A DNA stretch of 64,000 nt from Candidatus Eremiobacterota bacterium (GTDB taxonomy: Bacteria; Vulcanimicrobiota; Vulcanimicrobiia; Vulcanimicrobiales; Vulcanimicrobiaceae): assembly GCA_019235885.1 (NCBI GenBank), contig JAFAKB010000064.1, forward strand, positions 1-64,000. Reading direction: 5' to 3'. Each line of letters opens with the position of its first letter. Position 1 is the first letter of the stretch. The notes below the pieces were generated by a model that was not told the origin of the DNA, did not search any database, and was given only the letters and a program-made list of their open reading frames with translations. A program made the position numbers and the translations under genes. Positions 1 through 64,000 of the stretch are shown here, one piece after another.

Positions 1-1752
1 CGCGAACGGGAACGTCCCCGGGGCCGGCGTTACCGTCACGCTCCCGGGCGCCGCGATCGCGGTCGTCGCCGTGTACTGCAGCGCCGGGACACCGACGTTC
101 TTGGTGAAGACCTTGATCGCCGCGTTCGCGCCGCTGTTGTCGCCGGCGCCGAAGGCGTTGGTGCTGTTCTGCGCGACGCCGCTGATCGCGCCCGCGCCCA
201 GGATCGAGAGCAGCGAGTTGGTCGTCGTCCCCTGCGGTGTACCGGCGGCGAGCGGCGCGTTCGAGTCGGTGATCGTGAACGACGGCGACGACGCGCCGAC
301 CTGGGCCGCGCGCAGCGCCAGCCCCTCGTTGCTCGGGTCGCGCGTGAAGACGATCTTCTGCGCCGTGCTGTCGAACGAGGCCGTCACGCCGAGCTGCGCG
401 GCGTTGAAGCTCGTCATGAACTGGTCGATCGTCGTCGCGTTGCCGCCGGCGTTCCAGCTGTAGTTGAACGTCTGCGCGACGCCGTTCACCGTGACCGTCA
501 GGTGGCTGCCCGCGGGGGTTGCGCCGCCGGCCGGGTACGCGAACGTCAGCGGCGAGCTCGGCGGATTGAAGATCTGCGCCGAGGTGTCGACGGTGTTGTT
601 CGCCGAGTTCATCGCAGCGGTCAGCGTGCCGGCGGCGGTCGAAAGCAGCGCGGCCGGAAGCTGCGCGGCGCTGGTGATGCCGACCTGAATGTTGGTCGCC
701 GTGACGGCGTTGGTCGCGACGACCGGCTGGAGCAGCGCTTGGCCGGGATTTCCGTTCTGGTCGTACGCCGAGGTCGTCACGCGGTTGATCTCGGCCGCCG
801 TCGCGTTGGCGAAGTTGTCGAGCTGGTTTCCGTAAACGCTCAGCTTGTTGTTGTAGAGGTCGACGTACGCGCCGAGCTGGCCGCTCCCGACCTGCACCGG
901 CTGCGGGTTCGCGGGGTTCGGATCGCCGACCATCCCGACGACCAGCGCGGGATTGCCCGAGGCGTCGGTGCCGACGACCGGCGCGGCGAGGTGGTACGCG
1001 GTCGTGTCGTTGACGAGCGCGCGGCCGCCGACGGTGACGAGCGCGGAGCCGTTGGCCTGCACCGCGGTCTGCGTCGAGAGCAGCTGCGAGAGCTGGTCGA
1101 CGAGCTGGTCGCGTTGGTCCTGGTACGTGTTGGGGTTGTCGCCGACCGCGGTCGACGCGCGAATCTGCCCGTTGAGCGCGGCGATCTTGTCGATCAGGTC
1201 GTTGGCCTGCGTGACGGCGGCGGCGGCCTGCTGGATCGCGCTCGACTTCGCGGTTTGGATCGCGTTGCCGACGCTGTTGAGCTGCGCCACGAACGTCTGC
1301 GCGGCGCTGATCACGTTCGCGCGCGCGGCGATGCCGCCCGACTGGCTGTTCGACGGCGTCGACGCAAGCTGGGTGAACGCCGTCTGCAGCGCCGAGAAGG
1401 CCGTGTTGACCCCGTTGCTCGGCTCGCCGAAGGACGACTGGAGCGCTTCGAGCTGCTGCTGCTGCGTGGTGAAGTAGTTCTGCGAGGCGCTCGCGCCGCG
1501 GAACAAGCCGTCGTACGAGTCCTGGTGGATGCGCGTGATCGACTGCACGAGCACGCCGTCACCTTGCGTCCCGGGCCCGGTCCAGGTGGCATAGCCCGGC
1601 GAGCCGACGATCGGCGGCGCTTCGGTCAAGTTCACGACTTGGCGCGAGGCGCCCGGCGTGTTGACGTTCGCGATGTCGTTCGAGGTAGTATTGGACGCTT
1701 CCTGAAACGCGCCCAGCGCGCTGCCGATCAGGTTCAGTCCGAAAAAGCTCAT
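1..1752 (-). CDS. flgK: Flagellar hook-associated protein 1 (FlgK), 3' end cut by window
   Basis: The reading frame is open from an ATG at 1752 to the window edge (584 codons, no stop), so the C-terminus lies outside. It begins MSFFGLNLIGSALGAFQEAS and has the flagellar rod/hook N-terminal motif NTTSNDIANVNTPGASRQ near residue 20, followed by the long helical, Gln/Ala-rich region and an Ig-like middle typical of FlgK. FlgK forms the first hook-filament junction zone outside the cell. Its ATG overlaps the stop of flgN (ATGA), which encodes its export chaperone, so the two are probably translationally coupled. It is the last visible gene of the flgF-K operon. Confidence 0.93.
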   Translation of the reverse strand, partial: MSFFGLNLIGSALGAFQEASNTTSNDIANVNTPGASRQVVNLTEAPPIVGSPGYATWTGPGTQGDGVLVQSITRIHQDSYDGLFRGASASQNYFTTQQQQLEALQSSFGEPSNGVNTAFSALQTAFTQLASTPSNSQSGGIAARANVISAAQTFVAQLNSVGNAIQTAKSSAIQQAAAAVTQANDLIDKIAALNGQIRASTAVGDNPNTYQDQRDQLVDQLSQLLSTQTAVQANGSALVTVGGRALVNDTTAYHLAAPVVGTDASGNPALVVGMVGDPNPANPQPVQVGSGQLGAYVDLYNNKLSVYGNQLDNFANATAAEINRVTTSAYDQNGNPGQALLQPVVATNAVTATNIQVGITSAAQLPAALLSTAAGTLTAAMNSANNTVDTSAQIFNPPSSPLTFAYPAGGATPAGSHLTVTVNGVAQTFNYSWNAGGNATTIDQFMTSFNAAQLGVTASFDSTAQKIVFTRDPSNEGLALRAAQVGASSPSFTITDSNAPLAAGTPQGTTTNSLLSILGAGAISGVAQNSTNAFGAGDNSGANAAIKVFTKNVGVPALQYTATTAIAAPGSVTVTPAPGTFPFA

Positions 1753-2225
1753 GCGCGGCGGCTCACGATGACGGATCCTTCGGGCGGCGGAACGATGCCG
1801 CGGCGGCGGTAGGTGCCGGTCTGCTCGGTCCCCGCGCGCTGCAGCACGGCGACCATGCGGGCGAGGCGCTCGAGCCCGGCCAGGATGAGCGATTTGTTGT
1901 TGGCGACGGTGAGCCGCAGCTCGGTCCCGCGCGTGACGATCTGGTGGACCGTTCCGTACATCCAGCGCCGCAGCGTTCCGGGCGCGTACGCGCAGACTTG
2001 GTCGAGCGTCAGCGTCCCGAAGCCGGCGCGCTGCATCGCGATGCGCTGGGCGTACGCCGTCCCGTGCAGCACGCGCTGCGCTTCGAGCCGCCGTTCCGCG
2101 AGCTCGATCGCCTCCGGCTCGTTCTGCACGAGCGCAGCCGTCAGCGTAAGCGCCGCCGCGTTGAGCTCCGCGAGCAAACGGTTCTCCTCACCGAGCAGCT
2201 GCGCGAACTTCTGCCACTGGCTCAT
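1749..2225 (-). CDS. flgN: FlgN-type flagellar export chaperone
   Basis: About 158 residues, almost all helical, beginning MSQWQKFAQLLGEENRLLAEL; FlgN family proteins are 140-160 residue coiled-coil chaperones that hold FlgK and FlgL before export. The start at 2225 is preferred because GAGGTG lies 6-7 bases upstream; the GTG at 2234 falls inside that ribosome-binding site. The assignment rests on helical character, length and position directly before flgK (4-base overlap) and after flgM, rather than on diagnostic residues. The C-terminal part carries a conserved-looking ANNKSLI segment typical of the family. Confidence 0.8.
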   Translation of the reverse strand: MSQWQKFAQLLGEENRLLAELNAAALTLTAALVQNEPEAIELAERRLEAQRVLHGTAYAQRIAMQRAGFGTLTLDQVCAYAPGTLRRWMYGTVHQIVTRGTELRLTVANNKSLILAGLERLARMVAVLQRAGTEQTGTYRRRGIVPPPEGSVIVSRRA

Positions 2226-2259
2226 GACACGCACCTCGTGCGCGCGCCGCGCACCGCGG

Positions 2260-2550
2260 CTACGCCGTTGCGGCCTCTACGATGAGTCGGCCGAGCAGCT
2301 TTTCGACGATCTGGTCCGTGGGGACGTAGTAGCGCCCCTCGGAGATCTGGCGCCGCAGGCCCTCGACCAAGTTCGGGCGGTAGAACGGTTCGGCCATCGT
2401 CCCCGCGAGCAGCGTGCTCAGCGCGGCGGCAGCTTCCGAGCGTTCGAACGAATCCGCGGTGTCGAACGCCAGCGAGGCGGCGGACGACTTCCGTTTCACC
2501 GTCTTGTAGGCGGAGAGCGCCGACGCGATCTCGGCCCGGGATATGATCAT
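2260..2550 (-). CDS. flgM: Anti-sigma28 factor FlgM
   Basis: A 96-residue protein whose C-terminal half (VEGLRRQISEGRYYVPTDQI, then VEKLL) is the FlgM sigma28-binding signature of the form V-x2-L-R-x2-I-x2-G-x-Y-x(4)-x2-I-A/V-x-K-L. FlgM binds FliA and is exported through the hook-basal body when that is complete, releasing late flagellar transcription. It is encoded between flgJ and flgN, in a transcription unit that starts with a sigma28-type promoter at 7224-7250, so FlgM would be part of a feedback loop on its own promoter. Start ATG at 2550 has GAGGCG upstream. Confidence 0.87.
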   Translation of the reverse strand: MIISRAEIASALSAYKTVKRKSSAASLAFDTADSFERSEAAAALSTLLAGTMAEPFYRPNLVEGLRRQISEGRYYVPTDQIVEKLLGRLIVEAATA

Positions 2551-2640
2551 AGCTGGGGACGCCTCTTTCGCACGCTTCCTTGCTACAAAGCGTATCGTCG
2601 GAGGCTCGTTGGGACTTTAGGCCCACCAAGCGGGCGGGGA

Positions 2641-2994
2641 TCACTCTTCGCGCTCCTGCTGCGGCAGCTTCGCGGCAGGTGCGACGTTCGTCGAACCCAG
2701 CACGGCGGAGCGAAGCTGCTGCTCCAGCACGGCGCCGATTCCCAGCGACCCGGTCTTCGCGAGCTCCTCGGCGCGCTTCTCGTCGAGCATCTCGCCGAAG
2801 GTCTGCTCGGCGTTCGAGACCTTCCCGGTCAACGAGGTCGGCGGCGAGCTCTTGCGCATCTCTTTGAAGAGCATGTCGACGAAGAGCGCCTCCATCTGCT
2901 GCGCGGCGTCGTGCAGTTTCCCGAGCTGCTTCTGCTGGTCGGCGGTGAGCGGCGCGCTCTGCGCGGCGGCGCCGGCGCGGTCGAGCGGGTTCAC
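2641..2994 (-). CDS. flgJ: Rod-binding protein FlgJ, N-terminal domain only
   Basis: 117 residues containing the FlgJ rod-assembly segment (AAQQMEALFVDMLFKEMRKS, then ...NAEQTFGEMLDEKRAEELAK...GSLGIG), as in the N-terminal half of proteobacterial FlgJ. There is no C-terminal glucosaminidase domain, so peptidoglycan cleavage for rod passage must come from another protein. The GTG start at 2994 overlaps the TAG stop of flgI (TAGTG). A much longer open frame upstream on this strand is only the shadow of flgI and flgH. Confidence 0.88.
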   Translation of the reverse strand: MNPLDRAGAAAQSAPLTADQQKQLGKLHDAAQQMEALFVDMLFKEMRKSSPPTSLTGKVSNAEQTFGEMLDEKRAEELAKTGSLGIGAVLEQQLRSAVLGSTNVAPAAKLPQQEREE

Positions 2995-4133
2995 TAAATG
3001 ATCTCCACGTCGGCTTGCAGCGAGCCGGACTCGCGCAGCGCCTGGATGATCGCGATGAGGTCGCGCGGCGAGACGCCGATCGTGTTGAGCGCGCGCACGA
3101 CCTGCGCGAGCGTCGCCGCGCCGTTGATGTAGATCAGGTGGCGGCCGGTCTCGCTGGCCGTGATCCGGGTGTTCGTCTGCGTCTGCGGCTGCGCGTTCGT
3201 GAACGGGCCCGGCTGCACGACGGTGTTCTGCGTCGCGATCGTGATCGAGAGGTTGCCGTGCGCGATCGCGCAGGCCGCCAGCGTGATGTCGCCGCCCATG
3301 ACCACGGTGCCGGTCCGCTCGTTGACGACGACCTTCGCCAGCGAGTCGGCGTTGACGCTGAGCTCGCCGGCGTCCGCCAGAAAGTCGACGGGATCGCCGG
3401 CGTAGCGCGCCGGCAGGTTCACGCGGATCGTCTCGGCGTCGTTCGCGCGCGCGGTCCCGGCGCCGAAGCGCACGTTCAGCACCTGCGCGACGCGCGCGGC
3501 GGTCTTGAAGTCCGGCGAGGTCAGCACGTACGAAAAGCCGGCCTGGTCCTGCTGGATGTTGGTGATCATGTCGCGCGCGAGGACGGCGCCCTGCGGGACG
3601 CGCCCGGCGGTGACGTGGTTCTTCTGCACCGAGTTCAAACCGGATTGGTCGGCCGCGTAGAAGCCGCCGACCGAGATCGGTCCCTGCGCGGTCGCGTAGA
3701 CGAGGTTGTTCGCGGCGCGCAGCTCGGTGAGCACCAGCGTCCCGCCCTGCAGGCTCGTCGCGTCGCCCATCGAGGAGACGGTGACGTCGACGGTGTCGCC
3801 GGAGTGCGCGAAGGCGGGGAGCGAGGCGGTGACGATCACCGCCGCGACGTTGCGCGTGCGCACGTCCTGCGAGCTCGTCGAAAGGCCGAACGAGCTCAGC
3901 ACGTTCTGAATCGTCTTCGAGGTGAACAGCACCGACGTCGAATCGCCGGTCTGCGCCAGCCCGGTGACGATCCCGTAGCCGACCAGCTGGTTCGCCGTCA
4001 CGCCCTGCACGCGCGAGACGTCCTTGAGCCGCACCGGCTGCGCGGTCGCGGGCGCCGCGGCGAAGCCGCTCGCGACGAGCGCGCCGAGGAGAACCGCCGA
4101 GACAAGTTTCTTCATCATCATTCTTTTCATCAT
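2994..4133 (-). CDS. flgI: Flagellar P-ring protein FlgI
   Basis: 379 residues with an N-terminal signal peptide (hydrophobic LVSAVLLGALVASGFAAA, cleavage after ATA) and the family signatures RLKDVSRVQGVTANQLVGYG, VNERTGTVVMGG and a conserved C-terminus ending LQADVEII. FlgI polymerises in the periplasm as the peptidoglycan ring around the rod. Length matches the usual 365-380. The start region has several in-frame ATGs (MMKRMMMKK); the first is 9 bases after the flgH stop, and an AAAAG sits before the later ones, so the true start may be a few codons in. Presence of FlgI with FlgH implies a diderm envelope. Confidence 0.95.
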   Translation of the reverse strand: MMKRMMMKKLVSAVLLGALVASGFAAAPATAQPVRLKDVSRVQGVTANQLVGYGIVTGLAQTGDSTSVLFTSKTIQNVLSSFGLSTSSQDVRTRNVAAVIVTASLPAFAHSGDTVDVTVSSMGDATSLQGGTLVLTELRAANNLVYATAQGPISVGGFYAADQSGLNSVQKNHVTAGRVPQGAVLARDMITNIQQDQAGFSYVLTSPDFKTAARVAQVLNVRFGAGTARANDAETIRVNLPARYAGDPVDFLADAGELSVNADSLAKVVVNERTGTVVMGGDITLAACAIAHGNLSITIATQNTVVQPGPFTNAQPQTQTNTRITASETGRHLIYINGAATLAQVVRALNTIGVSPRDLIAIIQALRESGSLQADVEII

Positions 4134-4142
4134 CGCAGCGCG

Positions 4143-4760
4143 TCAGAACAAAAAGTCCAACAACTTCTGGATCAAGCCTTTGTGCTTCTCTTGGAAGTTG
4201 CCGTCGAAGGTCGCGGTGACGCTCGCGACGCGCGTCGACAGGACGGCGTCGGTGCTGTCGATGTCCTCGGGGCGCACCAGGCCGGTGATGTGCAGCGTCT
4301 GCTTCTGGCCGTTGACGATCAGCGCTTGGTCGCCGGCGATCCGCAGCGCGCCCGAGGGCAGCACGTCGGTGACCTGGGCCTCCATCGTGCTCACGAACGT
4401 GTTCTGCCCGCTCTGCGTCTTGCTCGACTGCGTCTGCCGCCCGCCGCCCAGTCCCAGACCGAAGCGCAGCAGCGAGACGTTCGCGAGCCCGCTCCCCGGA
4501 TTCAGGCCGAGGTTGTAGCTGTTGTTGACGCTGGTGACGTCGGAGCTGGTGCTGTTGACCGCGAAGTTGAAGATCACTTGCAGCAGGTCGCCGACTTGCG
4601 CCGCCTTGTGGTCCGCGCCGAGCCGCAGCGGATGTCCCGGTCCGGCCGGCGGCGGCGCTGCCTGGTAGAGCGTGTCGGCCGCGGCTGGCGCGCACAGCGC
4701 GGCGACCAGCGCGAGTGCAAACAGGGAGCGCCGAAGTTGCACGGCGTGCTGTCTCATCAT
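4143..4760 (-). CDS. flgH: Flagellar L-ring protein FlgH
   Basis: 205 residues with signal sequence (RRSLFALALVAALCAPAAA), then FlgH features: VGDLLQVIFN (variant of the VGDIITV motif), SGQNTFVSTMEAQVTDVLPSG and GDQALIVNGQKQTLHITGLV-type core with RPEDIDSTDAV. FlgH forms the outer-membrane ring. Unlike enterobacterial FlgH it has no clear lipobox: the only early cysteine is in AALCAPAAA, without G/A-C preceded by L-x-x in the canonical arrangement, and an AAA-D signal peptidase I site fits better. ATG at 4760 overlaps the flgA stop (ATGA). Confidence 0.92.
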   Translation of the reverse strand: MMRQHAVQLRRSLFALALVAALCAPAAADTLYQAAPPPAGPGHPLRLGADHKAAQVGDLLQVIFNFAVNSTSSDVTSVNNSYNLGLNPGSGLANVSLLRFGLGLGGGRQTQSSKTQSGQNTFVSTMEAQVTDVLPSGALRIAGDQALIVNGQKQTLHITGLVRPEDIDSTDAVLSTRVASVTATFDGNFQEKHKGLIQKLLDFLF

Positions 4761-5497
4761 TGCGGTGATACTCCGGGCAGGTTCAGCTCGACGCGGTTCT
4801 TTCCGGTGACGACCGCGGCGATCGCTTTTTGGGTCTGCGGGTTGAACACGGTGACGGTGTCGCCGATCGCGCCGCCGGTGCGGGCCACGACGTCGGCGGT
4901 GAGCGCGACGTTGCCGTCGCGAATGATGAGGATCGCCGCCTGGCCGGGCTTCACGACGGTGTCGGGGACGGTCTGCTCGACGTAGAGCGGCGCGCCTTTC
5001 ACCGTCGCGCTGCTGAGCTTGCGCCCGACCAGCGCCTCGAGCCCCACCGCCGGACGGCCGTTCGAGGCGACGCGCGCGAGCGCGAGGTCGTCTTGCGCGA
5101 GCACCGCGCCCGGCGCGAGATCGCGCGCCGCGACCGCGGTGCGCACGTACGTGGTGATGCGGTAGCCGGCGACGACGGTACGGGTCAGCTTGCCGTCGAT
5201 GCGGATCGCGATGGGAACACCGACGTACGCCGAGGAGACGAACGGCGTTCCGGCCGGCGCGATCTGCACCGCGCCGAGCGGAAGATTCTGATCGGCGACG
5301 GCATACGCCGGCGCGATCGAGCGGTCGGGGCCGCTGACGAGCGCCTGCGCGATCTTGTCCGCGACCGCCGCGACGCGCGTTCCGGCCACGACCTGCGTCT
5401 CCGCCGCAGCGGACGCGGGCGCGCCGGCCTGCGCGCAGAGCGCGCACACCAGCGTGCCGACCGTCGTGAGGAGCGCGAGCGCGCGGCGCGCGAGCAT
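4757..5497 (-). CDS. flgA: Flagellar P-ring assembly chaperone FlgA (SAF domain)
   Basis: 246 residues, signal peptide at the N-terminus (LALLTTVGTLVCALCAQAGA), a SAF domain around residues 118-180 (VAARDLAPGAVLAQDDLALA, GLEALVGRKLSSATVKGAPL) and a C-terminal beta domain with VKPGQAAILIIRDG and GDTVTVFNPQTQKAIAAVV. FlgA is the periplasmic chaperone for FlgI polymerisation. It sits between flgG and flgH with one-base and four-base overlaps, the common order in many diderms. Confidence 0.93.
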   Translation of the reverse strand: MLARRALALLTTVGTLVCALCAQAGAPASAAAETQVVAGTRVAAVADKIAQALVSGPDRSIAPAYAVADQNLPLGAVQIAPAGTPFVSSAYVGVPIAIRIDGKLTRTVVAGYRITTYVRTAVAARDLAPGAVLAQDDLALARVASNGRPAVGLEALVGRKLSSATVKGAPLYVEQTVPDTVVKPGQAAILIIRDGNVALTADVVARTGGAIGDTVTVFNPQTQKAIAAVVTGKNRVELNLPGVSPQ

Positions 5498-6285
5498 CAG
5501 CCTTGCTTCATCTGCACGGCGGTCGCGAGCATCTGGTCCGCGGTGCTGATCGCCTTCGAGTTCGCCTCGTACGCGCGCTGCGCGGTGATCAGGTTGACCA
5601 TCTCGTTTACGACCGCGACGTTACTCTGCTCGAGGTAGCCGGCCTGCAGCGTGCCGGTTCCGTTGAGGCCGGGCTGCGAGAGTGTCGGCGCGCCCGACGC
5701 GCCGGTCTGCACGAACAGGTTCTGCCCCTTCGGCGAGAGGCCGGCGGGGTTCGTGAAGCGCACCAGCTGAATCTGGCCGATCTGCTGCGGCTGCTGCTGG
5801 CCGGGGATCAGCGCCGTGACGACGCCGTCCGCGCCGACCTGCACCGCCGTCGCGTTCGCCGGAACGGTGATCTGCGGTGAGAGGAAATAGCCGTCGGCGG
5901 TGACGATCGAGCCGTTCGCGTCCCGCTTGAACGAGCCGTCCCGCGTGTACGCCGCGGTGCCGTCCGGCTGCGTGACCTGAAAGAAGCCGTCGCCTTCGAT
6001 CGCGAGGTCGAGCGGGTTGCTGGTCTGCTGCAGCACGCCTTGCGTGAACGTCTTTTCCGAGGCGCCGACCTTCACGCCGAGGCCGACGTCCTGGCCGACG
6101 GGGACGACGGAGGGGCCGACCGGCGTGCCGGGCGCGCGCAAGTTCTGATAGATCAGATCCTGGAAGTGCGCCATGTTCCCGCGGAAGCCGGTGGTGTTGA
6201 CGTTCGCGAGGTTGTTGGAGATCGTGTCGATGTTGTACTGTTGCGCGATCATCCCGGTCGCGGCGGTGTACAGCGCTCTCATCAT
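5497..6285 (-). CDS. flgG: Distal rod protein FlgG
   Basis: 262 residues starting MMRALYTAATGMIAQQYNID, with NNLANVNTTGFRG near residue 25, the central FlgEFG domain (NPLDLAIEGDGFFQV, YTRDGSFKRD) and the C-terminal LEQSNVAVVNEMVNLI...QRAYEANSKA. This matches the 260-residue FlgG family that makes the distal rod. The first of two adjacent ATGs (6285) is used. The gene follows flgF after 14 bases and its TGA overlaps the flgA ATG by one base. Confidence 0.96.
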   Translation of the reverse strand: MMRALYTAATGMIAQQYNIDTISNNLANVNTTGFRGNMAHFQDLIYQNLRAPGTPVGPSVVPVGQDVGLGVKVGASEKTFTQGVLQQTSNPLDLAIEGDGFFQVTQPDGTAAYTRDGSFKRDANGSIVTADGYFLSPQITVPANATAVQVGADGVVTALIPGQQQPQQIGQIQLVRFTNPAGLSPKGQNLFVQTGASGAPTLSQPGLNGTGTLQAGYLEQSNVAVVNEMVNLITAQRAYEANSKAISTADQMLATAVQMKQG

Positions 6286-6299
6286 GGTCGGGGTCGCTC

Positions 6300-7097
6300 C
6301 TATGCGTTGCTGCGGCCGACGGTCTGAACCGCCTGGCCGACCGCGGCGTCTTGGGTCTGAATCGATTTTTGGTTGGCGTCGAACCAGCGCTGCGCGGCGA
6401 TCAGATCGACCATCGAGCGGACGACGTCGGCGTTGCTCTTCTCGAGCGAGCCTTGTATCGCGGTGGTGTTGGCGGCGATGCGCGGTGCGGCCGCGCCGGT
6501 GTCGGCGAAGCGGTTCGAACCTTCCGGGCGCAGCGCGCCCAGGTTGCCGAACTCGACCAGCCGCAGCCGGTCGTAGCCGCGGCCGTCGACGCTGATCGTG
6601 CCGTCGCGCGCGATCTCGACCTTGCCGCTCTGCGGCAGCACGATCGGCGCGCCGTTGGCGCCCAGCACGCGATCGCCGTTCTGCGCGGTGAGAAAGCCGT
6701 TCTGGTCGCGCACGAACGCGCCGTCGCGGCTGTAGCGCAGCGCGCCGTTGCCGTCGCGGATCGCGAAGAAGCCGGGCCCGGAGAGCGCGACGTCGAGGTC
6801 GTTGCCGGTGGTCGCGATGAGGCCTTGCTCGTAGTCGGCCGGCGTGTCGTAGACCTGCGCGCCGCTGCCGAGCGCGCCGATCGGCACCTGCGCGGGGACC
6901 CCGTCGACGCGCGCGCCGCCCGTCTTTCCCGGATCGGTTTGGAAGCGGTAGAGCTCGTGCTTCGGCTGCGCCTGCACTTGCAGCAGCGTGCGCTTGAACC
7001 CGATCGTGTTTACGTTCGCGAGGTTGTTCGCGATCGTGTCGACCATCGATTGCGCGACGAGCGCTCCGGACGCCGCCGTGTACATGCCACGGACCAA
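6300..7097 (-). CDS. flgF: Flagellar rod protein FlgF-like (second FlgG-family protein)
   Basis: 265 residues of the FlgE/F/G family: MVRGMYTAASGALVAQ, NNLANVNTIGFKRT, DLDVALSGPGFFAI, YSRDGAFVRDQNG and C-terminal LEKSNADVVRSMVDLIAAQR. Position immediately before flgG and lower similarity to FlgG support FlgF (proximal rod). The start chosen is TTG at 7097, because it gives the family N-terminus MVRGMYTAASG and GGAGG lies about 10 bases upstream; upstream in-frame codons back to 7190 give a Gly/Arg-rich, non-conserved extension. First gene of the operon driven by the sigma28 site. Confidence 0.9.
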   Translation of the reverse strand: MVRGMYTAASGALVAQSMVDTIANNLANVNTIGFKRTLLQVQAQPKHELYRFQTDPGKTGGARVDGVPAQVPIGALGSGAQVYDTPADYEQGLIATTGNDLDVALSGPGFFAIRDGNGALRYSRDGAFVRDQNGFLTAQNGDRVLGANGAPIVLPQSGKVEIARDGTISVDGRGYDRLRLVEFGNLGALRPEGSNRFADTGAAAPRIAANTTAIQGSLEKSNADVVRSMVDLIAAQRWFDANQKSIQTQDAAVGQAVQTVGRSNA

Positions 7098-7223
7098 AGT
7101 GAAAAACCCTCCGCACGGACTTCCGCCTCCGGAGTACCGGGAGCGGCGAACGCGGATCCGTCCATCGTTCGGGATCCGCAGCGGCCCCAACCGTGCGAGG
7201 GTTGTCCGGCCGCTTCCCTCAGT

Positions 7224-7250
7224 TGATCGGCGCCGTAGCGAAAGACTTTA
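7224..7250 (-). promoter_or_regulatory. Sigma28 (FliA)-type promoter for flgF-K operon
   Basis: On the minus strand the sequence reads TAAAGTCT, 11 bases, GCCGATCA. The enterobacterial FliA consensus is TAAAGTTT-N11-GCCGATAA, so 14 of 16 positions and the spacing agree. It points at flgF, whose start is about 120 bases downstream of the expected initiation point. This makes the rod/ring/flgM/flgN/flgK unit a late (class 3 type) transcription unit, or one with an additional late promoter. Confidence 0.85.
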
Positions 7251-7266
7251 GGCGCCACCGTGGAAG

Positions 7267-7329
7267 GCATGACCCGCGTCGTACGCGGGTCATGCCGAGA
7301 TTCGCGCGCGATAGCGCCGCGAATCCTAG
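7267..7329. repeat. Double-hairpin repeat, copy A (3' of kinase gene)
   Basis: Contains the palindrome TGACCCGCGT-CGT-ACGCGGGTCA and a second imperfect stem (ATTCGCGCGCG...CGCCGCGAAT), ending in the CTAG that includes the kinase stop codon. A second copy with roughly 56 matching positions lies at 8261-8326 in the same orientation. Each copy follows immediately on the stop codon of a minus-strand gene, so it may work as a transcription terminator or 3' mRNA stabiliser, or be a REP-like element. Confidence 0.8.
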
Positions 7330-8180
7330 CCGGCGGTGCGGGTCGCGCGGAGGCGGGCGCCGATGTCGATGAGGCGCTCCGCGACCGCGGCGGCGTCCCA
7401 GGGGCGGTCGACCGGATCGCGCGCGAGCAGCGCGTGGATCAGCGCGGTCAGTTCGGAGTCGGCGGCGGGGACGAGGTCGCGCAGAGCGGGCGGGTCTTCC
7501 TCGAAGCGGCGCAGCGCGACGTCGAACGCGTTGTCGCCCGAAAACGGCGGCTGGCCCGTCAGCGCGTGGTACAGGACGGCGCCGAGCGAGTAGAGATCGG
7601 CCGCCGAGCTCGCCGTGCCGTGGCGCGCCTGTTCCGGCGCGACGTAGAACGGCGTGCCGACCAGCACGCCGGGCGCGGTGATCGCCGGGTCGTCGTCCTC
7701 GAGGTCGCGCGCGAGGCCGAAGTCCATCAGGTGCGGGATCCCCTGCCCGTCGACGATGACGTTCGCCGGCTTCACGTCGCGGTGCATGATCCCGAGCGCG
7801 TGCGCGGCGGCGAGCGCGCGCGCGATTCCCGCGCCGACGATCGCGACGCGCTCGGACGAGAGCGGTGCTTCCTCCGCGATGATCTCCTGGAGCGAGCGCC
7901 CTTCGACGTAGTCCATGACGATGAAGGGGCGGCCGTCCTCCGTTTCGCCGATGTCGTGCACCGAGACGACGTTCGGGTGCGCGATCTTCGCCTCGGCGCG
8001 CGCCTCGCGCTCGAAGCGCTCGTGGATCACGCCGGTCACGTCGCGCCGCCGCTGCAACAGCTTGATCGCGACGGTGCGGTCGAGCACGGTGTCGTGCGCG
8101 GCGAAGACGGTCGCCATCCCGCCGTGGCCCGCCACGTGGTCGAGGCGATACCGGCCACCGAGCAAGCCCTCCGTCCCCAT
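7326..8180 (-). CDS. Hanks-type Ser/Thr protein kinase, kinase domain only
   Basis: 284 residues from ATG 8180. Glycine loop GHGGMATV (18-25), ATP lysine in VAIKLL (K40), catalytic HRDVKPANV (133-141), DFG (153-155), activation-segment GTPFYVAPEQ and the conserved Arg late in subdomain XI (DPVDRPWDAA). There is no membrane helix or PASTA/sensor domain, so it is a soluble kinase. Upstream in-frame ATG 8264 lies inside repeat copy B and was not chosen. It is inserted between fliE and flgF on the same strand as the flagellar genes; a role in phosphorylating flagellar or envelope proteins is only suggested by position. Confidence 0.9.
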   Translation of the reverse strand: MGTEGLLGGRYRLDHVAGHGGMATVFAAHDTVLDRTVAIKLLQRRRDVTGVIHERFEREARAEAKIAHPNVVSVHDIGETEDGRPFIVMDYVEGRSLQEIIAEEAPLSSERVAIVGAGIARALAAAHALGIMHRDVKPANVIVDGQGIPHLMDFGLARDLEDDDPAITAPGVLVGTPFYVAPEQARHGTASSAADLYSLGAVLYHALTGQPPFSGDNAFDVALRRFEEDPPALRDLVPAADSELTALIHALLARDPVDRPWDAAAVAERLIDIGARLRATRTAG

Positions 8181-8260
8181 CGCGAGGTCTTTACCCGCCG
8201 ACAAACGACAAGCCTCGCGCCCCGCGGGCCCGTTACCGTCTTGCCGGAGCCGGTGATCCA

Positions 8261-8326
8261 GCATGGCTGACCCGCGTCGTACGCGGGTCATGCCCGGCTT
8301 CGCGCGCGAAGCGCCGCGAAGCCTAG
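8261..8326. repeat. Double-hairpin repeat, copy B (3' of fliE)
   Basis: Second copy of the 7267-7329 element, again with the perfect TGACCCGCGT/ACGCGGGTCA stem and the TTCGCGCGCGAA/GCGCCGCGAA stem, ending at the TAG of fliE. Copies A and B are direct repeats flanking the kinase gene, which fits insertion or duplication of a gene-plus-3'-element cassette. Confidence 0.8.
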
Positions 8327-8667
8327 ACTTGCATCCGCGAGATTTCTTGGTAGGCGGAGAGCAGCTTCGAGCGCATCGCGAGCGTGAAGTTCAGCGCGAG
8401 ATTCGCCTCTTCGACCGAGGTGACGACCTTCTGCAGGTCGTTCGTCTTGCCGTCGGCGAGATCGCGTGTCGCCTGGTCGGAGGCGTTGATCTTGTCGTTC
8501 ACGCCGTCGAGCATCGACTTGACGGTGTCCTTGAACGAGGGGCCTTGCGTCTCGCCGGCGTTTCCGGGTATCGGACCGACGGTGGGTGCCTCCGCACCGG
8601 ACGCGGAGCCGATGTCCGGGACGAACGTGCCGGGGATGATCTTCGAGATCGCGCTTCCGTAATCCAT
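8323..8667 (-). CDS. fliE: Flagellar hook-basal body complex protein FliE
   Basis: 114 residues. The C-terminal half carries the FliE signature SFKDTVKSMLDGVNDKINAS, then A...DLQKVVTSVEEANLALNFT and MRSKLLSAYQEISRMQV, which is the usual FliE end (R-x-K-x(2)-AYQEIMRMQV). FliE joins the MS ring to the rod. ATG 8667 overlaps the TGA of flgC by one base. Repeat copy B begins at its stop codon. Confidence 0.94.
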   Translation of the reverse strand: MDYGSAISKIIPGTFVPDIGSASGAEAPTVGPIPGNAGETQGPSFKDTVKSMLDGVNDKINASDQATRDLADGKTNDLQKVVTSVEEANLALNFTLAMRSKLLSAYQEISRMQV

Positions 8668-9116
8668 CAGGCTTTCAGAATCTCCAGCGTCGAGTTGCCC
8701 ATCGCGCGGGCTTCCTGGATCGCGGTGACGTTCGCTTCGTACGCGCGCGAGGCGGCCATCATGTCGACCATTTCCTTCACGACGTCGACGTTCGGCATGT
8801 GGACGTAGCCGTTCGCGTCGGCGTCGGGATGGGTCGGATCGTAGACGAGCCGGTCTGGACTCTGGTCCTGAACGACGCCGACGACCTCGACGCCGGCGCG
8901 CGAGCGGGCCGGGTCGTTCGCGTCGTCGAGTGCGTTCGCCGAGTCCGAGGTGGGCTCGTTCTTCTGCGCGTACACGACGAGCTGCCGCTTGAACGGGCCG
9001 CCTTCGGCGGTGCGCGTCGTGTTGACGTTGGCGATGTTGTTGGCGATCGTGTCCATCGCGAGCCGCTCGGCCGACAGCCCGGTCGCGCTCACCTCGATCG
9101 ACGTGTAGAAACCCAC
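8667..9116 (-). CDS. flgC: Proximal rod protein FlgC
   Basis: 149 residues beginning MGFYTSIEVSATGLSAERLA with NNIANVNTTRTAEGGPFKRQ and C-terminal YVHMPNVDVVKEMVDMMAAS...RAYEAN, all typical of FlgC. Secreted rod subunit. It follows flgB after 25 bases and is coupled to fliE. Confidence 0.95.
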   Translation of the reverse strand: MGFYTSIEVSATGLSAERLAMDTIANNIANVNTTRTAEGGPFKRQLVVYAQKNEPTSDSANALDDANDPARSRAGVEVVGVVQDQSPDRLVYDPTHPDADANGYVHMPNVDVVKEMVDMMAASRAYEANVTAIQEARAMGNSTLEILKA

Positions 9117-9141
9117 TAGATTTGTCCTCTGCTGACCGTCG

Positions 9142-9567
9142 CTACGGGGTCGTCTCGATCGCCTGGCGCAGGCGCGAGTACTGGTTCTGCAAGAGCTGAC
9201 CCATCGTTTGCGCGTAGGCCGAGTTGAGCGAGAGCTTCGCCATCTCTTGGTCGACGTCGACGTTGGAGCCGTCGATGCGCATCTGCTGGTCGGTGTCGAC
9301 CGTCGTCGTGACCGAGAACGGCTCCGGCTCCTGCGCGCCGCCGACCGGGATGTGCCGCTCGTCGGTTGTGACCATCGCGAGCTGCTCGGGATCCGGGTCG
9401 CTCGCCTCGGCCGCCGCCAGCGCTTCTTTGAAGGAGACGTCGGAACGCCGGAAGTTCGGCGTGTTGACGTTGGCGATGTTGTTCGCGATGACCGAATGCG
9501 CGGACCCCGCGCCGTCCAACGCGTTCTTGAGCATGCCGACGGTCTGGCCGAACGAGATATCGCCCAT
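9142..9567 (-). CDS. flgB: Proximal rod protein FlgB
   Basis: 141 residues from ATG 9567 (MGDISFGQTVGMLKNALDGA); a GTG two codons upstream is an alternative. NNIANVNTPNFRRSDVSFKE and the C-terminal SNVDVDQEMAKLSLNSAYAQ, NQYSRLRQAI are FlgB hallmarks. First gene of flgB-flgC-fliE, about 105 bases downstream of the promoter at 9680-9708, with a leader containing two hairpins. Confidence 0.94.
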   Translation of the reverse strand: MGDISFGQTVGMLKNALDGAGSAHSVIANNIANVNTPNFRRSDVSFKEALAAAEASDPDPEQLAMVTTDERHIPVGGAQEPEPFSVTTTVDTDQQMRIDGSNVDVDQEMAKLSLNSAYAQTMGQLLQNQYSRLRQAIETTP

Positions 9568-9599
9568 CACCACACCAATCGGCCGCCGAGCCCTCGGGC

Positions 9600-9673
9600 C
9601 TTAGCCGCACCCGCAACGGAAGCGGCCCCGGACGAAGCGTCCGAGGCCTGCTGTCCGCTGACTAAGCGGAGGT
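9600..9673 (-). promoter_or_regulatory. flgB leader: anti-tRNA segment and two hairpins
   Basis: The predicted transcript starts near 9673 and its first 14 bases (9672-9659 on this strand) are complementary to bases 9768-9755 of the tRNA-like gene just upstream, with one G-U pair. The same segment can fold into a hairpin CCGC-TTAGTCA-GCGG, followed by GGCC-T-CGGACG-CTT-CGTCCG-GGGCC, a second stem that could be an attenuator. The equivalent leader exists in the copy at 10542-10594. Confidence 0.55.
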
Positions 9674-9679
9674 GACCTG

Positions 9680-9708
9680 ATTGTATCCGGGTGACTAGGC
9701 CGGGTCAA
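9680..9708 (-). promoter_or_regulatory. Sigma70-type promoter for flgB-flgC-fliE
   Basis: Minus strand TTGACC (9708-9703), 17-base spacer, TACAAT (9685-9680). It lies about 20 bases beyond the 3' end of the tRNA-like gene and points to flgB. A sister promoter with the same spacing is at 10600-10628. Confidence 0.8.
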
Positions 9709-9727
9709 GAACCGCCGCTTATGGGCA

Positions 9728-9801
9728 CGCGCCCGGAGGGACTCGAACCCTCATCCTCCACTTAGTCAGAATGGTGCTTTATCCGCTTAAGCTGCGGGCG
9801 C
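9728..9801 (-). tRNA. tRNA-Val(GAC)-like gene, copy 1, probably degenerate
   Basis: A cloverleaf can be drawn: acceptor GCGCCCG/CGGGCGC, D stem GCTT/AAGC, anticodon stem CCATT/AGTGG with loop CTGACTA (anticodon GAC), T arm GAGGG-TTCGAGT-CCCTC. Several near-invariant positions are off: position 8 is C instead of U, position 37 is a pyrimidine (T), the discriminator is G where tRNA-Val has A, and no CCA is encoded, whereas the tRNA-Cys and tRNA-Gly genes later in the window both encode CCA. It may be a tRNA-derived element rather than a working tRNA. Confidence 0.6.
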
Positions 9802-9970
9802 TCGCCGGAGACGTAGGCCGGCATCAACGTGAATCACTCGTTGCGGCGCCGAGACTAGACCCAATTTGTCCGAAAGGTCCGTCGATCTCGTAGCCCAGGA
9901 ATTCGAGCCGTTCAACCCCGAACGCTCGCCTTACCGGGTGGTGCGAACTGCTTCTCATCGAGGAGGTACG

Positions 9971-10513
9971 ATGCCCGTTCCCCGCTTGACCCTGGGTACC
10001 GCGGCGGCTCTCGCGCTCGGTGCGACGCTGGCCGCCGCCTCGGCCGCATCGGAGACGCCCGCGCAGAAGATCGCGCGCGCTCTTTCGGCCGGACCGGCGT
10101 CGATCACCGCCCATGCGACGGTCGCCGACATGGACGCGAAAGGCAACATGACCGTGCTCCGCAAGGGCACGAACGAATGGACCTGCGTGCCGGGTCACGT
10201 CGGTGTCGTCGGCGACGACCCGTTCTGTGCCGACGCGGCGTCGATGCAATGGGGTGACGACTGGTTCCACCACAAGCCGAAGCCGACGAACACCAAGCCC
10301 GGGATCATGTACATGTTCGCCGGCGGAACCGACTGGAGCGCCAGCGATCCCTTCGCAACGAAAGGCACGCCGATCAAAGAGCCGCCGCACTGGATGATCA
10401 TGTATCCGGTCGACAAGTCGTCCGGGCTGCCGACGACCCCGCGCAATACTGGAACGTGGATCATGTACGCGGGCACGCCCTATGCGCATCTCATGATCAA
10501 CGGCAAGCAGTAA
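9971..10513 (+). CDS. Secreted protein of unknown function
   Basis: 180 residues; ATG 9971 follows AGGAGG by 4 bases, a strong site that rules out the upstream in-frame ATG at 9866. Signal peptide (LTLGTAAALALGATLAAASA). The mature part has no domain I recognise; it is rich in Trp and Met with MQWGDDWFHHKPKP, IMYMFAGGTDWSASDPF and a GTWIMYAGTPYAHLMIN end, suggesting a compact beta fold. It stands alone on the plus strand between the two tRNA-like cassettes, and a strong hairpin follows its stop. Confidence 0.8.
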   Translation: MPVPRLTLGTAAALALGATLAAASAASETPAQKIARALSAGPASITAHATVADMDAKGNMTVLRKGTNEWTCVPGHVGVVGDDPFCADAASMQWGDDWFHHKPKPTNTKPGIMYMFAGGTDWSASDPFATKGTPIKEPPHWMIMYPVDKSSGLPTTPRNTGTWIMYAGTPYAHLMINGKQ

Positions 10514-10541
10514 TCTCGACGCAAACTCGTCGCACAAACGG

Positions 10542-10571
10542 AGCAGCCCCGGATACAATTCCGGGGCTGCT
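10542..10571. terminator. Strong hairpin, likely bidirectional terminator
   Basis: Perfect 11-bp stem AGCAGCCCCGG / CCGGGGCTGCT with loop ATACAATT, followed by TTT on the plus strand and CCGTTT on the minus strand. It lies 28 bases after the secreted-protein gene and would also end the roughly 50-base transcript expected from the minus-strand promoter at 10600-10628. Confidence 0.7.
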
Positions 10572-10573
10572 TT

Positions 10574-10594
10574 CCGCTGACGAAGCGGGAGATG
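10574..10594 (-). ncRNA. Anti-tRNA segment at the 5' end of a predicted short transcript
   Basis: Predicted RNA from the promoter at 10600-10628 begins near 10593-10594. Its first 17 bases are complementary, without gap and with two G-U pairs, to bases 10689-10673 of the tRNA-like gene copy 2, from the anticodon through the variable loop. It contains a stem CCGC-TTCGTCA-GCGG. With the terminator at 10542-10571 this would be a short independent RNA of about 50-60 bases with no ORF. Confidence 0.5.
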
Positions 10595-10599
10595 GCTCG

Positions 10600-10628
10600 A
10601 TTCTATCCGGATGACGAATCCCGGTCAA
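10600..10628 (-). promoter_or_regulatory. Sigma70-type promoter, duplicate of the flgB promoter
   Basis: Minus strand TTGACC (10628-10623), 17 bases, TAGAAT (10605-10600). No minus-strand gene follows; only the anti-tRNA segment and a terminator do, which is why a short RNA is proposed. Confidence 0.75.
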
Positions 10629-10648
10629 GCCCCGCCCGTACGTCGGCA

Positions 10649-10722
10649 CGCGCCCGGAGGGATTCGAACCCTCATCCCCCACTTCGTCAAAATGGTGCTC
10701 TGTCCAATTGAGCTACGGACGC
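10649..10722 (-). tRNA. tRNA-Val(GAC), copy 2
   Basis: Acceptor GCGTCCG/CGGGCGC (one G-U), U8 A9, D arm GCTC-AATTGGACA-GAGC, anticodon arm CCATT-TTGACGA-AGTGG (anticodon GAC, G37), T arm GAGGG-TTCGAAT-CCCTC. This copy has better invariant bases than copy 1 and strongly resembles tRNA-Val(GAC), but the discriminator is again G and no CCA is encoded. It is 74 bases with the discriminator. Confidence 0.75.
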
Positions 10723-10860
10723 GTCCCGATCCCATAGCGTAGCCTTCAAGCGAACACATGCGAAGTGGTCGTCCGACAACGCTACTTTGGCCGAAAAGGA
10801 CGTCTCGCGTGGAAGGCCACGGCTTCGACAAAACGCAAGCGCTCGTTAAGAGATACGAGG

Positions 10861-11085
10861 ATGCTGAAACGAGCTCACTCCAATGGCAGCGATCGTGACG
10901 AAGACGGCCAAAGCAGTCAAAAGCGAAAGGACACGCTGGTCCGCACGCTCCGTAAAACATACGGAGACGATTTCCTTTCGGACTTTCACAGCGACGCGAC
11001 TCTGCGCACGGTCTTAAAGAAAACTGGCGCAGATTCGCTCAGCGACTTGCTCCGAGGCCGGCGCGCGGGGAAGCGCGTATGCTAA
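10861..11085 (+). CDS. Small conserved-looking protein of unknown function
   Basis: 74 codons from ATG 10861, basic N-terminal half, then TLVRTLRKTYGDDFLSDFHS and ATLRTVLKKTGADSLSDLLR, a pattern that looks like a real small domain and not a shadow. The frame is open back to 10765, and no convincing ribosome-binding site decides the start (GAGG abuts the ATG). It converges with, and overlaps by 4 bases, the GGCT-like gene. Base composition is lower in GC than the surroundings. Confidence 0.45.
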   Translation: MLKRAHSNGSDRDEDGQSSQKRKDTLVRTLRKTYGDDFLSDFHSDATLRTVLKKTGADSLSDLLRGRRAGKRVC

Positions 11086-11711
11086 ACTTCTTGCACCCAT
11101 CGGAGAAGCTCGTGGGCTGGAATTCTTTCCCGTACTCCTTCGGCTCGCAACAGATATCTGCAGATTTCCTTCGACGTCATTGCCGGATAGGTTTCCTTCA
11201 GTCCCGTGACAATGACCTTCGTATATGCTTTACTCGGCGCTCCTATCTTCAAGTCGCTGGAGGGTGTCGTAAACGTGATCACAGGCCATCCGTCTACGGT
11301 GTCGACGTTCAGCAGAAGACCATAGAGGCGATCCCCCGGGAGCACGAAGCTTTCGGTTTTTCGCAACTCGTCGAACGGAGGAACGAAACGTTTCCCGTTC
11401 ACTTCCATGCCGTTCTCTTGACGAACGATGTCGTTGAATTGATCGTCTGAGATAAGATACATCCGGCCGTACGTCACGGATAGAGTTCCCGGGCGAATAA
11501 ATGCGGGTGCACCGCCCCAGGATTTCGAGAACCACGCAAAGTAAAGGTCAAAATCGAGCAATATCGGTCTTGAATCCGAGGGCTGCGTCTTGTCGATGCA
11601 GCCGGGGTTGCGATGAGTAGCGCCGGGAGGGGTACCGCCGCTGATATAACACGTGAAGCGCTGCCGATTGAGGTTCGATCCGTAGCTGGCGTACCAGACT
11701 TTGTTGCTCAT
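11082..11711 (-). CDS. Gamma-glutamylcyclotransferase-like (GGCT/AIG2 fold) protein
   Basis: 209 residues beginning MSNKVWYASYGSNLNRQRFT; the YxSYGSNL motif is the substrate-binding loop of the GGCT superfamily. The early CYISGG...PPGATHRNPGC segment resembles the actinobacterial subgroup often mislabelled histone deacetylase. ATG 11711 follows GGGGGTC; the in-frame start at 11747 lacks one. It has its own promoter at 11825-11853 and a leader of about 110 bases. The substrate is unknown. Confidence 0.75.
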   Translation of the reverse strand: MSNKVWYASYGSNLNRQRFTCYISGGTPPGATHRNPGCIDKTQPSDSRPILLDFDLYFAWFSKSWGGAPAFIRPGTLSVTYGRMYLISDDQFNDIVRQENGMEVNGKRFVPPFDELRKTESFVLPGDRLYGLLLNVDTVDGWPVITFTTPSSDLKIGAPSKAYTKVIVTGLKETYPAMTSKEICRYLLRAEGVRERIPAHELLRWVQEV

Positions 11712-11824
11712 AGTCGACCCCCGTGCGAAGCAGGCAGGCTGCCGCATGCACTACGGGTTATCGAACGTGATGTTCAGTGCCCTCGGCATTCCGCGGCGGG
11801 CACGCGACAGACCGGATACGGAAG

Positions 11825-11853
11825 ACTATACCGCCGCCGCCTTTCCGTGTCCA
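11825..11853 (-). promoter_or_regulatory. Sigma70-type promoter for the GGCT-like gene
   Basis: Minus strand TGGACA (11853-11848), 17 bases, TATAGT (11830-11825), the best match between 11711 and 11890. Confidence 0.65.
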
Positions 11854-11890
11854 TCACGAACCGGCTCAGTGAAGCGTCACCGAGCGAAGA

Positions 11891-13618
11891 CTATCGCGCG
11901 AACTGGGCTGCGTGGAGGTTGGCGTAGGGGCCCCCGGCGGCGATGAGGTCTTCGTGGGTGCCGGTTTCGCGGACGCGGCCGCCTTCGATGTAGAGGATCT
12001 TCGTGGCGCGGCGGATCGTCGAGAGGCGGTGCGCGATGATCAGCGTCGTGCGGCCCGGCAAGAGGCGGTCCAGGGCATCTTCGATGAGGGCTTCGGAGTG
12101 GGAGTCGAGGGCGCTGGTCGCTTCGTCGAGGATCAGGATGCGGGGGTCGCGCAGGATCGCGCGGGCGATCGCGACGCGCTGGCGCTGGCCGCCCGAGAGG
12201 CGGATCCCGCGCTCCCCGACGATCGTCTGGTAGCCGTCGGGAAGGCGCTGGACGAACTCGTCGGCGTTTGCTTCTTTCGCGGCGGCGACGATCTCGGCGT
12301 CGCTCGCGCTGAGGCGGCCGTAGCGGATGTTGTCGGCGATCGTGCCGTTGAAGAGCTGCGTCTCCTGCGGCACGATCGCGATCGCGTCGCGCAGGTCGCT
12401 CAGCCGCACGCGCGCGATGTCGACGCGGTCGACGGTGATGCGGCCGGCCTGCGGCTCGTAGAAACGCGGCACCAGGTTGACGATCGTACTCTTTCCGGCG
12501 CCCGACGGCCCGACCAGCGCGACGACCTCGCCGTGCAGCATCTCGGCCGAGAAGTTTTGCAGCACCGGACGCTCGTCGTCGTAGGCGAAGGTCACCTTCT
12601 CGAACCGGACGTCGCCGACGATCGCCGGGAGCGGGATCGCGTCCGGCGGATCGTCGCGCTCGACCGGCAGGTCGAGGATCTCGAAGACTCTGCCGGCGCC
12701 GACGAACGCGCGGCCGAAGTCGGCGAAGAAGATCGAGAAGCGGTTCATCGGGTTGATCAGCAAGCTGGTCGCGGTCCAGAACTCGAACGCCTGCGCCGGC
12801 GTCAGCCGCCCGACCGAAACCTCGCGCGCGGTGAACGCGATCACCGCGCAGATCGCCAGCATCACGACAAACGCCAAGACCGGCGCCTGGGTCTGGTTGA
12901 ACTGCGTGACCTTCATGTACGCGTCGAAGTAGCGCTCGTTCGCGGTCGCGAAGCGATTGCGCTCGAAGTCCTCGCGGCGAAACGCCTTGACGATCCGCTC
13001 GTTGTTGAGCACCTCGGTCAAGTTGCTCGAAAGGTCGGCGACGCGCGCTTGCGAGCGTTTCGTTCCGGCGACGATCAGCGCGTTGAACTTGCCGACGATC
13101 CACGCGATCAGCGGCGCCGCGACGAATAGGACCACCGCTAGAAACCAATCCAGCGAGACCATGTAGATCAGCGCGCCGATGAAGGTCACCGTGACTTGGA
13201 CGAACTGGGGGAGCGAGATCGAGATCGCGTCGGTCATCAAGCCCAAGTCCGCGCTCATCCGCGCTTGTAGCTCGCCCGGGCGCCAGCGGTCGAACTCGCG
13301 CAGCGGCATCCGCGCGATGCGGTCGAACATCCGCAGGCGGAACGCTTGCACCATCTTCTGGCCGCTGAAGGCGGTCAGGTACGCTTGCCCGTACGCCGCG
13401 GCGTTCCCGACGATCTGCGAGACGACGATCAGCCCGACGATGAGGACCAAGACGTTCCAGTTCGGGTGCGGGACGAGCACGTCGGCGCGCAGATAGCCGG
13501 CCACCTTGGCGAGCGTCAGCGGCGCTACGCCGGCCAGGACGCCGAGCAGCGTTCCGGCGATCAGCCGCGGGTAGAACGGGCGCGCCTCGCGCAACAGCCG
13601 CCGGAAGGTGGGGCTCAC
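11891..13618 (-). CDS. ABC exporter, fused permease and ATPase (MsbA-like)
   Basis: 575 residues. Six-helix permease domain (about 18-290), then a nucleotide-binding domain with Walker A GPSGAGKST (370-378), Q-loop VPQET, signature LSGGQRQR (474-481), Walker B ILILDE (494-499), D-loop SALD and H-loop H530. Half-size type IV exporter that works as a homodimer; MsbA-like lipid or drug export is typical but the substrate cannot be told. Divergent from the zinc-ribbon protein gene. Confidence 0.93.
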   Translation of the reverse strand: MSPTFRRLLREARPFYPRLIAGTLLGVLAGVAPLTLAKVAGYLRADVLVPHPNWNVLVLIVGLIVVSQIVGNAAAYGQAYLTAFSGQKMVQAFRLRMFDRIARMPLREFDRWRPGELQARMSADLGLMTDAISISLPQFVQVTVTFIGALIYMVSLDWFLAVVLFVAAPLIAWIVGKFNALIVAGTKRSQARVADLSSNLTEVLNNERIVKAFRREDFERNRFATANERYFDAYMKVTQFNQTQAPVLAFVVMLAICAVIAFTAREVSVGRLTPAQAFEFWTATSLLINPMNRFSIFFADFGRAFVGAGRVFEILDLPVERDDPPDAIPLPAIVGDVRFEKVTFAYDDERPVLQNFSAEMLHGEVVALVGPSGAGKSTIVNLVPRFYEPQAGRITVDRVDIARVRLSDLRDAIAIVPQETQLFNGTIADNIRYGRLSASDAEIVAAAKEANADEFVQRLPDGYQTIVGERGIRLSGGQRQRVAIARAILRDPRILILDEATSALDSHSEALIEDALDRLLPGRTTLIIAHRLSTIRRATKILYIEGGRVRETGTHEDLIAAGGPYANLHAAQFAR

Positions 13619-13690
13619 CGCGAAACCTTCGCCGCCGCTCGCCGGTACCTTGGGTGCGAGTTCACCGACCGTGAGGTGTGCATCTCAACC

Positions 13691-14311
13691 GTGGATTGCT
13701 TCTTTCACAACGCCGTTCCGTCCGTCGCCCCGTGCCGGGTCTGCAGAAAACCGATCTGCGCATCCTGCCGCAACCAGAACGGCGATTGCCCCAGCTGCGT
13801 TCTTGCCGCCCGCATCGACGCGGCGCGCCAAACCGGCGCGATCAACGGCGGCGTCGGGCCGTCGTCCGGCTCGTACCAAGAGCCCGCCGGCGGAGCGGCC
13901 TACTCGGCGCCGCCGCCCGAGCCGCCTCCTCCGCCGCCGCGCGTGCAGCGTTCGGCCGCGGTCGCTTGCCGGCCCGAGACGCGCGCGCTCGTCGCGCTGA
14001 GCTATCCGTTCTGGCCGCTCGCGCTGCTGGCGCTCCTCGACTCGAAGGGTTCGTACTTCGCGCGGCGTCAGGCCTGGCAGGCTCTTGGCTTCAACGGCGG
14101 CTTGTTCGGCTTCTCGGCGTTCCTGACGGCGGCCGCGGCGATTCCGATCCTAGGCTTCAGCGTGTGGCCGCTGCTCACGTTCATCTTCCCGATCTGGGTC
14201 GTGGCGAGCGTGATCTACGCGGTCAAGGTGTGGAACGGCGACGACGTCAACGTCCCGATCGTCAGCGACTGGGTTGACGCGCGCCTTCCCGCTCCGCAAG
14301 CGCAGACGTAA
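13691..14311 (+). CDS. Zinc-ribbon/B-box-like N-terminus fused to a membrane domain (DUF4870-like)
   Basis: 206 residues from GTG 13691 (GAGGTG lies 12 bases upstream; GTG 13676 is an alternative). N-terminus C-F-F-H-N...C-R-V-C-R-K-P-I-C-x2-C...CPSC is a B-box-type zinc-binding module found at the start of many bacterial membrane proteins. A Pro-rich linker (PPPEPPPPPP) follows, then three hydrophobic segments (ALVALSYPFWPLALLALL, LFGFSAFLTAAAAIPILG, LLTFIFPIWVVASVIYAV) of DUF4870 type ending in KVWNGDDVNVPIVSDWV. Function unknown. Its 3' end overlaps the convergent pepP gene by 50 bases. Confidence 0.8.
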   Translation: MDCFFHNAVPSVAPCRVCRKPICASCRNQNGDCPSCVLAARIDAARQTGAINGGVGPSSGSYQEPAGGAAYSAPPPEPPPPPPRVQRSAAVACRPETRALVALSYPFWPLALLALLDSKGSYFARRQAWQALGFNGGLFGFSAFLTAAAAIPILGFSVWPLLTFIFPIWVVASVIYAVKVWNGDDVNVPIVSDWVDARLPAPQAQT

Positions 14312-15704
14312 CCCAGGCTTCGACTTCGTCCGCTTCGCGCGGGATCGCCGCCGAGAGCACGTCGACGCCGCGCTCGGTGATCAGCACGTCGTCCTCGATG
14401 CGCAGGCCGATCCCGCGGTAGCGGGCCGGCACGGTGAGATCGTCGAGCTGGAAGTAGAGTCCCGGCTCGACGGTCAGCACCATCCCCGTTCGCAAAGCGC
14501 CGAGCTTGTACGCTTCGGCGCGCGCGGCGGCGCAGTCGTGCACGTCGAGACCCAGCATGTGGCTGACGTTGTGCAGCGAGTAGCGCTTGTAGAACTGGTT
14601 CTCCTCGCGCAGCGCTTCCGCCGCCGACGAGAGGATGCCGAGCTGTTCCAAGCCGGCCGCCAGCACGCGCATCGCGGCGCGGTTCGGCGCGAGAAAGTCG
14701 TTGCCCGGCTTGCACTCGGCGAGCGCGGCCTTCTGCGCGGCGAGCACGAGGTCGTAGATCGCGCGCTGTTCGGGCGTGAAGCGGCCGCTGATCGGGATCG
14801 TGCGGGTGACGTCGGCGGTGTAGAGCGACTCCGTCTCGACGCCGGCGTCGAGCAGCAGCAATTCGTTCTCGCCGATGCGGCGGTCGTTGCGCGTCCAGTG
14901 CAGCGTGGTCGCGTTCGGGCCGCTGGCGGCGATCGTGCCGTAGCCGGTGTCGTTGCCGTCGACGCGCGCGCGCAAGTTGAAGACGCCCTCGATGGTGCGC
15001 TCCGTTTGCGCCTCGGGGAGCGCGCGCACGACGTCGTCGAACCCGCGGTGCGTCGCCTCGATGGCACGCCGCAGCTCCCGCACTTCGAGCTCGTCCTTGA
15101 TCAGCCGCATCTCCGACAAGTGCGCGGCGAGCTCCGTGTCGCGCTCGGCCTGCGGCGGAATCGACGCGTCGAGCGCGGGATCGATGCCGCGCAGCACCCG
15201 ATACGGCGCGCGAGAGATTGCGCCCGCCAGATCGGCGGCCAGTTCGGCGAGCGGCTTGGCCGGGATGCCGTAGCGCTGCGCCGTCTGCGCCAGGCCTAAG
15301 CGCGGGCCGACCCACAGCTCGCCCTTCATGCGGTCGGTGAAGAACGTCGCGTCGGACTTCCCCGGGTTCGGCTCGGCGTAGAGCGTCGCGGCGTGGCCGT
15401 CGGGCTGCGGCGCCAGCACCAGCACGTTGTCCGGCTCGGTGTTGCCGCTCAGGTAATAGAAATTCGTCCCCGGCCGAAAGCGGTACGGCGTGTCGTTGGC
15501 GCGGATCTTCTCGTGCCCGGTCGGGACGATGAGCGTCTCGCCGGGGAACGCGCGCGAGAGCGCCGCGCGCCGCGCCGCGAAGCGCTCGGCACCGTCCACC
15601 GGGCTCGCCGGGGTCGCGGGCGCCGTCGCCCAGCCGGTCATCATGAAGCGCAGCAGGTTGTCGGGGTTGCCGGTGTCGTGCGACACGGTGGGCTTGTCGG
15701 CCAT
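14262..15704 (-). CDS. pepP: Xaa-Pro aminopeptidase (PepP, M24B)
   Basis: 480 residues from ATG 15704. N-terminal AMP_N domain (RRAALSRAFPGETLIVPTGH, RFRPGTNFYYLSGNTEPDN) and C-terminal pita-bread domain with the five metal ligands: LLLDAG, TADVTRTIP, HNVSHMLGLDVHD, LTVEPGLYF and LRIEDDVLI. Cytoplasmic enzyme removing N-terminal residues ahead of proline. A GTG at 15755 would add 17 residues; neither start has a strong ribosome-binding site. Confidence 0.92.
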   Translation of the reverse strand: MADKPTVSHDTGNPDNLLRFMMTGWATAPATPASPVDGAERFAARRAALSRAFPGETLIVPTGHEKIRANDTPYRFRPGTNFYYLSGNTEPDNVLVLAPQPDGHAATLYAEPNPGKSDATFFTDRMKGELWVGPRLGLAQTAQRYGIPAKPLAELAADLAGAISRAPYRVLRGIDPALDASIPPQAERDTELAAHLSEMRLIKDELEVRELRRAIEATHRGFDDVVRALPEAQTERTIEGVFNLRARVDGNDTGYGTIAASGPNATTLHWTRNDRRIGENELLLLDAGVETESLYTADVTRTIPISGRFTPEQRAIYDLVLAAQKAALAECKPGNDFLAPNRAAMRVLAAGLEQLGILSSAAEALREENQFYKRYSLHNVSHMLGLDVHDCAAARAEAYKLGALRTGMVLTVEPGLYFQLDDLTVPARYRGIGLRIEDDVLITERGVDVLSAAIPREADEVEAWVTSALAEREGARQPSR

Positions 15705-15842
15705 GGCCGGAACGATTCGCCTAGCGCGCGGAGGCGCCTCGGCGGCCGGCGGCACTGTGCGCCCGTTCCATCAAACGCTCGGCACACCTAGGAACCAGGT
15801 TGAACGAGGCGAACAGACGGCTCCCGGGAGCAGCTGGCCACG

Positions 15843-17423
15843 ATGGGCCGGTACACGTCACCCGGTCGGGTCATGCGGATGGGGTCAAGCGTGAACAAGA
15901 ATGTCGTTTTAATCAACGTCGATCATCGCTGGAAGGAACTGGCGCGCAAAGACGCGCTGGCGGGCAACCCGCCCCGCGACGCGGCCCTGCCGGACCCGCG
16001 CCAGGAGGAGATCAGGCGATTCTTCGACGCGATCTTCTCCCAGAAACGAACGCCGATGCTCGACGAGGCCGATGCCATCGCCGAGCGCTTGAACAAGACG
16101 CGATCGGCGCTGGCCGAGACAAAGCAAAAGATCGCGGCTCGCGAGCCGGTCGGTCAGCTCGAACAAACGCTGCACGCGGATCTTGAGTCCGCCAAGCCGG
16201 AAACGGTCCGGCGCCTCAAGCAGAAGCTCGAGGCGTATTCGCACCTACGGATCTTCCAAGAGGACCACGGGTTGACGCTGCCGGCGGAACGCCGGAAAAA
16301 ACCTATCGAAGCCGTCGCCCAGATCAGCATCACGCTGGTCTTCGAGACCTTTATGAATGCTTGGTTCTATTCCGCCGGGGTCGGGCTGGTCGCGGGAGCG
16401 GTGGTGGCGTTCATCTTCTCGCTGGTCGTCGCGCTCCTCGGCTTCGTCACGGGCTACGCAGGTCGATACATCAACGCGAAAGGCGTGCTCCAGCGTGCCG
16501 CCGGATGGCTGGTGTTCGTCGGCGGGACCGCCGTGGCCGTGTACTTGTCTTCAGTCACCGCCACGTACCGATCGCTGGTCGAATTCATGCGCCTGGAGCT
16601 CCTGCGCAACCCCGACGCGAACGTCGACCTTTACACGCAGTCGGCACGCCTGTTTGCGACCGCGCTCGACGACGGGCGCCAAATTTTCTGGCTGCACATC
16701 CCGTTCCACGAGCTGAACTCGACGCTGCTCTTCGCTTTGGCACTAATCGCCTTCCTGAACGCAACGGTCGCCGGCTACCGTTTCGAAGATCCCGTCCCCG
16801 GCTACTCCAAAGTCTCGGAGCGGCACGACGAAGCCGAGGCCGCGCGCCAGGCGGCCGAGAACAAGCTGCGGCGCGACCTTCGAGCGGCCGCAGAGCGCAT
16901 GAAAGCGGAGCGCAAGCATCTCGTCGACGAAGTGAACGGCGCCGGAAAAGTCCACGGCGACGTGAGGATCAAGTTCGAGCGCTGCACGCACAAACTTGCG
17001 GAGCTCGCCGAAAAGGTGGGTAACGAATACAAGCACTGCGTCAGCGAGTTTCGAGCCGAGAACACGCGAATTCGCGCGATCCCGGCTCCGGCGTACTACG
17101 CGGACCCGATCGACGAAGCCGGGCTGGAGACGAACCCCCTCGTCTTCGATCATATCCGAACGAGTCTGGACGCGCTGGAGTACTCGCATGCGGAGCTGGA
17201 ACCGGAGATCGCCACGCTGAACGCAGAAATCGCCGAGCTGTCCGATCTGCGCGCTCAGCTGGAAAAGTCGATTACCGAGGTCATCACGAACTGGAACGGC
17301 GAGGCGATCAAGGAGTACGAGAAAGACCACGGCAGTTATCACGGACCACGGTCGATCACCTACGACGGTGTCGCACCGTCGAGCGGTCCGGCCACGGAAG
17401 TGACCAGCACCACGCGCACGTAG
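15843..17423 (+). CDS. Membrane protein with coiled coils, gene 1 of unknown six-gene operon
   Basis: 526 residues from the outermost ATG; ATG 15873/15879 or GTG 15891 are possible starts. Soluble helical N-terminus (residues 50-140), two membrane helices around 178-206, one around 221-240 and one around 288-311, then long heptad-type helices (325-370 and about 440-490) and a polar Ser/Thr-rich tail. No enzymatic motif seen. It begins a run of six same-strand genes with gaps of 6 and 17 bases or 4-base overlaps. The visible GC content is lower than that of flanking genes, fitting acquisition. I do not recognise the family. Confidence 0.8.
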   Translation: MGRYTSPGRVMRMGSSVNKNVVLINVDHRWKELARKDALAGNPPRDAALPDPRQEEIRRFFDAIFSQKRTPMLDEADAIAERLNKTRSALAETKQKIAAREPVGQLEQTLHADLESAKPETVRRLKQKLEAYSHLRIFQEDHGLTLPAERRKKPIEAVAQISITLVFETFMNAWFYSAGVGLVAGAVVAFIFSLVVALLGFVTGYAGRYINAKGVLQRAAGWLVFVGGTAVAVYLSSVTATYRSLVEFMRLELLRNPDANVDLYTQSARLFATALDDGRQIFWLHIPFHELNSTLLFALALIAFLNATVAGYRFEDPVPGYSKVSERHDEAEAARQAAENKLRRDLRAAAERMKAERKHLVDEVNGAGKVHGDVRIKFERCTHKLAELAEKVGNEYKHCVSEFRAENTRIRAIPAPAYYADPIDEAGLETNPLVFDHIRTSLDALEYSHAELEPEIATLNAEIAELSDLRAQLEKSITEVITNWNGEAIKEYEKDHGSYHGPRSITYDGVAPSSGPATEVTSTTRT

Positions 17424-17429
17424 CGGACG

Positions 17430-18188
17430 ATGGAGCTCTCCGCTTCTCCCAAGACGATTCTCATGGTCACGATCCCGCTTCTCGTAATCCTGGGGGTCGT
17501 GGTGTTGGTGAAGGCGCTATGGCCGGAAACGAACTGCCACGGCACTCCACCGCAACAGGTCGACATCGTTTTCGACAAGACCAAACCGTACTCGCCGACA
17601 CAGGCCCATTCGATCGATCGGACGCTCGTCGAGATTCTGACCGCCGCCGCTGACAATGCCGAGATCAACATGTACTACATCACCAGCAATCCGGAGCGTC
17701 CCGATCTGGTGCTCAACGTCTGCAAGCCGCCGACGCGGGGCAATGCGCTGTTCACCGATCCGGCCGTGCAACAGCATCAGTTTCGCCTGACGGTCGTGAA
17801 GCAGGCGAAACACTTCGTGAGCGTGCACTACCAGCGCGTCGGGCCTGCGCCGATCGTCGAGTCGCTCGCGACGATCGCTCGCCAGCGGATCATCACCTCG
17901 AAGCTCGAACAGCACGTCAACGTGGAGTTCGACATCTACAGCGACATGGTGCAAGACTCGCAGGGGAAGTCTCTGAGCCGCGATCCGGGTTCGTGCAGCC
18001 CGGGAAACGCGGCGACCGCACAATTTCGCGACACGTACGGCGACGTGACCCAGTTCTTCCGCGACATCCCGGTGCATGTGTTCGGAATCCACCGCGACGC
18101 GGGGCAGTCGCCGCCCTACCCCGGTGAGCGCTGCGTCAGGGCATTCTGGGAGTCGACCTTCCCTCATCTGACCTGGATGACGGTATGA
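17430..18188 (+). CDS. Membrane-anchored VWA-like protein, gene 2 of unknown operon
   Basis: 252 residues. One N-terminal membrane helix (about 9-31), then a domain that reads as a von Willebrand A fold: first strand QVDIVFDKTKPYSPTQ with D-K-T-K-P in place of the DxSxS metal motif, helix SIDRTLVEILTAAADNAE, strand INMYYITS, and a later strand NVEFDIYSDMVQDS matching the SDm position of VWA domains. Four or more cysteines (NCHG, NVCKPP, GSCSPG, GERCVR) suggest disulfides and an extracytoplasmic domain. It starts 6 bases after gene 1 and overlaps gene 3 by 4 bases (ATGA). VWA assignment is by eye. Confidence 0.72.
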   Translation: MELSASPKTILMVTIPLLVILGVVVLVKALWPETNCHGTPPQQVDIVFDKTKPYSPTQAHSIDRTLVEILTAAADNAEINMYYITSNPERPDLVLNVCKPPTRGNALFTDPAVQQHQFRLTVVKQAKHFVSVHYQRVGPAPIVESLATIARQRIITSKLEQHVNVEFDIYSDMVQDSQGKSLSRDPGSCSPGNAATAQFRDTYGDVTQFFRDIPVHVFGIHRDAGQSPPYPGERCVRAFWESTFPHLTWMTV

Positions 18189-19420
18189 ATCGGGCTCTCC
18201 AAGTCTTCGCCGGCTGCCTCGTCGTCGCCGTCGCGGGGATCGGCTTCGCGACGCTGTTGTATGTATCGGGCAAAGGCGGGTCGGCCGGTCTCGAAGTCGC
18301 CCGCGCGGTCTTGTACTTCACCTTCGGATTGGTCCCGATCGCGGCATATGCAGTCTTCATCGGTCGCCAGCTCCACACGCAATCCGCGCTCGTGAGCGAC
18401 ACGGCCGTCGACGCCGTGTACTACCTCGGCTTCCTCGTCACGCTGGCGACGCTGCTCGCGAGCGTCGTTTCGTACGCGGCGCTGGGAAAGAGCAGCACCG
18501 CGTCCGCTAATTTCGCCTTCATCGCCATCTCCTTCGGCGTGAGCCTCTTTGCGACCGGGTCGGCGCTGTTCGCGCGCGTCTGCCTAATCCTGATGCGTGA
18601 CGGGCAGACACATGCGGATCCGGACCCGCAGCGCAGCTTGAACGACCGGGCGTACGAGCTTGAAGATGCGTGTCGCCGCGTCTCCGCGGTGATGAGCGAG
18701 GCCGTCACGTCGTTCGGTGAAAACGTCGAGAAGGCCAACTCCGTGCTCGGCGATCAGCTCTTCGAGACGATTCAGGACACGCGCGCGCGATTGCGCGATG
18801 CTACCGATGCCGCATCGCGCGACTTGACGGAATGCCGGCAATCGATGGGGGAAGCGAACGCGGCGCTCTTCAAGCAGATGTCGGACGTCATTGAAGAGGC
18901 GCGGAAGAGCCTGCAGGACTTCGTGAGAGCCGCATCGCTGGAGGCTCCGACGAGCGCGCTGTCCGCCGCGATCGCGGATGTGACGATGGCGTTCTCCAAG
19001 GTGCGCAAGCAAGTGAATGGGGCGTTTCAATCGTTCGAGACGCTCGAGAGCCGAGGCACTGCTGCGGTCCACAGCGTCGATGCGCTGGACTCGCACCTCC
19101 GGCACGCGTCCGAATCCGCCACGGCGATGAGCGATGCGTTCGTTAAAGCGTCCGCACAGGCGGCGGCGCTCGATGCCGAAGCCGTTCGTGACTCTCTTGC
19201 GCAGCTACGCGAGAGCATCGAGCGGCTGAACCGCGCGACGGCGGGGGCGGAACAGCGCTACATGACCGTGGCTGATGAAGCGATCGGCTCGATGACCGCC
19301 AAAACGCAGGATCTCACGACCGCCACCGAGCTCCTGTCGGGGGCCCTCGTGTCGATGGGCGACGAGGTGGCCGAGACGGCTGGGGCGATGGCCGCGAGAA
19401 TGGCCGGACGAGTGCGATGA
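18185..19420 (+). CDS. Four-helix membrane protein with long coiled-coil tail (MotA/ExbB/ZorA-like architecture), gene 3
   Basis: 411 residues. Membrane helices at about 7-28, 37-60, 77-101 and 109-137, then about 270 residues of continuous helix rich in Ala, Ser, Glu and Arg with heptad repeats. Helices 3 and 4 (YYLGFLVTLATLLASVV; IAISFGVSLFATGSALFARV) recall the Gly/Thr-rich pore helices of MotA/TolQ/ExbB stators. The Zorya defence protein ZorA also has such helices plus a long cytoplasmic tail. The partner encoded next (4-base overlap) has an ExbD-like helix, which supports the reading. Remote similarity only. Confidence 0.68.
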   Translation: MNRALQVFAGCLVVAVAGIGFATLLYVSGKGGSAGLEVARAVLYFTFGLVPIAAYAVFIGRQLHTQSALVSDTAVDAVYYLGFLVTLATLLASVVSYAALGKSSTASANFAFIAISFGVSLFATGSALFARVCLILMRDGQTHADPDPQRSLNDRAYELEDACRRVSAVMSEAVTSFGENVEKANSVLGDQLFETIQDTRARLRDATDAASRDLTECRQSMGEANAALFKQMSDVIEEARKSLQDFVRAASLEAPTSALSAAIADVTMAFSKVRKQVNGAFQSFETLESRGTAAVHSVDALDSHLRHASESATAMSDAFVKASAQAAALDAEAVRDSLAQLRESIERLNRATAGAEQRYMTVADEAIGSMTAKTQDLTTATELLSGALVSMGDEVAETAGAMAARMAGRVR

Positions 19421-20208
19421 TACGGAGCCCGGGCGTCGGCGACCGGATCATCCTGTTCACGCTCGTCGACCTTCTCCTTCAGATCATTTTCTTGGGGCTG
19501 TTCCTGTTCGCCGCGCACCGCGCCGGCCAGGGTGACGTAGACGACCGCATTGCGCAGCTGATACGGCAGTACGGCGTCGTGCGCGTTGGAGACTACCTTA
19601 ACGCTACTTCCGAGCTGGTCGCGATCAAGGATATCGGACGCGTCGCCGTTGTTCCAGGCGGAAAGCCGAAGGTGACTCAGCCGCTCGACGAAGTGACCAA
19701 GCTTTTGCAACATCTCGACCGGGAGACATTACCGAGAATAGCCGGGATGAACAACACCGAGCTGAAGCATTTTACGGCGCTGGTCAAGAAACCAGACGTC
19801 CGAAGCCTTCTGGCCGAGCTCGCAAAGCTGTCGCCCAAGGATCAAAGGGCATTTGCCGGACTCGGAGGGGCATTCTTCAAAGCGGACCCGGATACGAGAA
19901 CGAAGATCATCGCTGCCGCGAACGTCAAGCCGCTGTGCTTTGCCAGGCAGAACGCCTATCACATCACCGAAGTGCCGGGCGGCTACGTCGTGCGTCCGCT
20001 GATTCCTGACGTCCTCCCGGACGTTGCGCGTGCCGTGCCCGGACACCGAGGCATGGAAAGTTTCCGGCTCGGGGAGGCGGAGTTCGCGCGACTGGGAGAG
20101 GTGACCCTGGCCGCTCACCGCAAGTGCACCGTCAACGTGCAGCAGGCCACGACGACGAATAACGAACGGCAGTTCAAAACGATTCAATACTATTTCGGAA
20201 CTTGGTGA
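19417..20208 (+). CDS. ExbD/MotB/ZorB-like protein with intramembrane aspartate, gene 4
   Basis: 263 residues. The sole membrane helix (residues 11-32) reads ILFTLVDLLLQIIFLGLFLF; the T-L-V-D-x(3) pattern lines up with ExbD/TolR (T-P-L-V-D-V-M), whose aspartate carries protons. D18 would be that residue. The rest is soluble: a helical stretch with LAKLSPKDQRAFAGLGGAFF, then a C-terminal domain with cysteines (PLCFAR, HRKCTVN) and a YYFGTW end. No OmpA-type peptidoglycan-binding motif is visible, unlike MotB and ZorB. Coupled to gene 3. Confidence 0.7.
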   Translation: MIRSPGVGDRIILFTLVDLLLQIIFLGLFLFAAHRAGQGDVDDRIAQLIRQYGVVRVGDYLNATSELVAIKDIGRVAVVPGGKPKVTQPLDEVTKLLQHLDRETLPRIAGMNNTELKHFTALVKKPDVRSLLAELAKLSPKDQRAFAGLGGAFFKADPDTRTKIIAAANVKPLCFARQNAYHITEVPGGYVVRPLIPDVLPDVARAVPGHRGMESFRLGEAEFARLGEVTLAAHRKCTVNVQQATTTNNERQFKTIQYYFGTW

Positions 20209-20225
20209 CCGGCGAAAGACAGACG

Positions 20226-20450
20226 ATGGACCTCGATCGCATTCGAGCTGCCTGCGAGATCACGCAATCGCACGTCCGAACCATGGCGGCGGCGCGCGCG
20301 GCGGTGGCGCGCAAAGCAGCGGGTACGGCGACGACGCACCAAGTTGCGGTCCAAATCAGCACGCATCCCGAGCGTGCGGTTCGCCGTCCGTTCGCGCGTG
20401 TGGCCGCTGCCGTCTGCTTCGGCGTCTTGGCTGTCGCCCTCGTCCGGTGA
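20226..20450 (+). CDS. Small protein with C-terminal membrane helix, gene 5
   Basis: 74 residues from ATG 20226, 17 bases after gene 4. Basic helical N-terminus (RTMAAARAAVARKAAG) and a C-terminal hydrophobic helix (VAAAVCFGVLAVALV) give a tail-anchored layout. Overlaps gene 6 by 4 bases. No family recognised; reality is supported by operon spacing only. Confidence 0.5.
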   Translation: MDLDRIRAACEITQSHVRTMAAARAAVARKAAGTATTHQVAVQISTHPERAVRRPFARVAAAVCFGVLAVALVR

Positions 20451-20803
20451 TCACTGTCCCGGCCGAAAGCAACACAACAATGTTCAGCGACTTCTTGATC
20501 TTGCTGGCAGCGACGATCTTCGTCATCGACTGGACGATGAAGAGACTAATTCCGATGGATTGGGCCGGCCCGATCCTCGGCGGAGTTCTTTTGTCGATCG
20601 TCGCGCTGCGGATCGTCGGTTCAACGGCATTTCGCAAAAAGACGGCGATCCCGAAAGTGGCTCTTTCTCTCGGTCTTCTCGCCCTCGGGCTCGGCAGCGG
20701 AAACCCAACAATCTCCACGCTAATTGCCGCCTTGATCGTCGCAATCGCGGTTATGATGTTTGGAATCTATTACATGTGCAGCTCGCTGTTCCGAACGCGT
20801 TAG
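20447..20803 (+). CDS. Small polytopic membrane protein, gene 6
   Basis: 118 residues from GTG 20447 (GTGA overlap), or 107 from ATG 20480, which gives a cleaner MFSDFLILLAATIFVIDW start. Four hydrophobic segments: LILLAATIFVID, AGPILGGVLLSIVALRIV, VALSLGLLALGLG and LIAALIVAIAVMMFGIYYMC. Last gene of the operon; the convergent photolyase gene ends 25 bases away. Function unknown. Confidence 0.55.
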   Translation: MITVPAESNTTMFSDFLILLAATIFVIDWTMKRLIPMDWAGPILGGVLLSIVALRIVGSTAFRKKTAIPKVALSLGLLALGLGSGNPTISTLIAALIVAIAVMMFGIYYMCSSLFRTR

Positions 20804-20827
20804 AGCTGGCTCACCGGACGAGCGAAT

Positions 20828-22273
20828 CTAGGCTGGCGCCCGGACCTCGCGGGCGTAGCGTTCGAGGAAGGCGCGGGCGACGGTCTCGTGGTCGACGACT
20901 GGCTCGGGGTAGGCACCCCCGCCGAAGAGCGGGAGCTGCAGCTGGCGCTGCCGGCGGCCTTCGTTGGGTTCGAGGATCGCGGCGTCCGGGAGGCCGGCGA
21001 GCTCCGGGATCCAGCGGCGGACGTAGCGGGCCGCCGGGTCGAAGCGGCGGGCTTGCTTGAGCGGGTTGTAGATGCGCGGGTAGGCGGCCAAGTCGGCGCC
21101 GACCCCGGCGATCCACTGCCAGTTGCCGGCGGCGAGCGCAGGGTCGTCCTCGATCAGGTAGTGGTCCCATTCGTCGCGGCCGACCCGCCAGTCGACCCCC
21201 AGGTCGAAGCACAAGAACGAGGCCGCGATCGCGCGCACGCGCGGGTGCATCCAGCCGGTCGCGCGCAGCTCGCGGATCCCGGCGTCGATCAGCGGGTAGC
21301 CGGTCCGGCCGCTGCGCCACGGATCGAGCGCCGCGTGCGTGCGCGCGAAGTGAAAGGCGCGCATCTTTGGCTGCAGCGGCTCCTCGGCGAGCGACTCGTT
21401 GAACCACGCAAGCTGCAGAAAGAAGTCGCGTTGCGCGAGCGCGCGCAGGAACAACTTCAGCGAGGTGCGCTCCTCGACCAGCAGAAACGCGTCCGAGGCG
21501 CGCTCGCACGCCGCGCGCACGACCTCGCGCGCCGCCAGCGTGCCGAACGAGAGCGGCGCGGCGAGATGCGAGGTCTCGCCCGAGCCCGGGACGTTGCGCG
21601 CGACGCCGTACTGCAGCGCCGGCCCGGCCAGGAACGCCGTCAGCTGCTTGCGCGCGGCCTCTTCGCCGACCGCGTCCGGCGCGCTCGCCTGCGAGCCGAA
21701 CTCCTCGGGGATGGGGAGCGGTTCGCTGGCGATCTCCAGCGCGGCGAACGCGGCCGTGCCCGCGGCGGCGGTCGGGATCAGCGTCTTCCAGCGCGCGTGG
21801 TACGGGACGAAGGCGCGGTAGCCGTCGCCGCGGCTGTGCTCCGCAGCCGACTCTTCGGGCGGGACGGCCGGCGCGTCGTGGACGGGGAGCGCGCGCAGCC
21901 CCGCTTCCTCGAGCGTCGACTGCACGTCGCGGTCGCGGCGGATGCTCTTGGCGTCGTAGCCGCAGCTCCAGCCGACGACGCCAGCGCCGACCGCACGGGC
22001 CAGCGCACGCAGCACCGGGCCGGGATTGCCGCGGCGCACGATCAGCGCGCTGCCGCGCGCGCGCAGCGCTTCGTCGAGCGCGCGCACCGCGGCGCAGTAG
22101 TATGCGGCCCGGCGGGGCGAGCGTCGCAGCCGCGCCGCCGAGACGGGATCGATCACGTGGACCGCGACGACCTCGCCGTGGCGCGCCGCGGCTGCAAGCC
22201 CGGCGTGATCGCTCAGGCGCAGGTCCCTCGAAAAAGCGAAAACCGCCCGGGCCACGTCGCGGGCGGCGTTCAC
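20828..22273 (-). CDS. phrB: Deoxyribodipyrimidine photolyase
   Basis: 481 residues. N-terminal Rossmann domain (AVFAFSRDLRLSDHAGLAAA) for the antenna cofactor and C-terminal FAD domain with RTGYPLIDAGIRELRATGWM, HPRVRAIAASFLCFDLGVDW and GNWQWIAGVGADLAAYPRIY, all standard for class I CPD photolyases. Repairs UV dimers using blue light. The C-terminus ends LERYAREVRAPA. It lies 18 bases after the cytochrome gene on the same strand. Confidence 0.95.
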   Translation of the reverse strand: MNAARDVARAVFAFSRDLRLSDHAGLAAAARHGEVVAVHVIDPVSAARLRRSPRRAAYYCAAVRALDEALRARGSALIVRRGNPGPVLRALARAVGAGVVGWSCGYDAKSIRRDRDVQSTLEEAGLRALPVHDAPAVPPEESAAEHSRGDGYRAFVPYHARWKTLIPTAAAGTAAFAALEIASEPLPIPEEFGSQASAPDAVGEEAARKQLTAFLAGPALQYGVARNVPGSGETSHLAAPLSFGTLAAREVVRAACERASDAFLLVEERTSLKLFLRALAQRDFFLQLAWFNESLAEEPLQPKMRAFHFARTHAALDPWRSGRTGYPLIDAGIRELRATGWMHPRVRAIAASFLCFDLGVDWRVGRDEWDHYLIEDDPALAAGNWQWIAGVGADLAAYPRIYNPLKQARRFDPAARYVRRWIPELAGLPDAAILEPNEGRRQRQLQLPLFGGGAYPEPVVDHETVARAFLERYAREVRAPA

Positions 22274-22291
22274 GGTTTCGGCCAGGGAGCC

Positions 22292-22693
22292 CTACAGGCT
22301 CTGCACGTAGGCCGCGACGTCCTCGACGTCTTTCTCGTTCAGCGGCGAGGGATACAGCTTGGCCATCGGCGGCTGCGGGTTCTTGATCCAGGCGACCGTC
22401 TGCGCGTAGTTTTTGCGGCTCTTCTCGTTCTTGAGGGGCGGCCCGATCCCACCTTCGGTGCCGGTTTGGCCGTGGCACGTCGCGCAGTTTGCGGTGAAGA
22501 TCGCCTTGCCGTGCGCGGCGTCGCCGGTCGCTGCGGTCATCGCCGAGGTGGCCGAAGACGCGACGGGCGAGGACTGGGTCGTGGTCGTCGTCGTCGTGCT
22601 GCTCGACGACTGATCGCTTCCTTTCGAGCACCCGGCGAGGATCGACGCGGCGAGCGCGCCGGCGGCCAGAAATGCGAACGGCTTGGACTGCAT
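22292..22693 (-). CDS. Lipoprotein c-type cytochrome
   Basis: 133 residues from ATG 22693, preceded by AGGAGG; the in-frame extension to 22807 is discarded. Signal with lipobox SILAGC, a Ser/Thr linker (TTTTTTTQSS), then a class I cytochrome c with haem motif CATCHG, GIGPPLKNE and axial Met in QPPMAKLYPSPL, ending DVEDVAAYVQSL. Outer-face electron carrier. Probably co-transcribed with the photolyase. Confidence 0.9.
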   Translation of the reverse strand: MQSKPFAFLAAGALAASILAGCSKGSDQSSSSTTTTTTTQSSPVASSATSAMTAATGDAAHGKAIFTANCATCHGQTGTEGGIGPPLKNEKSRKNYAQTVAWIKNPQPPMAKLYPSPLNEKDVEDVAAYVQSL

Positions 22694-22790
22694 GGGCCTC
22701 CTCTTCTTCGGCGCTGGGTGTACCCACTTTACGATTCCTTCACGCTGCGACGGGAGATCGATCTCCGGTCTGCGTACGTAGTTGAGCACC

Positions 22791-23279
22791 GTGAGCCGGG
22801 TCTTCATACGTTACGCCTTGCCGCGCGACGCCGACCGGCTCGTCGCGGACGGCGTCGTCGGCGGCCCTACGCCGAGCGGCGAGCCGTGGGCGGGGCGCGT
22901 GAAAAAGTGGTTGGACGAGCAGCAGGCGGGGCGCCGGCTCATCCTCGTCGCGGAAGATGCTTCGGGGCTGCTCGGCACCGTGCAGCTCGTCTTCCGCTTT
23001 CCGCCAGGCTACGCCGACTCCGAAGCGGCGAACGGGGTGGACGTGGCGATGGTCGAGGCGCTGCGCACGCGCGCCGACGCACCGCACGGCGTCGCGACGC
23101 AGTTGATCACCGACGTGCAGAACATCGCGCGCAAACGTGGGGTGAAGACGCTGACGTTTCTGCTGCAGATGGGCGATAACCGGGGGATCGCTCAGGCGAA
23201 GTCGTGGGGGTTCGAGGAGTTTCGCATCATGCCGGAAGCCGGCCGGATGTTGGCGTTCTTTCGCAAGTCCATCGAGTAG
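22791..23279 (+). CDS. GNAT-family N-acetyltransferase
   Basis: About 163 residues from GTG 22791 (TTG 22782 is an alternative; neither has a clear ribosome-binding site). GNAT layout: RYALPRDADRLVADGV, LILVAEDASGLLGTVQLVFR, central VDVAMVEALRTRADAPHGVA with a degenerate acetyl-CoA loop (HGVATQLI), and GVKTLTFLLQMGDNRGIAQA...WGFEEF. Substrate unknown. Divergent from the cytochrome gene. Confidence 0.75.
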   Translation: MSRVFIRYALPRDADRLVADGVVGGPTPSGEPWAGRVKKWLDEQQAGRRLILVAEDASGLLGTVQLVFRFPPGYADSEAANGVDVAMVEALRTRADAPHGVATQLITDVQNIARKRGVKTLTFLLQMGDNRGIAQAKSWGFEEFRIMPEAGRMLAFFRKSIE

Positions 23280-23289
23280 GTTGTTCGTA

Positions 23290-23434
23290 GTCGCGGGGGC
23301 GCGGTGTGGTGCGGTGACGGGCACGCGCCCTCGCACATCGTGTGCGAGGACGCTCTGTCTTCGCATCGCTTCCGCGCATCCTGCGCACGCTCGCTCACAC
23401 GGCCCGCCACCGCACCACACCGCGCCCCCGCGAC
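23290..23434. repeat. 145-bp element with 27-bp perfect inverted terminal repeats
   Basis: Left arm 23290-23316 and right arm 23408-23434 are perfect reverse complements (GTCGCGGGGGCGCGGTGTGG... and its complement); after one mismatch the pairing continues for 5 bp. The 91-base interior holds a 9-bp hairpin CCTCGCACA-TCG-TGTGCGAGG at 23329-23349. It lies between convergent GNAT and moaA genes. No ORF fits inside. Arms this long exceed a normal terminator, so a MITE-like element or structured RNA is possible. Confidence 0.85.
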
Positions 23435-23484
23435 ATGGTCGTGATTCGTTTGCGAAAGGGGTGGGCGTTGGCGGGATTGTGGCG

Positions 23485-24498
23485 TTAGCCGCCGATTTCG
23501 CTGAAGGCTCGCATCATCGAGGCGGTTTCGCCGAGGGCTAGGTGGTGGCGCTCGGGCTTGACGTGCATCGAGGCGCGGAAGAGCGAGACGATCGCTTCTT
23601 CGCCGCCACCACTGCGCAGCGGCGTGCGCAGGTCGATCAGGTTGTCGCCGAAGAGGCAGAGCTTTAAGCGGCCGTCGGCGGAGAGGCGCACGCGGTTGCA
23701 GCGCTCGCAGTAATCGTGCGCGAGCGGGGAGATGACGCCGACGGTGCCGGGAGCACCCTCGTATGCGAACGTGCGCGCGGGGCCGTTGCCGTGCGGGTTC
23801 GGAACCGGGGTGAGCTCGCCGAGCGCGGAGAGGCGTTCGAGGACTTCGTCGGACGAGATCCAGGCGTCGCGCTGCAGCTCGACGTTTTCGGTGACCGGCA
23901 TGACCTCGATGAAACGAATGTGGACCGCGCGGTCGCGCGTCATCTGCGCGAAGGCTTCGAGCTCATCGTCGTTCGTGCCGCGCATCAGTACGCAGTTCAG
24001 CTTGACCGGGGTCAGGCCGGCGGCGATGGCAGCGTCGATGCCGGCGAGAACTTTGCCTAGGCCCGGACGGCGGGCGATCGCGGTGAAGCGGTCCTCTTGA
24101 AGGGTGTCGAGCGAGACGTTCACGCGGCGCAGGCCGGCGGCAGCCAGCGCGGGGGCCTGCTGCTCCAGGAGCAAACCGTTCGTCGAGAGCGCGATGTCGT
24201 CGATGCCGGGGATCGCCGCGATCATCCCGACCAGCTGGTGCAGGTCGCGGCGGATCAGCGGCTCGCCGCCGGTCAGGCGGATGCTCCGCACGCCGATGCT
24301 CGCGGCGGCGCGGACGATCGCCGTGATCTCCTCGTAGGTGAGGATGTCCGGCTTCGGGATCCAGGGGAGACCGGCTTCCGGCATGCAGTAGACGCAGCGC
24401 AGGTTGCAGCGGTCGGTCACCGAGACGCGCAGGTAGGTGATCGGCCGCCGGAAAGCGTCGACGAGGGGTTCGGCTACCTGCTCGATCAGGTCGATCAC
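23485..24498 (-). CDS. moaA: GTP 3',8-cyclase MoaA
   Basis: 337 residues from GTG 24498, chosen because it gives the usual short lead before RPITYLRVSVTDRCN; the frame is open to ATG 24579. Radical-SAM CxxxCxxC (C31, C35, C38), GGEPL motif, second cluster C-E-R-C-N...LKLC and the C-terminal GG tail. First step of molybdopterin synthesis. It is last in the minus-strand operon that also holds moaD, moaE and moeB. Confidence 0.94.
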   Translation of the reverse strand: MIDLIEQVAEPLVDAFRRPITYLRVSVTDRCNLRCVYCMPEAGLPWIPKPDILTYEEITAIVRAAASIGVRSIRLTGGEPLIRRDLHQLVGMIAAIPGIDDIALSTNGLLLEQQAPALAAAGLRRVNVSLDTLQEDRFTAIARRPGLGKVLAGIDAAIAAGLTPVKLNCVLMRGTNDDELEAFAQMTRDRAVHIRFIEVMPVTENVELQRDAWISSDEVLERLSALGELTPVPNPHGNGPARTFAYEGAPGTVGVISPLAHDYCERCNRVRLSADGRLKLCLFGDNLIDLRTPLRSGGGEEAIVSLFRASMHVKPERHHLALGETASMMRAFSEIGG

Positions 24499-24636
24499 AG
24501 CCGTAGTCTTCGCGGTCGGCAGGGGGTATACCCGGGTCTTGCCTACCGCGTCAGGCGCGCGGGAGCGCGCCACCTCCATACACGACGCGCGCGCAGCCGC
24601 GGCGCGGTCGAACTGCCGAAATCAAGGCAGCACCCG

Positions 24637-25287
24637 TCAGCTTTCGGTGAAGACTTTCTCGTCAATCGGGACGTTCAGCTTGTAGTTCGCGAACTTCGAG
24701 CTGATGTCGGCGTTGTAGTGCGGGATATCGACCTTGCCGGTCTGCTGCTTGACGACGTAGTTGCCGGCGATCTGGTCGTACGTGTTCATGAACTTGATCG
24801 TCCCGCCGCCTTCGCTCTCCTTGTAGACGTACGTCATCTCGCTCACCGTGGCGGTCTTGTCGTCGACCTTCACGTCGACGTGGTCGATGCGGCCGTTCTT
24901 CTTGCGCACGAGCTTGAACGTCGCGTTCGTGCCGTCGTCGCCGGTCTTCGTCACCTCGTACAGCTTCGGCCAGTCGGACGGCGGCTCCATCTGGCCGACG
25001 ACCTTCTTCAACTGCCCCGCGAGCGCCGGCACCGACTGGAACTGCACCGCGTTCTTGTCGGGCCGCTTGAAATACGCTTTGCCTTCCAGCGTCGGGCTCA
25101 GGTACGGGAACGTATGGAGCTGGATCGCGACGGTGACGTCGGCTTGGTAGGAGTTGAGGCCGCTGTTCACGTGCTGCATCCGCGTGTACAGATCTTCCTG
25201 CGCCGACGCCGGGAGCGAGGGGGCGATCAGCGCGGCGAACGCGGTGGCGGCGAGGAACGAAAACGAGCGGCGGATCATAAGCGTCAT
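24637..25287 (-). CDS. Secreted LolA-like / outer-membrane lipoprotein-sorting-like protein
   Basis: 216 residues from ATG 25287, preceded by GGAGGTGA. Signal peptide (FLAATAFAALIAPSLPASAQ), then LNSYQADVTVAIQLHTFPYL, EGKAYFKRPDKNAVQF and later strands (YEVTKTGDDGTNATFKLVRK, VSEMTYVYKE, VDIPHYNADISSKFANYKLN), a half-barrel pattern of LolA/LppX-like proteins. Start overlaps the queG stop (ATGA). A lipid-carrying periplasmic role is an inference from fold. Confidence 0.7.
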   Translation of the reverse strand: MTLMIRRSFSFLAATAFAALIAPSLPASAQEDLYTRMQHVNSGLNSYQADVTVAIQLHTFPYLSPTLEGKAYFKRPDKNAVQFQSVPALAGQLKKVVGQMEPPSDWPKLYEVTKTGDDGTNATFKLVRKKNGRIDHVDVKVDDKTATVSEMTYVYKESEGGGTIKFMNTYDQIAGNYVVKQQTGKVDIPHYNADISSKFANYKLNVPIDEKVFTES

Positions 25288-26474
25288 AATCTCACCTCCT
25301 TGAACGCCGTCGCGGGTCGGCTCGGTTCCAAGGCTGCCGCCACCTCGTCCCGGACCGCAGGGTCGCGCTCGGTTTCGGCGACCGCACGCAACGCGGCGAA
25401 CGCTTGCGGCGAACCGATTCGACCGAGCGCCCAGGCGGCATGGCTGCGGACGAGCGCGCTCGGATCGTCGCGGAGCGCGCCGGCCAGTGCGGGCACGTCG
25501 GCACGGTCGAGGCCGTTGCCGAGCGCGACGGCGGCGTTCCGGCGCAAGACGGCGGCACCGCGCCAGCCCATCGCGGTGGCGCGCAGCCGCTTGAACGCCG
25601 AGCCGCGCAGGCGAAGGAGACCGTGCAGATCGGGCTCGGCTGTCTCTTCCGCCAGCGGGACGAAGGCGGCGTCGCCCGCGCGGCCGGCGCGGATGCTCGG
25701 CGGGCAGGCGTCGTTGCAGAGGTCGCAGCCCCACACCCACGTGCCGAGGAGCGGGCGAAGCGCGCGCGGGATCGCGTCGCGGCGCTGGGTCAGGTCGCTG
25801 ATGCAGCGCGTCGCGTCCAGCGTGTAGTCGCCGCGCAGCGCGCCGGTCGGGCAGACGTCGACACAGCGCGTGCAGCTGCCGCACGACGTGCGCAACGGCT
25901 GATCGGGCTCGAGCTCGAGCGTTGTGACGATCTCGCCGAGAAAGACGGCGGATCCGAGCCCTTTGACGATGAGGCTCGTGTGCTTGCCGACCCATCCGAG
26001 TCCCGCGCGCGCCGCGAACGCGCGCTCCGCGAGCGGCGCCGTGTCGCAGACGACCCGCGTCGCCGGCTCGCCGTGCGCACCGTGTTCCGCTGTGGCGAGC
26101 GCGTCGATGCGCGCTGCGATCGCGCGCAGCATCGTCTGCATGCGGCGGTGGTAGTCGCGCGACCACGCGTACGCCGAGACGCGCCCGCGCCCGCGGCGCT
26201 CGCGCGGGACCGGCGTCGCGTACGCGACCGCGACGCAGATCACGCTGCGCGCGCCGGGCAAGAGCTGCGCCGGGTCGCTGGCCGTACGCGCATACGCGTC
26301 GTCGTACGACCACGTCGCCAAGTCGCCGCGCGCGAGCGAGTCTTGCATCCGCGCGCGGGTTGCCGGGTCCGCGTCGGCCGCGGCGATGCGCACGGCGCTC
26401 GCGCCGCATTCGCGCGCCGCAGCCTTGACGGCCGCCGTCAGCGCGGCGGCGTCAGAGCGTCGGCAAGCCTCCAC
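25284..26474 (-). CDS. queG: Epoxyqueuosine reductase QueG
   Basis: 396 residues. N-terminal cobalamin-binding region (GARSVICVAVAYATP, WSRDYHRRM), catalytic RVVCDTAPLAERAFAARAGL with the conserved Asp, then two [4Fe-4S] motifs (CGSCTRCVDVCPTGAL; CDLCNDACP with C at RCISD) and C-terminal HEAT-like repeats (ALVRSHAAWALGRIG). Reduces epoxyqueuosine to queuosine in tRNA. The GTG start overlaps the end of the AKR gene by 23 bases. Confidence 0.95.
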   Translation of the reverse strand: MEACRRSDAAALTAAVKAAARECGASAVRIAAADADPATRARMQDSLARGDLATWSYDDAYARTASDPAQLLPGARSVICVAVAYATPVPRERRGRGRVSAYAWSRDYHRRMQTMLRAIAARIDALATAEHGAHGEPATRVVCDTAPLAERAFAARAGLGWVGKHTSLIVKGLGSAVFLGEIVTTLELEPDQPLRTSCGSCTRCVDVCPTGALRGDYTLDATRCISDLTQRRDAIPRALRPLLGTWVWGCDLCNDACPPSIRAGRAGDAAFVPLAEETAEPDLHGLLRLRGSAFKRLRATAMGWRGAAVLRRNAAVALGNGLDRADVPALAGALRDDPSALVRSHAAWALGRIGSPQAFAALRAVAETERDPAVRDEVAAALEPSRPATAFKEVRL

Positions 26475-27300
26475 GGCGGCGTTTGGCGGGGAAGGCTTGG
26501 TCGATCGCGGCGACGTCGGCGGCGTCGAGGCGCAGGTCGCCGGCGGCGGCGTTCTCCTCGGTGTGCACGACGGTCGCGGCTTTCGGAATGGTGAACGCGA
26601 TCGGGTCGCGGGTGAGAAAGGCGAGAATGACCTGGCGCGGCGTCGCGCCGTGCTTGTGCGCGAGCTCTTCGAGCACGTGCGCGCCGGGGCGGTCGGCCCA
26701 GTCGCCGCGGCCGAACGGCGTGTAGCCGACGATCGCGATCCCGCGCTCGCGGCAGTACGGGAACTCGTGCTCCTCCACGCTGCGCTCGCCCAAGTTGTAC
26801 AAGACTTGATTGCACGCGATCGGCTCGTGCTCGAGCGCGACTTGCGCCTCTTCCAGATCGTTCACCGAGAAGTTGCTGACACCGAGCGAGCGCGTCTTGC
26901 CATCGCGCACCAGCTGCTCGAGCGCGCGCATCGTCTCGCCGAGCGGGACGCTGCCGCGCCAGTGCAGGAGGTAGCAGTCGAGGTAGTCGAGGCGCATCCG
27001 CTTGAGCGTCGCCTCGCAAGCGCGAATCGTCGCCTCGTAGCGCGCATTCGACGGCAGCACTTTCGAGACAATGAAGAGCTGCTCGCGCGGCAGGTCCCGG
27101 ATCGCCTCGCCGATCAGCTTCTCCGAGGCGCCGTCGCCGTACATCTCGGCGGTGTCGACGTGCACCATCCCGAGCTCGATCCCGCGGCGCAGCGCGCGCT
27201 TCGCCTCCTCGGCGCGCTCCCCGCGCACGGGCGTGTTCCACGTTCCCTGGCCGATCGCCGGAACGTCGCGGCCGGTCGGGCCGAACGGGCGCACGATCAC
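26452..27300 (-). CDS. Aldo/keto reductase
   Basis: 282 residues from GTG 27300, which overlaps the rmlC stop (GTGA). Catalytic tetrad visible: Asp and Tyr in VDTAEMYGDGASE, Lys in VSKVLPSN, His in YLLHWRG; also GVSNFSVNDL and NQVLYNL for substrate and NADPH binding and IPKAATVVHTEEN for cofactor. Soluble NADPH-dependent carbonyl reductase; substrate unknown. Confidence 0.92.
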   Translation of the reverse strand: MIVRPFGPTGRDVPAIGQGTWNTPVRGERAEEAKRALRRGIELGMVHVDTAEMYGDGASEKLIGEAIRDLPREQLFIVSKVLPSNARYEATIRACEATLKRMRLDYLDCYLLHWRGSVPLGETMRALEQLVRDGKTRSLGVSNFSVNDLEEAQVALEHEPIACNQVLYNLGERSVEEHEFPYCRERGIAIVGYTPFGRGDWADRPGAHVLEELAHKHGATPRQVILAFLTRDPIAFTIPKAATVVHTEENAAAGDLRLDAADVAAIDQAFPAKRRRGGLPTL

Positions 27301-27824
27301 GGCAAGAAATCCTCCGGGACGGCGGCGTCCTTGGCGGAGAGCCGCGGCTCGCCCGCGAGCGGCCAGTTCACGCCGATCCGCGGGTTGCGCCAGCTGACCG
27401 CGCCTTCGTGCGCCGCGTCGTACGGGACGCTGTTCTTGTAGTGCACGACCACGTCGTCGTCGAGCGCGAGGAAGCCGTGGCCGAAGCCGGCCGGGACGAA
27501 CAGCTGCCGGTGGTTGCCGGCGGAGAGCTCGAAGCCTTCCCACTGCAAGTAGGTCGGCGAGTCCCGGCGCAGGTCGACGATCACGTCCCAGATGCGGCCT
27601 TGCAGGCACTGCACCAGCTTCGCCATGCGGAAGTCGTAGTGCAGCCCGCGGATCACGTTGCGCTTCGAGAGCGAGCACGAGTCCTGCGCGAAGCGGAGGT
27701 CGAGCCCGAGCGCGGCGTACTTCGGATCGGACCACGTCTCTTTGAAAAAACCGCGGTCGTCCGAAAACACGTCGGGGACGAAGACGCGCGCGTCCGCGAA
27801 CTTCGTCGGAAACGACTCGATCAC
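27297..27824 (-). CDS. rmlC: dTDP-4-dehydrorhamnose 3,5-epimerase family protein
   Basis: 175 residues. RmlC cupin with FSDDRGFFKETW, SLSKRNVIRGLHYDFRM (catalytic His), LQGRIWDVIVDLRRDSPTY (Asp), VPAGFGHGFLAL and NSVPYDAAHEGAV. Acts in nucleotide-sugar synthesis. No rmlA, B or D is nearby, so it may be an isolated epimerase for another dTDP-sugar. GTG start at 27824. Confidence 0.9.
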   Translation of the reverse strand: MIESFPTKFADARVFVPDVFSDDRGFFKETWSDPKYAALGLDLRFAQDSCSLSKRNVIRGLHYDFRMAKLVQCLQGRIWDVIVDLRRDSPTYLQWEGFELSAGNHRQLFVPAGFGHGFLALDDDVVVHYKNSVPYDAAHEGAVSWRNPRIGVNWPLAGEPRLSAKDAAVPEDFLP

Positions 27825-27854
27825 GCGCGTTCGGCCCGGGCCGGCGGCGCGGGG

Positions 27855-28973
27855 CTAGAAAAGATCGAATCCCGCATCGCGCGCGGCAAGGGCGAGAAGG
27901 CCATCGCGCAGATGATAGACCTTGCCGAATCCGGCCTCCTTGAGCCGTTCGGCCGCCCAACGCGATTTCGAGCCGACCCGGCAGGCGACTATGTACGTCT
28001 TCGCGCTGTCGAGCTCGTGCAGCCGCGCCTCCAGCACGCCGGCCGGGATCGCGACCGCACCGGGGACCTCGCCGAGGACGCGCTCGTGCGGCTCGCGCAC
28101 GTCGAGCAGCAGCGCGCCGCCGGCGAGCGCTTCGTCGAGCGCGTCGAGGTCGAGCTCGGGAACGGTGCTCGGACGCACGGCGCGTTCCGGGACGTTCCCG
28201 ACGTCATCGATCGTCGGCGACTCGCCGCACAGCGGACAGCCGGGATCGCGCGCGATGCGAACCTCGCGCACGCGCGCGTCGAGCGCGTCGATCAGCAGCA
28301 GCCGGCCGATCAGCGGCGTGCCGATTCCGAGCAGCAGCTTGATCGCTTCGTTGGCTTGAAACGTGCCGACCATGCCGGCGAGCACGCCGAGCACGCCGCC
28401 CTCGCTGCACGACGGGACGAGATCTTCGGGCGGCGGCTCGGGATACAGACACCGATAGCAGGGGCCGTCGGCTGCCGCGAACACCGCGACCTGTCCGTCG
28501 AACCGGAAGATCGAACCGTGCACGTCCGGCTTGCCTTCGAGCACGCACGCGTCGTTGACGAGGTAGCGGGTCGAGAACGTGTCGCTGCCGTCGACGACGA
28601 CGTCGGCGAGCCGCACCAGCTCGCGCGCGTTCGCGGCGTCGAAGCGCCTCGCGAGCGCGTCGATCGCGATCTGCGGGTTCAGCGCGCGCAGTCGTTCGGC
28701 CGCGCGGTGCGCCTTCGGCGCGCCGACGTCGGCGGTGTCGTACAAGATCTGGCGCTGCAGGTTGGTAACGTCGACCGCGTCGTCGTCGATCACCAGGATG
28801 CGCCCGACGCCGGCGGCGGCGAGATACGCGAGCACCGGCGAGCCGAGGCCGCCCGCGCCGATGACGAGCACGCGCGCGGCGGCGAGCTTCTCCTGTCCCG
28901 CCAGCCCGACCTCGGGGATCAACAGATGCCGGCTGTACCGGCGCAGATCGCGCCGCCCCGCCAAAGTGCTCAT
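27855..28973 (-). CDS. moeB: MoeB-type adenylyltransferase fused to rhodanese domain (MoeZ/MOCS3 type)
   Basis: 372 residues from ATG 28973. ThiF/MoeB domain: VLVIGAGGLGSPVLAYLAAA nucleotide loop, DDDAVDVTNLQRQ, SDTFSTRYLVND, zinc pairs CYRC and CPLC, and the adenylation-loop Cys in PSCSEGGVLG. C-terminal rhodanese domain (about 275-372) with DVREPHERVLGEVPGA and active-site loop ACRVGSKS carrying the persulfide Cys. It activates the C-terminal Gly of MoaD and likely supplies the sulfur itself. Near moaD and moaE in the same operon. Confidence 0.93.
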   Translation of the reverse strand: MSTLAGRRDLRRYSRHLLIPEVGLAGQEKLAAARVLVIGAGGLGSPVLAYLAAAGVGRILVIDDDAVDVTNLQRQILYDTADVGAPKAHRAAERLRALNPQIAIDALARRFDAANARELVRLADVVVDGSDTFSTRYLVNDACVLEGKPDVHGSIFRFDGQVAVFAAADGPCYRCLYPEPPPEDLVPSCSEGGVLGVLAGMVGTFQANEAIKLLLGIGTPLIGRLLLIDALDARVREVRIARDPGCPLCGESPTIDDVGNVPERAVRPSTVPELDLDALDEALAGGALLLDVREPHERVLGEVPGAVAIPAGVLEARLHELDSAKTYIVACRVGSKSRWAAERLKEAGFGKVYHLRDGLLALAARDAGFDLF

Positions 28974-28980
28974 CGTGCTG

Positions 28981-29748
28981 TTAGAGGGGCGCGTCAATCA
29001 AAGGGGTTGCGACGCGTTGCTCGGCGGGTGCGCGGCGCGGGTGGAGCGCGTTCAGCCATTGCAGCACCGCCGTGCGGCTGTTGTCGCCGGCGAAGGTGTG
29101 ATCGCTCGGGACCGTGGCGAACGTCTTCGGCTCGGCGGCGCGCGCGTAGAGCTGCTCGACCGACGAGCGCGCGACCATCCCGTCGCGCTCGGCGGCGACG
29201 ATGAGCACCGGGCGTCCCGCCAAGCGCGCGAGCGCGCCGCCAACGAGCGGTTGCCATTCGGCGGCGATCTCGGGGAGCGAGAGCCCGTCGACGTACGAGG
29301 AGCGCAGGTCGACGGTACCGCGCGCGCCCAGCGCTTCGAGCGCGCTCGGGCGACCGTAACCCGTTGCGATGGAGATCGCGCCGGCAAGCATCGGATCGCG
29401 GCTCGCGACGATGAGCGCCGTCGTCGCACCCATGCTGTGGCCCAGCGTGTAGACGGTCCGCGCGCCGCGCTCGCGCGCGAAACGAATCACGGCTTCCATC
29501 GCGGCGAAAAGATCGTCGACGCTGCGCAGCCGTCCGCCGCTCGAGCCCAGCTTGTGGCCCGGGAAATCGAGCGAGTAGACGGCGAAGCCGTGGCTGCCCA
29601 GGAACGAGCACAAGCCGTCGAGGTTCTGCTTCGAGCTGGAGTAGCCGTGGCCGACGACGAGCGTCACGTCGCGCGCGCGGCGTGCTTCGTACTCGAGCAC
29701 GGCGACCGGGTTGAAGCCCGCGTCGACCCGGTGCAGGGTGACGTTCAC
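28981..29748 (-). CDS. Alpha/beta hydrolase
   Basis: 255 residues from GTG 29748, overlapping the moaE stop (GTGA). Oxyanion GHGYSSSK, nucleophile elbow GHSMGATT (Ser), acid loop around VLIVAAERDGMV (Asp) and His in PSDHTFAG. Cytoplasmic serine hydrolase of unknown substrate, sandwiched between moaE and moeB. Confidence 0.88.
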   Translation of the reverse strand: MNVTLHRVDAGFNPVAVLEYEARRARDVTLVVGHGYSSSKQNLDGLCSFLGSHGFAVYSLDFPGHKLGSSGGRLRSVDDLFAAMEAVIRFARERGARTVYTLGHSMGATTALIVASRDPMLAGAISIATGYGRPSALEALGARGTVDLRSSYVDGLSLPEIAAEWQPLVGGALARLAGRPVLIVAAERDGMVARSSVEQLYARAAEPKTFATVPSDHTFAGDNSRTAVLQWLNALHPRRAPAEQRVATPLIDAPL

Positions 29749-30197
29749 GAGGCGGTGTTCGCGATCCAGGCGGCGTCGCCGTCGCGGTAGATCTCGCGTT
29801 TCCACACCGCGACACGCGCTTTGAGGGCGTCGATCGCGTAGCGGCACGCGTCGAACGCCTTGCCGCGGTGCGGCGCGGCGACGACCACCGCGACCGACGG
29901 TTCGCCGAGCGCGACGCGGCCGGTGCGGTGGACCATCGCGATCCCGAGCGGCCCGAAGTGCGCCTCGGCCTCGCGCGCGATCGCTTCCATCTCGGCGAGC
30001 GCCATCGCCTCGTAGGCCTCGTACTCCAGCGCCGCGACCGGACGCGGATCGCCGGGCGACGTCTCGCGCGTCGTGCCGAGGAACGTCACCACCGCGCCGT
30101 GCGCCTTCGTCTTCACCGCGGCGACGAGCGCGTCGGCGTCGATCGCGTTCGCGCTCAGTCCGATCACGCCGCGGCGCTTCGTCGCCGGGGCGCGCAC
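29745..30197 (-). CDS. moaE: Molybdopterin synthase catalytic subunit MoaE
   Basis: 150 residues. Conserved GAVVTFLGTTRE, LEYEAYEAMALAEMEAIARE, HRTGRVALGEPSVAVVV, HRGKAFDACRYAIDALK and catalytic-lysine motif VWKREIYRDG. Converts precursor Z to molybdopterin with MoaD. GTG start at 30197 immediately follows the moaD stop (TGATGTG), so the two are coupled. Confidence 0.95.
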   Translation of the reverse strand: MRAPATKRRGVIGLSANAIDADALVAAVKTKAHGAVVTFLGTTRETSPGDPRPVAALEYEAYEAMALAEMEAIAREAEAHFGPLGIAMVHRTGRVALGEPSVAVVVAAPHRGKAFDACRYAIDALKARVAVWKREIYRDGDAAWIANTAS

Positions 30198-30198
30198 A

Positions 30199-30468
30199 TC
30201 ATCCGCCGCCGACCGGCGGCAGCAGCGCCAGCTCGTCGCCCTCGCGAAGCACCGTCGCGCCCTCGATCAGCTCGCCGTTGCGCGCGAAGCGCGTCGACGC
30301 CCGCAGCCCGGCCAGCTCCGGCGAGCCGGCGGCGAGCTGCGCCCAAACCTCGCCGGCGCTCGCGCCGTCGGGCACCGAGACGAGCCGTTCGCCGAATCCG
30401 AGCAGCTCGCGCAAGCGCGCGAACGCGAGCACGCGCACGGTGACCAGGCGCGCGGCGCTCGACTTCAT
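30199..30468 (-). CDS. moaD: Molybdopterin synthase sulfur carrier subunit MoaD
   Basis: 89 residues from ATG 30468. Ubiquitin-like MoaD: VTVRVLAFARLRELLGFGER, FARNGELIEGATVLREGDEL and the C-terminal LLPPVGGG whose last Gly is adenylated and thiocarboxylated by MoeB. The start overlaps the stop of the 87-residue protein upstream (ATGA). An in-frame start at 30510 would intrude into that gene. Confidence 0.93.
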   Translation of the reverse strand: MKSSAARLVTVRVLAFARLRELLGFGERLVSVPDGASAGEVWAQLAAGSPELAGLRASTRFARNGELIEGATVLREGDELALLPPVGGG

Positions 30469-30728
30469 TCGCCGCCGAGGTCCGTCGTGTAGCCGTGCTC
30501 TTTCAGCCACGCGCGCGAGTCGTCGTGCAAGCCCAGCAGGTCGATGCGGTTGCAGGTGAGCTTGTGCAGCAGCACCTCCCAGAAGTGCTGCGGCTGTCCG
30601 TAGACGTCGTCGGGGATCAGGTTGTGCGTGCGGGTGAACTCGCGCAGCGCCGCCCAGTCGCGCTGCGCCAGCACGGTGCGCAGCTCGTTCTCGTACTCCG
30701 GGCTCGGCGCCGCCGGCTGCATCTTCAC
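30465..30728 (-). CDS. Small protein of unknown function in the MoCo operon
   Basis: 87 residues from GTG 30728 (GTGA overlap with the HAD stop), or 85 from ATG 30722. Sequence is acidic and helical with ELRTVLAQRDWAALREFTRT and VYGQPQHFWEVLLHKLTCNR, close to small proteins that accompany moaD in other genomes only by position here. Coupled at both ends (4-base overlaps). No family recognised. Confidence 0.7.
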   Translation of the reverse strand: MKMQPAAPSPEYENELRTVLAQRDWAALREFTRTHNLIPDDVYGQPQHFWEVLLHKLTCNRIDLLGLHDDSRAWLKEHGYTTDLGGE

Positions 30729-31540
30729 GCGGACTTCTGCGCCTGCGGCAGGCAGAACCGCTCGATCGCCAAGGCGACGCCGTCGCGGTCGTTCGGCGCC
30801 GTCGCGTAGCGCACGGCTTGGCGCACTTCGGGGAGCGCGTTGCCCATCGCGACCCCGATCCCGGCCCAGCGCAGCATCGGGACGTCGTTGCGCGAGTCGC
30901 CGATCGCCAGCACCCGATCCGACGGCACGCCGAAGTCCGCGCACAGCCGCGCGAGAGCGTTCCGTTTGCTCGCCTCGCGGTTGAGCACCGCGCACTCGAC
31001 GAAGTCGTACCACGTCTCGTAGCGGAAGCTCAGCGGCAGATCGCCGAACTCGCGCTGCATCCGCGTCACCGCCTCCTCGCCCATGAAGCGAATGAACGTG
31101 GGGGCCTGCGTGAGCAGCTCGTGCAGCGAGGGCGCTTCGTACCAGTTCGGGCCGCGCATGTCGTCCATGAACACTTCGGAGCCCTGCAGCCGGTAGAACG
31201 CCTCGTCGAGGTAGACCGCGATCGCGAGCCCTTCGCGCTCGGCGAACTGCACCATCGGCTTGGCGTACTGCAGCGGGACGGGGATGGTCTCGAGCGTCTT
31301 GTTCGCGCCGAAGTCTTTGGTGAGCGCGCCGTGGCAGCAGATGACCGGCAGGTTGAGGCCGAGCTCCTTCGAGATGCGGATCGGGGTGTCGACGCCGCGC
31401 CCCGTGACCAGCACGACGCGGATCCCGGCTCGAAGCAGTTCTTTGATCGCCTCGCGGTTGCGGACGCTGATCGTCTCGTCGGGGGCGAGGAGCGTTCCGT
31501 CGAGGTCGAGCGCGACGAGATCGATGGTATTGGGTGGCAT
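30725..31540 (-). CDS. Cof-type HAD-IIB family hydrolase
   Basis: 271 residues from ATG 31540. Motif I ALDLDGTLLAPD, motif II VLVTGR, conserved K in SKRNALARL and motif III/IV IGDSRNDVPMLRWAGIGVAM, with a large C2-type cap between. Phosphatase for sugar or cofactor phosphates. First gene of the minus-strand operon running down to about 24.6 kb. An open frame extends upstream without conserved features. Confidence 0.9.
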   Translation of the reverse strand: MPPNTIDLVALDLDGTLLAPDETISVRNREAIKELLRAGIRVVLVTGRGVDTPIRISKELGLNLPVICCHGALTKDFGANKTLETIPVPLQYAKPMVQFAEREGLAIAVYLDEAFYRLQGSEVFMDDMRGPNWYEAPSLHELLTQAPTFIRFMGEEAVTRMQREFGDLPLSFRYETWYDFVECAVLNREASKRNALARLCADFGVPSDRVLAIGDSRNDVPMLRWAGIGVAMGNALPEVRQAVRYATAPNDRDGVALAIERFCLPQAQKSA

Positions 31541-31711
31541 GCTTTGTCCGTGAACGAGTTCGCGCCGCCGTTCCGTCTCCATGCGGGCGGGCGCCGGCGG
31601 CGTCATTCCTAGTTTCGGCACCGGGCCAGGCTTCTTCATATCGGCGGAAGAGGACGATACCCACCGCGCGGGATGCCGCAACGGCCCGGCCGGCGAATAC
31701 GTTGAGCGAAC

Positions 31712-32086
31712 ATGCGCACCTTCGTCGCGGTCCTCGCGCTGCTCGCGGCGAGCATCGGCCCCGCGCTCGCTCAGAACCCAGTCCAGCGGTGCTCGCACGA
31801 GACCTTCCCGGTCGGCGGACAGTCGGTCCAGGTGACGGTCTGCGCCGGGGCGCCGAACGGCGGGAAGACCGTCGCGGTGAGCGAGACGTTCAAGGGCGCC
31901 GCGACCTCGTTCAACCACGCAACCTCGATCGAGGTGCTCGGCGGGGCGACCTCGCGCGGGATCGACGACGTCTCGCTCACGCCGCTGGGGCTGCCGTACA
32001 CGATGCACCTGACGCTCGCGTACCGCGACGCCGGGGTCTCGATCGAGCACGCGCTGCTGCTCCCGGGGGCCATTCCGCTCAAATAG
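31712..32086 (+). CDS. Small secreted protein of unknown function
   Basis: 124 residues, signal peptide LALLAASIGPALAQ (cleavage after ALA). Mature part has two cysteines (QRCSHE, VTVCAG) that could form a disulfide and beta-rich Gly/Thr segments ending LLPGAIPLK. Divergent from the HAD gene. No domain recognised. Confidence 0.75.
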   Translation: MRTFVAVLALLAASIGPALAQNPVQRCSHETFPVGGQSVQVTVCAGAPNGGKTVAVSETFKGAATSFNHATSIEVLGGATSRGIDDVSLTPLGLPYTMHLTLAYRDAGVSIEHALLLPGAIPLK

Positions 32087-32128
32087 CCGCAACCGGGCAC
32101 GGGCGCGCGGGTTCTAGGGCACAGACAT

Positions 32129-33580
32129 GTGGTGTCGAGGCTGATGCCCTGTACCAGCGTGGCGCCGGAGCTGGACGCCGTCGGGCGTGCCCGGTACGTC
32201 ACGGACCACCTTCCTCCCGGACTCTTCCGGCTCGCCGAGGGCGCCGACTCGAACGCTCCCTGGCGCGTCTCGCCGGAACCCTTTCCGCTCAAGCCGGCGA
32301 CGCTCGCCGCCATCGAGTCGCTCGGCGACGACCTGCTCGCTTTCTACCGGGCGCTCAACGCGCTGTACCTGCGCAGCGCGCGCGGGACGGCGCCGGCGTT
32401 CATCGCCGAAGAGCTCGACCGCGGTAAGCCCGAGCAGATCGTCAAGCTCGCGCGGCAGAACCGTTTCAAGCAAGAGATCCCGCGCGTCATCCGGCCGGAC
32501 CTGATCCTCACCGACGACGGCTACGTCGCGAGCGAGTTGGACAGCGTCCCGGGCGGGATGGGGTTCACCAACGCGCTCGCGCAGACGTACTGCGAGATCG
32601 GGAGCGATTCGGTCGGCGGCCCCGACGGGATCGCCGAGCGGTTCGCCGCGATGACGGCGTCGACGGCGTCGGTCGCGCATCCGACCGTCGCGATCGTCGT
32701 GAGCCAGGAGTCGAACGACTACCGCGGCGAGATGACGTACCTCGCGAACCGGGTGAACGCCCTCGGCCTTGCCGACGCGATCGTGTGCGCGCCGCAAGAC
32801 GTCGTCTTCACCGAGGAGGCGCTGTTCGCGCGCCGCGCGGACGGGCGCGAAGCGAAGATCGACGTCCTCTACCGAAACTTCGAGCTCTTCGACCTGCTCA
32901 ACGTTTCCAAGCAAGAGCTGATGCTCTACGCCGCGCGGCACAACCGCGTGAAGATGACGCCGCCGCCGAAAGCGCCGTTCGAGGAGAAGTCGACCTTCGC
33001 GCTGCTGCACCACCCGGGGCTGCGCGCGTACTGGCGCGCGGAGCTCGGCGAGAAGATCTACGAGCGCCTGCTCGGAATCTTTCCGCGCACCTGGATCGTC
33101 GACCCGCGGCCGATGCCGTGGCAGGCCGCGATCGCCGACTTGTATGCGTCGGGACAGCCCGTGCACGACTGGGCGCAGCTCGAAGATCTCGGCAAGAGCG
33201 AGCGCGACTACGTCCTGAAGCCGTCCGGTTTCTCGGAGCTGGCCTGGGGCTCGAAAGGCGTCAAGGTCGCCAACGACCTGCCGAAGGACGAGTGGAAGAA
33301 AGCGCTGCACGACGCGCTCGCCTCGTTCGACCGCGTGCCCTACATCCTGCAGCGCTTTCACAAAGGCAAGCGCGTGCGCGTGCCGTTTCTCTCGACCGCG
33401 GCCGGCGAGATCAAGGAGATGGACGGGCGCGTGCGACTGTGCCCGTACTACTTCGTCGTCGGCGAGCGCACCGAGCTGGGCGGGATTCTGGCGACCGTCG
33501 CGCCGGCCGACAAGCGTCTGATCCACGGCATGAGCACCGCGATCATGGCCTCGTGCCGGGTCGCGGACGACGGGTTCTGA
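32129..33580 (+). CDS. ATP-grasp-like protein
   Basis: About 483 residues from GTG 32129; ATG 32144 would remove 5 residues. Recurrent family features: LPPGLFRLAEG, DDLLAFYRALNALYLRSARG, IRPDLILTDDGYVASELDSV PGG, central VVSQESNDYRGEMTYLANRV and later KPSGFSELAWGSKGVKVAND, which looks like the ATP-grasp lysine/glycine region. Known relatives are conserved hypothetical proteins with a glutathionylspermidine-synthase-like fold. An acid-amine or acid-thiol ligase is likely; substrate unknown. Next gene follows within about 23 bases. Confidence 0.7.
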   Translation: MVSRLMPCTSVAPELDAVGRARYVTDHLPPGLFRLAEGADSNAPWRVSPEPFPLKPATLAAIESLGDDLLAFYRALNALYLRSARGTAPAFIAEELDRGKPEQIVKLARQNRFKQEIPRVIRPDLILTDDGYVASELDSVPGGMGFTNALAQTYCEIGSDSVGGPDGIAERFAAMTASTASVAHPTVAIVVSQESNDYRGEMTYLANRVNALGLADAIVCAPQDVVFTEEALFARRADGREAKIDVLYRNFELFDLLNVSKQELMLYAARHNRVKMTPPPKAPFEEKSTFALLHHPGLRAYWRAELGEKIYERLLGIFPRTWIVDPRPMPWQAAIADLYASGQPVHDWAQLEDLGKSERDYVLKPSGFSELAWGSKGVKVANDLPKDEWKKALHDALASFDRVPYILQRFHKGKRVRVPFLSTAAGEIKEMDGRVRLCPYYFVVGERTELGGILATVAPADKRLIHGMSTAIMASCRVADDGF

Positions 33581-33603
33581 GCACGCAAGCCGCCCGCTCG
33601 CAA

Positions 33604-34302
33604 TTGATCGCGGCGGAGCGCAATCGCCACCGGATCGTGGCGTTCGGCTGCGCGGCGGTGGTCGCGTTCGTCGTGTACCTGATCGTGCCGATCTGGCTCA
33701 GCGGCGCGACACGGTACGTCGCGGCGTACGACGCGGGGACGGTGGCGCTGCTGGCGATCTACTGGCTCAAGTTCGTGCACGAGGACCCGCAGAAATCGCG
33801 CGACCGCGCCGCCGCGGACGATCCCGGGCGGAACGTCGTCTTCCTGATCGTGCTGCTGGCGGTGATCTCGGGGCTCGTCTCGGCGATCGCGATCATCGGC
33901 CACGGCCCCAAGGTGCACACCGAGCTCGAGAAGTGGGAAGCGTACGTGCTCGGCGTGATCGCGATCACCGCCGGCTGGTTCTTGGTGCACACGATCTACA
34001 CGTTCCGCTACGCGCACCTGTACTGGTACGACGACGACGGCGACGGCACGGAGTGCGGCGGAATCAGGTTTCCCGGCACCGACCAGCCCTCGGACTGGGA
34101 TTTCGCCTACTTCTCCTTCACCCTCGGCACCTCGTTCGCCGTCTCCGACCCGCAGGTCACCGAGACGCGCGTGCGCCGCGAGGTGATCGGGCACTCGATC
34201 ATCTCCTTCGCCTACAACTCCGTCATCGTCGGGATGGTGATCAACCTGCTCGCCGGGATCTTCTCAGCGACCACCGGCGGGGGCGACGGCGGGCCGAAGT
34301 AG
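33604..34302 (+). CDS. DUF1345-family membrane protein
   Basis: 232 residues from TTG 33604; no ATG or GTG lies between the previous stop and the first membrane helix, and a CTG at 33577 (CTGA overlap) is the other option. Five membrane segments: IVAFGCAAVVAFVVYLIVPI, AGTVALLAIYWLKFV, VVFLIVLLAVISGLVSAIAI, YVLGVIAITAGWFLVHTIYT, SIISFAYNSVIVGMVINLLA. Conserved DWDFAYFSFTLGTSFAVSDP is the DUF1345 signature. Function unknown. Confidence 0.88.
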   Translation: MIAAERNRHRIVAFGCAAVVAFVVYLIVPIWLSGATRYVAAYDAGTVALLAIYWLKFVHEDPQKSRDRAAADDPGRNVVFLIVLLAVISGLVSAIAIIGHGPKVHTELEKWEAYVLGVIAITAGWFLVHTIYTFRYAHLYWYDDDGDGTECGGIRFPGTDQPSDWDFAYFSFTLGTSFAVSDPQVTETRVRREVIGHSIISFAYNSVIVGMVINLLAGIFSATTGGGDGGPK

Positions 34303-34338
34303 CCGGCGCTTCGCGCGACGTGCTCGATCGGTGCGAGC

Positions 34339-35703
34339 TCAGCGCGTGGCGAGCAGGTGCTCCAGCGTGCGCTCGAGATCGCGCAGCGTTCGGCACTCGC
34401 GGACGAGGTGGCAGTACGGACGGTAGCGGAGCATCTCGGAATCGCCGCTTCCCCACGACGACGGCGATTCGGGGTTGAGCCAGATGACGCGCTTGGCGCG
34501 GCCGTACAACGATTTCACGATGTCGGCGCGCGGATTCGCGTAGTTGCTGCGCGCGTCGCCGATGACGATCACCGACGTGTGCCGGTCGACGTCGTCGAGC
34601 GCGAGCTCGGCGAAGTCGGCCAGCGAACGGCCGTAGTCGGACGAGCCCAAGCCGACGCGCGCCATGATGTCGGCGATCGCGTTCTCCACCGGTTCGCGCT
34701 CCAGGATGTCGCCGACTTCGACGAGCCGGGTCGAGAACGCGAACGAGCGGACCTCGCGCAGCGCCTCGTTGAGGCTGTAGAGGAAGAGCAGCAGAAAGTG
34801 CGCGACCGGCGCGACCGAACCGCTCACGTCGCATAGCGCGACGACGCGCGGCTTCTCGAGCTTTCGGCGCTTCCAGGCGGTGACGAACGGCACGCCGTTG
34901 TGGCCGCTGTTGCGGCGGAGCGTGCGGCGGACGTCGAGCCGTCCGCGGCGACGAGCGCGGCGGTCGCGGCCGTAGCGGGTGGCGAGGCGCTTCGCCATCG
35001 CGCGGACGATGACGCGCATCCGCTCGACGTCGCGCCGGTCGGCATTCCAGAGCGTCGCGGTCGCGAGGTAGTCGTCGCGCCAGCGGCGGTTGTCGGCCGC
35101 GGCGGCGAGCGCGAGGTTCCGCTCGACGAGCGCACGTGCACGCTCGCGCAGCTCCTCGCGCGCGCGTTCCAGCGTCTCGGCGGCGGGATCGCCCGCTTCG
35201 CGCAAGCGCGCGATCGCCGCGTTCAGCTCCGCGAGTCCCATCTCTTCGAGCACGCGCAGGGCGAGCATGTTCGTTTGCGTCCAGACGCGAATCGCCGAAA
35301 CGCCGGCGCGGCTTCCGGCTCGCTCCATCGCGACCGCAAGGCCGGCGCGATCGTTTTGAAGCAGCATCTGCGCCAGCGACGATTGCGCAGCCGGCTCGCC
35401 GGCGGCGCTTCGGTCCTTCGGCCGGCGCGATGCGTCCTTAGCTTCGTTCTGCAGCGCCGTCGTCTCGTCGGACGACATGCTTCCGAAGTCGTCGCGGGAG
35501 AAATACAGCTCGAAGCACTCCTCGAAGAGCAGCTTCTCCTCGCGCGACTTTGCAACGGTAACGGCGAGCGCGTCTTTGACCGCGGAGCGGTCGGCAAAGC
35601 CGACGCTCTCCAGCGCCCGGAACGCATCGATGCTCTCGGCGACGGAGATGCGCACCCCCGCGGCACGCGCGGCGTCCAGAAAGCCGAGAATCGTGCCCTT
35701 CAC
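34339..35703 (-). CDS. VWA-domain protein, CoxE-like
   Basis: 454 residues. N-terminus FLDAARAAGVRISVAESIDA is typical of CoxE-like proteins; C-terminal VWA domain has an intact MIDAS (VVALCDVSGSVAPVA), conserved Thr region (GLGSSDYGRSLADF) and final Asp in VIVIGDARSNYANP. Works with the upstream MoxR ATPase as a metal-insertion or maturation chaperone in CO dehydrogenase clusters; here no cox structural genes are visible. Gap to the MoxR gene is 17 bases. Confidence 0.88.
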   Translation of the reverse strand: MKGTILGFLDAARAAGVRISVAESIDAFRALESVGFADRSAVKDALAVTVAKSREEKLLFEECFELYFSRDDFGSMSSDETTALQNEAKDASRRPKDRSAAGEPAAQSSLAQMLLQNDRAGLAVAMERAGSRAGVSAIRVWTQTNMLALRVLEEMGLAELNAAIARLREAGDPAAETLERAREELRERARALVERNLALAAAADNRRWRDDYLATATLWNADRRDVERMRVIVRAMAKRLATRYGRDRRARRRGRLDVRRTLRRNSGHNGVPFVTAWKRRKLEKPRVVALCDVSGSVAPVAHFLLLFLYSLNEALREVRSFAFSTRLVEVGDILEREPVENAIADIMARVGLGSSDYGRSLADFAELALDDVDRHTSVIVIGDARSNYANPRADIVKSLYGRAKRVIWLNPESPSSWGSGDSEMLRYRPYCHLVRECRTLRDLERTLEHLLATR

Positions 35704-35720
35704 GGCGCTCGGGACACCCG

Positions 35721-36674
35721 TCAGCCGGTGACGACGGCGTCGCGCGTTTTGAGCACGAGCTCCGCCACGCGCTTCGTGGCGGCCGCGACGTCGTCTTGGT
35801 ACTTCAGCAGCACGTTGAGCGTCTGGTGCACGACCTCGGGATCCAGCTCCTCGACGTTGAGGAGCAGCAGAACGCGCGCCCAGTCGATCGTCTCGCTGAC
35901 GGATGGCAGCTTCTTGAGCTCGAGCGCGCGCAGCTGCTGCACGAACGCGACGAGCTGCGCGCGCAGCCGCGCGTCGACGCCGGGGACGTGAACGTCGACG
36001 ATCCGCGCTTCGAGTCTCGGGTCGGGATAGCCGATGTACAGGTGCAGGCAGCGCCGCTTCAGCGCATCGCCCAAGTCTCGGGTGTTGTTCGAGGTCAGCA
36101 CGACGAGCGGCGGCGTGGTCGCGGAGATCGTCCCGAGCTCGGGGATCGTCACCGCGAAGTCCGAGAGAATCTCCAGCAAGAATGCTTCGAACTCTTCATC
36201 GGATTTGTCGACCTCGTCGATCAGCAGCACCGCCCCGCCCGGCTGCCGCAGCGCGCGCAGCAATGGCCGCGCCTCGAGAAACTGCTCGGAGAAAAACACG
36301 TCGTCGAAGCCTCGCAGCTTCTCCAGCGCCGCTTCGAGATCGTCACTTTCGTCGATCGCGGAGCCGAAACGGTCCTTGAGCAGCTGCGTGTACAGAAGCT
36401 GCTTCCCGTACTTCCACTCGTACAGCGCCTTCGACTCGTCCAAACCCTCGTAGCACTGCATCCGAATCAACGGCAGTGCCAACAGCCGCGCCGCCGCCTT
36501 GGCCAGCTCGGTCTTTCCGACTCCGGCAGGCCCTTCAACGAGAATAGGTTTCCGCAGCTCACGCCCGAGGTAAACCGCGGTCGCGATCTGCCGAGTGCAG
36601 ATGTAGTCGACCTTCGCAAGTCCAGTGGCTACTGCGTCTATCGCGGTTAAGCTCCTCGGGCCGATCTTCTCCAT
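35721..36674 (-). CDS. MoxR-family AAA+ ATPase, CoxD-like
   Basis: 317 residues: Walker A EGPAGVGKTELA, Walker B VLLIDEVDKSDEEFEAFLLE, sensor 1 LTSNNTRDL, Arg finger region ALKRRCLHLYIGYPD. The MQCYEGLDESKALYEWKYGK stretch is characteristic of the CoxD subgroup. Pairs with the VWA protein downstream, which binds such ATPases. Possible client: the molybdopterin oxidoreductase encoded at 45 kb (inference). Confidence 0.92.
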   Translation of the reverse strand: MEKIGPRSLTAIDAVATGLAKVDYICTRQIATAVYLGRELRKPILVEGPAGVGKTELAKAAARLLALPLIRMQCYEGLDESKALYEWKYGKQLLYTQLLKDRFGSAIDESDDLEAALEKLRGFDDVFFSEQFLEARPLLRALRQPGGAVLLIDEVDKSDEEFEAFLLEILSDFAVTIPELGTISATTPPLVVLTSNNTRDLGDALKRRCLHLYIGYPDPRLEARIVDVHVPGVDARLRAQLVAFVQQLRALELKKLPSVSETIDWARVLLLLNVEELDPEVVHQTLNVLLKYQDDVAAATKRVAELVLKTRDAVVTG

Positions 36675-36761
36675 GCGTACGCGTAGTGTTCATCACGGGT
36701 GCACCGGCGCCTCGGTCCGGCCGCCGGCGTGAGGCGAACGCCGGCTTCCGCCCCCGCCGGT

Positions 36762-37469
36762 CTATTCGGGCACCGCCGTCGGAGTCGCAGCCGTCGGCGC
36801 CACTCGGCTGGGTAGACCGGCTGGATATAGGCGCGTCACGATGGCGCGAAGATCAACGTTTCGGTACAGGTCGGCATGTTCGCGCAACGATCCTTTGATG
36901 GCATGATTCAGCGAGACGAGAACGACTTGTACGCCTTCGCGGCGCGCAACCTTCATCGCCGGAACGATGTCAGAATCGCCCGAAACGACGACGATCCGGT
37001 CGATGAGCCGGTCCTTCGCCATGAGCGCCACGTCCAGGCCGATGCGCAGGTCAACACCCTTTTGCCGGAGCACCGGAATAAAGTCGTTCGATGTCGGAGC
37101 CCGTCGGTGCTCGAGGATGTCGCGCGTAGCCCGGTCCGACAATGCCCAACCGTCGAACGAGACCTCACCGAGCCGAACCGCAAAATACGGTTTGGTCTTG
37201 AGAATGCTTAACGTCGAGTTGAAGAAGTTCTGTTTGGCGATCGACACGGGGGGCTTCGGCCCGTCGATCGGATGTGGCTTGTTGCTGCCATCGCCGTCGT
37301 ACGGTTTACAATCGTAGTATAAGACTCGATGCATTTCTTCATTGTCCGCCGTCAAAACGCAGTTTGAGGCGAACGCTTCGATGATGTCGGCCAAGGACTT
37401 GAAATCGACGGGAGCCGGCAGGAACGTGCGAAGGAATCCGGCGTCGATTAAGACGGCTGTTTTCTTCAA
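36762..37469 (-). CDS. NYN-domain (PIN-like) putative ribonuclease
   Basis: 235 residues from TTG 37469 (GGGAG 6 bases upstream). LabA/NYN features: TAVLIDAGFLR (first acidic residue), RVLYYDCKPYDG, LRIGLDVALMAKDRLID, VVVSGDSDIVPAMKVARREG and LREHADLYRNV, giving the Asp-rich active site. Likely an RNase. It has its own strong promoter and a hairpin in the leader, and lower GC than neighbours. Confidence 0.88.
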   Translation of the reverse strand: MKKTAVLIDAGFLRTFLPAPVDFKSLADIIEAFASNCVLTADNEEMHRVLYYDCKPYDGDGSNKPHPIDGPKPPVSIAKQNFFNSTLSILKTKPYFAVRLGEVSFDGWALSDRATRDILEHRRAPTSNDFIPVLRQKGVDLRIGLDVALMAKDRLIDRIVVVSGDSDIVPAMKVARREGVQVVLVSLNHAIKGSLREHADLYRNVDLRAIVTRLYPAGLPSRVAPTAATPTAVPE

Positions 37470-37488
37470 GATTCTCCCACCCGCAGAA

Positions 37489-37510
37489 GAAAGGGACCTT
37501 GCGGTCCCTT
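37489..37510 (-). promoter_or_regulatory. Leader hairpin before the NYN gene
   Basis: Perfect 9-bp stem AAAGGGACC-TTGC-GGTCCCTTT about 20 bases ahead of the TTG start, inside the predicted 5' leader. It could protect the message or limit initiation. Confidence 0.55.
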
Positions 37511-37552
37511 TATAGGCATTGAAACTCGCCCCTAACGGAGCGATTACTCAGC

Positions 37553-37581
37553 AGTATACAATACAAGCCCTAAGGTGTCAA
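37553..37581 (-). promoter_or_regulatory. Consensus sigma70 promoter for the NYN gene
   Basis: Minus strand TTGACA (37581-37576), 17-base spacer, TATACT (37558-37553): the closest match to consensus in the window. Confidence 0.88.
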
Positions 37582-37628
37582 GTTCATTATCGCGTGCCGA
37601 AAAGCGTCCATATCAGTGCGGCTTTGTG

Positions 37629-38762
37629 CTACGGCAAATCGTCGAGGATCCGATCGATCTCGTCGGCGGTGTTGTAGCCATGAGGGGCAATGCGAACGCC
37701 ATTGGAGCGGTACGTTGTGACGATATTCGCTTCACCGAGTCGCTTGCCGAGCGCAACAGAGTCTACGTCCTCGCGGCGGAAGAGGACGATGGCCGATTTT
37801 AGATCGTCGCGAGAACGGTCGCTAACGACCGTCCAGCCGCGGGATTGGAGGCCTTCGGTGAGGCGGTCTGTCAGCCTGAGGACGTGCGCGGCGATGCGTT
37901 CGATGCCGGCGCTGGCGAGGACGTCGATCGAGGTGGCCAGCGAGAGGGCGCCGAGGTAGTTGGCGGTGCCGCCTTCGAAGCGGGAGGCGTTCGGCGCGGG
38001 CGGCTGGTCGAAATCGAGAAAGTTCCACATGTCGGCGGCGGAGCGCCAACCCGGAAGACGCAGCGCGACGCGGTCGAGCAGCGACGCGCGCAGCCACAGA
38101 AAGCTGATTCCCTGCAGCGCCATCAGCCACTTCGCGCCGCCGGCGTAGACTGCGTCGACCCCGGTTGCGTTCACGTCGAGCGGGAACGCGCCGAGCCCCT
38201 GAATTGCGTCCACGACGAACAACGCGCCGTGCGCGTGCGCGACCTCCGCCAGCGCGGCGAGATCGTGGCGATAGCCGTCCTCGAACGACACCCACGACAC
38301 CGCCACGATCTTGGTGCGTGCTGAAATGTACCGCCGCAATACGTCCGGCGTCATTCGCTCGCGCGGCGCGTCGATCAGCGTCACCGTCACGCCACGGTCG
38401 CGCAGCACCAGCCAGGGATATGCGTTCGCGCCGAACTCGTTCGCGCCGGTGATGACCTCGTCGCCGGGACCCAGGTCGAGCCCTTGCGCGATGATCGTCG
38501 CACCGTCCCCGGTGTTGCGGAGCAGCGCGATCTCTTCGCCTCGCCCGCCGATGAAGTCGGCGATGCGGCGGCGGTACGCGGGCACTGCGGCTTCGCGCGG
38601 CCACGTCCCGAGGACGCCGCGCGCGGCGTGGTCGTCGACCATCGCGCGCACGGCATCGCGCGTCGCGATCGGCAGCACACCCACGGCGGCGTGGTTGACG
38701 TAGACGAGCCCGGGCGCGAGCGCGAACGCTTCGCGGGCCAGCGGCGCCGAAGCTGCTATCAA
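37629..38762 (-). CDS. Class V aminotransferase family (PLP) protein
   Basis: 377 residues. VYVNHAAVGVLPIATRDAVR start typical of the isopenicillin N epimerase/cysteine desulfurase-like group; RNTGDGATIIAQGL phosphate loop, VSWVSFEDGYRHDLAALAEV, VDAIQGLGAFPLDVN (Asp) and YAGGAKWLMALQG with the PLP lysine; substrate Arg region GVRIAPHGYNT. No active-site Cys loop of desulfurases. Overlaps the previous gene by 4 bases; co-operonic with phoU. Confidence 0.88.
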   Translation of the reverse strand: MIAASAPLAREAFALAPGLVYVNHAAVGVLPIATRDAVRAMVDDHAARGVLGTWPREAAVPAYRRRIADFIGGRGEEIALLRNTGDGATIIAQGLDLGPGDEVITGANEFGANAYPWLVLRDRGVTVTLIDAPRERMTPDVLRRYISARTKIVAVSWVSFEDGYRHDLAALAEVAHAHGALFVVDAIQGLGAFPLDVNATGVDAVYAGGAKWLMALQGISFLWLRASLLDRVALRLPGWRSAADMWNFLDFDQPPAPNASRFEGGTANYLGALSLATSIDVLASAGIERIAAHVLRLTDRLTEGLQSRGWTVVSDRSRDDLKSAIVLFRREDVDSVALGKRLGEANIVTTYRSNGVRIAPHGYNTADEIDRILDDLP

Positions 38763-39199
38763 CTCGTCGGGCTGGCGTTGACCACGATGTCGGCCCGGGA
38801 CGCTCCCGGCGCAACGCGCAGTTTCCCGCCGGCGAGGCGGGTGACGAACGTGTCGAGCGGAACGTACAAGTCGCCGTCGCGCATGAACGCCGTGCCGCGC
38901 ATCGTCACCGCGCCGTCGTTGACCTTCGCGGTGCGGCTCCCGGCCGTGAACGTTCCGGTCGTCGTGCCGATCGAGACGACGACCGCCTTCCCTTGAAACG
39001 TGAGCAGTCCGTCGAACGCTTTCACCAGCTTGACGACGTCGGCATAGATCACGCCGTCGTGGAGCAGCGCGACGTCGCCGACCCGGTCGAGCGGGCGGCC
39101 GTCGAGCGTGACCGCGACGATGCGGTCGGCGGCGCGGGCGGGCGCAGCGGCGCCGAGCAGCGAGGCGGTGATGACGAGGACGGCGGCGAGTCTCTTCAT
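38759..39199 (-). CDS. Secreted copper-amine-oxidase N-terminal-like (stalk) domain protein
   Basis: 146 residues with signal peptide (AAVLVITASLLGAAAPARA). Mature part shows the two-unit pattern of Cu_amine_oxidN1 domains: VIYADVVKLVKAFDGLLTF, KAVVVSIGTTTGTFTAGS, RGTAFMRDGDLYVPLDTFVT, RLAGGKLRVAPGA. These are non-catalytic surface domains. Overlaps phoU and the aminotransferase gene by 4 bases each. Confidence 0.78.
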   Translation of the reverse strand: MKRLAAVLVITASLLGAAAPARAADRIVAVTLDGRPLDRVGDVALLHDGVIYADVVKLVKAFDGLLTFQGKAVVVSIGTTTGTFTAGSRTAKVNDGAVTMRGTAFMRDGDLYVPLDTFVTRLAGGKLRVAPGASRADIVVNASPTS

Positions 39200-39825
39200 G
39201 AGTAGATATCCTTGGTGTGCCAGGCGATGTTCTGCGCCCGGTCGCCGACGCGCTCGATGATCGAGACCACGAAGAGCAACAGGGTACCTGCCGGTACCGT
39301 ACCCGGATCGCGCTGCATCTCAGCCTGGAGCGCCTCGATCCCGCTTCGGTAGAGCGTGTCGACCTGGTCGTCGCGCTCGATCACGTCGTCGGCGAGCGCG
39401 GCGTCGCCCTCGCGGTAGGCGCGCATCACATCCTGCAGCATCTCGTAGGCCAAGTTGGCGATGCGCCCGACCTCCACGCTCGCCGGGCGCACCGAGACGT
39501 CGGCCAGCTTGATCGCGTTCTTCGCGATGTCGACCGCATAGTCGCCGATGCGCTCGAGGTCGGTGACGATCTGCAGCATCCCCGCGATCGCGCGCAACTC
39601 GCCCGCAACCGGCTGCTGCTTCCAGATCAGCTCGATGCAGGCCGTCTCGACGCGGCGGCGGGTGTCGTCGATCTCGTCGTCGCCCGCGACCACGCGGCCG
39701 GCCAGGACGACGTCGCGCCGTTCGAGCGACTGCATCGCCGAACGGATGGCATCGGAGACGAGCGCGCCCAGTCGGACGACGTCGAGGCGCGTGTTCTCCA
39801 GCGCCTGGTGGTACGCGGTACGCAT
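39196..39825 (-). CDS. phoU: PhoU-family phosphate regulator
   Basis: 209 residues, two three-helix repeats each with the E/DxxxD metal motif: DDEIDDTRRRVE, TDLERIGDYAVDIAKNA and IERVGDRAQNIAWHT. Modulates the Pst transporter and PhoR signalling; pst genes are not in view. ATG 39825; divergent from the enoyl-CoA hydratase gene. Confidence 0.93.
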   Translation of the reverse strand: MRTAYHQALENTRLDVVRLGALVSDAIRSAMQSLERRDVVLAGRVVAGDDEIDDTRRRVETACIELIWKQQPVAGELRAIAGMLQIVTDLERIGDYAVDIAKNAIKLADVSVRPASVEVGRIANLAYEMLQDVMRAYREGDAALADDVIERDDQVDTLYRSGIEALQAEMQRDPGTVPAGTLLLFVVSIIERVGDRAQNIAWHTKDIYS

Positions 39826-39884
39826 GGCATCCCCACCATAGCAGAGGGGAGGGCGTTCCTCAAACCCCGTGGTACGGCGGCGCG

Positions 39885-40667
39885 ATGGAGACGATCCTGA
39901 TCGACGGCGAAGGCGGCCCGGTCGCCACCATCACGCTGAACCGGCCGGCCTCTTTGAACGCTCTTAACGTGCGGATGCTGGACGAGCTGAGCGACGCCTT
40001 CGCGCGGCTCGGGCGTGACGAGAACGTTCGCGCGCTGATCCTCACCGGCGCCGGGACGAAGGCCTTCGCCGCCGGCGCGGACATCGGCGAGCTGAACGCG
40101 CTTCCCAGCGCGCGCGCCGCCGAAGCGCAAGCGCGCACAGGACAAGCGCTCACGACGCTGATCGAGCGGCTGCGCGTCCCGGTGATCGCCGCGGTGAACG
40201 GCTTCGCGCTGGGCGGCGGCTGCGAGCTCGCGATGGCGTGCGACATCCGCGTCGCGAGCGAGAACGCGAAGTTCGGCCAGCCTGAGGTGAACCTCGGGAT
40301 CCTGCCCGGCTACGGCGGCACGCAGCGCCTGACGCGCCTGGTCGGCGAGGGCACGGCAATGTACCTCTGCCTGACCGGCGAGATGATCGACGCCCAAGAA
40401 GCACTGCGGGTCGGGCTGGTCCAGAAGGTGGTCCCGCTCGACAGCCTGCTCGGCGAAGCCCAGCGAATCGCCGGCCTGATCGCCGACAAGGCACCGCTAG
40501 CCGTGGCCGCTGCGAAGCGCGCGATCGTCGACGGCGCCTCGGTTCCACTGGCCGACGGGCTCGCGCTGGAAGCACTCCTTTTCGGCCAGACCGTGACGAC
40601 CGACGACTTCCGCGAAGGCTCCCGAGCCTTCCTCGACAAGCGAAAAGCCGAGTTCAGCGGCCGCTAG
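39885..40667 (+). CDS. Enoyl-CoA hydratase/isomerase
   Basis: 260 residues. Crotonase fold: ITLNRPASLNALNVRMLDEL, AGTKAFAAGADIGELN oxyanion segment, AAVNGFALGGGCELAMACDI, catalytic Glu in FGQPEVNLGILPGYGGTQRL and FREGSRAFLDKRKAEF end, as in short-chain enoyl-CoA hydratases. Converges with the TlpA gene with a 4-base overlap. Confidence 0.94.
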   Translation: METILIDGEGGPVATITLNRPASLNALNVRMLDELSDAFARLGRDENVRALILTGAGTKAFAAGADIGELNALPSARAAEAQARTGQALTTLIERLRVPVIAAVNGFALGGGCELAMACDIRVASENAKFGQPEVNLGILPGYGGTQRLTRLVGEGTAMYLCLTGEMIDAQEALRVGLVQKVVPLDSLLGEAQRIAGLIADKAPLAVAAAKRAIVDGASVPLADGLALEALLFGQTVTTDDFREGSRAFLDKRKAEFSGR

Positions 40668-41200
40668 AGGCGAGCCGTTTTGCGAGGCGCCGTGTAGCGG
40701 GCGGTGACGGCGGACATCTCGGTTTCGACGTTGGGGTCGAAGCCGATCCAGCGGGCGACGACGCGGCCGCCCCCGTCGACCGCGAAGAGCGACGGATAGC
40801 CCGTGACGCCGAAGGCGTGGGCGACGGTCTGGTCCGGGTCGAGCGCGACGTCCGCCATCTTGAACCGGGTCGCGAAATTGCGCGCGGTCGAAGGGTCCTC
40901 GCCGACGTCGACCGAGATCACCTCGACCGCCGGGTGGGACTTCTTGAAGTGCTGGACCAGCGGGATCGAAGCGCGGCACGGGTCGCACCAGGAGGCCCAG
41001 AAGTCGAGGAAGACGAGCCGGCCGCGGTTGCGCCCGAGGTCGAAGCGGCCGCCGTCCAGCGTCGCGAGCGAGACCGGAGGCGCTTGGACGACGTCGCGGT
41101 GCAGCCGCGGGAGCACGACGAATCGGGCCAGCGCGACGAGGACCACCAAGACGGCGAGGACGTCGAGCCCGCGCGCGGCCCAGCGGCGCAGCGAGGACAT
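40664..41200 (-). CDS. TlpA/ResA-type membrane-anchored thioredoxin
   Basis: 178 residues, N-terminal membrane anchor (VLAVLVVLVALARFVVLP), then a thioredoxin domain with LVFLDFWASWCDPCRASIPL (WCDPC active site), VISVDVGEDPSTARNF and cis-Pro in GVTGYPSLFAVD. Periplasmic disulfide reductant for cytochrome c maturation or cuproproteins. Divergent from the Crp-type regulator. Confidence 0.92.
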   Translation of the reverse strand: MSSLRRWAARGLDVLAVLVVLVALARFVVLPRLHRDVVQAPPVSLATLDGGRFDLGRNRGRLVFLDFWASWCDPCRASIPLVQHFKKSHPAVEVISVDVGEDPSTARNFATRFKMADVALDPDQTVAHAFGVTGYPSLFAVDGGGRVVARWIGFDPNVETEMSAVTARYTAPRKTARL

Positions 41201-41256
41201 TGCGCTGCGCTTCGCCTTCGCAGGGAAAGCGCCCCCCGCGCCGCACCTCCACGACG

Positions 41257-42204
41257 ATGCCGACGACCCGAGCAGCCTCTGCGACGATCGACGCCCGCAC
41301 CTTGCCCGCGACCAACCGAAGCGCGCGCATCTTCGACACGTTCGACAAGCTGCCGCTGGGCGGCATCCTCGAACTGAACGAGGAGAGCGATCCGCGCGCG
41401 CTGCGCAACGAGTTTCAGCAGTACCGCGCGGGGCGGTTCTCGTGGGACGCGCGCAACCTCGGCAGCGGGCGCTGGACGATCCGTTTGGAACGCATCGACG
41501 AGCGCGCCGACACCGCGACGTTCCTCTCGCACACCGCGCCCTTCGCGAACGCGAAGCAGTCGACGATCAACGAGCTCGCCGCGGTCGCGACCGAACGCTC
41601 GTACCGCACCGGCGACACGATCTTCGACGAAGGCGAGATGTGGCCGTACCTCGGCTTCGTGCGCAGCGGCAAGGTCGTCTACACGCTGCTCTCACCGGAC
41701 GGCAAGACGCACGCGCTCGGGGAGCGGCTCACCCACGATCCGCTCAACGAGTCGGGGACGTTCGACGGCGGCGGCGCGACGACGCGCGCCGAGGCGCTGA
41801 CCGACTGCACCATCGTGCTGATCCCCTCGGAAGCCGTGCTGCATGCGGTGCGCAACGACGCGGAACTGGCACTGGGATTCCTCGCCGCCTCCTCGCAAGC
41901 GCGCCGGCGCTCGATCGACACGATCGCGGACCTGGCCTTTGCGCACGTGCTGCAGCGCGTCGCGAAGTTCCTGATCTCGTACGCGCCGGCGACGACCGGG
42001 ATGGCGCCCGGGCTCCCCGGCGTCGAGAACCTCTCGCAGGCGCAGATCGCCGCCGCGGCCGGAACCGTGCGCGACATGGCGGCCCGCGCGCTGATCCGGC
42101 TCAAGAACGCCCAGGCCGTCGAGCTCGACCGCGGGCGCGTCAAGGCCATCGACCGGCTTCGTTTGGAGGCCTTTGCGCACGGAGTGCAGGCGCCTCCGGT
42201 TTAA
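41257..42204 (+). CDS. DUF2249 domain fused to Crp/Fnr-type regulator
   Basis: 315 residues from ATG 41257. Residues about 10-75 (ARIFDTFDKLPLGGILELNE, then DPRALRNEFQQYRAGRFSWD and GRWTIRLER) match DUF2249; next comes a cyclic-nucleotide-type barrel (YRTGDTIFDEGEMWPYLGFV) and a helix-turn-helix (LSQAQIAAAAGTVRDMAARA). DUF2249 proteins cluster with nitrogen-oxide and redox genes, so the fusion may couple a small-molecule or redox signal to transcription. No Fnr-type N-terminal cysteines seen. Upstream of a secreted peptidase by 20 bases. Confidence 0.85.
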   Translation: MPTTRAASATIDARTLPATNRSARIFDTFDKLPLGGILELNEESDPRALRNEFQQYRAGRFSWDARNLGSGRWTIRLERIDERADTATFLSHTAPFANAKQSTINELAAVATERSYRTGDTIFDEGEMWPYLGFVRSGKVVYTLLSPDGKTHALGERLTHDPLNESGTFDGGGATTRAEALTDCTIVLIPSEAVLHAVRNDAELALGFLAASSQARRRSIDTIADLAFAHVLQRVAKFLISYAPATTGMAPGLPGVENLSQAQIAAAAGTVRDMAARALIRLKNAQAVELDRGRVKAIDRLRLEAFAHGVQAPPV

Positions 42205-42224
42205 TACGTAGAAGAGACGGCCCG

Positions 42225-44360
42225 ATGCGTCGTTTCTTGCTTTCCCTCGTCGCGGCGTTGCTGGCCGTGGCGCCCGCGCTCGCCTTGGCGAAGCTCGCCT
42301 ACCCCGCCGCCCCGCGCGGCAACGTGACCGACACCTACTTCGGAACCGTCGTCGCGGACCCGTACCGCTGGATGGAAGACGTCGACTCGCCGCAGACGAC
42401 GGCCTGGGTCAAGGCCGAAGGCGATCTGACGCGCGCGTACCTGGACGCGATCCCGCAGCGCAGCGCGATCAAGCTGGCGTACCGCAAGCTGTTCGACTAC
42501 GAGAAGCTCAGCGCGCCGTTCCATCAAGGGAAGTGGTGGTTCTTCTCGCGCAACAGCGGCTTGCAGAACCAAAGCGTGCAGTACGTGCGCCTCGGCGAGA
42601 ACGGAACGCCGCGCGTCTTGCTCGATCCGAACAAGCTCGCCGCTGACGGCACCGTCGCGCTGGCCGGATTCAGCCTCACGCACGACGGCAGCTTGCTGGC
42701 GTACGCGACGCAGAGCTCGGGCTCCGACTGGCAGACCTGGCACGTGAAGGACGTCGCGACCGGCGTCGACCGGCCCGACGTGATTCGGTGGAGCAAGTTC
42801 TCCGGCGCGAGCTGGGCCGGCAACACCGGCTTCTACTACGAGGCCTACGACCCGCCGAAGTCGGGCAACGCGACGCTGAGCGCGCTCGGCGTGCAGAAGA
42901 TGTACTTCCACAAGCTCGGCACGCCGCAGTCGGCCGACAGGCTCGTCTACACCGCGAAGAACGACCAGTTCCTGAGCGCGCAGCGGACCGATGATCAGCG
43001 CTACGACTTCTTCTACCTCTCGAAGGGCGACGGGAACAGTCTGTCGTGGAAGCGGCCGAACGAGCCGGACTCGGCGTTCAAGCAGATCTTTCCGCTCGAT
43101 CCGAACGTGCAGTACGGCCCGGTCGGCGACGACGGCTCGCGCATCTACCTGCAGACGAATCAGGGCGCGCCGCGCAGCCGGCTGGTCTGGATCGACCTGA
43201 ACGATCCCTCGCACGCGCTGCACGACATCATTCCGCAGTCGGCCGACACGCTGGAAGGGGTGACGCTGCTCGGCAACCGGTTCTACGCCGGCTACCTGCA
43301 CGACGCGCACTCCGTCGTGCGCGTCTTCTCGCTCGCCGGAAAACCCGTGGGTTCGATCGACCTGCCTGGGATCGGGAGCGGCGGCCTCCCCGGCGGCCAC
43401 CGCACCGACCGCATCGTCTACTACGGGTTCGCCTCGTACACGTATCCGTACACCATCTACCGCTACGACACGCAGACCGGAAAGAGCACCGTCGCGATCA
43501 AGCCGAAGATCGCGTTCGACTCGACGCCGTACGTGACCGAGCAGATCTTCACCAGCTCCAAGGACGGCACGCGCATCCCGGTCTTCGTCACCCACCGCAA
43601 GGACATTCCGCTCGACGGCTCGACGCCGACGATCCTGTACGGCTACGGCGGGTTCAACATCTCGCTGACCCCCTCGTTTTCATCGGCGGTCGCGCTGTGG
43701 CTGCAGATGGGCGGGGCGTACGCCGTCGCCACGCTGCGCGGCGGCGCGGAGTACGGCGACGCCTGGCACGACGCCGGACGGCTTGCGAACAAGCAGCACG
43801 TCTTCGACGACTTCATCGCGGCGGCGCAGATGCTGATCGACCGCAAGATCACTTCGACGCCGAAGCTCGCGATCAACGGCGGCTCGAACGGCGGGCTGCT
43901 GATCGGCGCGGTCGAGAACCAGCGGCCCGACCTGTTCGGCGCGGCGATCCCCGAGGTCGGCGTGATGGACATGCTGCGCTTCCAGAAGTTCACGGTCGGC
44001 AAGGCCTGGGTCTCCGACTACGGTTCCTCGGAATCTTCGGCCGATCAGTTCAAGACGCTCTACGCGTACTCGCCGTACCACAACGTCAAGGACGGCACGA
44101 CGTACCCGCCGACGATGGTGATGACCTCGGATCACGACGACCGCGTCTATCCGGCCCACTCGTTCAAGTACGCCGCCGCGCTGCAGCACGCGCAGGCCGG
44201 TGACGCACCGATTCTGCTGCGCGTCGAGTCGAAAGCCGGTCACGGCGCCGGCCGCCCGACCGAGAAGATCATCGGCGACGTCGCCGACCGCTACGCGTTC
44301 CTGGTGAAAAACCTCAACTTCACGCCAACGCTGCCGGCCGCGGCAGCCGTCGCGCCTTAG
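42225..44360 (+). CDS. Secreted prolyl oligopeptidase (S9A)
   Basis: 711 residues with signal peptide (RRFLLSLVAALLAVAPALALA). N-terminal DPYRWMEDVDSPQTTAWVKA, seven-bladed propeller, then alpha/beta hydrolase: LYGYGGFNISLTPSFSSAVA, catalytic Ser in NGGSNGGLL, LRGGAEYGDAWHDAGRL, Asp in SDHDDRVYPAHS and His in KAGHGAGRP. Cleaves short peptides after proline, outside the cytoplasm. Follows the regulator gene by 20 bases. Confidence 0.95.
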   Translation: MRRFLLSLVAALLAVAPALALAKLAYPAAPRGNVTDTYFGTVVADPYRWMEDVDSPQTTAWVKAEGDLTRAYLDAIPQRSAIKLAYRKLFDYEKLSAPFHQGKWWFFSRNSGLQNQSVQYVRLGENGTPRVLLDPNKLAADGTVALAGFSLTHDGSLLAYATQSSGSDWQTWHVKDVATGVDRPDVIRWSKFSGASWAGNTGFYYEAYDPPKSGNATLSALGVQKMYFHKLGTPQSADRLVYTAKNDQFLSAQRTDDQRYDFFYLSKGDGNSLSWKRPNEPDSAFKQIFPLDPNVQYGPVGDDGSRIYLQTNQGAPRSRLVWIDLNDPSHALHDIIPQSADTLEGVTLLGNRFYAGYLHDAHSVVRVFSLAGKPVGSIDLPGIGSGGLPGGHRTDRIVYYGFASYTYPYTIYRYDTQTGKSTVAIKPKIAFDSTPYVTEQIFTSSKDGTRIPVFVTHRKDIPLDGSTPTILYGYGGFNISLTPSFSSAVALWLQMGGAYAVATLRGGAEYGDAWHDAGRLANKQHVFDDFIAAAQMLIDRKITSTPKLAINGGSNGGLLIGAVENQRPDLFGAAIPEVGVMDMLRFQKFTVGKAWVSDYGSSESSADQFKTLYAYSPYHNVKDGTTYPPTMVMTSDHDDRVYPAHSFKYAAALQHAQAGDAPILLRVESKAGHGAGRPTEKIIGDVADRYAFLVKNLNFTPTLPAAAAVAP

Positions 44361-45022
44361 CCAGGTTCCGTAGGCTTCTCGTACTCCAGGGCGCCGAGCT
44401 CGGCATACTGGCGCACGTCCTCGGTGGCGTGCGGGTCGCGGTGGTGCCGCGCGACGATGCGGACGATGCGCTCGACTTCCGTTCTGTCGACGCGCCCGAG
44501 CATGCGGCTGAGGTCGCCTTGGTCGATGGCGCGCGCTGAATCGATCTTCATCAGGACCAGATACGGCAATGAGACGACGCGCAGGCCGGTTTGGTCGTAG
44601 GCTTCTTCCGCCAGCGCGTCGGCAGCCCACGCCTGAGCGGTGGCGATGACGTCGAGATGTCTTCCGTCCTTCGACCAAGCCGTGCCGTAAAGACCCAGCG
44701 AGGTGTTCGGAAAGAACAGATCGTGCTCTTCGCGCCAGCCGAGCGAGCGAAGCCGCGTCGAGGCTTCGGCATAGCGCGGCTGGTCGACGAGGACGTCGAT
44801 GTCTTTCGTGCGGCGCTCGGGTGAGTACGCACGGGTCGCAACGCCGCCGATCACGACCGCCGGGATGTCGCCGAAGAAGCTTTCCATGTCGATGAAAAGC
44901 TTGTCACGCTCCATGGACATCAGTGCGTCCAAATTGCTACCGGATCCGATCGGGCGCTTCCGCAGTCCCCGCTCGAGATAGAACCGGCGCCGTTCGCGCG
45001 TGCTCTCGAACCGGCTACGCAT
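44357..45022 (-). CDS. Nucleotidyltransferase-fold protein
   Basis: 221 residues. VVIGGVATRAYSPERRTKDI then DVLVD is the GG(S)x...DxD core of minimal nucleotidyltransferases (AbiEii/DUF6036-like). Further LGLYGTAWSKDGRHLDVIAT supplies the third acidic residue, and LPYLVLMKIDSARAIDQGDL follows as in antitoxin-type NTases. Its start overlaps the oxidoreductase stop by 8 bases; its end overlaps the peptidase gene. Lower GC at the end. Possibly an orphan toxin/antitoxin-like enzyme. Confidence 0.75.
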   Translation of the reverse strand: MRSRFESTRERRRFYLERGLRKRPIGSGSNLDALMSMERDKLFIDMESFFGDIPAVVIGGVATRAYSPERRTKDIDVLVDQPRYAEASTRLRSLGWREEHDLFFPNTSLGLYGTAWSKDGRHLDVIATAQAWAADALAEEAYDQTGLRVVSLPYLVLMKIDSARAIDQGDLSRMLGRVDRTEVERIVRIVARHHRDPHATEDVRQYAELGALEYEKPTEPG

Positions 45023-47111
45023 GGACGAGGGCGGCGACGCGGCTGACTTCGACTGTGACGCCGTTCAAAGCGGCGTTGCCGGTCAGCTCGTCGAGGCGCT
45101 CGGGATCGCTCAGGTCATTGAAGCTGGCACCGGGTTTTGCGGCGGCGAGGGTTTGGCCGACTCCGGGGCGGCCGTGGCCGAAGCCGTGCGGAAGGCTCAC
45201 GACGCCGGGCATCAGCGCGTCGGTCACGTCGGCCGGCACGGTGACGGCGCCGACGCTCGTGCGGACTTCGACCTCTTCACCGGTCGCGATCCCGCGGGCT
45301 TCCGCATCGATCGGATTCAGCATCAGCGTGCAGCGGTCGGGGCCGCGCATCAGGCGCGGCGCGTTGTGCATCCAGGAGTTGTTGCCGCGCAGCTGGCGGC
45401 GGCCGATGAGGACCAGCTCCGGTTGCTGCGCGCTCAATTCGGATTCGAGCCGCGCGAGATCCGCGACGAACGCCGGCGGCGCGAGTTTTATGCGCTGGTC
45501 GGCGTTGAGCAGGCGCTCCGGCATGCAGGGCTGCAGCGGGCCGAAGTCTTTACCGTGCGGGTGCGCGCGCAGTTCCTTGATGCTGGTCTTGTAGGGGCCG
45601 GTTTGCAGGCCCAGCTCGAGCCGTTCGCTCGGGTTCTTGCCGGCTTTGCCGGTGAGGCGCAGCCGGAGCGCTTCGAAAATCTGCCAGTCGTAACGCTGCT
45701 CCGGGCCGATCTCCGCCAGCGCTTCGCTGTAGCGCGCGGTGTTGCGCACCGCGAAGTGGTGGAAGATCACGTCGTAGTGGTCGACTTCCAACCCCGTCGC
45801 GGGCGGGAGAATCACGGTGGCGTGGCGCGTCGTCTCGTTCAGATACGGGTCGATGCTGACCATGAACTTCAGCTCGCTCAGCGCCGCGTCGAGCCGCGCG
45901 CCGTTCGGCGTGGAGAGCACCGGGTTTCCGGCGACGCTCACGAACGCGCGCACTTGTCCCGGGCCGGGCGCAAGCATCTCGTCGGCCATCGTCGCGACCG
46001 GGAACTCGCCGTCGAACTCGGGCAGGTTGCGCACGCGCGAGCGCCAGCGGCCGGCGTACGTCTGACCGCGTTCGGCGTTCTGCAGCAGATCGAACGCGGG
46101 AAGCGGCCACATCATCCCGCCGGGCTCGTCCAGGTTCCCAGTGATCGCGTTGAGCGCGTTGACGAGCCATTGGCAGAGGCCGCCGTAGCGCTGCGTCGAG
46201 AGCCCGATGCGCCCGTAGGCGACCGCGCGCGGCGCGGCGCCGAAGTCGCGCGCGATGCGGCGGATCGTGTCGGCCGCGATTCCGGTGCGGGCGGCAACGC
46301 GCTCGGGCGGGAACGCACGCGCCGCGGCGCGCAGCTCGTCGATGCCGTCGGTGAACGGCGCGAGCCGCGCGAGCTCCGCGCGATGTGCGCGGAATATTTC
46401 GTCGATCAGCGCGAGCAGGAACAGCGCGTCCGTGCCGGGGCGGATGAAATGGTGCTCGTCGGCGACGGCGGCGGTCTCCGTGCGGCGCGGGTCGAGCACG
46501 ACGACGCGGCCGCCGCGAGCCTGAACCGCTTTGATCCGGGCGCGCATCCCGGGCGCGGTCATGATGCTGCCGTTCGAGACCAGCGGGTTCGCGCCCAGGA
46601 CGAGAAAGTAGTCGGTGCGGTCGACGTCCGGGATCGGGATCAGCAGCGGGTGGCCGAACATCTCGACGGCGGCGCGGTGGTGCGGCAGCTGGTCGACGCT
46701 GGTCGCGCTGAAGCGGTTGCGGGTCCGCAGCGCGCGCAGGAAACCGCCCGAGCTGAGCATCGTCCCGCTGTTGTGCACGTTGGGATTGCCCAGGTAGATC
46801 GCGACCGCGTCGTCGCCGTGGCGCATGACGATTGCTTTGAGTTTTTCGGCGACGAAGTCGAACGCTTCGTCCCACTCGAGCGGCTCCCAGCCGCCGGCGG
46901 TGCGGCGGATCGGCGTCTTCAGGCGGTCGGGATCGGCGTGCAGGTCGATCAGCGCGTTGCCTTTCGGACAGATGTGCCCGTGCGAGAGCGGGTCGAGCGC
47001 GTCGCCGCGCAGGTCGGTGATCGCGCCGTGCTCGACCGTGATCTCCAGGCCGCAGATCGCCTCGCAGAGATTGCAGGCGCGGAAGTGCTTGCCGTCGCGC
47101 ATCGCCGTCAT
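45015..47111 (-). CDS. Molybdopterin oxidoreductase (formate dehydrogenase-like)
   Basis: 698 residues from ATG 47111 (GGAG upstream). N-terminal [4Fe-4S] motif C-N-L-C-E-A-I-C plus HICPKG, then molybdopterin domains (IYLGNPNVHNSGTMLSSGGF, VLGANPLVSNGSIMTAPGMR, VVLDPRRTETA, GNLDEPGGMMWPLP) and the C-terminal MGD-binding domain (LNPIDAEARGIATGEEVEVR, GFGHGRPGV). No TAT signal, so cytoplasmic. Electron donor and substrate not determined; no partner subunits adjacent. It is the only obvious molybdoenzyme in the window and a plausible client of the MoCo operon. Confidence 0.9.
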   Translation of the reverse strand: MTAMRDGKHFRACNLCEAICGLEITVEHGAITDLRGDALDPLSHGHICPKGNALIDLHADPDRLKTPIRRTAGGWEPLEWDEAFDFVAEKLKAIVMRHGDDAVAIYLGNPNVHNSGTMLSSGGFLRALRTRNRFSATSVDQLPHHRAAVEMFGHPLLIPIPDVDRTDYFLVLGANPLVSNGSIMTAPGMRARIKAVQARGGRVVVLDPRRTETAAVADEHHFIRPGTDALFLLALIDEIFRAHRAELARLAPFTDGIDELRAAARAFPPERVAARTGIAADTIRRIARDFGAAPRAVAYGRIGLSTQRYGGLCQWLVNALNAITGNLDEPGGMMWPLPAFDLLQNAERGQTYAGRWRSRVRNLPEFDGEFPVATMADEMLAPGPGQVRAFVSVAGNPVLSTPNGARLDAALSELKFMVSIDPYLNETTRHATVILPPATGLEVDHYDVIFHHFAVRNTARYSEALAEIGPEQRYDWQIFEALRLRLTGKAGKNPSERLELGLQTGPYKTSIKELRAHPHGKDFGPLQPCMPERLLNADQRIKLAPPAFVADLARLESELSAQQPELVLIGRRQLRGNNSWMHNAPRLMRGPDRCTLMLNPIDAEARGIATGEEVEVRTSVGAVTVPADVTDALMPGVVSLPHGFGHGRPGVGQTLAAAKPGASFNDLSDPERLDELTGNAALNGVTVEVSRVAALVHA

Positions 47112-47128
47112 CGCTCCGCCTTCAAACC

Positions 47129-47860
47129 CTAAGCGAACGGTCCCTGGCCGCGCCAGAGCGCCCCTTCGGCCTTGCGGCGCGCCAGCAGACCTTCGTGGAC
47201 GCTGCTTCCCGGATTCGAGTACAACAGCAGCGCCTGCGGAACGGCGCTCCAGTTCTTGTCGCGCAGGTCGCGGCTGATCGTCTCGAAGCCGCCGCTGCCG
47301 TAGAAACCGGGGCCGAGATTGTAGGCGAAGGAGATCAGCGCCGCGTGCATGTTTGCGTTCATCTGGTTCCAGAACGGCACCGTCGCGGCGAGCTTTTGGG
47401 CGTAGCCTTTGATGTCGTTCTGCAAGTACTGCTCGGCCTCCGCTTGCGTTATCGAGTCTCCGGGCTTCACCGGCTGCCCGTTCGGGTAGCGCGTCGTGCC
47501 GTAACCGATCGTCCACACGCCGACGCCGTCGTCGTACGCCTGCAATCGTAGTCCTTCGTAGTTCTTGACGATCGCGACGGCCTGGGGCGGCACCGCGCCG
47601 CCGCCGCCCGCTGCGGCTTGGTCGAGCTTCTGCTGCAGCGTCGTCACCGAGCCGGGCCCGATCTCGTCCGGCTGGCCGGCGGAGATGTCTTGCTTGAACT
47701 GCGCCCACGCGGCGCGCGTCTTCGGCCCCAGAATCCCGTCCGCGCCGCCGGCCGGGTAGCCCAGGGTTTGCAGCGCGGTCTGAAGCTCTTTGAGCTGCGG
47801 CTGCGTGAGTTTTTCGAGCGCCGTGGCGGCCTTGACCGCGGTGAGCTGCTGGAGCTTCAT
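47129..47860 (-). CDS. GH24 lysozyme-like protein with peptidoglycan-binding domain
   Basis: 243 residues from ATG 47860, preceded by GGAGG. Residues 17-75 form a PG_binding_1 domain (LKELQTALQTLGYPAGGADG...GPKTRAAWAQF); the rest is phage-type lysozyme with IVKNYEGLRLQAYDDGVGVW, then TIGYGTT (Glu, Asp and Thr of the GH24 triad) and AALISFAYNLGPGFYGSG. No signal peptide, as in phage endolysins, but no other phage genes are near. Divergent from the methyltransferase. Confidence 0.9.
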   Translation of the reverse strand: MKLQQLTAVKAATALEKLTQPQLKELQTALQTLGYPAGGADGILGPKTRAAWAQFKQDISAGQPDEIGPGSVTTLQQKLDQAAAGGGGAVPPQAVAIVKNYEGLRLQAYDDGVGVWTIGYGTTRYPNGQPVKPGDSITQAEAEQYLQNDIKGYAQKLAATVPFWNQMNANMHAALISFAYNLGPGFYGSGGFETISRDLRDKNWSAVPQALLLYSNPGSSVHEGLLARRKAEGALWRGQGPFA

Positions 47861-47929
47861 CGACACACACCTCCGGAGCTGGGCTGGGGCGCCCGAGGTG
47901 ACGCTCATTCTTGGCCGTATCTCGAAACC

Positions 47930-48520
47930 ATGCACCACGACCGTCACGGCGCGCGGCAGCCGGACCGCTTCGACCCCGCGCGCGCGGCCGTTCTCGACGA
48001 CCCGGCGCGGTTCGGCTACGTGCCGCCCGACACGCTGCTGGCGGAGCTCGCGCCGGCGCCGTCGGCGACGCTGCTCGATTTCGGCGCCGGCACGGGGATG
48101 TACGCGGTCGCGCTCGCACAGCGGCGCCCGGACCTGCGCGTTCTCGCGCTGGACGAACAGCCGGCGATGCTCGAGCACGTGCGGGCCGCGGTCGAGCGGG
48201 CCGGCACGGCGAACGTCGAGGTCGTCGAGCCGCCGGCGCTCGAGGCGCTGCGCGGCATGGTGAACGCGGTGCTCGCGCTCAACGTGCTGCACGAGCTCGG
48301 CGACGCCGCGCTGGACGAGTTGCGCGCGCTGCTCGCACCGGACGGCAGGGCGCTGTTCGTCGACTGGAACGCGGAGGCCGAACGTCCCGTCGGCCCGCCC
48401 CGCGACCACGTCTATACGCCGGATGAAGCGGCGCGGCGTCTGGAACAAGCGAGCTTCTCCGTAGAACTGAGGCCGGCGCTTCCATACCACTTCGTGCTGC
48501 TCGCTCGACGCACGCGCTGA
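47930..48520 (+). CDS. SAM-dependent methyltransferase (class I)
   Basis: 196 residues from ATG 47930. LLDFGAGTGMYAVALAQRRP is motif I, LALDEQPAMLEHVRAAV motif II, VNAVLALNVLHELGDAALDE motif for the substrate side and LLAPDGRALFVDWN the post motif. N-terminus HHDRHGARQPDRFDPARA is UbiE/arsenite-methyltransferase-like. Substrate unknown. Confidence 0.85.
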   Translation: MHHDRHGARQPDRFDPARAAVLDDPARFGYVPPDTLLAELAPAPSATLLDFGAGTGMYAVALAQRRPDLRVLALDEQPAMLEHVRAAVERAGTANVEVVEPPALEALRGMVNAVLALNVLHELGDAALDELRALLAPDGRALFVDWNAEAERPVGPPRDHVYTPDEAARRLEQASFSVELRPALPYHFVLLARRTR

Positions 48521-48536
48521 ACATGCAAGTGTGCGA

Positions 48537-48566
48537 TTGACAAATCATGCTGACCAGCCCTATGTA
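48537..48566 (+). promoter_or_regulatory. Putative promoter of the HEPN-like module
   Basis: TTGACA (48537-48542), 18 bases, TATGTA (48561-48566). Initiation would fall at about 48573, right at the ATG at 48574, so the message may be leaderless. Confidence 0.5.
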
Positions 48567-48573
48567 AAAGTGA

Positions 48574-49030
48574 ATGAGACAAGATGAGTTTACAGCGCTT
48601 ACGACCCGGCTCCGCCAAGCGTCCGACGTTCTTCGCAAGGAAGGCTGCCTGTTGCAGTCAATCTCGCGGCGTTACTTTCTCGTGTACGCATATGCCATGC
48701 AGGCCGCCGAAAAGCACGGTATTGGGTTTCGGCGCGGAACCGAGGCCGACGAGAACCGGCGACCGACGCATAACGCCTTACCGGCCATCGTCGAAGCACT
48801 CTATACTGGCCGGAACGTCGGCTCGGTGCTCGGCGGTGGACCTAGGCGTCACGCGAGCTGGGCGATTGACGGACCGTGAAGCGGCCCGCTATGCTTACCG
48901 TCTCCAAATCGACCGCAAGAACGCCGATTACGGCTTTGGGACAGTTCCCGAGCCATACGATCTCGCTAATGTCGATGAGCGCCTAGGGTGGGCAGATCGC
49001 ATCGTGGAGGATTTACGGACACTATTATGA
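48574..49030 (+). pseudogene. HEPN-like domain protein, apparently frameshifted
   Basis: Two overlapping frames read as one protein. Frame one (48574 to about 48840): RLRQASDVLRKEGCLLQSIS, RRYFLVYAYAMQAAEKHG, HNALPAIVEALYTGRNVGSV. Frame two (about 48860 to 49030): LTDREAARYAYRLQIDRKNA, DYGFG, ERLGWADRIVEDLRTLL. Together they give the helical layout of HEPN proteins with SRRYF...A early and R-x2-ADY late. The break is a one-base change near 48830-48870. It may be a dead gene, a sequence error, or ribosomal frameshifting. The next gene overlaps its stop by 4 bases, as in an intact operon. Confidence 0.65.
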
Positions 49031-49299
49031 CCGCAAACTATACGGACTCCGAGGTAGAGCGAGAGCTAACACGAGCGGAAGGTGTGTTGCGCCGCGCAAA
49101 CAGCTTTTTTCTGGTAAACCTTATCAAGCTTATCGATATCGCGGCGCTGCGCGAAGGGCGTGACGAAGACGATTACCTTGTCGACGTTCCGGCAAGCCGG
49201 CTGCCCGAAGTGGGTCTTCAGATTGCGGATCTCAACTACGACGTGCGCCACCGCTTCGATGCTGATGTCAACGCCATGACGTTTGTGATCCATGGCTGA
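49027..49299 (+). CDS. Unknown protein, first of two tandem paralogues
   Basis: 90 residues from ATG 49027 (ATGA overlap with the HEPN-like frame). VERELTRAEGVLRRANSFFL, VNLIKLIDIAALREGRDEDD, YLVDVPASRLPEVGLQIADL, NYDVRHRFDADVNAMTFVIH. Shares most conserved positions with the protein at 49351-49623. No family recognised. As the operon partner of a HEPN-like protein it could be an antitoxin or effector, though the usual MNT motif is absent. Confidence 0.7.
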   Translation: MTANYTDSEVERELTRAEGVLRRANSFFLVNLIKLIDIAALREGRDEDDYLVDVPASRLPEVGLQIADLNYDVRHRFDADVNAMTFVIHG

Positions 49300-49350
49300 C
49301 CGCACATATGCACCTGAACCCGGTCCTCGCCGCGAGGAAGGCACGCTACT

Positions 49351-49623
49351 ATGACCGTGTTCAATACGGAACCGGATGTTGAGCGAGAGCTGAGTCGATT
49401 CGGCCGCGTGCTGGGCCGCGCGAGCGTCTTCTTGCTCGTAAATCTCGCCGCGATCGTCGACATGACGACGCTGCGAGAAGGGGACGGCGAAGACGACTAC
49501 CTCATCGACGTCCCGGCAAACCGACTGTCCGAAGTGCGCCAGCCAATCGCGGAGCTCCACGAAGAGGTGCGGCGCCGCTTCGGCATAGACGTGACGGTCC
49601 GGGTGATGCCGGTCGCTGACTGA
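49351..49623 (+). CDS. Unknown protein, second tandem paralogue
   Basis: 90 residues. VERELSRFGRVLGRASVFLL, VNLAAIVDMTTLREGDGEDD, YLIDVPANRLSEVRQPIAEL, HEEVRRRFGIDVTVRVMPVA align position by position with the protein at 49027-49299, with the shared core VNL-x2-I-x-D-x3-LREG-x2-EDDYL-x-DVPA-x-RL-x-EV. GAGGAAGG lies 11 bases upstream. Duplicate retained beside a HEPN-like gene. Confidence 0.7.
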   Translation: MTVFNTEPDVERELSRFGRVLGRASVFLLVNLAAIVDMTTLREGDGEDDYLIDVPANRLSEVRQPIAELHEEVRRRFGIDVTVRVMPVAD

Positions 49624-49680
49624 TTGACGCGAGTCAGGCGAGGAGCGGTAAGCGGCGCACGCGGGACGAATCAGCCGCAC

Positions 49681-50430
49681 ATGCTTCGAGTCGTCGCTTT
49701 TGGCATCCTGACCGCTCTTTGCGCGCCGGCGAGCGCGTTGGCTCAGGCGGTGACTCCGTCGCCTTCGGGGTCGCCGCTGCCATCCGACGCGCTGCCGTTC
49801 GGACGGATGATCGCCGCCGGCGGCCGTTCCCAAATCGTATGGTCCCGCTGCCGCGGCGCGGACGGGCAGCCGGGGCGGTGGATCGTGGTCGACTCGGCCG
49901 AGATCGTGCATCCAACGTACATCGTCGAACGCTTCGCGCTGCCGCGCACGGCGCCCGAGTTTTCGAGGCCGAGCACGTTCTACGAATGCATCGGGGCCGA
50001 CGGGGCTCCGGGTACGCCCGATCCGGCCGTGCCTGCGATGTCGACGCTGCCGGTAGGGACGAAGCTCCTCTGGGAGTCCGGCGTGACGATTCGCCGCGCA
50101 GGTGACACGGACCAGGACGCGTTTGAGGCGATGTTTCCCCGCGGGGGGCGCGCCTTTACCGACGCGGTCGGCCCCGTCGTCGTGAGCGGCGACCGCATCA
50201 CCGTCTTCGCGCACGTGTACAGCATCGATGCGAGCCGGTACAGCCGCAAGGTTTCGATCGTTCGGCCCGGCTCGCGTTCCCCTGCCCAACCGGCCTCGTG
50301 CACGGTGGTCGTCCACGGTCCGTCCGGACACGAGCGCACCGTGACGACGCTCGCGAAGCCCTGCACGGCCTTGACGAACGAAGAGGTCACCGGCGCAGTC
50401 GCCGAGGCGCGCGCGACGATGAACGGCTGA
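49681..50430 (+). CDS. Secreted protein of unknown function
   Basis: 249 residues from ATG 49681. Signal peptide (VVAFGILTALCAPASALAQA), a Pro/Ser linker, then an all-beta-looking part with IVWSRCRGADGQPGRWIVVD, TFYECIGADGAPGTPDPAVP, GGRAFTDAVGPVVVSGDRIT and CTVVVHGPSGHERTV; four cysteines could pair. No family recognised. The frame is open 19 codons upstream without conserved features. Confidence 0.72.
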   Translation: MLRVVAFGILTALCAPASALAQAVTPSPSGSPLPSDALPFGRMIAAGGRSQIVWSRCRGADGQPGRWIVVDSAEIVHPTYIVERFALPRTAPEFSRPSTFYECIGADGAPGTPDPAVPAMSTLPVGTKLLWESGVTIRRAGDTDQDAFEAMFPRGGRAFTDAVGPVVVSGDRITVFAHVYSIDASRYSRKVSIVRPGSRSPAQPASCTVVVHGPSGHERTVTTLAKPCTALTNEEVTGAVAEARATMNG

Positions 50431-50436
50431 CCCGGG

Positions 50437-50470
50437 TTGACATAATACGATTTCGTAATATACGATATCG
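50437..50470 (+). promoter_or_regulatory. Promoter overlapped by palindromic operator
   Basis: TTGACA (50437-50442), 18 bases, TACGAT (50461-50466). Inside lie the palindromes TACGA-TT-TCGTA (50446-50457) and CGATATCG (50463-50470), and ATACGAT occurs twice. A regulator bound here would block polymerase; the MarR protein three genes downstream is the obvious candidate. Confidence 0.7.
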
Positions 50471-50513
50471 CCATAACGACGTTCTGAAGCCGGGGACTGC
50501 CGTGGACGATGAG

Positions 50514-50936
50514 ATGCCGATCGACGAGCTCGTGCGGAGGCTCGGCGACTTGACGCTGCCCAACCAGCTGTTCCGCCACCGCGACCACCTGCGGTTCGCA
50601 CACCACTGCTTGCTGCGCGACGGGTGGCCCTTCGCCCTCGACGCGGTCTCCGAGCAGATCGCGCGCTTCGCGCGGCATCACGGGCAGGCGCAGAAGTTTC
50701 ACGCCACCATGACGGAGTGCTGGGTGCGGCTCGTCGCCGGGGCGCTCGCCGGCGAGCCGCGCGACTGCTCGTTCGAGCAGCTCGTCGCACGCCACCCGCA
50801 GCTGCTCGACAAGTCGCTGCCGCTGCGATACTACAGCCGGGAACGGCTGTTCGGCGAGGCGGCCCGGGTTCGCTGGCTCGAGCCCGATCGTCGCGCGCTC
50901 CCGCGTTGTCCGATCCATCGCGGGGTGGCGGCGTGA
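50514..50936 (+). CDS. Conserved hypothetical protein (HRDHLR...AWVRL type)
   Basis: 140 residues from ATG 50514; GTG 50502 would add four. Helical, with PNQLFRHRDHLRFAHHCLLR, AVSEQIARFARHHGQAQKFH, and TMTECWVRLVAGALAGE, a pattern found in small bacterial proteins of unknown role that may sense or bind small molecules. First gene after the operator; its stop overlaps the next GTG (GTGA). Confidence 0.72.
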   Translation: MPIDELVRRLGDLTLPNQLFRHRDHLRFAHHCLLRDGWPFALDAVSEQIARFARHHGQAQKFHATMTECWVRLVAGALAGEPRDCSFEQLVARHPQLLDKSLPLRYYSRERLFGEAARVRWLEPDRRALPRCPIHRGVAA

Positions 50937-51499
50937 GCGGCCGGCGCACCGGCACGAGTGCACGGCGCAGCGGCGTCCGAGCCGTGCGTGCGCTCGCGGT
51001 TGCCGTAGCGATGTGGGCGGCGTGCCCGCAGAGCGCGGTTGCAGACGAACGCGCGGCGTTCTCCGGGTCGTTCAGTCTCACGCTGAAAACGCCGGCGCAG
51101 CAGGCGCTGCCGCTGTTCGATCCCGTCGGCGAAGCGGCGTGGGCGCCGGGCTGGGCTCCGGTCTTCGCGCGCGCGTCGGACCGGGCGGCGCTTCCCGACG
51201 GATCCGTCTTCACGACGCCCGGCCACGGCGAGCGCGCCTCGACCTGGGTGCTGCAGCGCTACGACCGGCGCGCGGGCGAGATCGTCTACACCGTCTTCGA
51301 TCCGCAAGACGTGGTGGTTGCGATCCACATCACCGTGCGCGACCGTTCGCCGGGCGCTTCCGAGGCGCTGGTGCGCTATGACCTGGTCGCCACCAGCGCC
51401 GCGGGCGACCGGTTCGTGCAAGAGTTCGGCTCGTCGTTCCCGCACCTGCAACCGCATTGGCAGCACGCGCTCGACGCGGCGCTCGCACACCAGTCCTGA
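50933..51499 (+). CDS. Secreted SRPBCC-like protein
   Basis: 188 residues from GTG 50933. N-terminal signal (VRALAVAVAMWAACPQSAVA), then FDPVGEAAWAPGWAPVFARA, GSVFTTPGHGERASTWVLQR, IVYTVFDPQDVVVAIHITVR and EALVRYDLVATSAAGDRFVQ, which follow the helix-grip (SRPBCC/polyketide cyclase) order. Hydrophobic-ligand binding is typical of the fold; an exported member is unusual. Confidence 0.65.
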   Translation: MSGRRTGTSARRSGVRAVRALAVAVAMWAACPQSAVADERAAFSGSFSLTLKTPAQQALPLFDPVGEAAWAPGWAPVFARASDRAALPDGSVFTTPGHGERASTWVLQRYDRRAGEIVYTVFDPQDVVVAIHITVRDRSPGASEALVRYDLVATSAAGDRFVQEFGSSFPHLQPHWQHALDAALAHQS

Positions 51500-51518
51500 G
51501 GCGAACGACGTTCAGCAC

Positions 51519-51944
51519 CTGACCTTCATCCCGCAGCTCCACCGCGCGACGCACGCCGTCGCGCTGGCGCTGGCCGCCGATCCGCAGCTCGACGTCTCGC
51601 AAGCCGAGGCGCACGTCCTCGCGCACCTCCACGAAAGCGGGCCTGCCCGCATCTCGGAATTGCACGAACGCTTCGGGCACCGCCGCTCGACGCTGACCAG
51701 CGTGCTGGACCGTCTCGAGCAGCGAGCGCTGATCGCGCGCAAGAACGATCCCGCGGACCGGCGCTCGTTCATCGTCAGCCTGACGCCGAGGGGACGGTCG
51801 CTCGCCGCCGCCGTGCATCGTGCGCTGCTCGAGATCGAGCGCGCGGCGCTCGCCGGATTGAGCAAAGGAAAGCGCGCGCAGGTGCGCGCGGCGCTCGATG
51901 CGTTCACCGCATCCGCCGAAGGACGCCGCGGGGCAGGACCCTAG
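51519..51944 (+). CDS. MarR-family transcriptional regulator
   Basis: Winged helix with VSQAEAHVLAHLHESGPARI, SELHERFGHRRSTLTSVLDR, LEQRALIARKNDPADRRSFI, VSLTPRGR: the MarR wing DPADRRS is exact. About 140 residues. The start is unclear: no ATG, GTG or TTG occurs in frame after the upstream stop before the conserved part, and CTG 51519 or a start inside the SRPBCC gene must be used. Probably represses its own operon through the palindromes at 50446-50470. Confidence 0.82.
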   Translation: MTFIPQLHRATHAVALALAADPQLDVSQAEAHVLAHLHESGPARISELHERFGHRRSTLTSVLDRLEQRALIARKNDPADRRSFIVSLTPRGRSLAAAVHRALLEIERAALAGLSKGKRAQVRAALDAFTASAEGRRGAGP

Positions 51945-51960
51945 ACGTCCCCGAAGGCCG

Positions 51961-52553
51961 CTACGGAGAGATCCTGCCGCGGAGAGTTTCGGGAACGAAT
52001 GCTAGACGAGTCGGAAGCAATCGCATCGAAGAAACATAACTTGTCCGACGCATTGCCTCCGGGATAATCACCAAATTCCAACCGTGAGGCCGGTCGGCGT
52101 CCGACGGGGCGATTATCGCTTCGAACCGTTCGCTTCGTGCCGCTTCACCGATTCGCTGAGTGAGCGGAAACCGCCCACGATCTTGATCACGCAGCCACGG
52201 CTTGTGTAGCTCACTCGCTGATACGCCCAGTTCTGCTTGCACGTAGAGATCGCGTAGATCCAAGACCTGGCTCAAGCTCACATCGAGGATCAGCATAGCG
52301 CGCTTCGGAACAGCCAAGAGTCCGGATGAGCGGATGATAGCCCCACCTCGAGAAGCGCCGTGCGCCGCCGACTCGCGACATAGTACGCCTCGAATGTGTG
52401 CTTGCGATTGAAGCGGCCGCCGCGTTGCGTAGATCCGAATCCCGACAGCGGCGAGCCTGCGTGCGTCATCTGAATGGAACGATAGAAGCGACCAGCAACC
52501 ACGGTGCGTGGGACAACCCTGAGACGCTTTCTAAACCCTCGAACAGTCGTCAG
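51961..52553 (-). pseudogene. RES-domain NAD+-degrading toxin, frameshifted
   Basis: Upstream frame (52553 to 52290): VVAGRFYRSIQMTHAGSPLS, GFGSTQRGGRFNRKHTFEAY, YVASRRRTALLEVGLSS, matching RES motifs R-x(2)-S...GGR(W/F)N...A-Y...E. Downstream frame (52317 to 51961): LILDVSLSQVLDLRDLYVQA, LTQRIGEAARSERFEAIIAP, SDADRPHGWNLVIIPE, the RES C-terminal half with the conserved Ser near IAPS. The two must join near 52300, a one-base shift. The antitoxin gene directly upstream is intact. The start codon is unclear; CTG 52553 would overlap the antitoxin stop. Confidence 0.75.
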
Positions 52554-52951
52554 ATCGGCTGACCGCTCTCGAGAGCGTATACGAGCGTTTCCACGGACGG
52601 GAAATCGCCTTGGATGAGGAGATCCAAGGGCGACGCTTGGTCGAGTTGAGGCCGGGGACTCTTCAACCAAATCAACGTCGAGCGCCGTGAACCGAGGAGA
52701 TCATCTAAGCGCGCGAGGAGCACGGCGATCTTTCGACCGGGCTTCTGAAGCCGCTCCGAGGTCGGATTGCTACGAAGCGCTCGCTCTGTCAGATGGGCGG
52801 TCTTGGCAATTTTACGAAGCGAGACATCCAAAGCTTCGGCTAGGGCGGGCGCCAGCACACGGCCCCGGGCGTCGAAAACCTCCTCAGCAGCCACGCGCTT
52901 GAGCGCTGCTCCCCCGATGCCCATGTCCTGTCGCTTCTGCGCGACCGGCAC
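52550..52951 (-). CDS. Xre/ParS-type antitoxin (DUF2384)
   Basis: 133 residues from GTG 52951. N-terminal helix-turn-helix-like region (LAEALDVSLRKIAKTAHLTE), then the DUF2384 C-terminus: ARLDDLLGSRRSTLIWLKSP, RPQLDQASPLDLLIQGDFPS, VETLVYALESGQPI, whose last helix plugs the RES active site. Cognate antitoxin of the RES toxin that follows. Intact while the toxin is broken, the expected order of decay. Confidence 0.88.
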   Translation of the reverse strand: MPVAQKRQDMGIGGAALKRVAAEEVFDARGRVLAPALAEALDVSLRKIAKTAHLTERALRSNPTSERLQKPGRKIAVLLARLDDLLGSRRSTLIWLKSPRPQLDQASPLDLLIQGDFPSVETLVYALESGQPI

Positions 52952-53139
52952 TTTGCCTTCCAGAAATTTTCCGCTCTACTGCCCGCCCGAGTCAGCGGAA
53001 TAGTGCTGATCATCCGACCGGTTCGGTTTTGAAAAGCGCGTTCGGTCGTTCCGGTGTGGTCTCCGCGCTCGCCGCCGTCGTCATCGGCCCGCCTTACCCC
53101 GCAAGTCGCGACGAAGGGCGAGCAACCGAATCGTGCCGG

Positions 53140-53916
53140 TCAGGCTGGCGACAGCTCGACCCACGTCGGCGCATGGTCGCTCGTCTTCTCGCGTGCGCGT
53201 ACGTCGCGATCGACGCCCGCGGCGACCAGGCGCCGCGCGACGGCGGGGCTGAGCATGATGTGGTCGATCCGCAGGCCCGCATCGCGGCTGAACGCGTTCC
53301 GGAAGTAGTCCCAGAACGTGTAGATGCGTTCTCCGGGATGGAGCGTCCGCACCGCATCGGTCCATCCCTGCTCCGCAAGCCGGTGAAACGCGGCTCGAAC
53401 TTCGGGACGAAAGAGCGCGTCGTCGACCCACCGCTCCGGCTTGTACACGTCGAGCTCCGTCGGCATCACGTTGTAATCGCCGGCCAGCACCACGGGAACG
53501 TCACGCGCGAGCAGCTCGCGAGCGTAGGCGAGGAGCGCGTCGAACCACGCGAGCTTGTAGTCGAACCTGGGACCGGGCGCGGGATTCCCGTTGGGGAGAT
53601 AGAGGCATCCGATCAGCAGGCCGTCGACCGACGCCTCGATGTAGCGCGAATGCGAGGCGTCCGGCTCGCCCGGCAATCCAGCGCGCGTCTGCACCGGTGG
53701 CTCCCCGCGCTTTAAGATCGCGACGCCGTTCCAGCTCTTCTGCCCCAGCCAGATCGCGCCGTATCCTGCAGCGCGGATCGCGTCGGCCGGAAACTTTTCT
53801 TGCGGCGCCTTGAGCTCTTGCAGGCAAACGACGTCGGGCCTCGCTTGTGCGAGCCAATCGAGCAGCACCGGGAGCCGCCCGTTGACGCCGTTGACGTTAT
53901 ACGTCGCGATCTTCAT
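53140..53916 (-). CDS. xthA: Exodeoxyribonuclease III (XthA)
   Basis: 258 residues. KIATYNVNGVNGRLPVLLDW, CLQELKAPQEKFP (catalytic Glu), YNVMPTELDVYKPERWVDDA with GDYN, FWDYFRNAFSRDAGLRIDHI and TSDHAPTWVEL (catalytic Asp-His). AP endonuclease and 3' exonuclease in base excision repair. ATG 53916, 9 bases after the DHFR-like gene. Confidence 0.95.
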   Translation of the reverse strand: MKIATYNVNGVNGRLPVLLDWLAQARPDVVCLQELKAPQEKFPADAIRAAGYGAIWLGQKSWNGVAILKRGEPPVQTRAGLPGEPDASHSRYIEASVDGLLIGCLYLPNGNPAPGPRFDYKLAWFDALLAYARELLARDVPVVLAGDYNVMPTELDVYKPERWVDDALFRPEVRAAFHRLAEQGWTDAVRTLHPGERIYTFWDYFRNAFSRDAGLRIDHIMLSPAVARRLVAAGVDRDVRAREKTSDHAPTWVELSPA

Positions 53917-53925
53917 CCGGTCGCG

Positions 53926-54567
53926 CTAGCGGCTGAGAATGATGTGGGTGGCGTTTTCCGTGGCTTGATGTTCGGTGACGCGGTAGCCGAGCGCCGGCAA
54001 GTCGATTCCGCCGAACATCGCTTCACCTTGACCGAGCACGACCGGCGACATGGCGAAATGGAGCTCGTCGATCAGGCCGGCGCGAAGATATTGACGCACC
54101 GTCTCGACGCCACCGCCGATCTTCACGTCGCGACCGTTGGCGGCAGCCTTCGCCTGTTCCAGTGCCGACTCGATCCCGTCGGTCACGAAGATAAAGGTTG
54201 TTCCGCCTTCCATCTCGATCGGATCGCGCGGATGGTGCGTGAGCACGAACGTCGGCGCGTGATAGGGCGGATTGTCGCCCCACCAGCCCTTCCAGCTCTC
54301 GTCCGGCCAAGCGCCGCGGATCGGTCCGAACATATTGCGGCCGAGAATGAACGCGCCGAAGCCGTCCATCGAACGATGCGCGTAGGCCTCGTCGACGCCG
54401 TCCGAGCCGCCGTCCTGTCCGGTCATCGCCCGGAACGTGCGCGTGCCGAAGAACCATTGAAACATCTCCGGCCCACGCTTGCCAAGCGGGTTTTCAAGAC
54501 TTTGGTCGGGCCCTGCTCCGAAGCCGTCGAGCGAGATGGAAAAACCTGCGACGCGAACTTTCGCCAT
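53926..54567 (-). CDS. RibD C-terminal / dihydrofolate reductase-like family protein
   Basis: 213 residues. VAGFSISLDGFGAGPDQSLE, GAFILGRNMFGPIRGAWPDE, PTFVLTHHPRDPIEMEGGTT, VKIGGGVETVRQYLRAGLID then ELHFAMSPVVLGQG: the RibD_C/YyaP subgroup. NADPH-binding reductase fold; substrate unknown. Confidence 0.9.
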   Translation of the reverse strand: MAKVRVAGFSISLDGFGAGPDQSLENPLGKRGPEMFQWFFGTRTFRAMTGQDGGSDGVDEAYAHRSMDGFGAFILGRNMFGPIRGAWPDESWKGWWGDNPPYHAPTFVLTHHPRDPIEMEGGTTFIFVTDGIESALEQAKAAANGRDVKIGGGVETVRQYLRAGLIDELHFAMSPVVLGQGEAMFGGIDLPALGYRVTEHQATENATHIILSR

Positions 54568-54643
54568 ACGGTGAGCCCTTCGTGTTCCGACGTGATCGTT
54601 CCGGCTGTATGGTCTAAGTCACTGATTGTGAGGCGCTGCAAGT

Positions 54644-55414
54644 CTAATCGGATGAGCCCTCGTGTTGGGATAGCACTTGGAGGTAACGGTCCAAAGCCTT
54701 GCGTTCCAACTCGGCCATGTAGAACAGAAATGGCGCGGGGTTCCCCACGCCCGGCACTTCGACCTGAGCGGCATGGATGACATCGAAGTACTTCGCCTTC
54801 TCTTGTGGATCAATGAGTATCGGCGCGTAGCCTTCGCGGATCAGGTGAAGGTTCTGCAGCAGCCGTGCCGTGCGGCCGTTTCCGTCCTTGAACGGGTGGA
54901 TGGTCAACAGATCGAAGTGCAGGCGTGAAGCGATGTCGACGGGATGGACACCAGCGGCTTGGTCTTCGTGGTACCGCTCCATCATCTCGTCCAGCAACGC
55001 CGGAACCTTCATATAATTTGGCGGCACGTGCTGCGAGCCCCGAATGCTGACGCGCTCCTGGCGCACCTCGCCGGCGATCGGACTGTCCTTACCGACCACT
55101 GCTCGGTGCAGGTCGAGCACCCGCTCCAGAGTCAGCTCTACGCGCTTTTGTGCGAAGTCGAGCATCAGCGCGTAGGCCTCGGCGCCGTGCACGGCGTCGA
55201 GGTGGTCTTGGAGCGGCTTGCCGCCGATGGTGACGCCACTCTCGAGGACGACGATCGTCTCGCCGTGGGTCAGCGTACTGCCTTCGATGGCGTTCGTCGC
55301 ATAGACGAACAAGGCGTCTTCCGCGCGCCAGTGCGGCCACAACACTTCAAGCTGCGCCTGGGTCAGCGGGCGCAGCTTCTCGATGTCACGTCTTCGGCTG
55401 GAGATTTCGTCCAT
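54644..55414 (-). CDS. Fic-family protein, class II (N-terminal inhibitory motif)
   Basis: 256 residues from ATG 55414. Fic motif HPFKDGNGRTARLLQNL with catalytic His, preceded by the flap; the self-inhibition motif T-N-A-I-E-G in VYATNAIEGSTLTHGET near residue 50 is the (S/T)xxxE(G/N) of class II Fic enzymes, whose Glu blocks ATP until displaced. A C-terminal helical domain follows. AMPylating enzyme of unknown target, or a stand-alone toxin/antitoxin hybrid. Lower GC than housekeeping neighbours. Confidence 0.92.
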   Translation of the reverse strand: MDEISSRRRDIEKLRPLTQAQLEVLWPHWRAEDALFVYATNAIEGSTLTHGETIVVLESGVTIGGKPLQDHLDAVHGAEAYALMLDFAQKRVELTLERVLDLHRAVVGKDSPIAGEVRQERVSIRGSQHVPPNYMKVPALLDEMMERYHEDQAAGVHPVDIASRLHFDLLTIHPFKDGNGRTARLLQNLHLIREGYAPILIDPQEKAKYFDVIHAAQVEVPGVGNPAPFLFYMAELERKALDRYLQVLSQHEGSSD

Positions 55415-55535
55415 GGCGGTCCTTAGCGTAGAGATTACCACACGAAAGTACGAAAACCCCAGGCCGTTGAGGCAAAATGCTCTCGGTTCTCCCACAAGAG
55501 GCGTGCACTTAGGTATATGGTGCGTCGAAATGTGA

Positions 55536-55544
55536 TGCTATACT
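55536..55544 (+). promoter_or_regulatory. Extended -10 promoter before a structured leader
   Basis: TGCTATACT fits the extended -10 form TGnTATAAT; no -35 is evident. The transcript would begin near 55551. Confidence 0.5.
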
Positions 55545-55550
55545 AGTCGA

Positions 55551-55626
55551 TGGACCGGATGCGCGCTCAGCGCATCGGTCAGTAAAACCGAAGCGGCCCG
55601 ATCAGCGGTAGGACGCTGACCGGGCC
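55551..55626 (+). ncRNA. Structured 5' leader with two strong hairpins
   Basis: Hairpin 1 (55552-55580) pairs GACC-G-GATGCGC with GCGCATC-GGTC around loop GCTCA, 11 bp with one bulge. Hairpin 2 (about 55594-55625) pairs GGCCCGATCAGCG with CGCTGACCGGGCC around GTAGGA, 12 of 13 bp. The ribosome-binding site of the short ORF lies 14 bases after hairpin 2. This could be a cis-regulatory leader or an independent small RNA. Confidence 0.5.
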
Positions 55627-55650
55627 CGTCACCCGATGAAGGACCATCGA

Positions 55651-55797
55651 ATGACAATCCGCGAGTTCGACGCACGCGCGTCGACCACCCGGCCCGTATC
55701 CTCGCGTGAGGATCGCGGCCGCCGTTCCACGGCCAGAGCCGCCTGGCTCCTCGGCCGGTTCATCCGCCGCGAGCCCGTCCGTGGGACTCGGGCGTAG
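55651..55797 (+). CDS. 48-residue Arg-rich small protein, putative
   Basis: ATG 55651 with AAGGA 7 bases upstream; the peptide begins MTIREFDARASTTRPVSSRE and ends LLGRFIRREPVRGTRA, strongly basic (about a quarter Arg). It is the only ORF with a good ribosome-binding site between fic and the nucleotidyltransferase, and it follows the structured leader. No family recognised. The stretch 55798-55904 holds nothing I can name. Confidence 0.4.
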   Translation: MTIREFDARASTTRPVSSREDRGRRSTARAAWLLGRFIRREPVRGTRA

Positions 55798-55904
55798 CGT
55801 CCACGCGCGCTGACGTTGGACAGGGCTCGGTTGCGGCGCACGCGGCTTTTCCAATTTGAATCGCCGTGACGCGATCTCATCTATGCCGCCGAGAATATGC
55901 GCTT

Positions 55905-55946
55905 AAAAAATGGAAGAGCCCTCGGTACGCTCACCGAGGGCTCTTC
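55905..55946 (-). terminator. Rho-independent terminator of the 56-63 kb operon
   Basis: Minus strand: perfect 14-bp stem GAAGAGCCCTCGGT/ACCGAGGGCTCTTC with 6-base loop, then CCATTTTTT. The best classical terminator in the window. It marks the end of the minus-strand operon and shows that the open frame reading through it from 56511 is not the original end of that gene. Confidence 0.9.
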
Positions 55947-56045
55947 GCAGTGGCCTAGGCTGTCGTGGCCGTTCTACCGCAAAAAGTCCCTCGGCGTAAA
56001 GCCTGCGCCGCGTCGGCGCAAACGGCCGTTTCGGACGGATCGTCG

Positions 56046-56511
56046 TTAGACGTAGCCGAGGAGCGCGAAGATGTCGGACTTGGGGGCCAGCGGAAAATCG
56101 AGCGTACGACTCAGCTCGCATCGCGGGCACCGTACGGAGCATCTGTACCTTGTGGTCGAAAATGCTGCGTGCATCCAAGACGTTCAGTACGGTACCCTCG
56201 ATCGTGGTACGCTGCGCGCCGGGTATCACGCCGGCCGAGTCGGAAAAAATGTCGATCCGCATACGCGTTGTCGGATCGACCAGCTGGATCATCGCCTTCG
56301 GCACGCCGGGTCGCGCACGATGGTAGTGTGAGACGAGGAAGTCTCGTGTCACGCTCGGCGGAATTGCTTTCAGGCAGCGGGCGAGGAAGTCGAGATCGCC
56401 GACGACGGCGCGGCGAGCGGGTCGCCCGGCCGCTGCGAGATGCAGCTCGATCGCCGCGCCGCCGGTCAGCGCAACGTCGTCGGCGTCGAGATGGGCCACT
56501 AGCCGCGCCAC
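56046..56511 (-). pseudogene. Nucleotidyltransferase-like protein, frameshifted at its 3' end
   Basis: From GTG 56511: VAHLDADDVALTGGAAIELH, RAVVGDLDFLARCLKAIPPS (GG...DLD NTase core), MIQLVDPTTRMRIDIFSDSA (third Asp), VLNVLDARSIFDHKVQMLR. After about residue 130 the frame turns Arg/Pro-rich and runs to 55903 through the terminator. The neighbouring frame gives LDFPLAPKSDIFALLGYV and a TAA at 56048-56046, before the terminator, so a single-base shift near 56120 is likely. Resembles antitoxin/toxin NTases; starts 20 bases after the coiled-coil gene. Confidence 0.65.
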
Positions 56512-56531
56512 CGAGAGCGCGGCCCGCCGCG

Positions 56532-57077
56532 TCAGACCGATTCGAGCTCCGCGGTTTCGTTGTCGTGCTGCTGCGCGTCGAAGGCGGCGCGCTTCGACTT
56601 CGCGGCGGCGTCGGCGAGCGAACCCTCCGGCGCGGCTTTCGAGGCGGCGAGTGCTTCGATCCCTTTCTTCACCGAGCCCAGCGCGCTGCTCAAGCGCACG
56701 TCGAGATCGGTGAGGACCTGCGCCGCGTACGCGTCTGCGCCTTCGCGGACGCGCGCCGCCTTCTGCTCGGCTTCCTTCAGCACGATCTCGGCGGTAGCGC
56801 GCGCGCGGCGGACGATCTCGTTGTCGTCGATCTGCGCGCTGGACGCCGACGACGCCTCCGCGACGATTGCTTGCGCCTTCTCCTGCGCCTCGCGCACGAG
56901 CCGGTCGCCGTTCTTCGCGATCGTGCGCGCTCGGCCAACCTCTTCGGGCAGCGAGGCGCGCAGCTTCTCGATCAGCTCGAGCAGCTTCTCCTCGCTCACG
57001 ATGCGGTATCCCAGCGGAAGCACCGTGCCTTGCTTCACGGACGCTTCGAGCTTATCGATCACGCGATAGACGGACAT
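56532..57077 (-). CDS. Coiled-coil protein (DivIVA / ATP-synthase-b-like), unknown role
   Basis: 181 residues. SVYRVIDKLEASVKQGTVLP start, then LGYRIVSEEKLLELIEKLRA and long heptad helices (VREAQEKAQAIVAEASSA, ATAEIVLKEAEQKAARVREG, AQVLTDLDVRLSSALGSVKK). Proteins of this type sit next to coaD and rsmD in several Gram-positive and related genomes. No catalytic motif. Starts 10 bases after coaD. Confidence 0.75.
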   Translation of the reverse strand: MSVYRVIDKLEASVKQGTVLPLGYRIVSEEKLLELIEKLRASLPEEVGRARTIAKNGDRLVREAQEKAQAIVAEASSASSAQIDDNEIVRRARATAEIVLKEAEQKAARVREGADAYAAQVLTDLDVRLSSALGSVKKGIEALAASKAAPEGSLADAAAKSKRAAFDAQQHDNETAELESV

Positions 57078-57087
57078 GCGCTTCCTC

Positions 57088-57603
57088 CTAGGTCTTGTGC
57101 GGGGCGGGGCGTTTCGACTGCATGACGTGCAGCACGGCGGGCGGGACGTACTCGGCGACGTCGGCGCCGAGGTTGTAGACTTCCTTGACCAGGGTCGAGC
57201 TGACGAACGACCATTTCGGATCGCTGGGGAGAAAAACCGTGTCGACGCCCGAGAGCGAGCGGTTCATCAGCGCGGTCGACATCTCGCTCTCGAAGTCCGA
57301 GACGACGCGCAGGCCTTTGACGATCACGGTCGCCTCGGCGCTGCGCACGAAGTCGGCCAGCAGGCCGCGGAAGTGCGTCACCTCGACGTTCGGCAAGCTC
57401 TTCACCGACTCGGCGATCATCGTCTCGCGCTCGTCGAGCGTGAAGAGCGGCTCGCGCTTCTGCGGGTTGACGACGACCGCGACGACGACCTTGTCGAAGA
57501 TCGCCGCCGCGCGCTCGATCACGTCCAAATGGCCGCACGTCAGCGGGTCGAACGAGCCCGGGTAGATTGCTGAATGGCCGCGCTGTGCGACGCCGTCGTT
57601 CAC
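57088..57603 (-). CDS. coaD: Phosphopantetheine adenylyltransferase CoaD
   Basis: 171 residues. AIYPGSFDPLTCGHLDVIER (T/HxGH motif), VVVNPQKREPLFTLDERETM, FRGLLADFVRSAEATVIVKG, LRVVSDFESEMSTALMNRSL, and FVSSTLVKEVYNLGADVAEY. Fourth step of CoA synthesis. Overlaps the end of rsmD by 4 bases. Confidence 0.96.
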   Translation of the reverse strand: MNDGVAQRGHSAIYPGSFDPLTCGHLDVIERAAAIFDKVVVAVVVNPQKREPLFTLDERETMIAESVKSLPNVEVTHFRGLLADFVRSAEATVIVKGLRVVSDFESEMSTALMNRSLSGVDTVFLPSDPKWSFVSSTLVKEVYNLGADVAEYVPPAVLHVMQSKRPAPHKT

Positions 57604-58160
57604 GCGGCTTCCTCCAGCGGGCGCAGAAACTCCAGCGCGACCTCGCCGTAGCGCTCGCTGCGCTCGAGGCGCATCCGCGGGTCGTCCGGCGCCGTTTCGC
57701 GCGCGGAGTGCTCGTAGACGACCGTCGTGCTCGGGCCGATCGCGCGGCGCGCGCGCAGCGCCTCGAACGCGGCCGACGGGTAGTCGTAGCGGTACGGCGG
57801 GTCGGCGAAGACGAGGTCGTAGCGGCCGTCGAGCGCGCGCACGGCGCGCTCGGCCGGCGCGTTGACGACGTCAACCTGCTCGGCGAGGCCCAACTCGCGC
57901 GCAGTGGCGCGCAGCGTCTCGGCAGTCGGGCGGTGCTTTTCGACGAAGGTGACGTGCTTGGCGCCGCGCGAGAGCGACTCGAAGCCGAGCGCGCCGCTCC
58001 CGGCGAAGAGGTCGAGGACCTGCGCGTCGTCGACGCGCGAGCCGAGGATCGAGAAGAGTGCTTCCTTCACCCGGGCCGGCGTCGGTCGAACCGCGCGTCC
58101 GGGGGGTGATGGAACACGCCGGCTGCGCAGCGTGCCGCCGGTGATCGTCAGCGTCCCCAT
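57600..58160 (-). CDS. rsmD: 16S rRNA (guanine966-N2)-methyltransferase RsmD
   Basis: 186 residues from ATG 58160. TLTITGGTLRSRRVPSPPG, RPTPARVKEALFSILGSRVD, VLDLFAGSGALGFESLSRGA and the catalytic DPPY in LVFADPPYRYDY. Position before coaD is the near-universal rsmD-coaD arrangement. Confidence 0.95.
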   Translation of the reverse strand: MGTLTITGGTLRSRRVPSPPGRAVRPTPARVKEALFSILGSRVDDAQVLDLFAGSGALGFESLSRGAKHVTFVEKHRPTAETLRATARELGLAEQVDVVNAPAERAVRALDGRYDLVFADPPYRYDYPSAAFEALRARRAIGPSTTVVYEHSARETAPDDPRMRLERSERYGEVALEFLRPLEEAA

Positions 58161-58165
58161 ATGAG

Positions 58166-58858
58166 TTATGGGGCGATGGTGTTCTCGACCAGCGCCTCCA
58201 GCTCCCCTAACGCGCGGATGATGCGGGTCGGCGGCGGGAGATCCTGTGGATAACTCTGGTTCTCCCAGTTGAACCAGACCGCGCGCAGCCCCGCCGCGAG
58301 CGCGCCGCCGGCATCGCCGCGCGCGTTGTCGCCGACGTACCACACCTGCTCGCGCGGAACCTCGAGCGCGGCGACGAGCGCCTCGAACGCGGCGCGCTCG
58401 GGCTTGACGGCGTGGATCGCGTCGCTGACGAGGATCTGCAAGCCGAGCGATTCGTCGCCGAGCGCGCGCGCGATCTTCTTCTGCTGCAGCGGCGTCCAGC
58501 CGTTGGTGAGGATTGCGCGCGGCACGCCGCGCGCGCGCAGCGAAGCGAGCAGCTCGACCGCGCCGCCGATCGGGCGAACCACCTCGTCGACGAGCGCGTA
58601 GCAGCATTCGCGCCAGCGCTCCGCGCTCGCCGAAGACGCGGGCACGCCGAGCAGCTCGGCGAAGCGGCGGAGCATCTCGTCCATCGACGTCGCGCCAGCG
58701 CGAAAGTCGGCGAGCAGCGCTTCGACCTGCTTGCGAACACGCTCGTCCTGCGAGTCGAGCGCGCGGCCCAGCTCGCGCGCGTAGTCGTACATCGCACGGC
58801 GCTCGAGCCCGTTGTCGACGCCCAGCGTGTGGTCGAAGTCGAACCCGAGCGCGATCAT
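58166..58858 (-). CDS. HAD-superfamily hydrolase (subfamily IA)
   Basis: 230 residues. GFDFDHTLGVDNG (nucleophile Asp; H instead of G in DxDxT), ILTNGWTPLQQKK (motif II), KPERAAFEALV (Lys), WYVGDNARGDAGGALAAGLR (motif IV). Cap of about 80 helical residues. Small-molecule phosphatase of unknown substrate. Lies 5 bases before rsmD and 7 after recG. Confidence 0.9.
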   Translation of the reverse strand: MIALGFDFDHTLGVDNGLERRAMYDYARELGRALDSQDERVRKQVEALLADFRAGATSMDEMLRRFAELLGVPASSASAERWRECCYALVDEVVRPIGGAVELLASLRARGVPRAILTNGWTPLQQKKIARALGDESLGLQILVSDAIHAVKPERAAFEALVAALEVPREQVWYVGDNARGDAGGALAAGLRAVWFNWENQSYPQDLPPPTRIIRALGELEALVENTIAP

Positions 58859-58865
58859 GCGGTGA

Positions 58866-60896
58866 TCAGCATTGCGCGGGCGGAGGCGCTTTCGTCGAGG
58901 AGGGCGAGGAGGGGCGGTGCTCGAGCTGGTCCAGGTCGGGGTCGGCGGCGACGAGCGCGTCGGCGGCTTCTTTGGCGCGCATGTAGAGGGCGAAGTCGTC
59001 GACGATGCTGCCGATCGTCTCCGCTTCGCCGGCTTGCGCGGTGCCGGCGAGCTCGCCGGCTTTGCGCAGGCGCAAGTCTGCTTCGGCGATCTCGAAGCCG
59101 TCGGTGGTCTGCTCCAGGACGTCGAGGCGCTCGACTTCGCCGGCGTCGTCCGGCGGCACCAGAATGCAGTACGACTCGGCGACGCCGCGGCCGACGCGCC
59201 CGCGCAGCTGGTGCAGTTGCGCGAGGCCGTAGCGGTGCGCGTCGAGGACGACCATCACCGAAGCGTTCGGGACGTCGACGCCGACTTCGACGACCGTGGT
59301 CGAGACGAGCACGTCGGTCTCGCCGCGCTTGAAGCGGTCCATCACCGCGTCCTTCTCGCGCGGCGACATGCGGCCGTGAATCAGATCGACGCGCAGGTCG
59401 GGGAAGACCGATGTCTTCAGGCGCTGCGCCTCTTCGACCGCGGTGACCAGCTGCGGCGCGTCGGCGGAGTCGTTCGCTTCAATGGCGGCGGCCACGACGT
59501 ACGCCTGCTGTCCGCGCGCGACGGCTTTGCGCACCAGCTCGTAGACTTCGTGCTTGCGGCTCTCGCGCACGACGAAGGTGCGGATCGGCGTGCGGCCGGG
59601 CGGGAGCTCGTCGATGATCGAGACGTCCATGTCGGCGTACTTCGTCTGCGCGAGCGTGCGCGGGATCGGCGTCGCCGTCATCGCGAGCGTGTGCGGCGCG
59701 GTGCTCTTGTCGCGCAGCGTCCGGCGCTGGTTGACGCCGAAGCGGTGCTGCTCGTCGATCACCACCAGGCCCAGGTCGCGGAACGCAACCGACTCGGTCA
59801 GCAGCGCGTGGGTTCCGACGGCGAGCGCGGCTTCGCCCGACGCGATCCGCTCTTCGGCGCGGCGGCGCTCGCGCGCAGCTTGCGAGCCGAAGACCGCTTC
59901 GACCGTCACGCCGAACGGGAGCAGCAGCGGCGCCAGCTTTGCGGCGTGCTGCGCGGCGAGGATCTCGGTCGGCGCCATCAGCGCCGACTGCACGCCGCCT
60001 TTGTGCGCGAGCACGATCGCCGCGGCGGCGACCAGCGTCTTGCCGCTGCCGACGTCGCCTTGCAGCAGCCGGTTCATCGGCGCCGTGCGACCCATGTCGG
60101 CCCAGATGCGCTCGATGACGCGGCGCTGCGCCGCGGTCGGCCGGAACGGCAGCTCGGCGGCGAACGCGTCCCATGCGCCGGCCGGGACGTTCAGCGCGCG
60201 CGCGCCGCCGGCCGCTTCGCGCCGAGCGCGCTTCACCGCGGCGGCGAGCGCGATCGCGAAGAACTCGTCGAACACGATCCGCTCGCGCGCCCGCGCGATT
60301 CCTTCCAGCGTGCGCGGCGCGTGCACCTCGCGCCACGCCTGCGCGAGCGGCGGGAAGCGAAACTTGCGCACCAGCGCGGGCGGCAGCGCGTCGGTGTGCT
60401 GCGCGATCATCCGCTCCAAGTTCTTCGCGACCGCGGCGCGGATCGTGCGCGTCGGCAGATCCTTCGACGCCGCGTAGACGGGGATGATCTCGCCTTCGTA
60501 GCGTTCGTTCTCGCGCAGCACGCGGTAGGCACCGACGTTGATCTCGGGGAGCAGCGTGCCGCCGCGCGCGACGCGACCGGCGACGAAGACGCGATCGCCC
60601 GGCGCAAGCTTCCCGGCGACGTACCGTTGGCCGAACCACTTCGCCTCGATCGTGCCGCTCTCGTCGCGCAGCATCGCGGTGACGAGCTGAAAGCGCCCGC
60701 GGCCGCGGCGCTCTTTGACGCTGAGCACGGTGCCGACGACGATCGCTTCGCCTTCGCGCAGGCTCGCGATCGGCATCGGCTCCCGCCAGTCGCGGTACGC
60801 GCGCGGAAGATAGCGCAGCAGATCGTCCGGCGCGTGCACGCCCAGCTCGGCGAACTTCGCCGCCGTTTCGGGGCCGATCCCCGCGAGCCCACTTAA
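58866..60896 (-). CDS. recG: ATP-dependent DNA helicase RecG
   Basis: About 677 residues. Wedge/OB domain start [35 protein letters not shown]; helicase motifs [60 protein letters not shown]. Branch migration and fork reversal. Length equals the usual protein minus a few residues. No ATG, GTG or TTG occurs in frame in the stretch just before the conserved N-terminus; the nearest is a GTG about 35 codons up inside hisIE, so the coordinate given is the first conserved codon (TTA). Confidence 0.93.
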
Positions 60897-61537
60897 TCCG
60901 TGGGTTTGGCGCGTCGCGATAGCTCTGCTCCCACCTCGTCCAGCGAGACGCCGCGCTCGGCCAGCAGCACCAGCGCGTGATACAGCAGGTCCGCCGTCTC
61001 CCACACCAGCTCGCCGCGGTCGGCGTTCTTCGCGGCGATCACGACCTCGGTCGCTTCTTCGCCGATCTTCTTGCCGATGCGGTCGACTCCGCCCGCGAAC
61101 AGCTTCGCGGTGTACGAGCCTTCGATCGGATGCCGTTTGCGCGAGTCGATCGTGCGCGCGAGCGCGCCGATCGCCGTCGCGAACGCGGCGGCGTCCGGCG
61201 CTTCGGCCGCGTCCTCGAGCGGCAGCGTCGTCGCGAAGCACGACGCCGCGCCGGTGTGACAGGCGGGACCGTTCGGGACGACGCGGTAGAGCAGCGCGTC
61301 GGCGTCGCAGTCGACCGAGACCGAGACGACGCGCTGTGTGTTCCCCGAGGTCGCGCCTTTGTTCCACAGCTCGTTGCGCGAGCGGCTCCAGAGCCACGTC
61401 GAGCCGGTTGCGAGCGTGCTCTCCAGCGCCTCGCGGTTGGCGTACGCGAGCGTGAGCACCGCGCCGGTCGCCGCGTCGGCGATCACCACCGGCGCCAGGC
61501 CGTCGGCGTCCCACCGAATCTCGGGCAGCGTTTTCAT
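60893..61537 (-). CDS. hisIE: Bifunctional phosphoribosyl-AMP cyclohydrolase / phosphoribosyl-ATP pyrophosphatase
   Basis: 214 residues. HisI part: [62 protein letters not shown] (zinc/magnesium ligands). HisE part from about residue 118: [74 protein letters not shown]. Steps 2 and 3 of histidine synthesis. ATG overlaps hisF stop by 4 bases. Confidence 0.96.
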
Positions 61538-62316
61538 ACGGCGACCTCGTCGCGGCGCACGACGATGCCGGCGGCGGCGAGCGCGTCCTTCACCTCGGCG
61601 ATCGCGAGCTCGGCATAGTGGAACAGCGAGGCGGCGAGCGCGGCGTCGGCGTCAGCTTCGCGAAAGACCTCGACGAAGTGCGCGATCGCGCCGGCGCCGC
61701 CCGAAGCGATCACCGGCAAATTGCACGCGTCGCGGATCGCGCGCGTCAGCGGGAAATCGAAGCCGTCGCGCGTGCCGTCGCGGTCGATCGAGGTGACGAG
61801 CAGCTCGCCGGCGCCGCGGCGTTCGCATTCGGACGCCCAGCCGATCGCGTCGCGGCCGGTCGGCGTTCGGCCGCCGTCGACGACCACCTCGAAACCGGAC
61901 GGCGTCACGCCGGGCGCGCGGCGCGCGTCGATCGCGACGACGACGCACTGCGCGCCGAAGCGCCGCGCGGCCGCTTCGATCAGCGCCGGATCGCGCACCG
62001 CGGCGGAGTTCATGCTGACCTTGTCGCAGCCGGCGCGCAGCAAGTCGTTCACGTCTTCCACCCCGCGCACGCCGCCGCCGACGGCGAACGGAATCGTCAG
62101 CTCGCGCGCGACGGCGCGCACGACGTCCAGCGTTGCTCGGCGCCCTTCCACCGTCGCGGTGATGTCGAGAAAGACCAGCTCGTCCGCCCCTTCCGCCTCG
62201 TAGCGGCGGGCGAGCGCGACCGGATCGCCGGCGTCGCTCAAATCGACGAAGCGCACGCCTTTGACGACTCGGCCGTCCTTGATGTCCAGACACGGGACGA
62301 TCCGTCGAGCCAACAC
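61534..62316 (-). CDS. hisF: Imidazole glycerol phosphate synthase cyclase subunit HisF
   Basis: 260 residues from GTG 62316, giving the family start [20 protein letters not shown] with catalytic Asp; the frame is open further to 62406. [47 protein letters not shown] (second Asp), [20 protein letters not shown] and [16 protein letters not shown] phosphate sites. The other his genes are not in the window. Confidence 0.96.
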
Positions 62317-62338
62317 GACCAGCTGCCTTTTCGCCGTG

Positions 62339-63697
62339 CTACGCCCGGGCGCTTTCACCGAGCGGCGAGAACCCGGTCGCGACGCTCTCGTCTTCCTGGA
62401 CGACACGCAGCGCGAGGATCGCCAAGTCGTCCTGCACGCCGCCGCTGTAGGCGTCTGCCGAAGCGACCAGCAGGTCGCACATCGCCTGCGGGTCCGAGGG
62501 CGCGTCGCGCAGGATGGTGACGACGCGGTCTTCGCCCAGCATCTCGCCCGCGTCGTTGCGCGCTTCGCCGAGGCCGTCGGTCGCGAGCAGCACGACGTCG
62601 CCGAGCGCCAGCGGAACCGCTTCGGTCTCGTACGGCTCGTCGGGGTCGAGGCCGACGATCGAACCGGTCGGCGGGAGCGCTTCGATCAGCGTTCCGCGGC
62701 GCACGTACGCCGTTCCGTGGCCGGCGCTCGCGTAGTGCAGCGTGCGCGTGCGCGCGTCGAACGCGCCGAGAAACAGCACCACGAACACCGACGGGTCGTC
62801 GAACGTGTCGATGAACAAGCGGTTGAAGCGCCGCACGACGTCGGCCGGGTCGTCCGCGCCGGCGGCCAGTGCGCGGATCGCGTACTGCGCGAACGCCGCG
62901 TGGCGCGCCGCTTCGATCCCTTTCCCGCTCGCGTCGGCGATCAGGAACCAGCCCAGGTCGTCCGATGCGCGCCAGGCGTCGAGCACGTCGCCGCCGATCA
63001 GCGCTTCGCGGGTCGCCGACGCGTACGCCGAGCCGATGTCGGTCGCGACAAGCCGCTGTCCGCGCACCCGCAAGGTGCGCTGCAGCGCGTCGACCAGCGC
63101 TTGGCCTTCGGCCAGCCGGGCGACGGCGTTCGCGCGGCTCGCCGCGTACCACAGCGCGACGATCGCGAAAAGCGTGATGAAGCCGGCGCTGATTGCGACG
63201 GTCGCATTGATGCGCCGCCGCAGCGCGATGTCGACCCGCTCGCTGGCCCGCGTGAGCACTTGGCGCAGCGCGGCGGCGTCGCTGCTCATCTGGTCGGTGA
63301 GGAACTTTCCTTCTGACTGCTTGGTGTAGGCACCGGGCGCGTCTGGGTTGCGCAACAGCGGGATCGCGACTTCCTGCTCCCACGTGCCATGCCGCGCGAG
63401 CATGTCGTCGACGGTGGGGATCCCTTCGGGGATCCCGGCTTCACCGAGCCGGGAGCGCAGCGTGCGGCCCTGTTGCTCGAAGAGCGGGTTCGGTGGCTTG
63501 TTCTCGTCGAGGAACGCCGGGTTGCGGGTCGAGAGGTAGCCGCGCAAGGACGTCTCTTCGGCGAGTTGCATGCGGAGCAGCGCGTCGAGGTCGGAGCGGG
63601 CGTTCGCCAGCCGAAACTGTGCCCCTGACGCAGCGTCCAGTTGCCGAACGCCGATCAGCGGGCCCGCGATCGCCGTCGCGAGGAAGGCGAGGACCAG
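62339..63697 (-). CDS. Membrane PP2C-type (SpoIIE) phosphatase with CHASE3-like sensor
   Basis: About 452 residues. First membrane helix [16 protein letters not shown], extracytoplasmic helical CHASE3-like region ([38 protein letters not shown]), second helix [20 protein letters not shown], then SpoIIE phosphatase with [73 protein letters not shown]. Likely regulates a partner-switching anti-sigma cascade. The start is unresolved: only CTG 63697 follows tRNA-Cys; GTG 63766 lies inside the tRNA. Confidence 0.88.
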
Positions 63698-63706
63698 TAG
63701 AACGAT

Positions 63707-63780
63707 TGGAGGCGACGCCCAGAATCGAACTGGGGGTGGAGCTTTTGCAGAGCTCTGCCTTACCACTTGGCTACGTCGCC
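63707..63780 (-). tRNA. tRNA-Cys(GCA)
   Basis: Acceptor GGCGACG/CGTCGCC, D arm with AAGTGGTAA loop, anticodon arm GAGCT-CTGCAAA-AGCTC (GCA), T arm CCCAG-TTCGATT-CTGGG, discriminator U and encoded CCA. Standard bacterial tRNA-Cys. Ten bases after tRNA-Gly on the same strand. Confidence 0.96.
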
Positions 63781-63789
63781 CGGAGCGTT

Positions 63790-63863
63790 TGGAGCGGGTG
63801 GCGGGAATCGAACCCGCGCGTCGACCTTGGGAAGGTCACAGGCTACCATTACATCACACCCGC
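63790..63863 (-). tRNA. tRNA-Gly(CCC)
   Basis: Acceptor GCGGGTG/CACCCGC, anticodon arm TGACC-TTCCCAA-GGTCG (CCC), T arm GCGGG-TTCGATT-CCCGC, discriminator U, encoded CCA. The D stem (ATGT/GCCT) carries a T-C mismatch but the remaining features are standard. Confidence 0.92.
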
Positions 63864-63977
63864 GCCGGGGCGGCTCGCACCGTTCCGCGCCCTCGGGCGC
63901 GAACCCTGGCGTCTCCCCGAACGTTCCCATGGGTACGACTGATCTCGGCAACGTGCCGGACGATCCCCGGAGGACCC

Positions 63978-64000
63978 ATGAAACGCCTGCTCGCCCTCAC
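63978..64000 (+). CDS. Start of a gene cut by the window end
   Basis: ATG 63978 with CGGAGGA 5-6 bases upstream; the seven codons seen (MKRLLAL) look like the start of a signal peptide. Nothing more can be said. Confidence 0.5.

Follow-up and report, generated by a model that had tools for sequence, protein, structure and literature searches.

The window, a stretch of 64,000 nucleotides from a Candidatus Eremiobacterota genome, contains two members of a family of paired RNA genes, in which a gene for an RNA with a tRNA fold is followed on the same strand by a region complementary to its own anticodon arm. Judging from the sequences, we consider it very probable that such a cassette is an antisense pair kept under selection. 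Whether the pair is also an RNA-only toxin-antitoxin module, its toxin a mis-decoding tRNA that we infer to be toxic, we regard as an evenly balanced matter.

Anatomy of the two window cassettes

The duplicated tRNA-Val-like cassette of the original prediction is real: both tRNA genes were called on the minus strand by ARAGORN, as tRNA-Val(GAC), with Rfam in agreement that they are tRNAs (Table 1). The anticodon loop of copy 1 reads CTGACTA, with U37, and its CCA is not encoded; that of copy 2 reads TTGACGA, with G37. The TTGACC-17-TAnAAT promoters proposed for the downstream regions were recovered as the only two sigma-70-like sites in a scan of 1.26 kb (9540-10800), against 0.2 expected by chance, and in both copies the predicted RNA start lies 7 bases past the promoter. 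From there, each downstream region is complementary to the tRNA of its own cassette, starting in the anticodon loop and reaching the variable loop; with G-U counted, the uninterrupted helix has 15 pairs for copy 1 and 18 for copy 2 (14 and 17 had been claimed). The positions at which the two copies differ on both sides and still pair were found as described. The word reported to vary in step within the promoter spacer (TAGTCA or TCGTCA) is likewise present, as part of the loop of a small hairpin here called P2. A terminator had been assigned to copy 2 only; instead, both copies close with a strong hairpin. These closing hairpins have no T-run, which is why the terminator scan lists none for either copy. 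Between the two cassettes lies an open reading frame on the opposite strand (9971-10513, +), whose 180-aa product begins like a signal peptide and matches nothing in Pfam.

Table 1. Features of the two cassettes, in window coordinates.
Feature	Position	Strand	Basis and details
tRNA-like gene, copy 1	9728..9801	-	ARAGORN and Rfam; arginine-type body (A20, G73), anticodon GAC
tRNA segment complementary to own antisense RNA, copy 1	9755..9769	-	CTGACTAAGTGGAGG
Hairpin P2, copy 1	9687..9703	-	Loop word TAGTCA (9697-9692), complementary to anticodon loop
Promoter of antisense RNA 1	9680..9708	-	TTGACC-17-TACAAT; promoter scan
Antisense RNA 1, predicted	9620..9673	-	Predicted start A9673; anti-anticodon-arm 9672-9658; closing hairpin 9648-9624
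tRNA-like gene, copy 2	10649..10722	-	ARAGORN and Rfam, called at 10648-10723; arginine-type body, anticodon GAC
tRNA segment complementary to own antisense RNA, copy 2	10673..10690	-	TTGACGAAGTGGGGGATG
Hairpin P2, copy 2	10607..10624	-	Loop word TTCGTCA (10618-10612), complementary to anticodon loop
Promoter of antisense RNA 2	10600..10628	-	TTGACC-17-TAGAAT; promoter scan
Antisense RNA 2, predicted	10542..10593	-	Predicted start A10593; pairing region 10594-10577; closing hairpin 10571-10542

Homologous promoters occur in all type 1 cassettes, and T-run terminators in a related locus, L212, and in other relatives. The order in L212 is tRNA, strong terminator, TTGAAA-17-TATGAT promoter, antisense RNA and a second terminator belonging to the latter; because a terminator and a promoter thus lie between them, the tRNA and the antisense RNA are best read as separate transcripts. 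What had been called a leader accordingly more plausibly represents an antisense small RNA that is free of the tRNA, a predicted transcript that would have, as such RNAs do, its own promoter and terminator (in the window copies, a closing hairpin lacking a T-run).

Own-partner pairing across the cassette family

The host genome carries four cassettes, the two in the window and one each on contigs C67 and C38. The latter two consist of a tRNA-Val(GAC)-like gene, TTGACG and TACCAT elements separated by 17-18 bp, an antisense stretch that fits the adjacent tRNA, and a closing hairpin. Related genomes, most of them incomplete MAGs, were searched at the DNA level, with two covariance models built here (R1 and R2) and with sequence patterns, and cassettes were accepted after their complementarity had been checked by eye; R1 and R2 matches with E above about 1e-5 were mostly ordinary tRNA clusters and were counted only if complementarity was seen. 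Cassettes were found in 20 related genomes (G007, G013, G015, G027, G032, G034, G062, G065, G071, G079, G103, G113, G116, G120, G125, G127, G128, G129, G132, and G135), all of the same family as that of the window. About seven more come from Chloroflexota: a pattern scan of named genomes matched two MAGs of this phylum, and model searches at the class and phylum levels added G401, G415, G374, and G535, with G330 less clear. Retention of the tRNA with loss of the complementarity was the outcome named beforehand as decisive against the pairing; the opposite was seen, in that related genomes keeping the tRNA also keep the complementarity.

Pairing is specific to the partner encoded alongside. Between the anticodon arms and downstream regions of 16 cassettes, the longest run of pairs averaged 15.25 for own and 9.21 for foreign combinations, with duplex energies of −32.8 and −22.7 kcal/mol, respectively, and the own-pairing sum was reached in 0 of 200,000 permutations, a test that takes loci as independent, which orthologues (e.g., G027 and G132) are not. 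The same reservation applies to the set of 24 cassettes, where own runs averaged 14.7 and foreign runs 9.0 (0 of 100,000 permutations). Shuffled downstream sequences of the 16-cassette set gave a mean run of 7.6, never exceeding 8.4. Each of the four co-resident pairs of the host genome energetically prefers its own partner, with fairly good cross-pairing remaining between W1 and the C38 copy.

The partner also tracks changes of the anticodon, which besides GAC can be GGC (G015, G374), of CGC type (G127, G125, G128, G129), CAC (G401, G415, G535), or GAT, the last on a different tRNA body (G120, G116, G079). In an alignment of ten sequences, 9 of the 17 pairs of the tRNA:antisense helix showed changes on both sides. 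Covariation scored over the counted structure as a whole, T stem of the tRNA and P1 stem included, was 0.312, compared with 0.181 for shuffled alignments (reached in 0 of 500) and 0.055–0.112 with the partner slid, again with loci taken as independent. In many genomes the antisense RNA goes on to complement the D arm, imperfectly, such that most of the 5′ half of the tRNA is mirrored; read from the sequences, this extension is present in G062, G065, G027, G034, G127, and Chloroflexota and absent from the window copies. Selected base pairing between the tRNA-like RNA and an RNA beginning at the predicted start, as originally proposed, is thus borne out by covariation across many genomes, and the extended complementarity to one partner, preserved by compensatory change, is that of an antisense small RNA. 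We infer that both RNAs are expressed and pair in the cell. In ten type 1 cassettes, the −35 and start regions (CTTGA/TCAAG) form a stem, P1, with 100% pairing but no change on both sides. P1 is therefore not used in our argument; it may be a trailer structure or reflect a promoter constraint only.

A second complementary element is P2, a short hairpin about 27–31 nt 3′ of the tRNA end. Over positions 33–38, its loop pairs at 5.5 of 6 positions with the own anticodon loop and at 4.2 with foreign ones (19 cassettes; 0 of 200,000 permutations, and 157 of 200,000 for GAC-type loops only), values obtained with words aligned by hand, which somewhat favors pairing. P2 overlaps the promoter spacer in most cassettes and is missing from L212. 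In G032, G071, and G034 it is separate from the promoter, inside a long stem, which argues that it is more than a by-product of the promoter; a perfect TTGACT-17-TATACT promoter follows P2 in G032 and G071, such a site standing apart from P2 at loci L060 and L079.

Local gene conversion between inverted segments was the main alternative raised in the original prediction. Extended to inverted duplication at tRNA att sites, a DNA-level effect with no pairing of RNAs would draw on the role of tRNA genes as recombination targets and on the simple inverted tRNA fragments found behind some ordinary tRNAs (L034, L213), but we consider it very improbable. P2 matches its target in the loop only, on a stem that is unrelated and self-complementary; promoter, start site, and closing hairpin are preserved; and no integrase was seen among the immediate neighbors. 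Moreover, orthologues match despite differences at several paired positions: the anticodon loop is CCGACTA in G027 and CTGACGA in G135, which belong to one genus and have the same neighbors at this locus, and their antisense RNAs differ to fit.

tRNA body, orphan antisense RNAs, and a proposed mechanism

tRNA gene callers score the cassette genes as normal tRNA-Val or tRNA-Ala. An ordinary decoding tRNA-Val(GAC) was rejected as their identity, as the cassettes do not hold to the U33, purine 37, and A73 of such a tRNA. Among 248 ordinary tRNAs in the loci examined, 244 have U33 and 246 a purine at position 37; among 19 cassettes, five have C33 and 11 a pyrimidine at 37. At the discriminator position (N73) most cassettes carry G, though A, C, and U also occur, and C-A mismatches are frequent at the 31-39 pair. 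Elsewhere the host genome has a normal tRNA-Val(GAC) gene, which carries A73 and encodes its CCA. The cassette body is arginine-like: in 20 of 24 cassettes it comes nearest, among the ordinary tRNAs of the host, to a tRNA-Arg, and A20 occurs in 24 of 25 cassettes, in 65 of 67 ordinary tRNA-Arg, and in almost no other isotype. Bacterial ArgRS recognizes A20 as its main determinant, together with A/G73 and C35, and valine identity requires A73 and A35 (PMC9976931). Most cassettes have G or A at 73, mostly G, and lack C35; since this second arginine determinant is missing, charging could be poor. Pyrimidine 37 and C33 would weaken decoding in several copies.

The two partners do not occur symmetrically. 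Patterns blind to the antisense RNA found nine tRNA-like genes in 149 genomes of the window's phylum and four in 294 Chloroflexota genomes, and an antisense partner accompanied 13 of 13, although both patterns were derived from cassettes and are biased, so that lone tRNA-like genes with other loops would escape them. Conversely, at least six antisense RNAs were found without a tRNA. One (G346) occupies a syntenic locus with promoter and closing hairpin and no tRNA, while a second antisense RNA follows the first in G374, G401, G127, and G125; in G126, the antisense RNA is intact and the tRNA interrupted inside. The host genome itself has an orphan (L069, G000:C67:23326-23393), consisting of the 3′ part of a cassette (GGTACCAT...CCGCCGTAGTCAGCGG) with its hairpin and no tRNA, about 7.5 kb from the intact C67 cassette. 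The target 12-mer of the G346 and G374 orphans occurs in those assemblies only within the orphan itself, and a matching tRNA is present in G415. On this biased test, the candidate toxin is never without its antitoxin and the antitoxin is sometimes an orphan, as would be expected of an RNA-only (type VIII) module. A toxin-antitoxin pair would leave just this asymmetry, which is suggestive rather than proof given patterns learned from cassettes and incomplete assemblies.

These observations bear on two other readings of the pair. The tRNA-like RNA could be a non-toxic supplementary tRNA with a regulatory role, in stress decoding or as an amino-acid donor outside translation, tuned by its antisense RNA. 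Such a role fits the separate promoters and the preservation of the tRNA fold by compensatory acceptor and T-stem changes, and has a precedent in tRNA-Other of Bacillus cereus, a tRNA-like regulatory RNA (PMC3399842). It also fits the vertical inheritance of some loci beside the same genes (Dus, in several genera, and an aminotransferase), which a selfish toxin-antitoxin module would not need. Nevertheless, we regard a supplementary tRNA as possible but unlikely: the anticodon and positions 33, 37, and 73 vary freely among cassettes, orphan antisense RNAs persist without any tRNA, and presence is patchy, with cassettes in only two of 11 genomes of the genus.

Orphan small RNAs would equally be expected if the small RNA regulated mRNAs and the tRNA-like RNA were its sponge or decoy, and tRNA-derived sponges such as 3′ETS-leuZ of Escherichia coli are known. 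We find this improbable, as the pairing word differs between orthologues, so that mRNA targets of whatever kind would need to change in parallel, and as the complementarity over most of the 5′ half of the tRNA in many genomes exceeds what a seed needs.

Of all these readings we favor the toxin-antitoxin module, which would work as follows. The RNA made from the first gene would fold as a tRNA and combine an arginine-type body with an anticodon for another amino acid. The second gene, whose promoter lies directly behind the first on that strand, would yield a small RNA complementary to the anticodon arm of this tRNA (in many genomes also to its D arm). If not neutralized, the tRNA would take up an amino acid, probably arginine, and insert it or shift the frame at GUC, GCC, GCG, GUG, or AUC codons. 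In eight open reading frames of the window, GCG, GUC, AUC, and GCC, which cassette anticodons match, are all among the seven most used codons (78, 52, 48, and 48 per 1000, respectively). The antisense RNA, as antitoxin, would make a loop-loop contact with the anticodon loop and then zip along the arm; the extended pairing would hide the anticodon, and A20 where the D arm is covered, leaving the tRNA blocked or destroyed. The anti-anticodon loop of P2 would silence the nascent or unprocessed tRNA in cis. The class that this would define, a rogue-tRNA toxin that joins an arginine-type body to an anticodon for Val, Ala, or Ile, acting by missense or frameshift and held by an antitoxin that is its antisense copy, with the anticodon loop evolving alongside its partner and orphan antitoxins left behind, is one we put forward tentatively and think rather less than evenly probable. 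Were the tRNA a toxin, the genetic code would be in use as a weapon or addiction device, with misreading of common codons checked by a mirror-image RNA. Even without toxicity, the cassettes represent a new RNA gene pair in two phyla, and their covariation makes the pairing directly testable.

Related systems and genomic context

Neither Rfam nor the searchable open-access literature yielded another case of a tRNA gene that has an antisense RNA dedicated to it. The Rfam scan of the window returned four tRNA matches only, with no T-box and no other riboswitch, in keeping with the earlier view that the cassettes differ from a T-box. They resemble one in that a hairpin loop pairs with an anticodon, but lack the specifier stem I architecture, the pairing with the tRNA 3′ end, and the downstream aminoacyl-tRNA gene, and their element matches only the tRNA encoded next to it. 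A T-box was also rejected on the basis of the downstream genes, which are unrelated or convergent and are not amino-acid or aminoacyl-tRNA genes.

With type VIII toxin-antitoxin systems (CreT-CreA, SdsR-RyeA), the cassettes would share that both partners are small RNAs, and with CreTA that the toxin acts through a tRNA. CreT sequesters a rare tRNA, and the crRNA-like CreA acts via the CRISPR complex at the creT promoter (PMC12737573); in the cassettes, by contrast, the candidate toxin is the tRNA itself and the candidate antitoxin its antisense copy, and no Cas protein would be needed. Type I toxin-antitoxin and plasmid antisense systems (hok/sok, RNAI/RNAII) offer another parallel, in which a small antisense RNA is delimited by a promoter and a terminator of its own, pairing is initiated by hairpin loops, and specificity comes through covariation. 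Unlike in those systems, the target is a tRNA-fold RNA rather than an mRNA or replication primer, and the gene for the antisense RNA follows that of its target along one strand instead of lying opposite it. The cassettes would thus fall beside type VIII in kind while being type I-like in their pairing. The tRNA-Other of B. cereus is an extra tRNA-like gene that does not serve translation and is contained in a larger RNA; its published abstract mentions no dedicated antisense partner, which the cassettes do have (PMC3399842).

The neighbors of the cassettes vary from lineage to lineage. The gene flgB is located about 100 bp downstream of copy 1, whose proposed leader had been suggested to sense the tRNA-like RNA and control transcription of flgB-flgC-fliE. 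We give this hardly any credence: copy 2, the C67 and C38 copies, and the homologues examined have no flagellar neighbors, and copy 1 has, before flgB, the same closing hairpin as the other copies. The link between cassette and flgB is accidental. Origins on phages and plasmids were rejected as well, as a phage search gave a single match, to the tRNA part only, a pattern scan of viral contigs gave none, and a Chloroflexota cassette had no match in plasmids. In two Chloroflexota loci (L117, L119), the cassette is near genes that, named from sequence alone, are for glycine cleavage, a metallo-beta-lactamase fold, and valyl-tRNA synthetase, which is probably chance synteny.

Several other tRNA loci were encountered. 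The C38 cassette is located just upstream of an apparent tRNA-Leu gene with a group I intron (L004, G000:C38, ~1740-1800). Elsewhere in the host genome, about 20 tightly packed tRNA genes of many isotypes, some low-scoring, form a cluster looking like a phage or mobile tRNA array (L116, G000:C37:2400-5800). Finally, the ordinary tRNA-Gln(TTG) and tRNA-Glu(CTC) genes at L034 (G000:C73:36435-36506) and L213 (G757:C108), respectively, are followed 0–20 nt downstream by an inverted copy of their own anticodon/D-arm region and then by a direct partial copy of the 3′ half, an arrangement that differs from the cassettes and may either show how antisense pieces originate or mark an integration site.
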